A model generated the notes under the pieces. That model was not told the DNA's origin. It was given only the letters and a program-made list of their open reading frames with translations, and ran no database searches. From assembly GCA_025449645.1 (NCBI GenBank), contig JANWIY010000001.1:1-42224 (forward strand): a stretch of 42,224 bases of DNA, given 5' to 3'. Origin of the DNA: Chitinophagaceae bacterium (GTDB lineage: Bacteria; Bacteroidota; Bacteroidia; Chitinophagales; Chitinophagaceae). Made by a program: the position numbers and the translations under genes. Positions 1 through 42,224 of the stretch are shown here, piece after piece. The first letter of the stretch is position 1; every line of letters begins with the position of its first letter.

Positions 1-947
1 CCTGCGAGGATATTCCTGGATTTCATGTCGGCTACTGCGGCCCTGGTCAATTCGGCACTGGGAAGGAACCAGCTTAGAAAAGTATGACTATCCCCGTCGG
101 GGTCCGGGATCACTCTGAAACTAACACACGGAATGCGGGAAAGCGTTTCCCGGAGATATTGATGGTTCTTTTTCTGAATACCCAGGAAAGTGTTGAGCTT
201 ACGGATTTGGGCCAGTCCCACGGCAGCATGCAATTCTGAAATCCGGAAATTATAACCCGGGAAAGGATGCAATTCTGCACCACGGTCAGTACCCTGGTGG
301 TCGTGCCCGTGATCCGAGTATCCGTCGCACCGGGTGTAAATGGTCTTATCGTTGGTCAGTATGGCCCCCCCTTCTGCGCAGGTGATGGTCTTTACAAAAT
401 CAAAAGAAAACGCGCCGGCATCGCCGATGGTGCCCAGGAATTTCCCTTTATAAGATGCCCCGATACTCTGGCATGCATCTTCCAGCATAATCAGCTTGTG
501 TTCCCTGCAGATGGCCTGGATTGCGTCCAGATCCGCCATGCTCCCGCACATATGAACAGGTATTATGCAGCGGGTGGCCGGCGTGATCGCCTTTTTTACC
601 GCCTGGGGATCCAGTGTCAGGGACTCGTTCACATCTGCGATCACCGGGATCGCGCCCACACTCAATACGGCCTCGAAGCTCGCTACGAACGTAAACGATG
701 GAATGATCACCTCATCTCCGGCTCCGATACCGAGGGCGGCCAGCGCTACGGTAAGCGCTGAAGTACCGCTGGACACAAGCTGGGCATAGCGGCAATGAAG
801 CTGTTTGCAAAGTGCCTCTTCAAGTTCCCTTGATTTCCATATTCCTTTTCGCGGTCCGTCGAAGCCGTAACGCATGAGGATTCCGGTTGACAAAACCTCG
901 TTGACTTCTTTTCTCTCTTCTTCTCCAAAAAATTCAAATCCGGGCAT
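1..947 (-). CDS. kdnA: KdnA-like 8-amino-3,8-dideoxy-octulosonate (Kdo8N) transaminase, partial
   Basis: This is a PLP-dependent aminotransferase of the DegT/DnrJ/EryC1 fold. The first 315 residues are in the window and the C-terminus lies beyond its left edge. The start is the ATG at 947 (MPGFEFFGEEE). Visible features are the SSGTSAL phosphate-binding turn (residues 59-65), LEDACQ with Asp157 for the pyridine nitrogen, and Lys186 in SFDFVKTITCAEGG as the likely Schiff-base lysine. From memory, the opening MPGFE-F-G-E-E, the GDEVI-P-FTFVAS stretch, VHMCGSM, KTITC-EGG and SDHGHDH match Shewanella KdnA closely. KdnA makes the 8-amino sugar that replaces Kdo in lipopolysaccharide. Its usual partner KdnB, an alcohol dehydrogenase, is not in view. 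The next gene is divergent with only about 32 bp between starts. The family is certain; the exact substrate is inferred. Confidence 0.8.
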   Translation of the reverse strand, partial: MPGFEFFGEEERKEVNEVLSTGILMRYGFDGPRKGIWKSRELEEALCKQLHCRYAQLVSSGTSALTVALAALGIGAGDEVIIPSFTFVASFEAVLSVGAIPVIADVNESLTLDPQAVKKAITPATRCIIPVHMCGSMADLDAIQAICREHKLIMLEDACQSIGASYKGKFLGTIGDAGAFSFDFVKTITCAEGGAILTNDKTIYTRCDGYSDHGHDHQGTDRGAELHPFPGYNFRISELHAAVGLAQIRKLNTFLGIQKKNHQYLRETLSRIPCVSFRVIPDPDGDSHTFLSWFLPSAELTRAAVADMKSRNILA

Positions 948-979
948 GGTCAGGTATGATTATGGATGGAAAAATATCG

Positions 980-1438
980 ATGTCCCCAAAGTTAAAATCT
1001 TTTATGCTCATCGCAGCGCTATTTGGCCTGCTTCCTTCCGTTCAGGGACAATCCCCGCAAAAAGGGAGGGCCTCAACAAGCACAGCCTCCCTGCAGGGGA
1101 AATGGTATCTGCAGGCTGTACTTCCAAGCGATACATCTGCCGGCCGTGTTCCCGAAATCAATTTTGATGTTCATCAGAATCATTTTTCGGGGAACACAGG
1201 ATGCAATGCCATGCGCGGCAACGTTCACATGACTGATTCTACGATTGCTTTCGATGATCAGGTGGTGACTACCAAGATGCTTTGCACCGGTTATAATGAA
1301 CAGGCATTTCTGAAAAATCTCATCCGCACCGACGGGTATAAAATTCGTAACGGCATGCTCATCCTGATGGTGGGTGGCACCGAGGTCTCCCGCTGGAGCA
1401 GGCAAATAATCAAACCTAAAAAAACACTAAAGGCCTGA
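980..1438 (+). CDS. secreted META-domain protein (HslJ-like)
   Basis: This is a 152-residue protein. A signal peptide (about residues 1-22, MSPKLKSF followed by a hydrophobic stretch ending QGQ) points to export or lipid-free periplasmic location. The mature part has the META/HslJ pattern: GKWYL near its start, FSGNTGCNAMRG in the middle, then a T-K-M-L-C segment and a long helix. META domains are small beta-rich folds; E. coli HslJ is linked to heat shock and novobiocin tolerance, but no biochemical activity is settled. An in-frame ATG at 956 would add eight residues before the signal peptide, so 980 is preferred. The gene is divergent from the KdnA-like gene, and pcrA follows 70 bp downstream. 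Confidence 0.75.
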   Translation: MSPKLKSFMLIAALFGLLPSVQGQSPQKGRASTSTASLQGKWYLQAVLPSDTSAGRVPEINFDVHQNHFSGNTGCNAMRGNVHMTDSTIAFDDQVVTTKMLCTGYNEQAFLKNLIRTDGYKIRNGMLILMVGGTEVSRWSRQIIKPKKTLKA

Positions 1439-1508
1439 GGGTTTTATTACTTATCCTCTTTTCAGCTTCCGGGGTGGCAGGCAATTACAGTCTTCGTAAA
1501 TTGCAGGC

Positions 1509-3869
1509 ATGCAGGATTACCTTCAGGGATTAAATGAAGCGCAGCAGGAGGCGGTGTTATATATCAATGGCCCTTTAATGATCGTTGCCGGCGCAGGCAG
1601 CGGAAAAACCAAAGTGCTGACTACAAGGATTGCGCACCTGATGAAAAGCGGGGTGGATGCTTTTAATATACTTGCCCTTACATTCACCAACAAGGCTGCC
1701 CGCGAAATGAAGGAACGCGTGGAGCATATCCTTGGAAACAATGAAGCCCGCAATCTCTACATCGGCACCTTCCATAGTGTTTTTGCGCGTATTCTCCGCG
1801 CTGAAGCGCCCCGGCTCGGCTATCCGCATCATTTCACCATTTACGATACGGACGACGCGAAGGCTGTGATTAAGACTGTTGTGAATGAACTCAACCTCGA
1901 CGATAAGCACTACAAACCGAATATCGTCTATAACCGGATTTCCCAGGCGAAAAACGGGTTGATAGGACCCGAAGCCTATGCGTCTGACTATTATATTCAA
2001 CAGGAAGATGTGCGCAGCAACCGGCCTGCCATTGCACAGATCTATGAAGCATATGCGAAACGCTGTTTTAAGAACGGGTCCATGGACTTTGATGACCTGC
2101 TCTTGAAATTCTATGAACTTCTGAAACATTTTCCCGAAAGCCTTCATAAATACCAGCACAAATTCAAGTATATCCTGATCGATGAGTTCCAGGATACCAA
2201 TCCGGCGCAATACGAGATCATTAAATTGCTGGGCGCAGTATATGAGAATGTTTGTGTGGTGGGAGACGATGCACAAAGTATATATAGTTTCCGCGGGGCC
2301 ACCATTGAAAATATTTTACAGTTCCAGAAGGATTATGATGATGTGAAAGTAGTTAAGCTGGAACAGAATTACCGCAGCACACAAAGCATCATCACGGTAG
2401 CCAATGAAGTAATCAAACAGAATAAGGGACAGATACCAAAGAATCTCTGGACGGAAAATGTTGAAGGAGAAAAAATCCGGCTCGTCCGTACGATGACCGA
2501 TAACGACGAAGGAAAATTTGTTGCCGATACCATACAGGAACAAAAACTCCGTAATCATTTTATCAACCGGGATTTTGCCATCCTGTACCGCACCAATTCC
2601 CAGAGCCGCGCATTTGAAGAAAGCCTACGGAGAATGGGCATACCCTATACCATTTACGGCGGCATCAGCTTTTACCAGCGAAAGGAAATCAAGGATTTTA
2701 TTTCTTACCTGCGGGTGATCGTAAACCCGAGCGATGAGGAATCCCTGAAAAGGATAATCAATTATCCTGCCCGCGGCATCGGGAAAAGCTCTATTGATAA
2801 AGCCGTTCTGGTGGCCAACGAAAAGAATATTCCGATGTGGGAAGTGCTCAACCAGGCAGCATCAGCGGGATATAAGGGCGCCACCCTGGAATCGGTCGGC
2901 CAGTTTGTACAGATGATAAAAAGCTTTGCCAGCATGCTGGCCACTAAAAATGCGTATGAAGTCGCGGTGCATGTAGGCAGGCAAACCAATATCGTAAAGG
3001 ATCTCTTTACTGACAAGACCACGGAGGGACTGGCACGTTATGAAAATATCCAGGAACTCCTGAATAGTATCAAGGAATGGGTGGATACCCAGCATAATCT
3101 TGCGCTGATTGATGAGGATGGAATTTTGACGGATCCGGCGTTGCAGGATAATGCACGCGGGCAGGCCGATCTTTCCACCTATCTGCAACAGATCACTTTA
3201 TTGACGGATGCGGATCAGAAAGATCCAAATGCGGATACCGTTAAGCTCATGACAATTCATTCGGCAAAAGGCCTTGAGTTTAGCTGCGTGTTCGCAGCAG
3301 GATTGGAAGAATCCCTTTTCCCCAATGCCATGGCCATCAATACGCGCGAAGAACTCGAAGAGGAAAGACGCTTGTTTTACGTGGTCATTACCCGGGCCAA
3401 ACAACATTTATGGATAAGTTATGCGAATAGCCGCTACCGTTTTGGTAGTGTTATCCAAAACGATCCAAGCCGGTTTATTGAAGAGATCCCGGAGGCGCAG
3501 CTCGACAGAAGTTATGCGGGAAGGAGCATGAAGAATCAGGGCAGCGGTTGGGCAAACCGCAGCGCATACGACCGCATGAACGGTGGTTATAGTCCTGGAA
3601 GTGCATCCGGTGAGAGATCAGCCAGGCCGGGTTATCTTCCTGTAAATATGAAGGGCTCAGGCCAGCAACATATTCCTTCCCTGGATTTCGCGCCCAGCGA
3701 TACCAGCAACCTGGCTGCCGGCGACAAAGTGGAACACCAGAAATTTGGTTTTGGTGAAGTTGTGCGTATGGAAGGATCTGTTCACAATCCAGTTGCCACC
3801 GTGAACTTTATTTTGGGCGGAGAAAAAAAGATCATGCTGAATTATGCGAAGCTGAGGATAGTGAGGTAA
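1509..3869 (+). CDS. pcrA: ATP-dependent DNA helicase PcrA/UvrD, superfamily 1
   Basis: This is a full-length 786-residue UvrD/PcrA/Rep-type 3'-5' helicase, acting in nucleotide-excision and mismatch repair and in clearing stalled forks. It shows the Q motif LNEAQQEAV (8-16), Walker A AGAGSGKT (27-34), motif Ia TFTNKAA, motif II DEFQDT (225-230), motif III GDDAQSIYSFRGA (252-264), motif IV QNYRS, motif V TIHSAKGLEF and motif VI VVITRAK. The C-terminal GDKVEHQKFGFGEVV segment is the Tudor-like domain that lets PcrA bind RNA polymerase. The ATG at 1509 is well placed ahead of the Q motif. The gene sits within 30 kb of polA, uvrB and recA. The end of the gene runs directly into an intergenic repeat. 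Confidence 0.97.
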   Translation: MQDYLQGLNEAQQEAVLYINGPLMIVAGAGSGKTKVLTTRIAHLMKSGVDAFNILALTFTNKAAREMKERVEHILGNNEARNLYIGTFHSVFARILRAEAPRLGYPHHFTIYDTDDAKAVIKTVVNELNLDDKHYKPNIVYNRISQAKNGLIGPEAYASDYYIQQEDVRSNRPAIAQIYEAYAKRCFKNGSMDFDDLLLKFYELLKHFPESLHKYQHKFKYILIDEFQDTNPAQYEIIKLLGAVYENVCVVGDDAQSIYSFRGATIENILQFQKDYDDVKVVKLEQNYRSTQSIITVANEVIKQNKGQIPKNLWTENVEGEKIRLVRTMTDNDEGKFVADTIQEQKLRNHFINRDFAILYRTNSQSRAFEESLRRMGIPYTIYGGISFYQRKEIKDFISYLRVIVNPSDEESLKRIINYPARGIGKSSIDKAVLVANEKNIPMWEVLNQAASAGYKGATLESVGQFVQMIKSFASMLATKNAYEVAVHVGRQTNIVKDLFTDKTTEGLARYENIQELLNSIKEWVDTQHNLALIDEDGILTDPALQDNARGQADLSTYLQQITLLTDADQKDPNADTVKLMTIHSAKGLEFSCVFAAGLEESLFPNAMAINTREELEEERRLFYVVITRAKQHLWISYANSRYRFGSVIQNDPSRFIEEIPEAQLDRSYAGRSMKNQGSGWANRSAYDRMNGGYSPGSASGERSARPGYLPVNMKGSGQQHIPSLDFAPSDTSNLAAGDKVEHQKFGFGEVVRMEGSVHNPVATVNFILGGEKKIMLNYAKLRIVR

Positions 3870-3950
3870 TGTGCTCATTTGAAAATTTGAAAATGTGCTC
3901 ATGTCTTGCCCACCGAAGCGCAGAGAAGGCGGAGTCTAATTTGAAAATTT
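3868..3950 (-). repeat. octamer array with GGGCAAG-type core, copy 1
   Basis: Read on the minus strand, this is an 8-bp periodic stretch (ATTTTCAA, ATTTTCAA, ATGAGCAC and variants) next to a core of about 30 bp containing TGCGCTTCGGTGGGCAAG (3909-3926). A further ATTTTCAA octamer follows on the far side of the core. It starts at the pcrA stop codon and runs through the last codons of the ArsC-like gene. The copy at 4269-4432 is in the opposite orientation, so the two bracket that gene. Related copies lie at 23292-23387 and 34033-34072. Confidence 0.7.
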
Positions 3951-4268
3951 GGTTTCGCTGCCGCTGAATATCTTCCGTCCCGCGATAATAACTGGTCTTT
4001 TCAGAAATGTATAATCCTGAAGAATAAGATTTCGGAAATCATTTTCTCCGAGCTTTTTGTCTTTTAGACCCATGGATTTATATTTTATGGCGCGGCGGCT
4101 GAACAGCGCTTCGTAAGAGCCGATCAGCTTTTTCATTTCATCGAGCTGTACGGGAGTAATCTGATCCGTTTTTATGTCCTGAAATTCAAATCCCTTTTCT
4201 TTAAGTCGTGCTTCTTTGATGATCCTGCGGCAGGTGTCGCAACTGGAAAGACAATAAACTTTTTTCAT
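3936..4268 (-). CDS. ArsC/Spx-like thioredoxin-fold protein
   Basis: This 110-residue protein belongs to the arsenate reductase-like (ArsC/Spx/YffB) glutaredoxin-fold group. The N-terminal MKKVYCLSSCDTCRR carries C10-x-x-C13, with an extra Cys6. The alternation FEFQDIKTDQIT and the conserved LKRPVII near residue 90 are typical of the family. The CxxC resembles Bacteroidota homologues annotated as arsenate reductase-like; arsenate reduction itself cannot be claimed without the ArsC Arg triad. A TTG one codon upstream is in frame, but the ATG at 4268 is the better start. The last codons (KFSN) and the DNA just upstream of the start are both built from the octamer repeat. It is convergent with pcrA. 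Confidence 0.8.
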   Translation of the reverse strand: MKKVYCLSSCDTCRRIIKEARLKEKGFEFQDIKTDQITPVQLDEMKKLIGSYEALFSRRAIKYKSMGLKDKKLGENDFRNLILQDYTFLKRPVIIAGRKIFSGSETKFSN

Positions 4269-4432
4269 CAATTTTCAAATTATCAAATGAGTCACACCTT
4301 CGCTGGGCTTTGGTGGGCAAAGAATTATCAAATTAGCCCCACCTCCTCTGTGCTTAAGCAGGCAAGGCATTTTCACCCACTTTCCATGCTCTTCGATCGG
4401 CAAAGCACTAGCACATTTACACATTAGCTCTC
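4269..4432 (+). repeat. octamer array with GGGCAAG-type core, copy 2 (two to three units)
   Basis: This fills the gap between the GH25 and ArsC-like genes. Plus-strand octamers (ATTTTCAA, ATTATCAA, ATGAGTCA) lead into a core containing GGGCTTTGGTGGGCAAAG (4304-4321). A second degraded core, GTGCTTAAGCAGGCAAGG (near 4351-4368), and a third with GATCGGCAAAGCAC follow, and the stretch ends with ATTTACAC and ATTAGCTC. It is oriented opposite to the copy at 3868-3950. No gene is visible inside it. Confidence 0.65.
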
Positions 4433-4434
4433 TT

Positions 4435-5229
4435 TTACTCTAACAATAATTTCTGAAACGATACCGAGTCTCCGTTGAAAACGTCAAAATCCACGTTTGT
4501 ATAAATTCCGTTCACGCGCCCCCTTTCATTATGCTGCCAGAAACTCCAGGGCCTGTAGATCCGCGGTTGCACCGGCTGAAGGTAGTGGGCAACCCATAAG
4601 AAATATCCGTCAAAATCATCTTTCAGGTATCGTTCATAAAAATCGACATTGGTATAGACTATCGGTGGAGTTCCATAATATGACCGGACGGTCTCCAGCC
4701 ATTCCTTGGCCCTTTCCCTTATTTTCTCGGGAGGCACGCCATTCGTTTCTTCAATATCCAGCACCGGTGGCAGGTCTCCCGGCATCAGCGTTACGGAGTT
4801 GATGAAATTTTCCGCCTGAGCCCGGCCGCTCTTTGCTGGCAGAAAATAATGGTAGGCCCCACGGGTTATTCCAGCGCTTTTTATTTTGGTCCAGTTGCGG
4901 TCGAACATCGCATCTTCATTTCCGAGACCTTCGGTTGCCTTGATGAATGCAAAGCTGATATGAATATTATTTACCTGCATCTCTTTTACAGATTGCCAGT
5001 TGATCGTACTCTGGTATTTGGAAACATCAATGCCATGAATGGAATAATTCGTCGGGATCTCTATCCCGAATTGGGGATACTCTACAAAGCCGGCCTTCTT
5101 TGACAACGCCCACTGGTAAAGCGATACCAGCACCATGAGGATAATGGCAGTCGACAGGATAAATACGAGTATTTTCCAGATTCTACTCCTGATTCTCCAG
5201 ATTCTATTCCTGATTTTGGCCATATGCAT
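4435..5229 (-). CDS. membrane-anchored GH25 family lysozyme
   Basis: This 264-residue protein should cleave the MurNAc-GlcNAc bond of peptidoglycan. A basic N-terminus (KIRNRIWRIRSRIWK) precedes one transmembrane helix at about 19-38, so the enzyme is tethered with its catalytic domain in the periplasm. The GH25 signature is clear: HGIDVSKYQ with Asp68, FAFIKATEG (94-101), and PPVLDIEETNG with Asp158 and Glu160 as the catalytic acids. The C-terminal SFWQHNERGRVNGI and VDFDVFNG segments complete the barrel. The start is the ATG at 5229 or the one two codons on (5223). An exact TAnnTTTG box lies 13 bp upstream. The gene is divergent from the radical SAM gene. Confidence 0.9.
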   Translation of the reverse strand: MHMAKIRNRIWRIRSRIWKILVFILSTAIILMVLVSLYQWALSKKAGFVEYPQFGIEIPTNYSIHGIDVSKYQSTINWQSVKEMQVNNIHISFAFIKATEGLGNEDAMFDRNWTKIKSAGITRGAYHYFLPAKSGRAQAENFINSVTLMPGDLPPVLDIEETNGVPPEKIRERAKEWLETVRSYYGTPPIVYTNVDFYERYLKDDFDGYFLWVAHYLQPVQPRIYRPWSFWQHNERGRVNGIYTNVDFDVFNGDSVSFQKLLLE

Positions 5230-5242
5230 ACTTAAGCGATTG

Positions 5243-5250
5243 CAAATATA
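5243..5250 (-). promoter_or_regulatory. -7 box of GH25 gene promoter
   Basis: TATATTTG on the minus strand is an exact match to the Bacteroidota TAnnTTTG -7 element, 13 bp upstream of the GH25 ATG at 5229. A matching TTTG -33 element is not evident. Confidence 0.5.
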
Positions 5251-5317
5251 GACTCCGAAGTACTGTTAACGAAGCTATTCGCTCTTTCGGTTTTTTAAAA
5301 CTAAATTTATACCGTAT

Positions 5318-6349
5318 ATGCCTGATTTTAACTTGAACGATACGGTGAACCTGTTTTCCAAACTCAGCCTGCGCCGGGGGTGGAACGGGGTGAAAGTGCT
5401 GTCGAGTTATTATGTGAGCAAGTGGACCCGCAGACCTGTTCAATGGGGCGTGCCCGTTTCGATTTCTTTCGAACCCACCACCTCATGCAATTTGCGTTGT
5501 CCCGAATGTCCGAGCGGACTACGTTCATTCACCCGTCCGACCGGCATGCTTGAAAAGGAATTTTTCCAGGATATGATCAACCAGCTTGCGCCCGATCTGC
5601 TTTATCTCACTTTTTATTTTCAGGGAGAACCCTATTTAAATCCGGAGTTTTTGACGATGGTTGAATATGCGTCCGGGAAAAAAATCTATACGGCCACTTC
5701 AACAAACGCGCACTATCTGAACGATGAAAATGCTCGTAAAACGGTGGAGAGCGGGCTGGACAGGTTGATCATCTCCATAGACGGCACAACACAGGAAGTG
5801 TACAGTCAGTACCGTGTAGGCGGACAGCTGGAAAAGGTGCTTGCGGGCGCGACAAATATTGTAAAGTGGAAAAAAAAGCTGGGCAGCAAAACACCTTTTA
5901 TTTTTTTCCAGTTTCTCGTTGTGCGCCCCAATGAACACCAGATGGAAGAAGCAAGAGCCCTGGCGAAAAAAACAGGCGTTGACGGGATCCGGTTCAAGAG
6001 CGCACAGATTTATGATTACAAACACGATCCCAACCAACTCATCCCTCAGCACAGCGGGCTGACTCGTTATCGTAAAAGACCTGATGGGACTTATGAATCA
6101 AAAAATCACTTGAATAACCATTGTTGGCGCCTCTGGAAGGCTCCGGTAATTACCTGGGACGGACTGGTTGTGCCCTGTTGTTTTGATAAAGATGCCGCGC
6201 ACCGGATGGGTGACATCAGGAAAAAATCTTTCAGGGAAATTTGGCAGGATGAAGAATATGTCCATTTTCGGAGACAAATCCTTCAGGGCCGTTCAAATAT
6301 TGATATTTGCTCAAATTGCAGTGAGGGCGTAAAGGTTTGGGGTAGCTGA
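5318..6349 (+). CDS. radical SAM/SPASM domain protein
   Basis: This 343-residue enzyme uses a [4Fe-4S] cluster to cleave S-adenosylmethionine. The radical SAM motif SCNLRCPECPSG supplies Cys57, Cys61 and Cys64. The SPASM region has Cys269 (NHCWRLW), Cys287 and Cys288 (VVPCCFDKDA), and Cys331 and Cys334 (DICSNCSEG), enough for an auxiliary cluster. The MGDIRKKSFREIWQDEEY signature is typical of SPASM proteins. SPASM enzymes often modify peptides or sugars, but no precursor peptide ORF is evident next to it, so the substrate is unknown. The ATG at 5318 follows a near-consensus -7 box, TAAATTTA (5302-5309). The MarR gene starts 14 bp after the stop, so the two are probably co-transcribed. Confidence 0.88.
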   Translation: MPDFNLNDTVNLFSKLSLRRGWNGVKVLSSYYVSKWTRRPVQWGVPVSISFEPTTSCNLRCPECPSGLRSFTRPTGMLEKEFFQDMINQLAPDLLYLTFYFQGEPYLNPEFLTMVEYASGKKIYTATSTNAHYLNDENARKTVESGLDRLIISIDGTTQEVYSQYRVGGQLEKVLAGATNIVKWKKKLGSKTPFIFFQFLVVRPNEHQMEEARALAKKTGVDGIRFKSAQIYDYKHDPNQLIPQHSGLTRYRKRPDGTYESKNHLNNHCWRLWKAPVITWDGLVVPCCFDKDAAHRMGDIRKKSFREIWQDEEYVHFRRQILQGRSNIDICSNCSEGVKVWGS

Positions 6350-6363
6350 ATCAAATACAGGCT

Positions 6364-6825
6364 ATGAGTTTAGAAAACGATATCAACCAGCACGCATTCC
6401 GGAATGAATACCAGAAGTCTGTTTTGAATCTTATTTACACCTTCAACTGGATGAATGAGCGACTCAACAAAGAGTTCGAACCATTTGATATAACCCAGCA
6501 GCAGTTTAATATTTTGCGCATTTTGCGCGGCGCAGGTCAGCCACTGTCGACGCTCCAGATCCGGCAACGAATGCTCGATAAGATGAGCGATACCAGCCGG
6601 ATCGTGGACCGTCTCGTGAAAAAGGGCCTGGTAAAAAAAACTGTTTGTCGTGAGGACCGTCGCCTCGTGGACGTGCTGCTAACCGAAAAAGGCAAAAAAT
6701 TATTGCAACATATGGATGAACTGGAACCCGAATTTGACGCCGTAATTCAAAACCTGAATCAGGCGGAAGCCAGACAATTAAATGAATTGCTGGATAAGAT
6801 CAGAACAACAAATAAAGGGTCATAG
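6364..6825 (+). CDS. MarR family winged-helix regulator
   Basis: This 153-residue protein is a dimeric DNA-binding repressor of the MarR type. The core reads DITQQQFNILRILRGAGQ (helices 2-3), then LSTLQIRQRMLDKMSDTSRIVDRLVKKGLV (recognition helix) and the wing CREDRRLVDVLLTEKGKKLL. The long N- and C-terminal helices form the dimer interface. The ligand is unknown. It lies 14 bp downstream of the radical SAM gene and may regulate that operon or the next gene, whose promoter begins six bases after the stop codon. No clear palindromic operator was found. Confidence 0.88.
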   Translation: MSLENDINQHAFRNEYQKSVLNLIYTFNWMNERLNKEFEPFDITQQQFNILRILRGAGQPLSTLQIRQRMLDKMSDTSRIVDRLVKKGLVKKTVCREDRRLVDVLLTEKGKKLLQHMDELEPEFDAVIQNLNQAEARQLNELLDKIRTTNKGS

Positions 6826-6830
6826 ATGCT

Positions 6831-6838
6831 TACATTTG
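6831..6838 (+). promoter_or_regulatory. -7 box of GHL10 gene promoter
   Basis: TACATTTG matches TAnnTTTG exactly and lies 31 bp upstream of the ATG at 6870 and just after the MarR stop codon. This suggests the hydrolase gene has its own promoter. No -33 TTTG is apparent. Confidence 0.5.
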
Positions 6839-6869
6839 CGCAAAATTATCTTCAGCGTTGGGATTACTT

Positions 6870-8402
6870 ATGAAAAGATTTCTTCTTGCCTCCGTACCGT
6901 TTTTTTTCTCATTGATTGTATTCGGCCAGCCGAAATATGAATTCCGTGCTGTTTGGATTGCCACGGTTGAGAATATTGACTGGCCTTCGCGAGGGAATTA
7001 TAATACCTCATTACAAAAGGAGGAATTTATCCATCAGCTGGACATGCACCAGCGCAACGGCATGAATGCGGTTATCGTTCAGGTAAGGCCTGCCTGTGAT
7101 GCATTTTTCCCTTCGGCATTTGAGCCCTGGAGCGAATGGCTTACCGGAGTGCAGGGAAAAGCGCCGACACCATTTTATGATCCCATGGAATTCATGATCA
7201 GGGAAGCCCATAAAAGAGGAATGGAATTTCATGCCTGGTGCAATCCATATCGAGCTGTTTTCCGGATAAACCGGTCATCCATTGCTGTAAATCATATTAC
7301 GCGCGTTCACCCTGACTGGGTCATCACTTATGGTGATACCCAATACCTGGATCCCGGTAATAAGGAAGTTCAATTGTATGTGGTTTCGGTTATCCGGGAT
7401 ATGCTGAGGAGATATGATGTTGATGCCATTCATTTTGACGATTATTTTTACCCCTACCGAATCTCAGGAAAAGAATTTCCTGATGATGAATCTTTTGCAA
7501 AAGATGGAAACGGGATGGATAAAGAAACCTGGCGAAGGAGCAATGTGGATTCCGTCATCCTCATGCTGAGCCGTATGATCCATCAGGAAAAAAAGAACTG
7601 TAAGTTTGGCATCAGTCCGTTCGGCGTTTGGAGAAATCTCTCCAAAGATTCCCTGGGAAGTGATACACATGCCGGCCAAACGAATTATGATGATCTCTAT
7701 GCAGATATCTTGTTATGGTTGAAAAACGGATGGGTTGATTATATTGTACCGCAACTTTATTGGGAGTTTGAACAGAAAAACGCGCCATTCGGTGTTTTAC
7801 TGGATTGGTGGAGCAAACACAGTTATGGCCGTCCATGCTATATTGGATTGGGAATTTACCGGGCGGGGTCTAATATTTATTGGAGAAATAAGAATCAGTT
7901 ACCCCGGCAATTGGCGGCTATACGCAACACGCCCGATATCGGCGGCATGGTTTATTTCAGCAGCACTTCCTTTGAAAAAAATCCCTACGGATGGAACGAC
8001 AGTCTCCGGGAACATTATTATAATTATCCGGCGCTGATCGCGCCCATGCCCTGGATTGACAGTATAAAGCCATCCCCACCGCTGATAAAAATCATTACCA
8101 GGAAGGATTCCCTGATCATTCAATTTGAAAAAGGAAATGCAGCAGACACGCTGCGTGGATATGCAGTATATAAAACCACAGGAAAGTTACCTGCGGATGC
8201 TGCAGGAAATCTAAGTACGGATTCTGAAAGGGTATACATGTTTATTCCAAATAATGAAAATGCGCAACTCCGTTTCGATGTACAGGATTTGCTCATGCAC
8301 AAAGAGGAACGGTATTATGTTACCGCCATCAGCAGGACAAACAATGAAAGTCTGCCTATTCTACTTTATGCGTCGGGGCTGAATTTAACGGCCGCTCCTT
8401 AA
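6870..8402 (+). CDS. secreted GHL10-type glycoside hydrolase-like protein (YngK/DUF187 family)
   Basis: This 510-residue exported protein has a signal peptide in residues 1-20 (MKRFLLAS, hydrophobic core, VFGQ). The rest shows the glycosyl-hydrolase-like 10 (formerly DUF187) barrel: EFRAVWIATVENIDWPS at the start, NAVIVQVRPACDAFFPS, FHAWCNPYRA, and DAIHFDDYFYPY with adjacent acidic residues at the strand end expected for catalysis. It then shows FGISPFGVWRN and DYIVPQLYW. After about residue 400 comes a fibronectin-III-like segment ending at the C-terminus. Members are thought to act on cell-wall or exopolysaccharide glycans; the substrate is not known. A longer frame begins at a TTG (6858), but the ATG at 6870 sits directly before the signal peptide. 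Confidence 0.85.
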   Translation: MKRFLLASVPFFFSLIVFGQPKYEFRAVWIATVENIDWPSRGNYNTSLQKEEFIHQLDMHQRNGMNAVIVQVRPACDAFFPSAFEPWSEWLTGVQGKAPTPFYDPMEFMIREAHKRGMEFHAWCNPYRAVFRINRSSIAVNHITRVHPDWVITYGDTQYLDPGNKEVQLYVVSVIRDMLRRYDVDAIHFDDYFYPYRISGKEFPDDESFAKDGNGMDKETWRRSNVDSVILMLSRMIHQEKKNCKFGISPFGVWRNLSKDSLGSDTHAGQTNYDDLYADILLWLKNGWVDYIVPQLYWEFEQKNAPFGVLLDWWSKHSYGRPCYIGLGIYRAGSNIYWRNKNQLPRQLAAIRNTPDIGGMVYFSSTSFEKNPYGWNDSLREHYYNYPALIAPMPWIDSIKPSPPLIKIITRKDSLIIQFEKGNAADTLRGYAVYKTTGKLPADAAGNLSTDSERVYMFIPNNENAQLRFDVQDLLMHKEERYYVTAISRTNNESLPILLYASGLNLTAAP

Positions 8403-8443
8403 AGAGAGATTCCCTGTATCGCTCGAATATCTGCCCAATAGCT

Positions 8444-8451
8444 TAATTTTG
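8444..8451 (+). promoter_or_regulatory. -7 box of GH3 operon promoter
   Basis: TAATTTTG matches TAnnTTTG exactly and lies 25 bp upstream of the GH3 ATG at 8477. It probably drives the four-gene run that ends with mtgA. Confidence 0.5.
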
Positions 8452-8476
8452 AGGCAATCAATACCTCCCATTTTCA

Positions 8477-10018
8477 ATGGCGTTAATTGACGTACAATTA
8501 CCCAATTCATTGGCCAGGGCGTTGCGTTTGCCGAAGAAATCAGTCCGGCGTCAGCAATTGAAGGTTCTAAAAAAATTATTGAAAAAAGCGCGGTTTACTG
8601 AATTCGGACAGCAATTTCAATTCGACAGGATATTACTGGATAAGAATACAGTAGTAAGCTTTCAGAAGCACGTACCCGTTTATGATTACAGCAAGATCTA
8701 TAAAGAATGGTGGTACAAAACGCTGGAAGGGAAGCCTGATATCTGCTGGCCGGGCAAAATTAAATATTACGCTCTTAGCTCTGGCACTTCTGAAGCCGGA
8801 AGCAAATATATTCCGGTTACCAATGATCTGCTGCGCGGCAATCGGGTAGTGATGGTCCGGCAGCTGCTGAGTCTCCGTTACTATCAGGATATTCCAATGA
8901 AAAGCATCGGCAAAGGTTGGCTGATGATCGGTGGCAGCACGGCGTTGCAGAAAGGTCCGGGATATTATGAAGGTGATCTGAGCGGCATTTCCGCGAAGAA
9001 AGTCCCATTCTGGTTCTCGCCATTTTATAAACCCGGTAAACGCATTGCGAGAACAAAGGACTGGACCCGGAAACTGGAAGAGATCGTAGCGCAGGCCCCT
9101 AATTGGGATATCGGTTTTATCGTCGGTGTCCCTGCCTGGATCCAGATGTGCATGGAGAAGATCATTGAAAAGTATCAGCTGAAAAATATTCATGAGATCT
9201 GGCCAAACCTGGGTTTCTTCGTGCACGGTGGCGTTTCTTTTGAGCCCTATAAAAAAGGATTCGAAAAACTGCTGGGCAAGCAGATTACATATATTGAAAC
9301 CTATCTGGCTTCGGAAGGATTTATTGCTTATCAGGATCGTCAGGATGAACGGGGTATGCGCCTGGTGACCAACCAGCATTTGTTTTTTGAGTTTGTTCCA
9401 TTCGACACTAATAATTTTGACCAGGATGGAAACTTAGTAGATGAACCAGTCGCATTGCAGATAAATGAAGTGGAGGAAGGAAAGGATTATGCTCTCCTGA
9501 TCAGCACCTGTGCCGGCGCATGGCGATACCTCATCGGGGATACGATCAGGTTTACGAGCAAGGAAAAAAGCGAGATCATAATTACTGGCCGGACCAAACA
9601 TTACCTGAGCCTGGTGGGAGAGCATCTGAGTGTGGACAATATGAACCAGGCCATACAGCTGGTCAGCGAGGAACTGAATATTTCCATACCGGAGTTTACC
9701 GTCGCGGGTGTGCCACATGGTCTTTTTTTCGCACATCAATGGTATATTGCCAGCGAAACAGAGCTGGATCCTGAGAGCATCCGCAATAAGATTGATGAAA
9801 ACCTGAAACGACTCAACGATGATTATGCGGTAGAGAGAAAAAGCGCCTTAAAAGATATAGGAGTGAAAGTGCTGAATCCGGAAATCTTCATGGAATTTAT
9901 GCGGGCATCCGGCAAAGAGGGTGGTCAGCACAAATTTCCACGCGTGTTAAAAGGGAAAATGTTAAAGGACTGGTTGAATTTCCTTGATAATACAACAGAG
10001 AAAGTGCAGTATCCGTAA
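8477..10018 (+). CDS. GH3 auxin-responsive family acyl-acid amido synthetase
   Basis: This 513-residue protein belongs to the GH3 family, best known from plants, where enzymes such as JAR1 adenylate a carboxylic acid and join it to an amino acid. The ATP-binding loop YALSSGTSEAGSKYIP (98-113) is present, as are HGGVSFEPY, TYLASEGFIAYQ in the acyl site, WRYLIGDTIRFTSKEKSEIIITGRTKHYLSLVGEHLS (the hinge with the second ATP motif), and GQHKFPRVLKG near the C-terminus. Its length fits the bacterial members. The substrates of bacterial GH3 proteins are largely unknown. It is the first gene of an operon with a LysE-type exporter 12 bp downstream, which suggests the product or its amino acid might be exported (inference). 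Confidence 0.9.
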   Translation: MALIDVQLPNSLARALRLPKKSVRRQQLKVLKKLLKKARFTEFGQQFQFDRILLDKNTVVSFQKHVPVYDYSKIYKEWWYKTLEGKPDICWPGKIKYYALSSGTSEAGSKYIPVTNDLLRGNRVVMVRQLLSLRYYQDIPMKSIGKGWLMIGGSTALQKGPGYYEGDLSGISAKKVPFWFSPFYKPGKRIARTKDWTRKLEEIVAQAPNWDIGFIVGVPAWIQMCMEKIIEKYQLKNIHEIWPNLGFFVHGGVSFEPYKKGFEKLLGKQITYIETYLASEGFIAYQDRQDERGMRLVTNQHLFFEFVPFDTNNFDQDGNLVDEPVALQINEVEEGKDYALLISTCAGAWRYLIGDTIRFTSKEKSEIIITGRTKHYLSLVGEHLSVDNMNQAIQLVSEELNISIPEFTVAGVPHGLFFAHQWYIASETELDPESIRNKIDENLKRLNDDYAVERKSALKDIGVKVLNPEIFMEFMRASGKEGGQHKFPRVLKGKMLKDWLNFLDNTTEKVQYP

Positions 10019-10030
10019 AAAGAACAGCCC

Positions 10031-10675
10031 ATGATCGAAGCCATATGGAAAGGATTAGCGCTGGGTATTGTGCTTGCATTATCTGTTGGTCCGATTATTT
10101 TTACGATTATTAAACAAAGCCTTACCGCCGGTCATAAAGGTGGTTTCAGTTTTGTCACCGGCGTGTGGCTAAGCGATCTTATCCTTGTAATTCTTAGCAA
10201 CGTCTTTACGGAATGGGTTACGCGCCTGCTTGAATATAAGAAACTCATCGGCTATGGGGGAAGCAGCTTTCTGATCGCCCTGGGCGTTTATTTTTTCTTC
10301 TTTAAAAAAGTTCATCTGAAGTCCACTACCGGATCCGTGCACCTGGAGGATTTCACTGCGCGTGAAATGATAAGAACTTTCGCGTCCGGATTCATCATTA
10401 ATACCCTGAATCCGGGCGTACTGGCTTTCTGGCTGGGCAATGCCACGGTCCTGGCCCTCACCCATACATTAAAGCAGAGAATAATCATTTTTTCAACCTG
10501 CCTGATCATAAATATGGGCGCGGATGTAGGCAAGGTGATGATGGCTGGTAAATTGAGAAAACGACTGACGGTACATAATCTTAACATCATTAACAAAATT
10601 TCCGGCGGCATATTGATAGCTTTCGGAATAGCTTTGCTGTATGGGGTAATTTTCCTTGAAAATAAGATCAGGTAA
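10031..10675 (+). CDS. LysE family translocator
   Basis: This 214-residue inner-membrane protein has about six hydrophobic segments. The first, GLALGIVLALSVGPIIFTIIKQSL, carries the conserved G-x-x-x-GP pattern of LysE/RhtB exporters. The cytoplasmic loop FFKKVHLKSTTG and the later FASGFIINTLNPGVLAFWLG segment (the family's second conserved N-P motif) agree. Family members export amino acids and derivatives by proton exchange. It starts 12 bp after the GH3 stop, and its stop overlaps the next ATG by one base (TAATG), so translation is probably coupled. Confidence 0.88.
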   Translation: MIEAIWKGLALGIVLALSVGPIIFTIIKQSLTAGHKGGFSFVTGVWLSDLILVILSNVFTEWVTRLLEYKKLIGYGGSSFLIALGVYFFFFKKVHLKSTTGSVHLEDFTAREMIRTFASGFIINTLNPGVLAFWLGNATVLALTHTLKQRIIIFSTCLIINMGADVGKVMMAGKLRKRLTVHNLNIINKISGGILIAFGIALLYGVIFLENKIR

Positions 10676-11250
10676 TGAAATTGAACGGCCGGCCCTTCTT
10701 ATATGTTCCTTTGGGAAAAATTCTCCTCCTGCTTTCCTGCTTCGCACCCCTGCTCAGCTTTTGCCAGACGGATGTTCTGATTCTTCAAAAGGAGGGACGG
10801 AATATTAAAACCTACGCTCCCGGTCAGCACATTATTTTCGAAACCATTTATGAACAATGGTTCGACGGCACATTAACTGACTTAAGAAACGACAGCGTTT
10901 TTATTAATGGAATTCCTTTTCATTATAATGAAATCAAGACCATGCGGGTGGAGAGGGAAAAACTGAATTATATTCAGGACGGTACTTTCCTGATCATTGC
11001 AGGAGTCGGTGTACTTGTTTTGAATACGGTAAACGGTTTGTACCGGAAAGACAAGCCTGCAGAATGGTTTTCCACTACGGGATGGATTACCGCAGGCGCA
11101 TTGATCCTTGGTGGTATTTTGTTGAGAAGGGCAAGGACCCGTACTTTTCCGCTCGGAAAGAAATATGGTTTACACTATCTTGAAATTCATTCATACAAAC
11201 CGAACCCTGTTGCCCATCCCCCCGGGGATTCAACTCAACCAAAAGAATAG
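10675..11250 (+). CDS. membrane protein of unknown function
   Basis: I do not recognise this 191-residue protein. It opens with an apparent signal sequence (about residues 12-31, ending LSFCQ). A beta-rich soluble stretch of about 70 residues follows (including TYAPGQHIIFE, WFDGTLTDLRNDSVFING and EIKTMRVER). Two transmembrane helices lie at about 103-121 and 132-149, and a short basic, proline-rich tail completes it. The order suggests a periplasmic sensor-like domain held at the inner membrane. It is translationally coupled to the LysE gene and abuts mtgA with no gap (stop TAG directly followed by ATG), so it probably belongs to the envelope part of this operon. Confidence 0.75.
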   Translation: MKLNGRPFLYVPLGKILLLLSCFAPLLSFCQTDVLILQKEGRNIKTYAPGQHIIFETIYEQWFDGTLTDLRNDSVFINGIPFHYNEIKTMRVEREKLNYIQDGTFLIIAGVGVLVLNTVNGLYRKDKPAEWFSTTGWITAGALILGGILLRRARTRTFPLGKKYGLHYLEIHSYKPNPVAHPPGDSTQPKE

Positions 11251-11952
11251 ATGGCCATTAAAACCAAGGGATTGGTACCCCGCATCTGGAAATGGGTTAA
11301 ACGGATCCTGATCTTCCTGTTTTTCCTGCATTTTTTTTACCTGCTGATATTAAAGTGGATTAACCCGCCCGTCACGCTTACTCAGCTGAGCAGCCTTTTT
11401 CATGGATACGGATTGAAAAGAGATTATGTTTCCATGAATAATATTTCCCCATATGCCAAGCTCAGCGTGATTGCTTCAGAAGACCAGTTGTTTGCCGACC
11501 ATGACGGATTCGATTTTAAGTCGATTGAAAAAGCCATGAAGCATAATCAGAAAAGCAAGTCGTTGCATGGTGCCAGTACAATAAGCCAGCAGGTTGCCAA
11601 AAATATTTTTCTGTGGCAGGGCAGGAGCTGGATCAGGAAGGCACTGGAAGTTTATTTTACATTCATGATTGAGGAGCTGTGGGGGAAAAAGCGCATTCTG
11701 GAAATGTATCTCAATGTGAGTGAAATGGGGAAAGGCGTTTTTGGAATTGAGGCCGCGGCAAAATTTTATTTTAACAAACACGCAAGGTCCCTTTCACGAA
11801 GCGAATCGGCAATGATCGCTGCCTGTCTCCCAAATCCTAAAGTATTTACTGTGCGGCCAATGTCCAGGCGCGTTGCCGCACGTTATCCTTGGATCATGGT
11901 GCAGACGAATCACCTCCAGGATGATCCGGATATCATTAAATTATTGCAATAG
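11251..11952 (+). CDS. mtgA: monofunctional peptidoglycan glycosyltransferase MtgA (GT51)
   Basis: This 233-residue enzyme polymerises lipid II into glycan strands without a transpeptidase domain. One N-terminal transmembrane helix (about 18-34) anchors it in the inner membrane facing the periplasm. The GT51 motifs are intact: VIASEDQLFADHDGFD with the catalytic Glu77, GASTISQQVAKNIFLW, RKALEVYFTFMIEELWGKKRILEMYLN with the second catalytic Glu, GVFGIEAAAKFYFNK, and SESAMIAACLPNP. The ATG directly follows the preceding stop. Its last 12 bases overlap the end of the convergent NadR-type gene, so no independent terminator fits between them. Confidence 0.95.
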   Translation: MAIKTKGLVPRIWKWVKRILIFLFFLHFFYLLILKWINPPVTLTQLSSLFHGYGLKRDYVSMNNISPYAKLSVIASEDQLFADHDGFDFKSIEKAMKHNQKSKSLHGASTISQQVAKNIFLWQGRSWIRKALEVYFTFMIEELWGKKRILEMYLNVSEMGKGVFGIEAAAKFYFNKHARSLSRSESAMIAACLPNPKVFTVRPMSRRVAARYPWIMVQTNHLQDDPDIIKLLQ

Positions 11953-12474
11953 CAATTGGTCAACCACTTTAATGGCCCGGGCGAGTCTTTCATCATTGAG
12001 TCCGCTGATTTCAACCCAGTCTGTATCCTGATTTATCATAAGGTCTTTATAGATCCTGAAAAGTATCTGCCGGTTTACCAGGTCCGGATATTCTCTTAAC
12101 GCATCTTTCACCCAGGGCAGGTCTGTATTGCAAAGCAGGTAAAGATCGTAGCTCTTTTCAACGATCTGATCCAGGATAAAGGAATGGCATTTGCCGAAAA
12201 CAAATTCACACCAGACTTTCATTACATACATATCTGTATCTATGAATAAGACCCTGCCGGTTTCTTTTTTTAATGCCTCATCTTCGGCCTGCAATTGTCC
12301 TCGTGCAATCGCGATCAGGTCATCGTATTGGTAAGACCTCCCCAGGTTCAATAAATATTCCCTGGCAAATTCCGGAACCCAGCAGGTCTTGTAGTGATCG
12401 GCGAGCTGGCTGCAAAGCGTGCTCTTGCCCGTGGATTCAGGCCCGAGCACGACCACTTTTTTAGGCCGCGGCAT
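11941..12474 (-). CDS. nadR: NadR-type ribosylnicotinamide kinase
   Basis: This 177-residue P-loop kinase matches the C-terminal domain of NadR, which phosphorylates nicotinamide riboside to NMN. Walker A is VLGPESTGKST (9-19). WVPEFAREYL and the IDTDMYVMKVWCEFVFGK stretch (lid and Walker B region) are typical. The adenylyltransferase and HTH domains of enteric NadR are absent, so it would need a separate NMN adenylyltransferase. The ATG at 12474 lies 14 bases inside the end of pnuC, a coupled transporter-kinase pair: PnuC facilitates riboside entry and the kinase traps it. An in-frame ORF extends 14 codons further upstream, but the ATG at 12474 is directly before the conserved domain. Confidence 0.88.
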   Translation of the reverse strand: MPRPKKVVVLGPESTGKSTLCSQLADHYKTCWVPEFAREYLLNLGRSYQYDDLIAIARGQLQAEDEALKKETGRVLFIDTDMYVMKVWCEFVFGKCHSFILDQIVEKSYDLYLLCNTDLPWVKDALREYPDLVNRQILFRIYKDLMINQDTDWVEISGLNDERLARAIKVVDQLLLQ

Positions 12475-13069
12475 GCAGGATTTTTTTTCTCCAGGTAATA
12501 TAGCCCATAATGGCAAGAATCAGGAAAACGAGGTATTGAAAGCTAAGAAATACGAGGTGTTTGTAAAAATTAAGTGGTACAGAAGCCAGGTCGGTAATGA
12601 TCCACCAGGTCCAGTTATCCAGTTTCTTTTTATTCATCAGCCACATGCCTGTGAATGCGGCGGCTGAAGTAAAGCTATCTGCAATGGGCACGGTACTGTC
12701 AGTAAAATGTTTGAGTAAAAGGAAAAGGACCACCCAGCAAATGAAAAAGAAGACCAGGCTGTTTATCCAGTCTTTTGTTGAGGAGGCGGTAATCTTCAGC
12801 ACCTTCTTCCCCTGTTTTTTCTGAGCCCACATGATCCAGCCAATGATGCTCATTACCGTATAATAAAAATTTACAGAGGCATCTGCGTACAGGCCGGTAA
12901 TAATATAGAGATAGATGGAGATTCCCGTATTCACCATTCCGACAGGGTAAACCAGTATATGTTCCATCCGGGAAAATATCACACTGGCAATACCGAAGAT
13001 CACTGCAATGTATTCGAGCCGGGAGGTCCTTTGAATGTCTTCGATGAGCTGCTGGGCAATTTGATGCAA
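12461..13069 (-). CDS. pnuC: nicotinamide riboside transporter PnuC
   Basis: This 202-residue inner-membrane protein has about seven helices. RLEYIAVIFGIASVIFSR opens the first, and YPVGMVNTGISIYLYI, YYTVMSIIGWIMWAQ and NWTWWIITDLASVPLNFYK carry the W/N-rich substrate site of PnuC transporters. PnuC facilitates diffusion of nicotinamide riboside, or thiamine in the PnuT branch. No in-frame ATG exists between the upstream stop and the first helix, so a TTG at 13069 is the likely start. It overlaps the kinase gene, which supports NAD salvage over thiamine uptake. No TPP riboswitch is seen in the 80 bp upstream. Confidence 0.88.
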   Translation of the reverse strand: MHQIAQQLIEDIQRTSRLEYIAVIFGIASVIFSRMEHILVYPVGMVNTGISIYLYIITGLYADASVNFYYTVMSIIGWIMWAQKKQGKKVLKITASSTKDWINSLVFFFICWVVLFLLLKHFTDSTVPIADSFTSAAAFTGMWLMNKKKLDNWTWWIITDLASVPLNFYKHLVFLSFQYLVFLILAIMGYITWRKKILHAAA

Positions 13070-13104
13070 TGCCGGGAAATTATGGGTTGAAGAAGCCGGA
13101 AAGT

Positions 13105-13130
13105 TAAAAAAAATCCCGCCGGAGGCGGGA
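13105..13130 (-). terminator. intrinsic terminator after the Nfu gene
   Basis: On the minus strand a perfect 7-bp GC stem (TCCCGCC, loop TCC, GGCGGGA, 13114-13130) is followed by a run of about eight T residues (13105-13113). It lies just after the Nfu stop codon and 36 bp before pnuC, so the two genes are probably transcribed separately. Confidence 0.85.
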
Positions 13131-13151
13131 ATAAAAAAGTTTCAGGATATC

Positions 13152-13745
13152 TTAATCTGCCTCGGCAACCACTTCCCGTACTTCGGGGATCATGCGTTTC
13201 ATCATGCCTTCAATGCCGGCTTTCAGTGTGATCATGGAAGAAGGACAACCGGAGCAGGAACCATGCAACATCAGGTTGACCGTGCCTTCGTTATAACTCT
13301 TGAACTGAATGGCCCCGCCGTCCATTTCCACAGCGGGCTTTACATAATTTTCCAATAATTCCTTGATCCGCTTTACCACATCGTCGTCGTCGGCACCTAT
13401 GGCATTGCCATCTGTATGTGCCACCGTAATTTCTTCCTCGTTAATGACGGGTTTCGCATCTTCCAGGTAATCTTTCAGAAACAGCCGGATGGAGGGGATC
13501 ACATCGGCCCAGTCCGTATCCGTAATCTTGGTGAGCGTCACAAAATTGCTGGCTATAAAAATGCTTTTAATAAAGGGAAATCCGAACAATTCCGTGGCCA
13601 GCGGAGATGGTTTGGCTGACTCAACATCCGGGAAATCAATGCTTTTACCCGGATAAAGCAGTTTGTTGGCGACAAACTTCATGGTTTCGGGATTCGGGGT
13701 CATCTCTGTATAGATACTGATGACCGGGTTGCCTGTTTTAATCAT
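13152..13745 (-). CDS. Nfu-type iron-sulfur cluster scaffold protein
   Basis: This 197-residue protein has two parts. The N-terminal Nfu domain (about 10-95) starts YTEMTPNPETMKFVANK and includes ATELFGFPFIKSIFIASNFVTLTK. The C-terminal NifU-like domain (about 120-195) has EMDGGAIQFKSY and GSCSGCPSS with Cys164 and Cys167, which bind a [4Fe-4S] cluster between two subunits for delivery to target proteins. The acidic linker contains a DDDD run. The ATG at 13745 follows an exact -7 box by 18 bp, and a strong terminator closes the unit, so it is probably monocistronic. Confidence 0.93.
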   Translation of the reverse strand: MIKTGNPVISIYTEMTPNPETMKFVANKLLYPGKSIDFPDVESAKPSPLATELFGFPFIKSIFIASNFVTLTKITDTDWADVIPSIRLFLKDYLEDAKPVINEEEITVAHTDGNAIGADDDDVVKRIKELLENYVKPAVEMDGGAIQFKSYNEGTVNLMLHGSCSGCPSSMITLKAGIEGMMKRMIPEVREVVAEAD

Positions 13746-13763
13746 ATCTCACAGTTTAGTCTG

Positions 13764-13771
13764 CAAAAATA
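13764..13771 (-). promoter_or_regulatory. -7 box of Nfu gene promoter
   Basis: TATTTTTG on the minus strand matches TAnnTTTG exactly and lies 18 bp upstream of the Nfu ATG. No -33 TTTG is visible at the expected distance. Confidence 0.5.
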
Positions 13772-13827
13772 ACGATTTCATTGGAGAATGGTTTTTGAAT
13801 TCGGGAAGAAATGGGGATGGAGGAAGG

Positions 13828-13935
13828 TTGACGGTTGACGGACTTTTAATTCGACGACGCAATTAATGTGCGGGTTTCCCCTTAGGTAGTTTGATTTTAG
13901 AGGCGAGCTCTCAGTTGAAGTCCGTCAACCGTCAA
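13828..13935. repeat. heptad-built inverted repeat, copy 1
   Basis: The left arm TTGACGGTTGACGGACTT (13828-13845) and right arm AAGTCCGTCAACCGTCAA (13918-13935) are perfect reverse complements over 18 bp, with 72 bp between them. The arm is two 7-bp units (GTTGACG) followed by GACTT. It lies between the Nfu gene and the divergent SCO gene. A second element of the same design is at 31862-31947. Confidence 0.8.
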
Positions 13936-13955
13936 GCGCCAACTTTGAATTGCAT

Positions 13956-13963
13956 TACTTTTG
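13956..13963 (+). promoter_or_regulatory. -7 box of SCO gene promoter, close to the start codon
   Basis: TACTTTTG matches TAnnTTTG and ends only six bases before the ATG at 13970. A transcript starting the usual 5-7 bases downstream would have little or no leader. Confidence 0.4.
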
Positions 13964-13969
13964 CATACA

Positions 13970-14623
13970 ATGAGCAAAAAAGCCTGGATTCTTACCACAT
14001 TCTTCGCCATCCTCATCCTGGGCTTCTATCTGGCAATTACATGGATTATTCCCGGGTTTGGAAAAGTAAGTTACCCTGTGCTTAGTAATGTGAAGCCTTT
14101 TTCTTTTGTTGACCAGGATGGCCGCACCATCACAAATAAAGATGTTGCGGGTAAAGTGTATGTGGCGGAATATTTTTTCACCACCTGCAAGGGCATTTGC
14201 CCCAAGATGAATACCAATCTCAAATCTGTTTACGAAAAATATAAAAACGAGCCGGATTTCTTAATTCTTTCTCACAGCGTGGATCCTATTACAGACAGCG
14301 TGAACCGTTTAAAAGTATATGCAGATTCACTGGGTGTAGATTCGCGTCACTGGATTTTTCTTACAGGGGATAAGGATTCCCTCTACCAGGCAGCCAGGGT
14401 AAGTTATTTGCTCGATGATCCCAAAAACAACCTCTCACCCATCGATCAGCAATTCATACATACCCAGTTCTTCGCGCTGGTGGATAAGAGGGGAGAAGTG
14501 CGCAAGATTGTGGATGGCTTGGAAAAGGATGAGCTGAAGCAATTGGATAAGGCCATTGAAGAACTACTGAAAGAAGATCCGAACAACCACCTCACGAGGT
14601 CTCCATACATCAGGCCGGGGTGA
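13970..14623 (+). CDS. SCO1/SenC family copper-binding thioredoxin-fold protein
   Basis: This 217-residue protein has one N-terminal membrane helix (about 6-28) and a periplasmic thioredoxin fold. FFTTCKGICPKM supplies Cys73 and Cys77, and FIHTQFF supplies His164, the complete Cys-Cys-His copper site of SCO proteins. SCO proteins deliver copper to, or reduce, the CuA site of cytochrome c oxidase. HSVDPITDSVNRLKVYAD and FLTGDKDSLYQAA are family hallmarks. The ATG at 13970 is preferred over an in-frame TTG three codons upstream. No oxidase genes are nearby. Confidence 0.9.
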   Translation: MSKKAWILTTFFAILILGFYLAITWIIPGFGKVSYPVLSNVKPFSFVDQDGRTITNKDVAGKVYVAEYFFTTCKGICPKMNTNLKSVYEKYKNEPDFLILSHSVDPITDSVNRLKVYADSLGVDSRHWIFLTGDKDSLYQAARVSYLLDDPKNNLSPIDQQFIHTQFFALVDKRGEVRKIVDGLEKDELKQLDKAIEELLKEDPNNHLTRSPYIRPG

Positions 14624-14677
14624 AGGGAGAATAGAGAGTTCCTGGTCAGGTCTTCTCAAGTGGGCCGGAATGACATC

Positions 14678-14713
14678 AAAAAGAAAGCCCCGATGTAGAA
14701 ACACCGGGACTTT
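14678..14713 (-). terminator. strong intrinsic terminator, also usable on the plus strand
   Basis: On the minus strand a 13-bp stem with two G-U pairs (AAAGTCCCGGTGT, loop TTCT, ACATCGGGGCTTT) is followed by CTTTTT. On the plus strand the same hairpin ends in only four Ts, so it could serve the SCO gene less efficiently. It is the 3' end of the candidate small RNA. Confidence 0.8.
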
Positions 14714-14773
14714 TGGTTAAGGCTCTGATTAGTAGCTATATTAAAACCGGTAATACGGTTTGTTCTTATTGAT
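14678..14773 (-). ncRNA. candidate small RNA of about 95 nt
   Basis: An exact -7 box at 14779-14786 and a strong terminator at 14678-14713 frame a short transcript with no coding capacity beyond a three-codon ORF. Inside it is a hairpin AAACCG, loop TATTAC, CGGTTT (about 14741-14758), then an A/T-rich single-stranded stretch with AGCTACTAATCAGAGCC. The start would be about 14773. It lies 67 bp past the M3 peptidase stop codon on the same strand, so it could instead be processed from a longer transcript. I do not recognise an RNA family. Confidence 0.45.
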
Positions 14774-14778
14774 TCATG

Positions 14779-14786
14779 CAAATATA
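14779..14786 (-). promoter_or_regulatory. -7 box of candidate small RNA promoter
   Basis: TATATTTG on the minus strand is an exact TAnnTTTG match placed between the M3 peptidase gene and a strong terminator, with no gene start downstream. Confidence 0.4.
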
Positions 14787-14796
14787 AATGCCCGGG

Positions 14797-14806
14797 GTGA
14801 ATTCAC
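14797..14806. promoter_or_regulatory. perfect 10-bp palindrome upstream of the small RNA
   Basis: GTGAATTCAC is its own reverse complement and lies just upstream of the -7 box at 14779-14786, where a regulator could act. No binding protein can be assigned. Confidence 0.25.
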
Positions 14807-14852
14807 ACAGGATTGTGGCATACCATTTTCCAAGTATGGCGGTCTTTAACAA

Positions 14853-16577
14853 TTAAAGAACAAAATTTATTTGTTCTTCCACAAAATCCATCAATTCTTT
14901 AATGTACTCTCCTGAAAAATCAAACTTCAAGCCGGCAGCGGAGTATAATTCCGGAAGTGTTTTGGTGCCGCCGAGTTCCAGGGCGGCAGTATAATGGTCA
15001 AGGGCAGCTTCTCTGTTTTTCTTAAACTGCATCCAAAGTCCGATGGCGCCCAGTTGCGCGATCCCATATTCAATATAATAAAAAGGGACTTCGAATAAGT
15101 GCAGTTGCTTTTGCCATATATTTTTCTGGTATTCCTCGAGCCCGCTCCAGTCAACGGTTCCGGAAGAAAATTCACGGTAGATCCGGAACCAGTTTTCAGT
15201 CCTTTCTTCAAGACTATGTCCTGGATTTTCATAAACCCAATGCTGAAATTTATCAATGGTAGCGATCCAGGGAAATATGGTGATTACCCTTTCCAGCTGT
15301 TGAATTTTTGCGCGCTTGAGATCTTCGGGCTTTTCAAAATACACGCTCCAGTTCTCCATGCTGAAAAGTTCCATGGACATACTGGCGACTTCGGCAATCT
15401 CCATGGGGTATTCCTTAAACGCGCTCAGCTCGAGATGATGGGAAAGGAATGAATGAATGGCATGACCTCCTTCATGCACCATGGTGGTAACATCGTGCAT
15501 CTGGCCTGCTGCATTCATGAAAATGAACGGCGCGCCCGTTTCCGCCAGGGGACAGTTATAACCTCCGGGCGCTTTGCCGATGCGGCTTTCAAGATCGAAA
15601 CGGTTCATTTTCTTCATCGTCAACAGGCAATCTGCAAAAAATGGCCGCAACTCCCGGAAACAATGCACAGTTTTTTCCAGTAACTCATTTCCGTTCTTAA
15701 ATGGATTCAAGGGTGTAATTCCGGCCGGCTCGGCTTCAGTATCCCATGGCCTTAATGTTTCCAGACCAAGCTTTTTCTTTTTGTGCTGATTGATCAGGGA
15801 AACCAGGGGAACAATATATTTCTTAACCGCATCATGAAAATGGAAACAATCCTCTTTGGTATAGTCGAAGCGGCCCATTTCCACAAACTTATAATCGCGG
15901 TAATTCTCAAATCCTGCATTCTTTGCAACCTGATGGCGGCGTTGGATGAGTTCGCTATACAGTTTATTCAACGCATCCTTGTCCTGCAGCCTGCGTTCCT
16001 GCACCTTACGAAAAACCTCCTCGCGCAGAGTGCGGTCAGGATTTTCCAGGAATTTCATTGCCTGCTGCAGTGTATATTCCTGGTCATTTACTTTTACCGT
16101 CATCTTCCCGGATATTGCACCGAATTGTTGGGCAAGCACACTTAATTCAGACTGAATCGGAATGTTTGCTTCGCGGAAAAGATCAATGCTTTTTTTTACC
16201 GAACGCAGATAGGTAAAATATTTATCATGGTCGAGCGATGCCGTGAGCGGACTTTCTATGAATTTTCTGTTGAGCCGGTCGGCATAGGGCTGGATTTTCG
16301 GCTGGATCTCCATCATGAAAAAAGTAAAATGGTCAACCAGGCTTTTATCCTCCGTGTTGCAGGTCATCCGGATATGGCGCCAGGAAACATCTTCACTGAT
16401 GATGGCTTCCAGTTCGCTCATATCGTGCAACCATCTTTCAAGATCCGGCGGAGTAGCAATGGATCTTTCTTCCAGCCCGATTAAAAAAGGTTCTATGGAT
16501 TTCCAATCAGTGAGCTCAAAATTTTCAGGAACAAACCTGCGGGGCGGTTTTTGAATTTCTGCAGAATAGGTTTTCAT
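14853..16577 (-). CDS. M3 family oligoendopeptidase (PepF-like zinc metallopeptidase)
   Basis: This 574-residue cytoplasmic enzyme cleaves short peptides. The zinc motif MVHEGGHAIHSFLSHH gives His368, Glu369 and His372, with the third ligand in EYPMEIAEVASMSMELF (about 393-396). GAPFIFMNAAGQMHDVTTM just before it is typical of the M3 family, and residues 1-200 form the helical lid. There is no signal peptide. The ATG at 16577 is 36 bp downstream of the DUF5606 gene on the same strand, suggesting one transcript. The last codons contain a perfect 9-bp A/T-rich dyad (14856-14878) with no clear role. Confidence 0.93.
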   Translation of the reverse strand: MKTYSAEIQKPPRRFVPENFELTDWKSIEPFLIGLEERSIATPPDLERWLHDMSELEAIISEDVSWRHIRMTCNTEDKSLVDHFTFFMMEIQPKIQPYADRLNRKFIESPLTASLDHDKYFTYLRSVKKSIDLFREANIPIQSELSVLAQQFGAISGKMTVKVNDQEYTLQQAMKFLENPDRTLREEVFRKVQERRLQDKDALNKLYSELIQRRHQVAKNAGFENYRDYKFVEMGRFDYTKEDCFHFHDAVKKYIVPLVSLINQHKKKKLGLETLRPWDTEAEPAGITPLNPFKNGNELLEKTVHCFRELRPFFADCLLTMKKMNRFDLESRIGKAPGGYNCPLAETGAPFIFMNAAGQMHDVTTMVHEGGHAIHSFLSHHLELSAFKEYPMEIAEVASMSMELFSMENWSVYFEKPEDLKRAKIQQLERVITIFPWIATIDKFQHWVYENPGHSLEERTENWFRIYREFSSGTVDWSGLEEYQKNIWQKQLHLFEVPFYYIEYGIAQLGAIGLWMQFKKNREAALDHYTAALELGGTKTLPELYSAAGLKFDFSGEYIKELMDFVEEQINFVL

Positions 16578-16613
16578 TATTATTGCTGTGAATATTTTGG
16601 GCAGATAGAATGG

Positions 16614-17273
16614 CTATTTAGCCTTCTTTTTTGCGGCGGCCTTTTTGGATTTGGCTCCAGCCGTTGATTTCTTTTCGTCTTTATTTTTTGAAGCAGCTGT
16701 TTTTTTTGCAGGTTTTTTCTTTTCAGATTTTTCAGCTGTTTCCTTTGCGGATGATGCTTTCTTTACTTCTTTTTTTGCAGCAGGTTTCTTCTCCTCTTCT
16801 TTTTCCTTTGACGCGGTAACCTTTTTTACAGGTGCTGTTTCAGGTTGCTTCATTTCTTTTGGCTCTTTCTCAACCTCTTCGGCCGCCGGCTCGGAAAGTT
16901 TGATCTCAATATTATTTGCCTTCAAAACGGAAAACCATTTAACCATTTTCTTCAGGTCGCTCGCATAAACGCGGCTATGATCCAGTTCCGGGTAAACTTT
17001 TTCAAAATAGGATTTCAAGGCCGCAGGGTTTCTGTCATCGGGCAACTTTTCCCTGCTTTCTTCCATTGCTTTCAGAATGGTAACGAGGTTTTCATTGTGT
17101 CGCTCCGTGTATACCTCGATGCTTTCAAGATGCGAGAATTGGTGCACCCGGCTTGAAACAAAGCGTGTACTCTTGTCTTCAAGGGACCGTACGATGCCAC
17201 CATCCGATTTACTGCTGATCAGCTCATATAATCCCGGGAGTCCGGTAATGGCAATGATCTTCGAATATTCCAT
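16614..17273 (-). CDS. DUF5606 protein with lysine/alanine-rich histone-H1-like tail
   Basis: This 219-residue protein has two parts. Residues 1 to about 125 form the DUF5606 domain found across Bacteroidota (MEYSKIIAITGLPGLYELI, IVRSLEDKSTRFVSSR, FSHLESIEVYTE, NLVTILKAMEE), whose function is unknown. Residues from about 140 to the end are low complexity, rich in Lys, Ala, Glu and Ser, and end in repeated AAKK/AKKK units like histone H1 or bacterial HctB/AlgP tails. Such tails bind DNA or RNA non-specifically. A GTG three codons upstream is in frame, but the ATG at 17273 begins the conserved domain. The M3 peptidase gene follows in the same direction. Confidence 0.85.
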   Translation of the reverse strand: MEYSKIIAITGLPGLYELISSKSDGGIVRSLEDKSTRFVSSRVHQFSHLESIEVYTERHNENLVTILKAMEESREKLPDDRNPAALKSYFEKVYPELDHSRVYASDLKKMVKWFSVLKANNIEIKLSEPAAEEVEKEPKEMKQPETAPVKKVTASKEKEEEKKPAAKKEVKKASSAKETAEKSEKKKPAKKTAASKNKDEKKSTAGAKSKKAAAKKKAK

Positions 17274-17314
17274 AATACTCACTTAGTATTTAAAAAGTGG
17301 TGCAAGTTAATAAT

Positions 17315-17357
17315 AAAAAAGAACACCCATTCACGGGATGGCAGTTTTGCCGGGGTG
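17315..17357 (-). terminator. orphan terminator-like hairpin upstream of the DUF5606 gene
   Basis: On the minus strand CACCCC pairs with GGGTG around an inner GGCA/TGCC hairpin (17324-17357) and is followed by TTCTTTTTT. No minus-strand gene ends here, because the next upstream sequence is the divergent DUF2383 gene. It could be an attenuator in the DUF5606 leader or the end of an unseen RNA. Confidence 0.35.
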
Positions 17358-17408
17358 CTTTCAGCTGGTATGGTTTTTTAAGCAGCTTCTCAACACTAAA
17401 TTCATTTT

Positions 17409-17864
17409 ATGGAAAAATCAAAAGAAATCATTGAGGTTCTGAATGATCTGGTCATGATCAATAACGATCGGATTGAAGGGTATGAAAAGGCGGTAAAGGA
17501 GCTCAAACCTGATGACCAGGACCTGAGATCCCTGTTTGATCATATGATCATTGAGAGCCACCAAATAAAATCGGACCTGGTTCAGGAACTCCAGGTCCTT
17601 CATGGAGATGTGGAAAATGGAACCACTGAAATGGGTAAAATCTACCGCGGCTGGATGAGTTTAAAAGCCATATTCTCAGGGGAGAGCCGGCATGCTATTC
17701 TTTCCAATTGTGAATATGGTGAGGATTCTGCACAGAAAGCCTACGACAAGGCTTTGGAAACCGAAAAGCTTCCTGCATTCTTAAGAGAAATGTTTCTTAA
17801 CCAGCAGGCAACATTGAAAGCTTCCCACGATGAGATCAGGGATCTTCGCAATCAATATGTTTAG
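17409..17864 (+). CDS. PA2169-type four-helix-bundle protein (DUF2383)
   Basis: This is a 151-residue cytoplasmic protein with no signal or membrane segment. Its sequence is almost entirely amphipathic helix: EIIEVLNDLVMINNDRIEGYEKAVKEL, then a second helix with DLRSLFDHMIIESHQIKSDLVQELQVL, a third with the AIFSGESRHAILSNCEYGEDSAQKAYDKAL segment, and a final QQATLKASHDEIRDLRN. This fits the DUF2383 family (ferritin-like, with acidic and histidine positions in the helices). The role is unknown; relatives are often linked to stress. It is monocistronic, closed by a clear terminator. Confidence 0.8.
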   Translation: MEKSKEIIEVLNDLVMINNDRIEGYEKAVKELKPDDQDLRSLFDHMIIESHQIKSDLVQELQVLHGDVENGTTEMGKIYRGWMSLKAIFSGESRHAILSNCEYGEDSAQKAYDKALETEKLPAFLREMFLNQQATLKASHDEIRDLRNQYV

Positions 17865-17887
17865 CAAGAGGTGGTATCTGAAATGGA

Positions 17888-17917
17888 AGACCTGGCCGTA
17901 GTTGCCAGGTCTTTCTC
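17888..17917 (+). terminator. intrinsic terminator after the DUF2383 gene
   Basis: AGACCTGGC (17888-17896) and GCCAGGTCT (17904-17912) form a perfect 9-bp stem with a 7-base loop, followed by TT and CTC. It lies 24 bp after the stop codon, and the convergent gene ends 31 bp further on. Confidence 0.8.
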
Positions 17918-17947
17918 ATTATGGTAATCAGGTAAAGTATATAAAAA

Positions 17948-20263
17948 CTATCTTCTGCCTCCGCCACCGCCCCTGCTTCCGCCACCCCCTCCGCCACCAG
18001 ATCTGGAGCCGCCTCCGCCACCACCCGAAGGTCTTGATCCGCCACCACCGGAAGAACGGTAACCACCGCCGCCGGAAGGTGCCGGCCTTGCCCTTTCAAA
18101 ATTCTGGGTGCGAACCGCACCGCGATCACGCATAACCTGCTGACGGTTTAAATTCTGAATCGTTTCCGATCTGGAATTTGTAACAGGTGACCAGCTACGG
18201 TTCTGCCGCTGCTGCCATTGACCCTGTTGTCCGCGCTGGTAAACATTTCCCTGGCGGTCTGAATAAACATTGCCATAAGATCTTGATCCACCGTTTACTG
18301 AATTCGTTCCGCTAAATCCGGATCTTGAGCCAGCGCCATTGGGACGTGGAGTATTGAAACTACCTCCGGACCTGGTTGATGTCGGACGGTTGTTGAAATT
18401 CCTTGCAATACCAGCACCTCTGAAATTCGTGCGGGTAACTACACCGCCCCGGTTTCTGTAAATATTATTTGAATAGTTCACACGGATATTATTCCGCACG
18501 CTAAATGATCTTCCATAAAATCCAAAGGGTCTTACTCCGCCATGAAATCCTCCCCAATATGCCGGGTGATAAAATGAAGGACCCCACCAGCCGCATCCGA
18601 ATCCCAAACGGCCGTAAAATCCGAACCCGTAATTAAACCAGCCCCAGGGATATCCCCATCCGAAACTCCAGCCATAAAACGGAGAGTACCCGAAATTGAA
18701 TCCCCATGACCAGGGTCTCGGGAAATAGTATCCGTCGAACCATGGATCATAATAAAAACCGGTACCGTAAACAACAGTAGGTCCGTAGACATAGCTGTTC
18801 AGATAGCCCGGTGTATATCCTTCATACACGTAATCCGGATCAACATCATACACATTGACATATTTTGAATTGTAAGCAGGGTAATTCGGCGGAATGCGGT
18901 CCACTTCATCGGGCCTGTCCGTACTTACGGCCCAGGGTCCGTTGGGATCGTCTGATACAAACCAAACCCCATTGTCCACCGTATAAAACCGGCCATCTTT
19001 TGTGCGAAGAACGGTTGAAGAAGTGTTTACTGCGTATTGCAGATCTGTTCCATTAATATCTGTAAACTTGGGCTGGCCATCATAAGTTACACTGGTTGTA
19101 GCAGTGCGACGATCTACCTTGGCTGTCTGGGGAATCTGGGCATCTGTCACCGCATCACGCGCCTGGTCAGTTCCGGCCACGCTTGCAAGCACATTATCCT
19201 TGGGTGATCCGGGAGGAATCCGGGCAAAGTCTGCGGGCAGCTGGTCAGCCGGGATATATTTCCAATCATTTGCCTTCAGGTTTTTGGCCTGGAACCATCT
19301 GCCGGAAATCAGCACAAAATATTGCTGGGAATTTTCATCCATGAATATATCATTCAGGGAATTGTTGACGTACAGCAAGGTCGTTCCCTGTATGGGTGTA
19401 AAGTCGGGCTCACCCTTGGACTGGATTAACTCTGCAGGAGCAGTAGTTACAATAATATTGGGAATCGAAGCGTCCTGGTCATTTGCCTGGCTATTATTAT
19501 TCTGACCCTGGTTATTGTTGTTTGAATTCTGCTGTTCCTTGGCCGCGATCTGTTGCTCAATATTATGAAGGTTTGCAGGAACGTCATCATTGGTAAAACG
19601 ATATGGACCATCTGGTTCCGGAGCAATGAACCAATGCTTGTCCCCGAAAAGATAATACTGGCCATCACTATTCTTGATAATCGTAAACGGCGTGTTAATT
19701 ACCTGATCCAGGTTCCAATCCGGATTTCGCTGCAACTTGGGTTCACCATCAATAACCACCAGCATGGAAGGTTGAGTGACAAAAATTACTTTGGGGGGCT
19801 TGTTCGAAATATCCTGGGAAAGTTTGGTTTCCTCCTGGGTCTGTTCCAGGGTGCTCAGGATATTATCCAGCGAAATAGGACCGGCAGTTTCAGGAAACTG
19901 CGATTCAAGCGCATTATCAATAAGATCGATTTTATCCTGATCAGTGATCGCAGGAATCTTGATATTGGTTGTGTTAAGCGAATTGATCACAACCTGGCGA
20001 TTATCCCGATCCGTCTCCACTTTAGCAGTGGCCCAGAAGGTCCCGAATACGGGATCCGTAGCTCCGGGTTCAATAACGGAAATTGCTGACCGGAATTTGA
20101 GGGAATTCCCTACAAAGGATTCCGGCGCAGGCTGGTAAACTTTGATCAGGCTCCCGTCGGAGGCTGTTATTTGTTTTGGCCATTGGTCAGAGGCCGCTCT
20201 GCTGAAGCTGAAAATCAGCATCATAGAGGCTAACATGATGAGTTTCACAGAGAGCTTTTTCAT
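17948..20263 (-). CDS. secreted protein with three tandem repeats and a Tyr/Trp/Gly- then Gly/Arg-rich C-terminus
   Basis: This 771-residue protein has a signal peptide (1-24). I see three copies of a domain of about 75 residues, near 157-226, 268-345 and 386-460. Each reads GEPxF or similar, then I-x-x-T-x-L-x-Y-x-x-N, a Y-x-V/L, G-x-W-F, and a final proline-rich IP. The first spacer is N/Q-rich. Residues about 475-600 are extremely rich in Tyr, Trp, Phe, Gly and Pro, and the last 170 are N/R/S/G-rich, ending in poly-Gly with Arg (RGG-like). Related proteins are often labelled carbohydrate-binding family V/XII, but I see no proof of sugar binding. A surface or matrix protein is plausible. 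It lies downstream of polA but 120 bp away. Confidence 0.75.
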   Translation of the reverse strand: MKKLSVKLIMLASMMLIFSFSRAASDQWPKQITASDGSLIKVYQPAPESFVGNSLKFRSAISVIEPGATDPVFGTFWATAKVETDRDNRQVVINSLNTTNIKIPAITDQDKIDLIDNALESQFPETAGPISLDNILSTLEQTQEETKLSQDISNKPPKVIFVTQPSMLVVIDGEPKLQRNPDWNLDQVINTPFTIIKNSDGQYYLFGDKHWFIAPEPDGPYRFTNDDVPANLHNIEQQIAAKEQQNSNNNNQGQNNNSQANDQDASIPNIIVTTAPAELIQSKGEPDFTPIQGTTLLYVNNSLNDIFMDENSQQYFVLISGRWFQAKNLKANDWKYIPADQLPADFARIPPGSPKDNVLASVAGTDQARDAVTDAQIPQTAKVDRRTATTSVTYDGQPKFTDINGTDLQYAVNTSSTVLRTKDGRFYTVDNGVWFVSDDPNGPWAVSTDRPDEVDRIPPNYPAYNSKYVNVYDVDPDYVYEGYTPGYLNSYVYGPTVVYGTGFYYDPWFDGYYFPRPWSWGFNFGYSPFYGWSFGWGYPWGWFNYGFGFYGRLGFGCGWWGPSFYHPAYWGGFHGGVRPFGFYGRSFSVRNNIRVNYSNNIYRNRGGVVTRTNFRGAGIARNFNNRPTSTRSGGSFNTPRPNGAGSRSGFSGTNSVNGGSRSYGNVYSDRQGNVYQRGQQGQWQQRQNRSWSPVTNSRSETIQNLNRQQVMRDRGAVRTQNFERARPAPSGGGGYRSSGGGGSRPSGGGGGGSRSGGGGGGGSRGGGGGRR

Positions 20264-20386
20264 GAGTAATAATTTATGTTCAAATTCATTGGTTTTTGGT
20301 CCCGGGAGAGGGATCTTTACCCAAGTAAGACTATGATTAAACCTGTAAGTTTGCTGTTTATTTCAGAATACTATGTTAATATATAC

Positions 20387-23200
20387 TTAATGGGCTTCCA
20401 GCCAGTTAGCTCCGAAACCAATCTCGGCTTCGGCAGGTACTTCATGGGGTAAAAGGAGAGCCTCCTGCATGCATTCAATGATAATCGGCTGAATAACCTC
20501 CACCTCCTCCCGGTGGGCGTCAAAAACGAGTTCATCATGAACCTGGAGCAGCATTTTAGACCTGAACTTATTTTTGATGAAGGTTTCATGAATTTTAATC
20601 ATGGCCATCTTGATCATGTCTGCGGCCGTTCCCTGGATAGGTGAATTAATTGCGTTCCTTTCGGCAAATCCTCTAACGGTGAAATTCGATGAATTGATAT
20701 CCCTTAGCCAACGTTTACGGCCCATCAAGGTTTCAACATAACCGTATTTACGTGCAAACTGAATGGTATCATCCATGTATTGCTGAATATTCACAAATTG
20801 TTTCTTGTAATTCTCGATGATTTCTTTTGCTTCTGATCTTGAAATGCCCAGGTTATCTGCCAGCCCAAAAGCGCCTTGTCCGTAAATGATCCCGAAATTC
20901 ACACTTTTTGCCTTGTACCGCATTTCCTTGGTCACATCCTTTTCTTCAACGCCAAAAACCCTGGCAGCGGTTGCGCTATGAATATCCTTTCCTTCCTTAA
21001 ATGACTTGACCATATTTGGATCCCCGCTGATGGCGGCCACGATACGCAATTCAATCTGTGAATAATCTGCAGAAACCAGCACATGATCCTTATCCCTCGG
21101 AATAAATGCTTTTCTGATCTCGCGGCCCCTTTCTGTTCTGACCGGGATATTCTGCAGGTTCGGATTGTTGCTGGCCAGCCGACCGGTTACTGCAACCGCC
21201 TGCGCATAGCTTGTATGCACCCTTCCTGTTTTTCGGTTGATGATCGCCGGTAGTGCGTCTACATAAGTGGATTTCAATTTGGATAGTTCCCGGTAAGCAA
21301 GGATATCATCCACGATCTTACTCTGATGACTAAGTTTGAGAAGCACATCCTCACCCGTTGCATATTGGCCCGTCTTGGTTTTTTTTGCTTTCGGGTCGAG
21401 ATTCAGTTTGTCAAACAATACTTCGCCCAGTTGTTTTGGTGAAGAAAGATTAAACCGCACGCCGGCCTGCTGGTAAACGCTTTCTTCCGCTAGCCTGGCC
21501 TCCCGTTCTAGTTCCCTGGAATATTCCTTTAAGAAATCTTCGTCCACCCGGATACCTTCAAACTCCATAGCGGCGAGGACCTTCACCAGGGGATTTTCTA
21601 CTTCATTAAATACCTTTTCGACCGATTTCGATTTCAGCAGAGGTGAAAATTTCCTTTTTAACTGGTAAGTAATATCTGCATCTTCTGCTGCGTAGTCGGT
21701 AATTTTTTCCAGGGCCACATCCCGCATATTCCCCTGACTCTTTCCTTTCTTACCGATCAGGTCCTCGATGGGCACGGGTTCATATCCCAGGTATTGCACG
21801 CTGAGCAGATCCATATTTCTTTTTCCTTCCGGATCAATTACGTAATGAGCGAGCATCGTATCGAAGAGCTTTCCTTTCAGGTCCATGTCATACCATTTCA
21901 GCACAAGCAGATCGTATTTTATATTTTGTCCGACCCAGATCCGTCCGGGATCATTGAACAATGGCTGGAAGGCGGAGAGAATCCTCCTGGCTTGTTCCTG
22001 GTCGGCCGGAACCGGCACGTAATGCCCTTCCCCTTCTTTCCAGGAAAAACTCAACCCGACCAACTCAGCATTATTCGCATCGATACCTGTTGTTTCCGTA
22101 TCGAATGAAACTTCTATTTGTGCCTGAAGCTGGTCGATAAGCAATTTGATTTTTTCATCCGTATCCGCACATTTATAATTATGCTGAGTATTTGAGATGT
22201 TTTTTTCTGCATGAAGGCTTGGCGCAGGCTCTGCCTCGTCTTTTTCATCATTTATTTCTACAATATTTCCAAACAGGTCTTGTTGTTTGCCTTCCGGCTG
22301 CACTTTTTGTCCTTGAAGGCCGGGTAGTTCCTCACCCAGGATCCTTTTGGCAACGGTCCGAAATTCCAGCTCGGCAAATATTTCGCGGAGGGCATCTTTG
22401 TTCCAGTCCTTCCGTTTAAAATCCTCTTCATGGAACTGAACGGGTACATTCGTGATAATGGTAGCGAGCTTCTTGCTCATGATGGCGAGGTCCCTTCCTG
22501 CTTTTACTTTTTCTCCCAATGCGCCTTTGATATTTCCGGCATTGGAGAGCACATTCTCAAGTGTATGATATTCGTTGAGCAGTTTCGCTGCTGTTTTTTC
22601 GCCGATGCCGGGACTGCCGGGAATATTATCCACTGCGTCTCCCATTAACCCGAGGATGTCAATCACCTGCGGGATCTCTTTAATATTCCATTTGCTGAGC
22701 ACTTCGGCTTCCCCGAGTATTTCTACATCACCTCCCTGGTATCCGGGTTTATAAATTTTCACATGGTCATTCACCAGTTGGCCGTAGTCTTTGTCCGGCG
22801 TAACCATAAAAACTTCGTAGCCTGCTTCAGAGGCCTGACAGCTCAGGGTACCGATCACGTCATCGGCCTCATAGCCATCCAGTTCCACAATGGGTATCTG
22901 AAATCCGCGGATGATTTTTTTTATGTCCGGTATTGCAATGATCAGGTCTTCCGGTGCATCCTGCCGGTTGGCTTTATAATCTGTAAAATCAGTATGACGC
23001 TCAGTAGGTGCTTCGGTGTCAAAACAAACTGCAATATGTGAAGGATCCTGTGAATTGAGCAACTCTACAAGCGTGTTGGTAAACCCAAACTGCGCATTGG
23101 TGTTCTTCCCTTTGGAAGTTATGCGCGGACTGCGGATCAGGGCATAATAAGCACGGAATATCAGCGCCATGGCATCCAGTAAAAACAATTTTTTCTTCAT
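20387..23200 (-). CDS. polA: DNA polymerase I
   Basis: This is a full-length 937-residue Pol I for Okazaki fragment processing and repair synthesis. Residues 1 to about 290 form the 5'-3' exonuclease (FLLDAMALIFRAYYAL, ELDGYEADDVIGTLS, GLMGDAVDNIPGSPGIGEKTA). The 3'-5' proofreading site looks intact (SFDTETTGID, GQNIKYDLL, YAAEDADITYQL), unlike in Taq or Bacillus enzymes where it is degraded. The polymerase motifs are SADYSQIELRI (A), RYKAKSVNFGIIYG (B) and LLQVHDELVFD (C). The charged linker at about 300-340 is unremarkable. The start ATG is at 23200. The intergenic repeat between polA and uvrB separates the two repair genes. Confidence 0.98.
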   Translation of the reverse strand: MKKKLFLLDAMALIFRAYYALIRSPRITSKGKNTNAQFGFTNTLVELLNSQDPSHIAVCFDTEAPTERHTDFTDYKANRQDAPEDLIIAIPDIKKIIRGFQIPIVELDGYEADDVIGTLSCQASEAGYEVFMVTPDKDYGQLVNDHVKIYKPGYQGGDVEILGEAEVLSKWNIKEIPQVIDILGLMGDAVDNIPGSPGIGEKTAAKLLNEYHTLENVLSNAGNIKGALGEKVKAGRDLAIMSKKLATIITNVPVQFHEEDFKRKDWNKDALREIFAELEFRTVAKRILGEELPGLQGQKVQPEGKQQDLFGNIVEINDEKDEAEPAPSLHAEKNISNTQHNYKCADTDEKIKLLIDQLQAQIEVSFDTETTGIDANNAELVGLSFSWKEGEGHYVPVPADQEQARRILSAFQPLFNDPGRIWVGQNIKYDLLVLKWYDMDLKGKLFDTMLAHYVIDPEGKRNMDLLSVQYLGYEPVPIEDLIGKKGKSQGNMRDVALEKITDYAAEDADITYQLKRKFSPLLKSKSVEKVFNEVENPLVKVLAAMEFEGIRVDEDFLKEYSRELEREARLAEESVYQQAGVRFNLSSPKQLGEVLFDKLNLDPKAKKTKTGQYATGEDVLLKLSHQSKIVDDILAYRELSKLKSTYVDALPAIINRKTGRVHTSYAQAVAVTGRLASNNPNLQNIPVRTERGREIRKAFIPRDKDHVLVSADYSQIELRIVAAISGDPNMVKSFKEGKDIHSATAARVFGVEEKDVTKEMRYKAKSVNFGIIYGQGAFGLADNLGISRSEAKEIIENYKKQFVNIQQYMDDTIQFARKYGYVETLMGRKRWLRDINSSNFTVRGFAERNAINSPIQGTAADMIKMAMIKIHETFIKNKFRSKMLLQVHDELVFDAHREEVEVIQPIIIECMQEALLLPHEVPAEAEIGFGANWLEAH

Positions 23201-23291
23201 GATACTTGAATTCGTTTTGCTTTTGAACTTATATCCCTTCTTTACGTCCTTTAATTACCAACCAACCGCGCCGCCCCCTCAGTTGTCGTCA

Positions 23292-23387
23292 CCGCTACCA
23301 CGTCCGCTAATGCCAAGGTGGCTTAAAAAAACTTCGGCAGGCAAAACATTTTCAAATTTCCACATTAGCACATTAGCCCATTCACAC
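23292..23387 (+). repeat. repeat core plus octamer array, copy 3
   Basis: A core of about 55 bp (GCTACCACGTCCGCTAA, then AAGGTGGCTTAAAAAAACTT and CGGCAGGCAAAAC) is followed by five octamers at 23348-23387: ATTTTCAA, ATTTCCAC, ATTAGCAC, ATTAGCCC, ATTCACAC. The core resembles the units at 28247-28404 and the octamers resemble those at 3868-4432, so this copy links the two families. The uvrB stop codon lies in the last octamer. The DNA between this and polA (23201-23291) holds nothing else I can name. Confidence 0.7.
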
Positions 23388-25427
23388 CTCCCTCTTCATT
23401 TCCACCAGTCTTTTTTGCAATGAAAACATCTGATCCCTGAGGCGTGCAGCTTCCATGAAATCCAGGTCGCGCGCAGCTTTTTCCATTTCCTTTTTTGTTT
23501 TGGAAATTGCCTTTTCCATCTGCGGTATGGTTTGGTATTCCGCTTCTTCCTCAGAGGCAATTGTCACGGGGTCCTGAACTCCTGAAATGGCATAAGGATT
23601 TCTTTCATCGTACCCCTTGATATCGAGAACGGAAGTTTGGGCAAACACCTGTTGCCTGGATTTGAAAATCGTCTTCGGTATGATCCGGTGGTACTCATTA
23701 TATTCAATTTGCTTTTGCCTTCGCCGGCTGGTTTCATCTATGGTCCGCTGCATGCTCTCCGTCATCTTATCTGCGTAAAAGATCACCAGCCCGTCAACAT
23801 TACGTGCAGCACGCCCAGCGGTTTGTGTAAGGGATCTTTCATTTCTCAGGAACCCCTCTTTATCCGCATCCAGAATGGCCACAAGAGAAACTTCCGGAAG
23901 GTCAAGCCCTTCTCTCAGGAGGTTCACGCCGACCAGCACATCGATTTCACCAAGGCGAAGCTGTCGCAGGATCTCGACTCTTTCCAAAGTGTCCACTTCG
24001 CTGTGAATATATTTTGATTTGATATTGATCCGATGCAGGTACTTATCCATTTCCTCGGCCATGCGTTTGGTAAGGGTGGTGACAAGCACCCGGTCCCCTT
24101 TTCCAATGCGTTTATCGATCTCGTCAAGCAGATCATCGATCTGATTTACGCTGGGGCGGATCTCGATCGGCGGATCGAGTAAGCCGGTCGGCCGAACCAC
24201 CTGCTCAACAACAACACCTTCTGTTTTCTCCAGCTCATAATCGCCCGGCGTCGCGGATACATAGATGGTTTGCCCTGTCATGGATTCAAATTCGTGAAAG
24301 TTAAGCGGACGATTATCCAGTGCGGAAGGGAGACGGAATCCATAGTCAACCAGAACGAGCTTTCTGCTCCGGTCTCCGCCATACATGCCACTGACCTGTG
24401 GAATCGTTTGATGACTTTCATCAATCACGCATAAAAAATCGTCCGGGAAATAGTCGAGCAGGCAGAACGGTCTGGTACCAGGCCGTCTCCTGTCAAAAAA
24501 CCTGGAGTAATTTTCCACCCCATTGCAATAGCCGAGTTCGCGGATCATCTCTACGTCAAAGTTGACGCGTTCACTTAGCCTTTGTGCCTCAATAAACTTC
24601 CCTGAGCTTTTAAAATAATTTACCTGGGCGGTCATTTCATCCTGGATCTCCTGCAGGATCTGCTGTATCATATTTTTTGGGGCGAGATAAAGATTGGCAG
24701 GAAACACGGCCGCGTTTTCCATTTGCATGATGCGCTTTCCGCTTTTCATCTCAAAGCTTTCTATTTCTTCAATCTGATCACAGAAAAATGTAACCCTGTA
24801 ACCATAATCCAGGTATGGCAGATTGATATCCACGGTATCGCCCTGCACCCGGAACGAACCTCTTTTAAATTCATACTGGTCCCGGAAATAAAGTGAGTTC
24901 ACCAATGAATGAAGGAAACCCTGACGGGAAATGGTTTGTCCCTGACTGATCCGAATGATTCCATTCTCGAATTCATCCGGGTTACCGATACCATAAATGC
25001 AACTGACCGAGGCCACGACGATAATGTCCCGTCTTCCGCTCAGCAATTCGGTGGTGGCCTGCAAACGCAGTTTATCGAGTTCTTCGTTGATGGAAAGATC
25101 TTTTTCTATATAGGTATCGCTTACCGGCATATATGCTTCAGGCTGATAATAATCATAGTAAGAAACAAAATAGCCTACGGCATTATCCGGAAAGAATTGT
25201 TTGAACTCCCCGTAAAGTTGGGCCACCAGGGTTTTATTGTGCGTCAGGACCAGCGTCGGTTTCTGAACATTCTGGATCACGTTTGCAATAGTGAATGTTT
25301 TTCCCGAACCTGTTACACCGAGCAGGGTCTGGTATTTCTCCCCCTGCAGAATGCCTTCGGTTTGTTGTTGGATTGCTTCCGGCTGATCCCCGGCTGGTGA
25401 ATAAGAAGAATGGACCTTAAATTCCAT
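23382..25427 (-). CDS. uvrB: excinuclease ABC subunit B
   Basis: This 681-residue protein is the damage-verifying helicase-like subunit of UvrABC. Walker A is GVTGSGKT (37-44). The beta-hairpin region is at YYDYYQPEAYMP, the DEAD-box equivalent is CVIDESHQTIPQ, and the C-terminal helicase motifs are ATPGDYE, TLTKRMAEEM, VGVNLLREGLDLPEVSLVAILDADKEGFLR and QTAGRAARN. The final UVR domain (EKAISKTKKEMEKAARDLDFMEAARLRD) binds UvrC or UvrA. The ATG at 25427 is preceded by a near-consensus -7 box. uvrA and uvrC are not in the window. Confidence 0.98.
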   Translation of the reverse strand: MEFKVHSSYSPAGDQPEAIQQQTEGILQGEKYQTLLGVTGSGKTFTIANVIQNVQKPTLVLTHNKTLVAQLYGEFKQFFPDNAVGYFVSYYDYYQPEAYMPVSDTYIEKDLSINEELDKLRLQATTELLSGRRDIIVVASVSCIYGIGNPDEFENGIIRISQGQTISRQGFLHSLVNSLYFRDQYEFKRGSFRVQGDTVDINLPYLDYGYRVTFFCDQIEEIESFEMKSGKRIMQMENAAVFPANLYLAPKNMIQQILQEIQDEMTAQVNYFKSSGKFIEAQRLSERVNFDVEMIRELGYCNGVENYSRFFDRRRPGTRPFCLLDYFPDDFLCVIDESHQTIPQVSGMYGGDRSRKLVLVDYGFRLPSALDNRPLNFHEFESMTGQTIYVSATPGDYELEKTEGVVVEQVVRPTGLLDPPIEIRPSVNQIDDLLDEIDKRIGKGDRVLVTTLTKRMAEEMDKYLHRINIKSKYIHSEVDTLERVEILRQLRLGEIDVLVGVNLLREGLDLPEVSLVAILDADKEGFLRNERSLTQTAGRAARNVDGLVIFYADKMTESMQRTIDETSRRRQKQIEYNEYHRIIPKTIFKSRQQVFAQTSVLDIKGYDERNPYAISGVQDPVTIASEEEAEYQTIPQMEKAISKTKKEMEKAARDLDFMEAARLRDQMFSLQKRLVEMKREV

Positions 25428-25450
25428 TAAAAATATTTTTTTGGAGCCTG

Positions 25451-25458
25451 TAAAGTTA
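25451..25458 (-). promoter_or_regulatory. probable -7 box of uvrB
   Basis: TAACTTTA on the minus strand matches TAnnTTTG at seven of eight positions, 23 bp upstream of the uvrB ATG. No LexA-like palindrome is seen near it. Confidence 0.35.
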
Positions 25459-25521
25459 CCGATAAATTTTTACCGGGAATGCATTTGGGCCGGGAGCATG
25501 GAAGCCCCGTGAGCAAAGTCC

Positions 25522-27969
25522 CTATTGATTTTTTTTCATTTTGCGTGCGGCTTTCTTAAAAGGATCCCAGGTTATACGGAGTTTACCATCGTCTCCGGGT
25601 TTTGCCCTGAGCACCGCGCTCAGGCCGGCATTGCTATGCGCACCACGATTTTTTGGAACCCTGTCTCCCGGGCTAAGATTCGATAATGGCACCTGGATGC
25701 TCAGGTCCGCACCCTTTTTCATATTATAGGTTCCTTCCACAAACATAGTCATGACGCTGGATTGGATCTCCATCCTGTTGATGGTAATGGTGTTTCCGGT
25801 TATGGATAGACGATCGTGAAGATCGGCAAACTGGATGTCCGAAAAATTACGGTTCTTAAAAACGGTCTGCGATATCTTTTGAAGGGGTTCAAACTGTACG
25901 AGCCTTCCATCCCGGAGATTGAAATCAATCTGGCCTTTCGTGCTGTCGGGAATAATCTGAATTTTTTCCGTTACCTCGCCTTTCAAATCAATACTGGCAT
26001 TCAGGAGGCCCTGAATATTCTTGTCAGTGATTGCGTCTTGTCCGAAATTATTAAAGGCCGAAAGAATTTTGCTGACGTCAACCTGTTTCACCGCAGCCGA
26101 GAAAGAAAAAGGGTTGGCGGCAAACTCATTGCGGAGGGAACCCTGGGCCTCAATAGTTCCTCCCGCTTCATTCAGAGTGATGTTCCTGACACGGACAGCA
26201 TTTTCATCAAATTCCATAGTGGTTCTGATATTGGTTGCCGTAAATTTTTTATAAATGAGTTGTTTGGCCTGCAGGTCCAATTGCACGTTGTCGGTCTCCA
26301 GCAATTGAGTGATCTTGGAAAAGGTTTCCGAGAGCAGGGCTTTCTTTTTCTTTCTGGGTGCGGAGCCGGAACTTTTTTTCAGGAAGGATTTGAAGTCAAT
26401 CAGATTGATCCGGTTGCTGCGGATATTCCAGTCCAGTGTAACCAGATCATTGCCCTTGCCTGTCATTGAAAAAAGATTCTTCATGCTGCCATTCAACAAT
26501 AGATCTGTACTCCCGGTATTCAGATACAAATCCTCGATGGTCATACCCTTTCCATCAAAATTAATTTTGCCTTTAGCGTTTGTAAGATTGAAATTTCTGG
26601 GCATGTAGGTAAATGCTGCGGAGTCCATAATGAAACTGCCGTACAGATTCTTGGGGACCAGGTCATTTTCTGTAAGCGGGCCAGTGTATCGGAGGTCTAC
26701 GTTTCCCCGGCCCTTAGTGAAATTAAGCGTTCTGTCGTCTAACAGATTATCCAGACCTACCAGGGGAAATCCGGCCTTAACCTGGCAACTGATCAGGGGT
26801 TGAATAAGATTACGGATAATCATGGAGTCTGAATGGAAACTTATATCCTGCCATTCACCGTCTAATGCAGTAAAATGGAGAATTGAGTTTTCATCATCAT
26901 GCCCTGCTCCTTTGATGAATTCATTAGTAAAAGATCCCCGGAAGGAAGCTTTTTCCAGGTCGGCGACGGGCGTGTGGACCTTTTTGTCCTTAACAAAAAC
27001 GTTGAGGTGGATAATCGGGGTCTTATAGCCCGAGTCGGTGCCGTCCAGGTTGCAGATGACACTATTGATACCATCCGAAATATCGTATTGGTTGAGTTTG
27101 GTCCTGATATTTTCTGTCAGGAAAGAAACTACTTTTTTGTAAGGCAGGTTTTCCGTCTCAAGGGAAAGTGTAAAAAGGGCAGGCACATCGGCCAGGAAGA
27201 ACTTGCCGCTGGCCGTGAAATTCTGCTTGTCAATTTCAATCCTGATTTTTTCAAACTGCAGGATCTTGCTGTCGGGGTTAAAGTGAATTCTGAATTTTCC
27301 CTGCGCCTTTTTGCCCTCAATGAAACTCCCTTTTTCCCCGTTGAAAGCCAGGCTCTTTACGGTGGTTTGCATGTTGATATCCAGATCGAGGGTGGGTTCA
27401 TCGGCCCTGGCATTTACTTTACAGAGTAACCTGGGGATCTCAAAAGAAAAAAATTTGTTTTTATTTATTTTCTGCACGATCAGGCTGGAGTTGCGGATCT
27501 CGAGGTTTGGATAATGTTCCTGTTCTCCAGCCGTTTTGTTTTCGTGTTTTGTTTTTTTGAAAATGGAGGTATTACTGTAGCCTGTAGAATCGGTGTACAC
27601 ATAGATGAGGGCGTGATCGAGAATCACCTTGCTGACCCGGATCCGGCCCCTGATCAATTGAAACAGGTCGATGCTGGCAATTGCTTTGCGCGCATAGAGA
27701 AGGTCATGCCGGTGCCGGGGCCAGAGACTGTCCTGAATATGCACTTCACTCAGAGAAACAGACAGTTTCGGAAAAGTATTGAAAAGGCTGACTCCGATAT
27801 CGCCCACAGAAATTTGTCCGTGAATGAGTTTTGCTGATTCTTTATTAATATAGGAGAGAATTTCCGGTTTGTGTTGATCCAGGTATACCCATCCGGCGAC
27901 CGACAACAGAAGAAGCAGGCCAGCAATGACAGCCAGGGACCGGAAAGTATATTTTATCGCTTTTTTCAT
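25522..27969 (-). CDS. AsmA family inner-membrane/periplasmic protein
   Basis: This 815-residue protein has one N-terminal transmembrane helix (about 11-31) followed by the AsmA N-domain (LSYINKESAKLIHGQISVGDIGVSLFNTFPKLSVSLSEVHIQD) and a very long beta-rich repeat region. It ends in an AsmA C-domain (GDVTE-like ITDKNIQGLLNASIDLKG, then DGRLVQFEPLQKISQTVF and ITINRMEIQSSVMTMFVEGTYNM). AsmA, TamB and YhdP relatives form long grooves that carry phospholipids between membranes. The annotated frame can be extended to a GTG at 27990, but the ATG at 27969 (MKKAIKYTFR) is the natural start. uvrB follows 94 bp downstream; functional linkage is unlikely. Confidence 0.88.
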   Translation of the reverse strand: MKKAIKYTFRSLAVIAGLLLLLSVAGWVYLDQHKPEILSYINKESAKLIHGQISVGDIGVSLFNTFPKLSVSLSEVHIQDSLWPRHRHDLLYARKAIASIDLFQLIRGRIRVSKVILDHALIYVYTDSTGYSNTSIFKKTKHENKTAGEQEHYPNLEIRNSSLIVQKINKNKFFSFEIPRLLCKVNARADEPTLDLDINMQTTVKSLAFNGEKGSFIEGKKAQGKFRIHFNPDSKILQFEKIRIEIDKQNFTASGKFFLADVPALFTLSLETENLPYKKVVSFLTENIRTKLNQYDISDGINSVICNLDGTDSGYKTPIIHLNVFVKDKKVHTPVADLEKASFRGSFTNEFIKGAGHDDENSILHFTALDGEWQDISFHSDSMIIRNLIQPLISCQVKAGFPLVGLDNLLDDRTLNFTKGRGNVDLRYTGPLTENDLVPKNLYGSFIMDSAAFTYMPRNFNLTNAKGKINFDGKGMTIEDLYLNTGSTDLLLNGSMKNLFSMTGKGNDLVTLDWNIRSNRINLIDFKSFLKKSSGSAPRKKKKALLSETFSKITQLLETDNVQLDLQAKQLIYKKFTATNIRTTMEFDENAVRVRNITLNEAGGTIEAQGSLRNEFAANPFSFSAAVKQVDVSKILSAFNNFGQDAITDKNIQGLLNASIDLKGEVTEKIQIIPDSTKGQIDFNLRDGRLVQFEPLQKISQTVFKNRNFSDIQFADLHDRLSITGNTITINRMEIQSSVMTMFVEGTYNMKKGADLSIQVPLSNLSPGDRVPKNRGAHSNAGLSAVLRAKPGDDGKLRITWDPFKKAARKMKKNQ

Positions 27970-28000
27970 TTCCCATTTTCCATTTAACACTTAGTTACTC

Positions 28001-28404
28001 AACCACCGGAGCTTTTCTCAACCACCGGAGCTTTTTTCAATCACCGGAGCTTTAGCGGAGGTGGTAGCTGAGGTGGAAGCGTAGAAGGGCTGAGCACAAT
28101 TCAGCAAGGTGCATCTTTACCTTAAAAAATTGTTCCAGCAGTCCATTAAACCTGTTTAAGCTTTTTTCGTCAAAACGGCTGCCCAATCTTTCTGCGTTTC
28201 GCTGTCTGATGTTTTTTGCTGTATGTGCTCCCGTTCAGCCTCCTTCGCTACCACCTCCGCTAAAGATCTGGTGGTTGAAAAAAGTTCCGGGGGCGAGCCA
28301 TTCAGTGTTCAGCCCACCTTTGCTACCACCTTGGCTAAAGCTCCGTTGGTTGAAAAAAGGCCCGGTGGTTGAAAAAACTTCGGGGGGCGAGGCATTCAGT
28401 GTTC
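28001..28404. repeat. 19-bp tandem units and 19-bp inverted repeat, MITE-like element
   Basis: This occupies nearly all of the 426-bp gap between the AsmA gene and mgsA. Three head-to-tail 19-bp units (AACCACCGGAGCTTTTCTC type) lie at 28001-28057. A perfect 19-bp inverted repeat (CTTTAGCGGAGGTGGTAGC) lies at 28050-28068 and 28247-28265, enclosing 178 bp with no ORF. Two direct units follow (28247-28310 and 28322-28404), each ending in a 20-bp block (GGGCGAGCCATTCAGTGTTC, one mismatch). The second unit is 19 bp longer because it has one extra TGGTTGAAAAAA-type unit. The right end overlaps the last codons of mgsA. No transposase is present. Confidence 0.75.
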
Positions 28405-28854
28405 CGCATTCGGTCTTTTTAAATAAACAGAATAGTCGGGTTGGATCACTTCATAGTCCTGATACATCAGCGGAGAAGTTAAAAGGAAATCGGCGGTTGA
28501 CCGGTCACAGGCAAATGGGATGTTCCACACCACGCCGAGACGAAGTAGCGCTTTGATATCGGGATCATGGGGCTGGGCTTCCATCGGGTCCCAGAAAAAG
28601 ATAAGAACGTCTATCTTTCTCTCTGCGATGCGGGCGCCGATCTGCTGGTCGCCACCGAGCGGACCGCTCATGTATTTGGTGATGGTCTGGTTCAGGGCCT
28701 TCTCCAGCAATTTGCCGGTTGTTCCGGTTGCAAAGAGGCGATGCCGGGAAAGTGCGACCTTATTATAGATGGCCCATTCGATGAGTTCGGATTTTTTGTT
28801 GTCGTGGGCAATCAGCGCGATGCGCTTATTGCTGCCCATTTTGTGAACACTCAT
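28396..28854 (-). CDS. mgsA: methylglyoxal synthase
   Basis: This 152-residue enzyme converts dihydroxyacetone phosphate to methylglyoxal and phosphate, a bypass of lower glycolysis that relieves sugar-phosphate stress. The sequence shows [24 protein letters not shown] (phosphate binding), [14 protein letters not shown] with the catalytic Asp69, and [15 protein letters not shown] with His96. The chain is complete and the usual length. The start is the ATG at 28854, or the ATG five codons later (28839). Its last three codons (Glu-His-stop) lie inside the repeat unit that fills the downstream gap, so the C-terminus may have been reshaped by the repeat. Confidence 0.95.
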
Positions 28855-29044
28855 TCCCGGTCATTTGGTTGGATGCAAGATAGGATAGGAGAATGATTGG
28901 TTTGCAGGATTCAAACAGGAACAAAACGACAAGGAGCCGTCCCTGGCCGACTATTTATTTTTTCATAATTGATGGACGGTGGTAGAATGTTCACGGAACG
29001 GCATGGAATTTGTTCACATGTTATCCCCATTTTTTCACTAACCC

Positions 29045-29668
29045 ATGAGCAAACTTTGGTTAACGCTGGTTGCGGCCATGCTTTCTTGCGCCGTATTGGG
29101 CCAGACAATTGTTGATAATCCTTTTCCCGTCTCCGAAAAAGACAGCGTTCCACTTTTTTTAAATTTTGGAGTGATTGACCACAACGGTATGGCGATTTTG
29201 ACCTGGCGGAGTTCAATGCTTAAGCCCGGGGATTATTTTATCGTAGAGAAAAGTAAGGACGGTGTTCACTTTGACATCCTGGGTGCCATCGGAGGCAGGC
29301 CATTGAATTCGGATTCTTCTTTTTCTCTCACCGACAATGCGGTTGGGAATGGCATGTTGTATTACCGGTTGCGCATTTCCGGGAAAAATGGTTCCCCGTC
29401 TTATTCCAAAACAGTAAGTACCAGTGTAAACCTCGCCGGCGATTTCCGGTTTTATCCGAATCCGGTCGACAAACTTCTGATTATCCGCAGCGTTCATGCC
29501 CTAAAGATCCAGGTGATGGATGCAAACGGCGTAATCTGGTTCAACCAGGATGTCGATGCCGGAATCCAGATAATTAATGTTTCAACATTGCAAAAAGGAA
29601 GCTATATACTTCAGGCAAAAGACAAAGAAACCAACACGGTTATTTCTGAACAACTTATTAAGGGTTAA
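29045..29668 (+). CDS. secreted protein with T9SS type A C-terminal sorting domain
   Basis: This 207-residue protein has a signal peptide (1-20, ending VLGQ). The middle has a fibronectin-III-like pattern seen in gliding-phylum cargo: AILTWRSSMLKPGDYFIVEKSKDGVHFDILGAI, then SFSLTDNAVGNGMLYYRLRI. The last 75 residues are a type IX sorting signal: FRFYPNPVDKLLIIRS, VMDANGVIWF, INVSTLQKGSYILQ and ISEQLIKG. The sorting domain directs export through the outer membrane, followed by cleavage and surface attachment. With so little else in the protein its role is unknown. A bidirectional terminator follows at 29801. Confidence 0.9.
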   Translation: MSKLWLTLVAAMLSCAVLGQTIVDNPFPVSEKDSVPLFLNFGVIDHNGMAILTWRSSMLKPGDYFIVEKSKDGVHFDILGAIGGRPLNSDSSFSLTDNAVGNGMLYYRLRISGKNGSPSYSKTVSTSVNLAGDFRFYPNPVDKLLIIRSVHALKIQVMDANGVIWFNQDVDAGIQIINVSTLQKGSYILQAKDKETNTVISEQLIKG

Positions 29669-29800
29669 CGGGCTCCCGACTGTCATTTGTCTCTAAAAAT
29701 CAGATATTTATCTGATAATATTTTGCCATTTTCAGTTGCAAATATCAGGGTTTCCCATTACCTTTATAACGGTTTTTCATAGGATATTGGATTTTAAAAC

Positions 29801-29831
29801 GGGGTTGAATTTTTATTCTGACCCCTTTTTT
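29801..29831 (+). terminator. bidirectional terminator between the T9SS cargo gene and recA
   Basis: GGGGTTGAAT and ATTCTGACCCC form a stem of about ten pairs with a TTTT loop, followed by six Ts on the plus strand. On the minus strand the same hairpin is followed by GTTTT, so it may also end the recA transcript, together with a GAGGC/GCCTC hairpin closer to recA (about 29846-29870). Confidence 0.75.
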
Positions 29832-29898
29832 ATGCCCTAAGAAGACGAGGCCATCCTTTCAGACAGCCTCATACTTACCAACCCAAGCTTTTATATAT

Positions 29899-30900
29899 CT
29901 AGGCTTCCTGCATTTCCTTGAGTTTAGCCCGGATCTTACCTTCAATTTCGGTCGAAAGTTCGGGATTATCGATCAGCAATTGCCTCACGGCATCCCTTCC
30001 CTGACCAAGTTTATCAGCTCCATAGCTGAACCAGCTGCCGCTTTTTTGCACGATGCCGAGATCGACGCCCATATCAATTATTTCTCCCATTTTTGAGATT
30101 CCTTCTCCAAAAATGATATCAAATTCAGCGCTGCGGAATGGAGGCGCAACCTTGTTCTTCACGACTTTTACTTTCACATGATTCCCGATGGCTTCTTCTC
30201 CGTCCTTTATCTGGGCCAGGCGCCGTATGTCCAGGCGTACGGATGCATAAAACTTTAATGCGTTACCTCCGGTTGTGGTTTCCGGATTACCAAACATCAC
30301 CCCGATTTTTTCCCGGAGCTGATTGATGAAAATACAAATGGTGTTAGTCTTGCTGATGGTTGCAGTGAGCTTACGCAATGCCTGTGACATCAGCCGCGCA
30401 TGAAGCCCCATTTTGCTGTCACCCATTTCTCCTTCGAGCTCGCCCTTCGGCACCAGCGCCGCTACCGAGTCGATCACCACCACATCGAGTGCGCCGGAAA
30501 GAATCAGCCGGTCAGCAATTTCGAGTGCCTGCTCGCCGTAGTCCGGCTGGGAGATCAGCAGGCTGTCTACATCCACACCCAGCTTGCGGGCATAGTTGCT
30601 ATCGAATGCATGCTCAGCATCGATGATGGCGCACATGCCTCCTTTTTTCTGGGCCTCCGCAATGACATGCGTCGCAATAGTAGTTTTGCCTGAAGATTCG
30701 GGCCCATAGATCTCAACCACCCTTCCGCGGGGCAGACCACCAATTCCAAGGGCCACATCCAGGCCGATCGAACCGGTTGAGACAACTTCCATGGGCTCGG
30801 TACTCTTTTCATTCATCATCATCACACTGCCTTTTCCGAAATCTTTGTCTATTTTATCTATGGTTAATTTGAGCGCCTTTAGTTTTTCTGCGTTTGACAT
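29899..30900 (-). CDS. recA: recombinase RecA
   Basis: This 333-residue protein forms the filament for homologous recombination and SOS signalling. Walker A is GPESSGKTT (66-74). Also present are [11 protein letters not shown], the Walker B stretch [14 protein letters not shown], the L2-adjacent [35 protein letters not shown], and a short C-terminal tail ending LKEMQEA. The ATG at 30900 ([13 protein letters not shown]) is the start; a TTG seven codons upstream also opens the frame. An exact -7 box lies 35 bp upstream. No LexA-type palindrome is seen. Confidence 0.98.
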
Positions 30901-30935
30901 TTTTTTTGTTTTATCATTCAAAGTAGTGGATTCCC

Positions 30936-30943
30936 CAAAGCTA
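30936..30943 (-). promoter_or_regulatory. -7 box of recA promoter
   Basis: TAGCTTTG on the minus strand matches TAnnTTTG exactly and lies 35 bp upstream of the recA ATG. The rest of the 255-bp recA/WYL gap holds a GGCCC/GGGCC dyad near 31015-31033 and no gene I can support. Confidence 0.45.
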
Positions 30944-31142
30944 GGGGAAATAATTTATTCACACTAATATATTTAGTAATTAATCGCTAATATTTTTGGT
31001 TTATTCTAAAAGAGGCCCCGGCAAAAGACAGGGCCGATATGAGATATTCTGACCTACGAACTGGTAAGAAAGCAACCCGGAGGCTGCATTCATTTGGTAA
31101 AGAGAAGGAAATCCGGAGCACAAGTCAATACCATTAATGTGG

Positions 31143-31150
31143 TAATTTTG
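31143..31150 (+). promoter_or_regulatory. -7 box of WYL regulator, close to the start codon
   Basis: TAATTTTG matches TAnnTTTG exactly and ends five bases before the ATG at 31156, so the transcript may be leaderless. No -33 TTTG was found. Confidence 0.4.
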
Positions 31151-31155
31151 AATAC

Positions 31156-31845
31156 ATGAATCGTATCGACAGATTATTCGGAATCCTTACCCTTCTTCAG
31201 TCCAAAAAATACCTTACAGGCGAGAAGATCGCAGAGAAATTCCATATCAGTGTACGGTCGGTTTACAGGGATATCAAGGCCCTTAATGAACAGGGTATTC
31301 CTGTGAGTTTCGAGCCTTACCGGGGATATTTTATTGTGAATGGCTATTTTCTTCAACCCATTTCTTTCAGCACCGATGAAGCGAACGCTTTATTGTTAAT
31401 GGAGTCTATTGTTTCCGGCTTCGCCGACAAATCCATCCACCTGCACTATTCAAATGCGCTCACCAAGGTAAAGGCGGTGCTCCGTTCATCCCAGAAAGAT
31501 TCGATCGAATTCCTGGCAAACAATATCAAGTTCCAGGCGCCCCCCTGCTTTATCCAGCATTCGGACTACCTGTCTACCATCCAGCAGGCTATTTCCGGAC
31601 GCAGGGTGCTGGAAATAGAATACACGAATCTTCAGCACGAAATCTCCAAACGCAAGGCAGAGCCCATTGGCCTGGTCTTTTACGCTTTCAACTGGCATCT
31701 CATCGGCTGGTGCCATCTCAAAAAGGACTATCGCGATGTCCGCATCTCCCGCATCCTGCGCCTCGAATGCACACAGGAGGACTTTCTAAAGAAAAAGCAT
31801 ATGGAGATGAATGAGTATATGAAGAGGATTCCTGTTGATTTTTGA
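31156..31845 (+). CDS. HTH-WYL transcriptional regulator (YafY-like)
   Basis: This 229-residue regulator has an N-terminal winged helix, MNRIDRLFGILTLLQSKKYLTGEKIAEKFHISVRSVYRDIKALNEQGIPV, typical of the DeoR/YafY HTH-11 type. A WYL ligand-binding domain (about 140-215) follows, with the segments LEIEYTN, PIGLVFYAFNWHLIGWCHLKKDYRDVRISRI. The central W-H-L-I-G-W replaces the usual WYL core. WYL domains bind oligonucleotides or small ligands in DNA-damage and defence regulators. It is divergent from recA, but a link is only suggestive. A heptad hairpin begins 16 bp after the stop. Confidence 0.88.
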   Translation: MNRIDRLFGILTLLQSKKYLTGEKIAEKFHISVRSVYRDIKALNEQGIPVSFEPYRGYFIVNGYFLQPISFSTDEANALLLMESIVSGFADKSIHLHYSNALTKVKAVLRSSQKDSIEFLANNIKFQAPPCFIQHSDYLSTIQQAISGRRVLEIEYTNLQHEISKRKAEPIGLVFYAFNWHLIGWCHLKKDYRDVRISRILRLECTQEDFLKKKHMEMNEYMKRIPVDF

Positions 31846-31861
31846 AGATCCTGCAGTTATT

Positions 31862-31947
31862 GTTGATGGTATATGGTGGATGGTGGATGGACTTCTATTG
31901 AGGATCCGCACCTAAAGTCCATCTACCATCCACCATCTACCATCAAC
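31862..31947. repeat. heptad-built inverted repeat, copy 2
   Basis: The left arm 31862-31894 is a run of 7-bp units (GTTGATG, GTATATG, GTGGATG, GTGGATG, then GACTT). The right arm at 31915-31947 is its reverse complement over 33 bp with two mismatches and a 20-base loop. The hairpin would be very stable but lacks a T run. It is the same design as 13828-13935, also ending GACTT/AAGTC at the loop. Confidence 0.85.
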
Positions 31948-32042
31948 CAAAATTCCCCGAATCCAAAAATATTTCCAACAGCCCTGCCATAACGTTGTCA
32001 CTCCCTCATCTTTATTTTGTTCATCATCAAAAATTAATGATC

Positions 32043-32537
32043 ATGAACACGCTCATTCCTTATTTTCAACATCAACTCCTCGATGAATCAATTGCCACAC
32101 GCAAAATGCTGGAAAGGGTTCCGTCCGACAAACTCGACTGGCAGCCACATCCAAAAAGCATGAGTATGGTGCGGCTGGCCACGCATGTTGCTGAACTTCC
32201 GAACTGGATCCCGATGATTACCGATAATGATGAACTCGACTTTGCCAAAGGGAACTATTCTCCCCAGCCCATTAACAGTAACAAAGAGCTGATTGACTAC
32301 TATGAAAAGAACCTGAAAGACGGAAAAGCTGCACTGGAAAGGGTTTCCGACGATGAACTGGATAAACCATGGACCATGCGCAATGGCACGGAAGTCTATT
32401 TTACCAGCCCTAAAAAAGAAGTTATCCGAATGGCCATATCGCAAACCATTCACCACCGGGCGCAACTCGGCGTTTACCTTCGACTCTTAAATATACCCAT
32501 TCCCGGCAGCTATGGACCGAGCGCCGACGAACAATGA
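32043..32537 (+). CDS. DinB family protein
   Basis: This 164-residue four-helix-bundle protein is of the DinB/YfiT type, a group of putative metal-dependent thiol transferases or hydrolases with mostly unknown substrates. LIPYFQHQLLDESIATRKMLERVPSDKLDWQPHPKSMSMVRLATHVAELPNW contains the first histidine (ATHVAE). IRMAISQTIHHRAQLGVYLRLL supplies the paired histidines of the metal site. An ATG two codons upstream (32037) is equally possible, while a TTG at 31995 is unlikely. The stop TGA abuts the stop of the convergent GH16-like gene as TGATCA, with no space between them. Confidence 0.88.
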   Translation: MNTLIPYFQHQLLDESIATRKMLERVPSDKLDWQPHPKSMSMVRLATHVAELPNWIPMITDNDELDFAKGNYSPQPINSNKELIDYYEKNLKDGKAALERVSDDELDKPWTMRNGTEVYFTSPKKEVIRMAISQTIHHRAQLGVYLRLLNIPIPGSYGPSADEQ

Positions 32538-33305
32538 TCAGGGGATATACTGGAAACGCCGGATCACCACTTCGACATTCGCCTGATCGGCGGGTGGCTC
32601 ACCATTGAACAGCCAGAAATTAATATGCACGGGCATGGCAAGATGACTGATCGAAGAAGTTGGGCTTGTAAATGTGGATGAGAATATTTCGTCTTTTGGA
32701 TCCGTGGAGATTCCATTGAAGCTGGCGCAGACCACCGTGTCAGCATTCCGCCTGAAATAATGCGTGCTTAAATTGGCAGGAAGCGCAAATTCTTTCACGG
32801 TCGAACTGTTTTTAAATTCCTTTTTTGCCGGCCAGATAGTATAGTTCAGGTTGGGGTACTTTATGTTGCCCCACCTGGCTATTTCTATATCCATTTCATC
32901 CAAACCGTCATTTCCTGAATAATTAAACAGGCCCAGCACGAGGTTCTTATCGAACCTGTCAATCGCTCCTTCCACGATAAACTTATAAGTACCATATTCA
33001 AAGGATTTCAACGAAGTGACTTCTGCGCATTGCCATTGACCAGTCAGTTTATCTTTTCTTATCCATAAATGCAGGTAACCGCTATCATCCACGAATGCGG
33101 AATAGTCGCCGAAATAATTAGGTCCCGGGCCCTGCTTACCTGCGGTATTTCTTACCGTCCATTTATAACCGCTGAATGAAATGGTTCTTTCCGGCAACGG
33201 TCGCAAATCTTCATGATGAAGGGCGGAACTGTCCTTTTGCTGGGCCTGACCCTGAACGGAAATTAGAATGGAGAAACAAACACTTAAAAACAGATATCTG
33301 ATCAT
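32538..33305 (-). CDS. secreted GH16-like glycoside hydrolase
   Basis: This 255-residue protein has a signal peptide (1-21, ending GQA). The rest is a jelly-roll: FSGYKWTVRN at the entry, FEYGTYKFIVEG, then DEMDIEIARW with Glu137, Asp139 and Glu141, the E-x-D-x-E catalytic signature of GH16 (laminarinase/agarase clan). The YTIWPAKKEFKNSS and HINFWLFNGEPP stretches are further strands. The chain length is right for one catalytic domain. The target polymer is unknown. It is convergent with the DinB gene. Confidence 0.8.
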   Translation of the reverse strand: MIRYLFLSVCFSILISVQGQAQQKDSSALHHEDLRPLPERTISFSGYKWTVRNTAGKQGPGPNYFGDYSAFVDDSGYLHLWIRKDKLTGQWQCAEVTSLKSFEYGTYKFIVEGAIDRFDKNLVLGLFNYSGNDGLDEMDIEIARWGNIKYPNLNYTIWPAKKEFKNSSTVKEFALPANLSTHYFRRNADTVVCASFNGISTDPKDEIFSSTFTSPTSSISHLAMPVHINFWLFNGEPPADQANVEVVIRRFQYIP

Positions 33306-33414
33306 AAAGAAAGTTGGGTTTAAGGAATGGACTCTAATTTAGCATTTTAAGAAATGTAAACCGGACTGCAAGCAGCAAAATATGGTAAAATTCAGTCTAA
33401 TATAAAATGATTTG

Positions 33415-33975
33415 ATGAGAAAGATCCTGATGATCCTGCTGTTCTCACCTGCCCTTTGTTTCAGCCAGAATAAATGCGGGATTTCTCTTCAGGCAGGCGG
33501 AGGTTATCTTTTTTATCCGGGTTCGGAAGCGAATGTTAATATACCGACCGCTAAAAAAACCCCTCCCCTGAGTTCCGGCGTTACGCTGGAACTGGTGGCG
33601 GACAAACGAATTAATTCATTTCTTGACCTGGGTCTTGGATCGTCTTATAATCAATTTACAAATCTTAATGGCCCGTACGTCCCCGTATTTGCGGATATAC
33701 GTGTTACGAGTCAGGGTAAATACAAATTATTTTCCTTCCTTGATCCCGGTTACGGAATTTATCAGCGATATTCCCATACGTTAAATCCAGGACAGGAATT
33801 TAGGATAAAAGAGACAGGAGGTTTTTACATTGGTTATGGGTTTGGCGTAACCTATAAAATGATGTATCTGCAGGCAAAATATAACTGGCTTCGCTTTACA
33901 ACCTTGATTGTCTCGAACCCTTTCAGCTCGGCATACGGCGTGGCCGGAATCACGTTCGGCATTCGCTTTCCATGA
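33415..33975 (+). CDS. outer-membrane beta-barrel-like protein
   Basis: This is a 186-residue exported protein. A signal peptide (1-17, MRKILMILLFSPALCFSQ) precedes alternating strands rich in aromatic and glycine residues (SLQAGGGYLFYPG, FLDLGLGSSYNQF, GGFYIGYGFGVTYKMMYLQAKYNWLRF). It ends AGITFGIRFP, a C-terminal aromatic strand as in porin-like barrels. I cannot name a family. A TTG one codon upstream also opens the frame; the ATG at 33415 is preferred. It is followed by an octamer repeat that leads into the permease gene. Confidence 0.65.
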   Translation: MRKILMILLFSPALCFSQNKCGISLQAGGGYLFYPGSEANVNIPTAKKTPPLSSGVTLELVADKRINSFLDLGLGSSYNQFTNLNGPYVPVFADIRVTSQGKYKLFSFLDPGYGIYQRYSHTLNPGQEFRIKETGGFYIGYGFGVTYKMMYLQAKYNWLRFTTLIVSNPFSSAYGVAGITFGIRFP

Positions 33976-34032
33976 GGCGGAACTACGTGTACATGCGAAA
34001 ATTGGAGCCCAAATGAAATGTTGATTCACCCC

Positions 34033-34072
34033 ATTTACATATTTTCACATTTACACATTTCCAAATTAACTC
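34033..34072 (+). repeat. octamer array, copy 4, in the leader of the APC permease
   Basis: Five consecutive 8-bp units occur: ATTTACAT, ATTTTCAC, ATTTACAC, ATTTCCAA and ATTAACTC. They end seven bases before the proposed TTG start of the permease, so the leader of that gene is repeat-derived. Confidence 0.7.
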
Positions 34073-34079
34073 TCTCTTC

Positions 34080-35477
34080 TTGCAAGAAAACCAGGACAGA
34101 ACAACAATTCCCCTCAAGCGGGTGTTGGGTTTACCAACGGGGATCCTCTTGGTCGCGGGCATCATGATTGGCTCAGGGGCCTTTAAGAAAATAGCGCCGA
34201 TGGCGCATTCCCTGATGAGTGAGCCCTATATTCTGCTGGCCTGGATACTCGCAGGGGTGATTACCATGTTCGGTGCTTTTACTTATGCCGGACTCGCTGG
34301 CATCACTACAGAGACCGGCGGCGTGTATGAATACCTGCGTTTGATTTTTGGAGAATTTGTGGCTTTTCTTTTTGGCTGGACTTTCTTTACCATCGCGGGA
34401 AGCGGTGCCATTGCTGCGCTGGCTTTTGTATTTTCCCAATCAGCTGATGCCCTGTTTCATTTTCCTGATTTATTGCCGGCACTGAAAGATATTTCCATCC
34501 TGCATTTGATTTTTCCATTCAGCAGTTTGTCAATAAAAACGCTGGGCATCGGCATGATCATATTATTGACCTGGTACAATATCCGAGGAATAAAAAAAGC
34601 AGGTGTGCTGAATAATATCGTCACTGCTGCCAAGATCCTCGGCATCCTCTTACTGATTATTTCTGGTCTTTTATACTCCGGTGTGGTAGTGAACGCTCCT
34701 CATCATGCCAGCGCGGCCCATCCGCTCACCGGAGCCGCCTTGTTCAGCGGATTTTTTGGCGCCATGCTCAGCGCGCTGTGGGCATACGACGGATGGGCGA
34801 CGATCACGTATGTTACGGGTGAAATCAGAAACCCGGTCCGGAATATTCCTTTTGCAATCATAGGCGGCGTTGGTATAGCCATGTTGTTATATGTTTTGCT
34901 GAACTATGTGTATATGAGAGTGCTGCCGTTGGACCAGCTTGCAGGGATACCCGAAAATAAAATTGCGGCCGCGGTAGTCGCAGGCACTTTGATGGGCAAT
35001 ACCGGAGCCGCATTCATTGCGGGGCTCATTCTCACCTGCACTTTTGGTGCTCTCAATGGCTGCATTATCGTTTATCCCCGGATCTATTTCCGCATGGCAC
35101 AGGAATATGTTTTTTTCAGAAAAGCGGCCTACGTGCATCCATTGTTTAAGACGCCATATATTTCACTGATCTATTCCTGCGTATGGAGTTGCATCCTCGT
35201 ACTCACCGGCACATTTGATCAGATCACCAACCTCGTGATCTTTTCCGGTTACCTGTTTTTCGGTCTCGCTGTTTGGGGGCTTATCAAAATGAAAAGAGAG
35301 AAAAAAATTGTAAAGAAAGTAATCGGTTATCCGGTTATCCCGGTTATTATTATTTTATTTTCTCTGGTTTTGCTGATTAACACCCTGGTTGTTCAACCTG
35401 CTGCATCACTGCTCGGTTTACTCCTGATATTAACGGGCGTGCCCTTCTATTTTTATTTTAAGCGAAAGGAAAGCTGA
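34080..35477 (+). CDS. APC superfamily amino-acid permease
   Basis: This 465-residue inner-membrane transporter has about 12 hydrophobic helices. The first has the APC signature GLPTGILLVAGIMIGSGAFKKIAP, with ETGGVYEYLRLIFGEFVAFLFGW in helix 3 and LSALWAYDGWATITYVTGEIRNPVRNIPFAI around helix 6-7. Substrates are probably amino acids or polyamines; nothing narrows it. No ATG is available before helix 1, so a TTG at 34080 is proposed, directly behind an octamer repeat. This may reflect repeat insertion into the original start region. The gene is convergent with the acylation operon, with 49 bp between stop codons and no clear terminator. Confidence 0.87.
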   Translation: MQENQDRTTIPLKRVLGLPTGILLVAGIMIGSGAFKKIAPMAHSLMSEPYILLAWILAGVITMFGAFTYAGLAGITTETGGVYEYLRLIFGEFVAFLFGWTFFTIAGSGAIAALAFVFSQSADALFHFPDLLPALKDISILHLIFPFSSLSIKTLGIGMIILLTWYNIRGIKKAGVLNNIVTAAKILGILLLIISGLLYSGVVVNAPHHASAAHPLTGAALFSGFFGAMLSALWAYDGWATITYVTGEIRNPVRNIPFAIIGGVGIAMLLYVLLNYVYMRVLPLDQLAGIPENKIAAAVVAGTLMGNTGAAFIAGLILTCTFGALNGCIIVYPRIYFRMAQEYVFFRKAAYVHPLFKTPYISLIYSCVWSCILVLTGTFDQITNLVIFSGYLFFGLAVWGLIKMKREKKIVKKVIGYPVIPVIIILFSLVLLINTLVVQPAASLLGLLLILTGVPFYFYFKRKES

Positions 35478-35526
35478 CGCTCTTTTCCCATTTATACCGG
35501 GATGTATATCACGTCTGAAAGAGTAA

Positions 35527-35664
35527 TTACCAATGTAAATAACGGAACCTTCCCGGTTGCATATCCACGGTATATGCCACCATCATGATTAAAATCAAAT
35601 ACCAGATAAAAATCAGGACAAACGCGTATGGTTTGGGTAAATATTTAAGGAGCCATCTATACAT
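35527..35664 (-). CDS. DltX-like membrane microprotein of 45 residues
   Basis: This small ORF starts MYRWLLKYLPKPY, has one hydrophobic helix at about 14-32 (FVLIFIWYLILIMMVAY), and ends GRFRYLHW. Its ATG overlaps the MBOAT stop as TGATG, so it is translationally coupled as the last gene of the operon. In Gram-positive dlt operons the small protein DltX has the same size and single helix. As I recall, it ends in F-x-Y-x-x-F, whose tyrosine receives the acyl group from DltB. Here the end is F-x-Y-x-x-W, with Tyr42 at the equivalent place. I infer an acyl-relay peptide for the MBOAT/SGNH pair. Functional identity is unproven, but position, topology and motif agree. Confidence 0.7.
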   Translation of the reverse strand: MYRWLLKYLPKPYAFVLIFIWYLILIMMVAYTVDMQPGRFRYLHW

Positions 35665-36776
35665 CAGTGAAAGATATGTTTAAAGTTTGTGCCCAGGGAG
35701 GCGATATTTTCAGAACCAATGAATATGCAACTAAAAGCAAACAAATGAAATACCCAGATCCTTCCAATCCAGCGGCCGACAGGATGGCCATTGATAAATC
35801 CTGAAACTGCAGGTGTCTTTTTTCTTGAATACACGGTAAGCAAAATCAAAACGGCCTGAACTGTTCCCCATACAATATATCTTAAAGATATTTCGTGCCA
35901 TAGCGCCAGCACCAGCATCGCGCTGATCAGGGCAATCCACCTGTTTCTCGATAAAGCAGCCAGCGGCTGGAATACATAGTCCCTGCACCAGGAGGATAAT
36001 GAGATATGCCATCTTCGCCAAAAGTCCTGCATATTGGTTGCCATGAATGGTGCGTTGAAATTTTCCATAACGCGTATTCCCCATACTAAACCGGCACCAA
36101 TCGCGAGATCGGAAAACCCGGCAAACTGAAAGTAGGTGTTTCCGGTAAAAGCAATCACTTCCAGATAAAGCCTGAGCGCATGGGAGCTGACTCCCCGCGC
36201 GACCTGGGTCAGCTGTGTGCTGAAAAGAAAATTCCCCAGAAAATCAATTTTAACCAATCCGTAGAGTATCCTTTCTAAACCATCTGAATATTGAGATGCA
36301 TTCCATTTCATTCTTCTCAGGCTGCGCTGAAAATCGGGCATCCTGTGTATGGGTCCGATCAGGATCACCGGCAAAAAAAGTAAATACTGGAAATAGGAAA
36401 GCAGTGCCGGCTTTTGCATTTCAGCTTTATAACATTCAAAGGCCACGTGAATCTGTCTGAAGGCGTAATAAGACAGACCCAGCGGAATCAGCCATTGCCC
36501 GGTGGCAAATTTCCATTTGTAAACGAGCAGCGGAAGAAGTGGCAAAAAGACCGTTACAATAACCTTAATGCGACCGGATTTAATGAAATCATATTTCCAA
36601 ACCAACCATTGAAGAAATGCTACGCTTAACATTAATAGCACAGATGTGGGAGCAATCCAGGCAAGCAGGATAAACGTGATAGCAGCCATGATATTGGCCT
36701 TCCAGTAATTCGGCACACGCCATATCAATGGTGATGTGAAGAGAATGACAGCAAGAAATAATGCCTGCAGTCTCAT
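35664..36776 (-). CDS. MBOAT family O-acyltransferase (DltB-like)
   Basis: This 370-residue inner-membrane protein has about ten helices. Key parts are FWRRWHISLSSWCRDYVFQPL with His257 and LALWHEISLRYIVWG with the catalytic His294, preceded by YFQFAGFSDLAIGAGL. The length and the order NYWKAN...FRQIHVAFECYKAE match DltB and AlgI-type enzymes that pass acyl groups across the membrane, with DltB-like size (about 400). The start is the ATG at 36776, which overlaps the SGNH stop as ATGA; a longer frame to 36809 would run through that gene. The stop overlaps the microprotein start. The acyl donor is probably the carrier domain of the adjacent ligase (inference). Confidence 0.92.
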   Translation of the reverse strand: MRLQALFLAVILFTSPLIWRVPNYWKANIMAAITFILLAWIAPTSVLLMLSVAFLQWLVWKYDFIKSGRIKVIVTVFLPLLPLLVYKWKFATGQWLIPLGLSYYAFRQIHVAFECYKAEMQKPALLSYFQYLLFLPVILIGPIHRMPDFQRSLRRMKWNASQYSDGLERILYGLVKIDFLGNFLFSTQLTQVARGVSSHALRLYLEVIAFTGNTYFQFAGFSDLAIGAGLVWGIRVMENFNAPFMATNMQDFWRRWHISLSSWCRDYVFQPLAALSRNRWIALISAMLVLALWHEISLRYIVWGTVQAVLILLTVYSRKKTPAVSGFINGHPVGRWIGRIWVFHLFAFSCIFIGSENIASLGTNFKHIFH

Positions 36777-37627
36777 AATTTTTTTAGTTGATCTACCATG
36801 GCGCGGCAAAAAAATTCACAGAAAATAGCACTTCCCTTATCGTTTAAATGGGCCTTGTCAAAAAAATAAGTACTGTCCAGCCTCAGGTGCGGGTCTGCAT
36901 AAACCAATGGGATTTTCCGCTGCAGGTAGTCAATGTTCCTGTCAAATTCTGCAGTATCAGGACTTTCCCATTTTTTCGATTCCAAACCTTTTTCAATGGG
37001 AAAATTCACCAGCAGGAAACGGGTACCGCCTGATTGCCATCGTTCAGCAAGATTTCTGAAAGTAACAAGTTCAGAGCTGTCGACCATTCCATTTCTCATG
37101 TCCCAAATGGGAAAGGAAAGGGCCTGTAGATATACAGGTCTTATATCCGGCTCATATGGGTTAAGTAATTTTTTAAATGCCAGCATATTCCTGAAAGTCC
37201 CTCCATACCTGGTCAGAATCGGAACGTCGGCGCCACGGTAAAAAAGCATATTCGCTTCGACGATGACGAGGCTCGGCTGCACCCGTTGAAGCACGGGCAT
37301 TTCTTCTATCATCGCAGATAAAATACCGGACTCCTGCCAGTATTTAATAACTTTTGTGCTTTGGCCCGTCTCTCTCTCGATGCAGGAGGCCAGGCTATCG
37401 CTATGCGAAAGCCCGGACTCAACCAGGGAGGTGCCGAATATGAGGACAACAGGCTCGTTATGGGCAGTCTGAAATCCATTCCTGACGAATGATTCCCTGC
37501 TCGCCCTTTCGTATAAACACACAGATCGGTCGGTAAAAATAATCCATGCAAACACAACGGCTACTGCCGGGATAAGTAAAATCCAGACAGCCAGTGGAGG
37601 AAATTTATTTTGGGCCGGATTATCCAT
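36773..37627 (-). CDS. membrane-anchored SGNH-fold protein (DltD-like)
   Basis: This 284-residue protein has one N-terminal transmembrane helix (about 12-31) and a periplasmic SGNH/GDSL domain. FGTSLVESGL provides the nucleophile Ser67, and FFDKAHLNDKG provides the Asp257-x-x-His260 pair. WESPDTAEF and VIVEANMLFYRG are other blocks. SGNH partners of MBOAT enzymes place the acyl group on the final polymer, as DltD and AlgJ/AlgX do. It is shorter than DltD (about 420). It overlaps the ligase gene by eight bases and MBOAT by four, so all are coupled. Confidence 0.85.
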   Translation of the reverse strand: MDNPAQNKFPPLAVWILLIPAVAVVFAWIIFTDRSVCLYERASRESFVRNGFQTAHNEPVVLIFGTSLVESGLSHSDSLASCIERETGQSTKVIKYWQESGILSAMIEEMPVLQRVQPSLVIVEANMLFYRGADVPILTRYGGTFRNMLAFKKLLNPYEPDIRPVYLQALSFPIWDMRNGMVDSSELVTFRNLAERWQSGGTRFLLVNFPIEKGLESKKWESPDTAEFDRNIDYLQRKIPLVYADPHLRLDSTYFFDKAHLNDKGSAIFCEFFCRAMVDQLKKL

Positions 37628-39428
37628 GCTTTACTTTAATCAACTCAGTCGCTTTCCGGATACTATTCATGGTGATCACTTCTGCAGTATTGAAGCGCAC
37701 TTTAAAATGGTCCTCGAGGGAAGTGATAAAACTGAGATGTGCCAGGGAATCCCATCCTGCAACGGTTTGGGAAGTATCGTGTATGGAAAGCCGGGTCACT
37801 GGCACCTGGAAAGATTCTGATGCAATGGAAAGTACATCGTCTTCAAAATCTCCGGTATTTACCAGGTTCCTGGGTTGAAGGTTCAATAATTGATCGCGGA
37901 GCGCATTTAGCTGCACTTTGCCGGATACACCTTTAGGGAGCGAATCGACAATAAATATCCGGTTCGGCACTTTCTTTTCTTCGAGGGATTGGCGGCATTC
38001 TTCAATGATCTCCGTCCCTGTCAGATTTGATCCGGGTTTCAACACGACTGCTGCGACCAGTCTCTCGCCAAATACTTCATCGGGCATCCCTACGGCACAG
38101 GCTTCTGAAATGTCCGGATTTCTCAGAATGCATTCGGTCACCTCTTCCGGTTGAATATTAATACCACCGGAAATGATCAGATTCTTTTTTCTCCCGCGTA
38201 TCGTAACAAATCCATCAGCATCCTGCGAAGCCAGGTCACCACTCAGAAACCATCCGTGAGCAAAAGCTTCATCTGTCAATACAGGATCTGCCCAGTAATT
38301 TTTCATGATATGATCGCCGCGAAGACAGAGCTCACCGGTTTGCCCGGTCGCAATTTCCTCGAACTGATCATTTACAATTCTTATTTCGCAGTCCACTGGT
38401 TTGCCGACAGAGTATTTGCGGTAGGTTCCAGTCAGCGGTCCGCAAAACAGACTGCCGGCAACGGTCTCCGTTAGTCCGAATACATTTGAAACAGGAACTT
38501 TAAATACTGTTTCAAATTTATCCCACAAGCTTGGTTCTAGATGTGCCGAAACAGAAATCAGGGCTTTGAATTCCGGGTATTGAAAACTGTCTTCATAATT
38601 TTCAGCAAAAGGCAGGACCATATTAAGCATGGCAGGAACTACAAAAACATGTGAGATATTATTCGCATATCCATAGTCGAGGAATTCCTGAATTTTTTCA
38701 ATGGCAAACTTGAAGGGCTTGTGCCAGGTGCATCCGGTGTACGCTGCCAGCACGGGCCCCTGAATACATCCGTCGGCATGACAGAGAAAAAGCAGGTTCA
38801 TCAACCGGCTGTTCTCATTCATTCCGTATACTTTTTTCAGCGTAGCGAGATGCGCTGCCAGATTTCCCTGTGTAATGGAAACACCTTTGGAATCTGCAGT
38901 GGTGCCTGAAGTGAAAATAATATAGGCGATAAGGTCCGGTGCAGGAGTTGCAGGAAATTTACTGACGGGAGTTGCTTTTTCCAGTGCGGTTAAATAATCG
39001 TTCGAAGACGATTCAGTTTTATTCTTCTTAAGAAATTTTCCGAGGAGTCCGGTGCCGGAAACACTTTCCTTCTGAAAAGTGAGCACGGGAAGTGATGAAG
39101 GAAGTTGCCAGTGCTCCAGCGTTTCCTTATCCGCTATGATATATTTCGGGTTGGTACGGCTGATGGTGCTTTTGGCCCTGGGTGCTTTTGATTCGGGATC
39201 GGCGATCACTACGGTAATGCCATTGGCAAGTGCGGAAATAAAAAGCGCGCTCATTTCGGGTTCATCAGCAACGGCGAGTACGATTTTGTCGCCGGACTTA
39301 ATACTCAATGATTCAAAAAGTCCGGAAATCTGCTTGATCTTTTGCTGAAGCCAGCCATAGGTAAAAGCTTTCTGCCGGGTCTGCAGAAAAGTTTTATCAG
39401 GGTTTTGGGAATAGACATTTTCTAGCAT
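37620..39428 (-). CDS. adenylation enzyme with fused C-terminal acyl-carrier domain
   Basis: This 602-residue protein has an ANL-superfamily adenylation domain (1-515). It shows IIFTSGTTADSKG (171-182), NVFGLTETVAGSLFCGP, FLSGDLASQDADGF, and the C-terminal lysine in LPKGVSGKVQLN (Lys504). A carrier domain follows (about 525-600) with AGWDSLAHL, whose Ser561 would carry phosphopantetheine. DltA and DltC are separate proteins in Gram-positive bacteria; here they are one chain. The A-domain looks like an acyl or aryl activator rather than a D-alanine enzyme, so the cargo is unknown. The ATG at 39428 lies seven bases after the previous stop (TAA), and it overlaps the SGNH gene by eight. Confidence 0.85.
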   Translation of the reverse strand: MLENVYSQNPDKTFLQTRQKAFTYGWLQQKIKQISGLFESLSIKSGDKIVLAVADEPEMSALFISALANGITVVIADPESKAPRAKSTISRTNPKYIIADKETLEHWQLPSSLPVLTFQKESVSGTGLLGKFLKKNKTESSSNDYLTALEKATPVSKFPATPAPDLIAYIIFTSGTTADSKGVSITQGNLAAHLATLKKVYGMNENSRLMNLLFLCHADGCIQGPVLAAYTGCTWHKPFKFAIEKIQEFLDYGYANNISHVFVVPAMLNMVLPFAENYEDSFQYPEFKALISVSAHLEPSLWDKFETVFKVPVSNVFGLTETVAGSLFCGPLTGTYRKYSVGKPVDCEIRIVNDQFEEIATGQTGELCLRGDHIMKNYWADPVLTDEAFAHGWFLSGDLASQDADGFVTIRGRKKNLIISGGINIQPEEVTECILRNPDISEACAVGMPDEVFGERLVAAVVLKPGSNLTGTEIIEECRQSLEEKKVPNRIFIVDSLPKGVSGKVQLNALRDQLLNLQPRNLVNTGDFEDDVLSIASESFQVPVTRLSIHDTSQTVAGWDSLAHLSFITSLEDHFKVRFNTAEVITMNSIRKATELIKVKHG

Positions 39429-39435
39429 AGGAGGT

Positions 39436-42224
39436 TTATATTTTGAAATAATGATCGAGCAGGGTCTTGCGAAGCACTTTATTGTGATTGCCCCGGGGTA
39501 TCTGGTCCACGGCTTCTATAAGTAACGGTACCGCATATGCGCCAATTCGTTCCATGATTGTTTTCTTAATGGCTGCGATGACAGGGGCCGTCTGTGCGCT
39601 GTCTCCCGGAACAAAAAACAACGCAATGGATTCCCTTTCTTTTTCCAGGAGCGGACAAAGCGCCCAGTCGCTCAATTCCGGCATCTGCTGTAAAACTTCC
39701 TCCACGGCCATAAGCTCTATTCTTTCGCCGGAAGGCAGTTTAATAATATCTGATAATCTTCCATAAAGGCTAATGCTGCCATCCGGATATTGCGAGGCCA
39801 GGTCCTTTGTGTGAAACCATCCATTGTGGAGGCATGCAGCAGAAGCTTCGGGATTACGGTAGTATCCTGTGAATACGCCTGACCCATAAATGCAGAGCTC
39901 ACCTTTTTTGCCGGCTGGCAATTCATTGCCGGACTCGTCAATAATTTTTACAAGGCAATCAATTGGCTGTCCGATGCAGTAATCGTCTGTTGCCTTAAAG
40001 CCCGGAGGCTCGGCAATGCAGATGCCGGATGTTTCCGTGAGCCCGTAATAATTAAGGAGCGGAACGCCGGTTTGATTTCCCCATTTCATTCTTAACTCAG
40101 AAGGCAGCGCATTGCCCGTGCATAAAGCGAGGCGGATGCTATGACGCGAAGGCGCAAGTTGGGAATCGCGGGAGGCAAGTAATAATTGTTTAAAGAATGA
40201 AGGGTTCGCAGTGAGAATCGTAATATTTTCCTCAAGGATGAGTTGAACGAGTTGATAAATATCTTTTCCTTTTTTCGGGATCAGGCAGCAGGCGCCCACT
40301 TCAGCCATGCAGACAGTAGCCTGGCGCAGGCCGCTCATGGTCTCCAGGGAGCCGAGGGCGAAATAGCGATCGGTCTTTTTCCACTGATATGTTTCTGTCA
40401 TCGCTCTTCCGGAGCGGATCAGTTGCGCATGCGAAAGCGGAATCCCTTTGGGATTACCTGTTGATCCGGTGGTCCACAGTATGACGGCTATGTCACCCGG
40501 ATCGGGACCTGTAGCGGGTTCCAGGTGGTTTTCGGCATTTGACGAAAGCCAGGAATCAAAAGAGAAATCAGATTGGTATCCGGGCTCATTGATCAGATCC
40601 GTCATGATCATTTTACGGATTCCTGCATTCTTAAGTTGGGCATGAATTGCCGGATCCACCAGCGCCATGGAAGGGGAAAGCTGTCTAACGTATTCCTGTA
40701 TGCGAAGCGCAGATTCCTTGGGCGATATCGGAACAATCACAATGCCCATGGTCACGGCTGCCCAGAAAACCAGCATGATCTCCGGATGAAGGTCAGCACA
40801 AATCAGCAGCTTGTCGCCTTTGCGAAGCCCGTCCTGCAAAAGCGCCTTTTGAACCAGGGAGATAAGTTCGTCCGCGTCACTGTATTTGAGCGATTCCTCT
40901 CCGCATTTGATCCAGGTATCATCGGCGAAAAATGTCGCCGCCTGTTTCCAGAGTGAGGCCAGATTTTCTTCTTTTCTTTCCAGGATGTATTGCTGGTGAC
41001 CGAGTAAGGTCTGCAGACGGAAACCTGCTTCATCAACCGGAACAACCTGTGCAAGTTCAAGTTGAAAAGCAGTTTCCAGGATCTGCTGCATGTCCTCTTT
41101 GTCAATATTCGTTTTTCTTCTTATTTCATTAAGCGGGTAACCATGGCCGGCCCAATAAAGCACTTCGCGTGTTTGCCCGTCGACCGTTATCCCGATACTA
41201 TCGCTGACGCGTTTGGTATATACTGAATGTCTTTCCAGTAATTCATCTATGAGCGGACCGTAGGTTTTGGTATTAAACTCAATGCAGTGCGTCAATTCGT
41301 TGATATGCAAAAATGGATTCTGGAGCAGGTAAGATTTTTCCCAGTTCTGTTCGTGACCGCGCCAGGGTTTCAGCACGGGTGCGCTATCGGCCGGAAGCCA
41401 GGCCACGCAACCGTTGTAGTCGGTGTGTGCAGGCTCGGAAACAAGCAATTTTTCTTTATCTGTGCTGCGGTCGTTCCAATTAAAATTTCCCGGCTCCGAC
41501 ATGACCCATCCTTTTCTATGGGTCAGCGGCCCGAGTTGTGAAAAAAGAAAATCATAATCGTTCCCATGGAGCTGACGGCAGCCGCGGTCAAAATACGGAT
41601 CGGGCTCATTGTTCGTCAGGTGCACATGCGGAAAAAGAATTGGAGCAGTTGGTTTGGCAATTCGATTTATTTCCGAAAGCAGGTCGGGCTGGTTGAAGCG
41701 GTGCAACAGATCCATTCCAACGATAGCGGAAACGCTGTGGGTTTCCAAAGGGAAAGGACGGAGAAAATCCGCGAACATTACGGTATGATTAGCCCTTCTT
41801 TCACGTGACATCCAATAATGAAAACCTTTATAGCCGAGAATATCCTTATCCGCCTCCCATACGGTGATCACGTGCTGATCCGGAAACCATCCGGCGAGCA
41901 TGGAGGCCGTCCATCCGCTACGGTCCCAGAGATTCAGGATTGTATCACCCGGTTGCAATTGCTTCCGGATATAGTCGACAAACGGGAACAAAGCTTTGAA
42001 ACATTCATTGAAAGGCTGAAAGCAGGCGTAAATATCAAGAGATGGAAAGCGTCCCTTCTGACGAAGGAACTGCCGGTACTTATATTTATTACGGGAAAGA
42101 TAGTTTTGGAGGGAGTCCAGTTCATCACCGTGGGAACGCAGGATCAGGTCCTTTTTATCGCCAAAATGCAGGTGGCCGATAAACGGATAAGACGCAGATT
42201 GTTCAGGGATTAGTTTCCAGCCAG
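39436..42224 (-). CDS. methyltransferase-adenylation fusion protein, 5' end outside the window
   Basis: The open frame continues to the right edge of the window, about 77 codons beyond an internal TTG at 41991, so the true start is not visible. The visible part is about 929 residues. The first third resembles a class I SAM methyltransferase: YIRKQLQPGDTILNLWDRSGWTA, HVITVWEADKDILG, then AIVGMDLLHRFNQPDLLSEINRIAK. The SAM loop is degenerate (LNLWDRSGW instead of LDxGxGxG). A helical linker follows, then an ANL adenylation domain with ILWTTGSTGNPKG, NYYGLTETSGICIAEPP, FHTKDLASQYPDGS and a terminal NKVLRKTLL. There is no carrier domain in this chain. It precedes the carrier-bearing ligase by seven bases. 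Confidence 0.8.
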   Translation of the reverse strand, partial: GWKLIPEQSASYPFIGHLHFGDKKDLILRSHGDELDSLQNYLSRNKYKYRQFLRQKGRFPSLDIYACFQPFNECFKALFPFVDYIRKQLQPGDTILNLWDRSGWTASMLAGWFPDQHVITVWEADKDILGYKGFHYWMSRERRANHTVMFADFLRPFPLETHSVSAIVGMDLLHRFNQPDLLSEINRIAKPTAPILFPHVHLTNNEPDPYFDRGCRQLHGNDYDFLFSQLGPLTHRKGWVMSEPGNFNWNDRSTDKEKLLVSEPAHTDYNGCVAWLPADSAPVLKPWRGHEQNWEKSYLLQNPFLHINELTHCIEFNTKTYGPLIDELLERHSVYTKRVSDSIGITVDGQTREVLYWAGHGYPLNEIRRKTNIDKEDMQQILETAFQLELAQVVPVDEAGFRLQTLLGHQQYILERKEENLASLWKQAATFFADDTWIKCGEESLKYSDADELISLVQKALLQDGLRKGDKLLICADLHPEIMLVFWAAVTMGIVIVPISPKESALRIQEYVRQLSPSMALVDPAIHAQLKNAGIRKMIMTDLINEPGYQSDFSFDSWLSSNAENHLEPATGPDPGDIAVILWTTGSTGNPKGIPLSHAQLIRSGRAMTETYQWKKTDRYFALGSLETMSGLRQATVCMAEVGACCLIPKKGKDIYQLVQLILEENITILTANPSFFKQLLLASRDSQLAPSRHSIRLALCTGNALPSELRMKWGNQTGVPLLNYYGLTETSGICIAEPPGFKATDDYCIGQPIDCLVKIIDESGNELPAGKKGELCIYGSGVFTGYYRNPEASAACLHNGWFHTKDLASQYPDGSISLYGRLSDIIKLPSGERIELMAVEEVLQQMPELSDWALCPLLEKERESIALFFVPGDSAQTAPVIAAIKKTIMERIGAYAVPLLIEAVDQIPRGNHNKVLRKTLLDHYFKI

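Follow-up and report, generated by a model that had tools for sequence, protein, structure and literature searches.

The locus described here raises the question of whether an open reading frame of 45 codons, lying against the end of an MBOAT gene in a Chitinophagaceae genome, is a gene at all, and whether its product might carry acyl groups in the way that DltX does. It was found in the window, by which is meant the whole 42,224-nucleotide stretch of DNA that was analysed. A preliminary description of this DNA had reported a 45-residue reading frame that ends in GRFRYLHW, overlaps the MBOAT gene as TGATG (the MBOAT stop together with the microprotein ATG) and encodes one membrane helix, and each of these points was borne out, with a single hydrophobic segment at residues 15-33 that has a Kyte-Doolittle mean of 2.58. 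The strand, absent from that description, is the minus strand, read from 35664 to 35527; a plus-strand reading of 35527..35664 was rejected, as these coordinates define no open frame there. Pfam gave no match for the microprotein, and the NCBIfam search returned a single noise match at E 0.094.

The microprotein gene is the last of an operon that reads, on the minus strand, methyltransferase-like plus ANL protein, ligase-carrier fusion, SGNH-fold protein, short MBOAT and microprotein, with the following features:

35527..35664, minus strand: 45-aa single-helix microprotein, proposed acyl shuttle, with an ATG start and a TAA stop
35547-35530, minus strand: C-terminal hexapeptide FRYLHW of the microprotein
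35541-35539, minus strand: Tyr42 codon of the microprotein
35662..35666, minus strand: TGATG, the MBOAT stop overlapping the microprotein ATG, with putative translational coupling
35664..36776, minus strand: short DltB-like MBOAT, 370 aa from the ATG at 36776
35897-35895, minus strand: conserved His of WHE in the MBOAT
36773..37627, minus strand: SGNH-fold protein with an N-terminal membrane helix and a putative DltD/PatB-like role
37429-37427, minus strand: codon of Ser67 (GTS) of the SGNH-fold protein
36859-36848, minus strand: DxxH of the SGNH-fold protein
37620..39428, minus strand: ANL (AMP-forming) ligase fused to a C-terminal carrier domain
37748-37746, minus strand: codon of Ser561 in GWDSL, the proposed phosphopantetheine site, judged from the domains and the conserved motif
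39436..42224, minus strand: methyltransferase-like domain plus ANL ligase (PF00501), the frame open to the contig end

The start of the MBOAT was placed by comparison with relatives, as the ORF caller lists 381 aa from a TTG at 36809; numbered from that TTG, H268 and H305 are invariant in 7 aligned rows. The protein matches PF03062 at 9.1e-24, and its sole NCBIfam match at E<=0.1 is TIGR04091 (DltB) at 3.8e-48, with 164.6 bits against a cut-off of 375 bits. Among PDB entries, only DltB structures are related to it at E<=1 (6bug at 3e-26). Assignment to the MBOATs that carry a tyrosine motif fused at their own C-terminus was considered and rejected, since this MBOAT ends in NFKHIFH and has no such tail.

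For the SGNH-fold protein, which has no Pfam match, the fold is supported by a predicted structure (pLDDT 87) whose Foldseek matches are mostly SGNH/GDSL hydrolases and designed scaffolds; among the 50 matches listed, PatB stands at rank 48 and DltD does not appear. The G-x-S and D-x-x-H of this protein are invariant in 12 of 12 aligned rows. The carrier domain of the neighboring ligase was detected as PP-binding at E 0.0043 (17.7 bits vs a cut-off of 20.8), and its serine, within GWDS, is present in 11 of 11 ligase fusions, that of Sulfitobacter included. No carrier domain was found in the methyltransferase-ANL protein, which runs off the contig; a model of its N-terminal part (pLDDT 77) resembles SAM methyltransferases.

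Once duplicates had been removed, the microprotein was present in all 12 of the Bacteroidota short-MBOAT loci examined (the window plus 11 others), each time with a length of 45-47 aa and a strongly hydrophobic segment, beside a DltB-like MBOAT of only 366-385 aa. One of the 12 belongs to Flavisolibacter ginsengisoli DSM 18119, a named type strain, which makes culture tests feasible. Four peptide residues are invariant throughout, namely M1, Y22 in the helix, F40 and Y42, so that M1 aside, nothing but F40 and Y42 is fixed outside the helix. The preliminary description had named loss of the reading frame or of its terminal motif in related loci as the outcome that would count against it, and what was found is that the frame, F40 and Tyr42 are kept in 12 of 12 loci. 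Its full F-x-Y-x-x-[FW] tail did not hold, the last residue being W in 10 peptides, L in 2 and F in none (FRYLHW, FHYLQW, FRYLQW twice, FQYVGW, FRYLGL, FRYFGL, FRYLNW, FRYMQW, FRYIGW, FRYLDW and FNYLHW); the peptides of loci L044 and L045 have tails not closed by F, W or Y.

Linkage within the operon is close. In 11 of the 12 loci the distance between the MBOAT stop and the start of the peptide is -20 to +10 nt, and in genome G820 the order is MBOAT-SGNH-peptide, so that the peptide follows the SGNH gene and not the MBOAT; the peptide of locus L127 (the same locus as L089) lies after the SGNH gene. The ligase-carrier gene accompanies 10 of the 12, the exceptions being G1353, where it is absent from the 18 kb examined, and G449; the SGNH gene accompanies 11, G449 being the exception, as only an MBOAT and the peptide are visible there. 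In that locus (L073, 1287-2441), an ORF on the opposite strand overlaps the N-terminal part of the MBOAT, which cannot be aligned with its relatives, and the locus may be broken at the MBOAT start.

Signs of selection were looked for in the peptide itself. In the closest four sequences pN/pS is 0.29-0.40, and in a second, more diverged four it is 0.36-0.58, values that are rough because synonymous sites are near saturation; the closest four differ at 7-8 of 45 second codon positions vs 21-27 third positions. The peptide N-terminus is more positive than the C-terminus in 11 of the 12 (equal in L130), which favors a predicted C-out orientation. From the sequence comparisons, then, the microprotein is a real gene.

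Its distribution was followed through several sets of genomes, with the window's own genome counted each time. Short MBOATs proved rare in these sets: they were found in 4 of 58 relatives (the same 4 among 33 same-genus genomes) and in 2 of 4 genomes from the class of G449. The draws from the family (2 of 394), phylum (3 of 395), class (4 of 395) and order (4 of 396) scored at most four first-look candidates per genome, and these counts may be low. A seven-row MBOAT model, which excludes G1097, G820, G927, G1353 and G1314, gave short MBOATs at least 399 bits in the class and order draws and all other listed MBOATs 207 bits at most. A scan of named genomes yielded the Flavisolibacter name and added Chryseolinea; its 6 loci comprise 1 fused MBOAT and 5 of the short family, including that of a thirteenth genome, G019, whose MBOAT is cut by the contig end and which stands outside the 12. 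When a profile of the peptide was run against 316 genomes, strong matches (E 5.4e-19 or lower) came only from the window's genome (G000), G440 and G449, and the other 5 genomes listed lay at E 0.0015-0.0087; as those three are all rows of the profile, the search shows absence elsewhere and not independent discovery.

Many MBOATs carry a similar tail themselves. A set of 104 distinct MBOAT ORFs, each at least 300 aa long with a profile E<=1e-10 and collected as search matches, not as a random sample, was sorted by a fused pattern, [FP]-x-Y-x-x-[FWLM], and a downstream peptide pattern, F-x-Y-x-x-[FWL], both chosen after inspection, the downstream stretch extending 1.3 kb or to the locus end (66-560 nt in a few loci). 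The tail is fused at the MBOAT's own C-terminus, with no downstream peptide in the scanned stretch, in 86; it is missing from the MBOAT and found on a separate downstream peptide in 13 (the 12 short ones and that of genome G615); 5 have neither, and none of the 104 has both. All 12 short MBOATs are without the fused motif, and the window's genome also encodes two other MBOATs, of 505 and 494 aa, both ending in FIYFQF. The MBOAT ORFs of L094, L096, L100 and L106, at 843-925 aa, have the usual fused FIYFQF tail plus extra sequence.

Of the five with neither, four are Dlt-type loci and one is an operon on a Sulfitobacter plasmid. Two of the Dlt-type loci, from Klebsiella and Niallia, have their peptide upstream of the MBOAT, and in the other two (L077 and L078) no peptide was seen in the parts inspected. 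The Klebsiella electrica operon (L076, plasmid NZ_CP041250.1, 4436-8488) lies near several IS transposase genes and is annotated DltD-hypothetical-MBOAT-AMP-binding-carrier; its hypothetical protein, of 40 aa and ending in FEYQKF, is likely DltX. The operon on the Sulfitobacter pontiacus plasmid NZ_CP049347.1 (L079, 2372-6199), from an alphaproteobacterium, is composed like those of the Bacteroidota and holds a ligase-carrier gene, a gene that is SGNH-like by position and a 353-aa MBOAT, together with a 53-aa ORF that overlaps the MBOAT stop by 4 nt and is missing from the PLSDB gene table. That ORF ends in IIYIDLQEAQ, a diverged tail that has no Phe and in which the motif is not at the C-terminus.

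A further case is provided by G615 (L051, at G615:C3, reverse strand), in which a 372-aa tailless MBOAT is followed by a 322-aa protein and then by a 58-aa peptide that ends in FFYSDF and overlaps the gene for the 322-aa protein. The idea that L051 is a truncated fragment was rejected, as the short MBOAT frame is open. The 322-aa protein has no Pfam match; on visual inspection it contains a GNS/GHLN pattern, which together with its position makes it probably SGNH-like. This locus resembles the window operon in its short MBOAT, probable SGNH gene and separate peptide with a similar tail, but its MBOAT groups with the fused ones, its peptide is unlike the microprotein outside the tail by eye, and the 1.5 kb upstream shows no same-strand ORF for a ligase or a carrier. 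It suggests a second, independent split of MBOAT and tail peptide, and such a split supports the tail as a detachable module. Among all 4722 ORFs of 30-60 aa in the collected loci and the window, 38 end in F-x-Y-x-x-[FWL], a tally in which repeat copies of a locus count separately; 36 of them belong to the Bacteroidota microprotein family or are the Klebsiella or G615 peptide, and the remaining 2 (in L040 and L129) lie outside those.

The relationships among the MBOATs themselves were examined in two midpoint-rooted trees, each with 30 of the 82 fused MBOATs then known, neither of which gives the nearest pair of groups. The more careful tree has 46 rows, with G615 added and the long-branched Sulfitobacter and Klebsiella sequences removed. 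It separates a clade of the 12 short MBOATs (100/98) from one of three Bacillota DltBs (100/100) and from one of the 30 fused MBOATs, at whose base G615 lies (99/96). A quick tree of 47 rows, Sulfitobacter and Klebsiella included, recovered the same short, DltB and fused groups with lower support.

Among the best 60 of the 86 solved relatives of the ligase, the closest is an oxalate-CoA ligase (2.5e-59) and DltA does not appear; blastp against three dlt-operon ligases gave E 4e-11 to 2e-15. In 11 of 11 ligase homologues, H-x-D-G is found where the dlt-operon ligases have F-D-L-S. The cargo is probably not D-alanine, because the ligase resembles oxalate/acyl-CoA ligases; the invariant Asp of H-x-D-G aligns in the column of the F-D-L-S Asp, so the substrate may yet be an amino compound. 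Two of the operons have class-III aminotransferase genes next to them, at L074 (G440, 8324-9700) and L129 (G1353, 9978-12875), the latter also with an aldehyde dehydrogenase gene, and these neighbors are a possible clue to the acyl group.

Taken together, the reading preferred here, with a probability of roughly 0.8, is that the 45-aa peptide would act as the DltX-like acyl shuttle of a carrier-fed MBOAT/SGNH machine for envelope acylation. The ligase-carrier fusion would activate a carboxylic acid and keep it thioester-bound to the phosphopantetheine of Ser561, as its domains and GWDS motif imply; from there the short MBOAT would carry the acyl group through the inner membrane to Tyr42, in the periplasmic C-terminus of the microprotein; and the acyl-Tyr tail would hand it on to the membrane-anchored SGNH protein, at Ser67, and this protein would esterify an envelope glycan. 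The microprotein would supply in trans a helix and hexapeptide of the kind fused to the C-terminus of most of the MBOATs examined. This shuttle role is favored by the presence of the peptide in 12 of 12 loci, the invariance of F40 and Y42 and the complementarity with the fused motif, as well as by retention of the peptide despite the altered gene order in G820, with the fused MBOATs of the same genome as a control, the invariant SGNH residues, the carrier Ser and the closeness of the MBOAT to DltB. Counted against it are the lack of DltX homology beyond the tail, the W or L in place of F, G1353 without a ligase-carrier gene, G449 with only a peptide and an MBOAT of unaligned start, the Sulfitobacter tail without Phe, and the position of DltD outside the 50 Foldseek matches listed. 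In these Gram-negatives, the findings suggest an unusual branch of surface acylation machinery, probably with another acyl group. The bolder proposal of a third MBOAT/SGNH lineage, fed by a carrier with a non-D-alanine (possibly methylated) acyl group and equipped with its own trans shuttle, a swappable module joined and split repeatedly, is given an even chance.

Other explanations have to be weighed. The one that comes closest in content is a true but diverged Dlt system, with the peptide as a DltX orthologue and D-alanine or another amino acid as the cargo for a Gram-negative glycan; it shares the shuttle mechanism with the preferred reading and differs in cargo and descent. Its attractions are that the MBOAT best matches DltB models, that carrier, SGNH protein and shuttle are all present, that the invariant ligase Asp falls on the F-D-L-S Asp column, and that the Klebsiella electrica plasmid has a dltD-peptide-MBOAT-ligase-carrier operon in a Gram-negative. 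It is nonetheless considered unlikely, as the ligase is far from the three dlt-operon ligases in sequence, in its H-x-D-G and in its nearest relative, and is fused to the carrier, an extra methyltransferase-ANL protein is present, the short MBOATs form their own clade apart from the Bacillota DltBs, and the microprotein does not match PF12459.

Another proposal would make the peptide a structural or assembly subunit, with Tyr42 packed in the lumen unacylated and the SGNH protein acylated directly by the MBOAT. An invariant Y22 within the helix would fit such a subunit, but the restriction of invariance outside the helix to F40 and Y42 (besides M1), the complementarity between separate peptide and fused motif, and the acylation that PMC12148441 describes for this tail in PatA, where it is fused to the MBOAT, all point the other way and leave this proposal distinctly improbable. 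As for a chance ORF, or a functionless remnant of a decayed extension at an MBOAT C-terminus, the small size and missing Pfam match are what could be said for it; purifying selection, near-constant length, tight operon linkage over wide divergence and a change of gene order without loss make it scarcely credible.

How far the shuttle extends what is known can be judged from several papers. PMC12148441 describes the DltX relay and, for PatA, a Gram-negative peptidoglycan O-acetyltransferase, auto-acetylation of a C-terminal Tyr in a motif fused to the MBOAT; PMC5541007 mentions a DltX in Gram-negative species. The preliminary description saw its novelty in a relay reaching beyond teichoic acids, and that part had been anticipated in print; what stands as new is the split, carrier-fed Bacteroidota version, a lineage with a separate putative shuttle and a carrier, of which no report was found in the open-licence full-text literature.

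Comparison with DltX began with the family model. The microprotein had no match to PF12459 (DltX) at E<=0.1, a search of the window's genome gave one noise match elsewhere (E 1.14), and hhalign, with a DltX alignment that has just two rows, gave a probability of 0.4% (E 0.16); homology to DltX beyond the tail was not demonstrated in these searches. The PF12459 failure is weak evidence, because in the controls Niallia DltX matched at 5.7e-16 and the Klebsiella operon peptide missed too. Like DltX, the microprotein is a separate peptide of some 40-50 aa (45-47 aa here vs about 50 aa) with a single predicted N-in/C-out helix and a C-terminal F-x-Y tail whose Tyr is invariant in 12 of 12. Its tail is closed by W or L, in contrast to the Phe of DltX (FXYXXF, given as FLYFGF in PMC11035591), and since the PF12459 match and the terminal Phe both failed, it is not classed as a DltX member. 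With Dlt systems at large, the operon shares a short MBOAT without the fused motif, an SGNH partner and a carrier protein, but its ligase is probably not DltA-like and is fused to the carrier, an extra methyltransferase-ANL protein is present, the peptide gene comes after the MBOAT or SGNH gene, and the hosts are Bacteroidota, as opposed to Bacillota and a Klebsiella plasmid.

The PatA/PatB system belongs to the same MBOAT family and has the same tail logic, and the fused type occurs in the same phylum and even in the same genome. The difference is that in fused MBOATs the motif is on the enzyme itself (457-558 aa, plus the four ORFs of 843-925 aa), and that the PatA type uses an acyl-CoA donor with no carrier or microprotein, according to PMC12148441. 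That 2025 paper also states that neither a carrier protein nor a DltX-like microprotein is part of the non-Dlt MBOAT/SGNH pathways, in contrast to the operon family described here, which has both, together with a ligase that is probably not DltA-like. The result is a natural two-piece MBOAT shuttle, in which the tail can be mutated or swapped independently, with the enzyme untouched.
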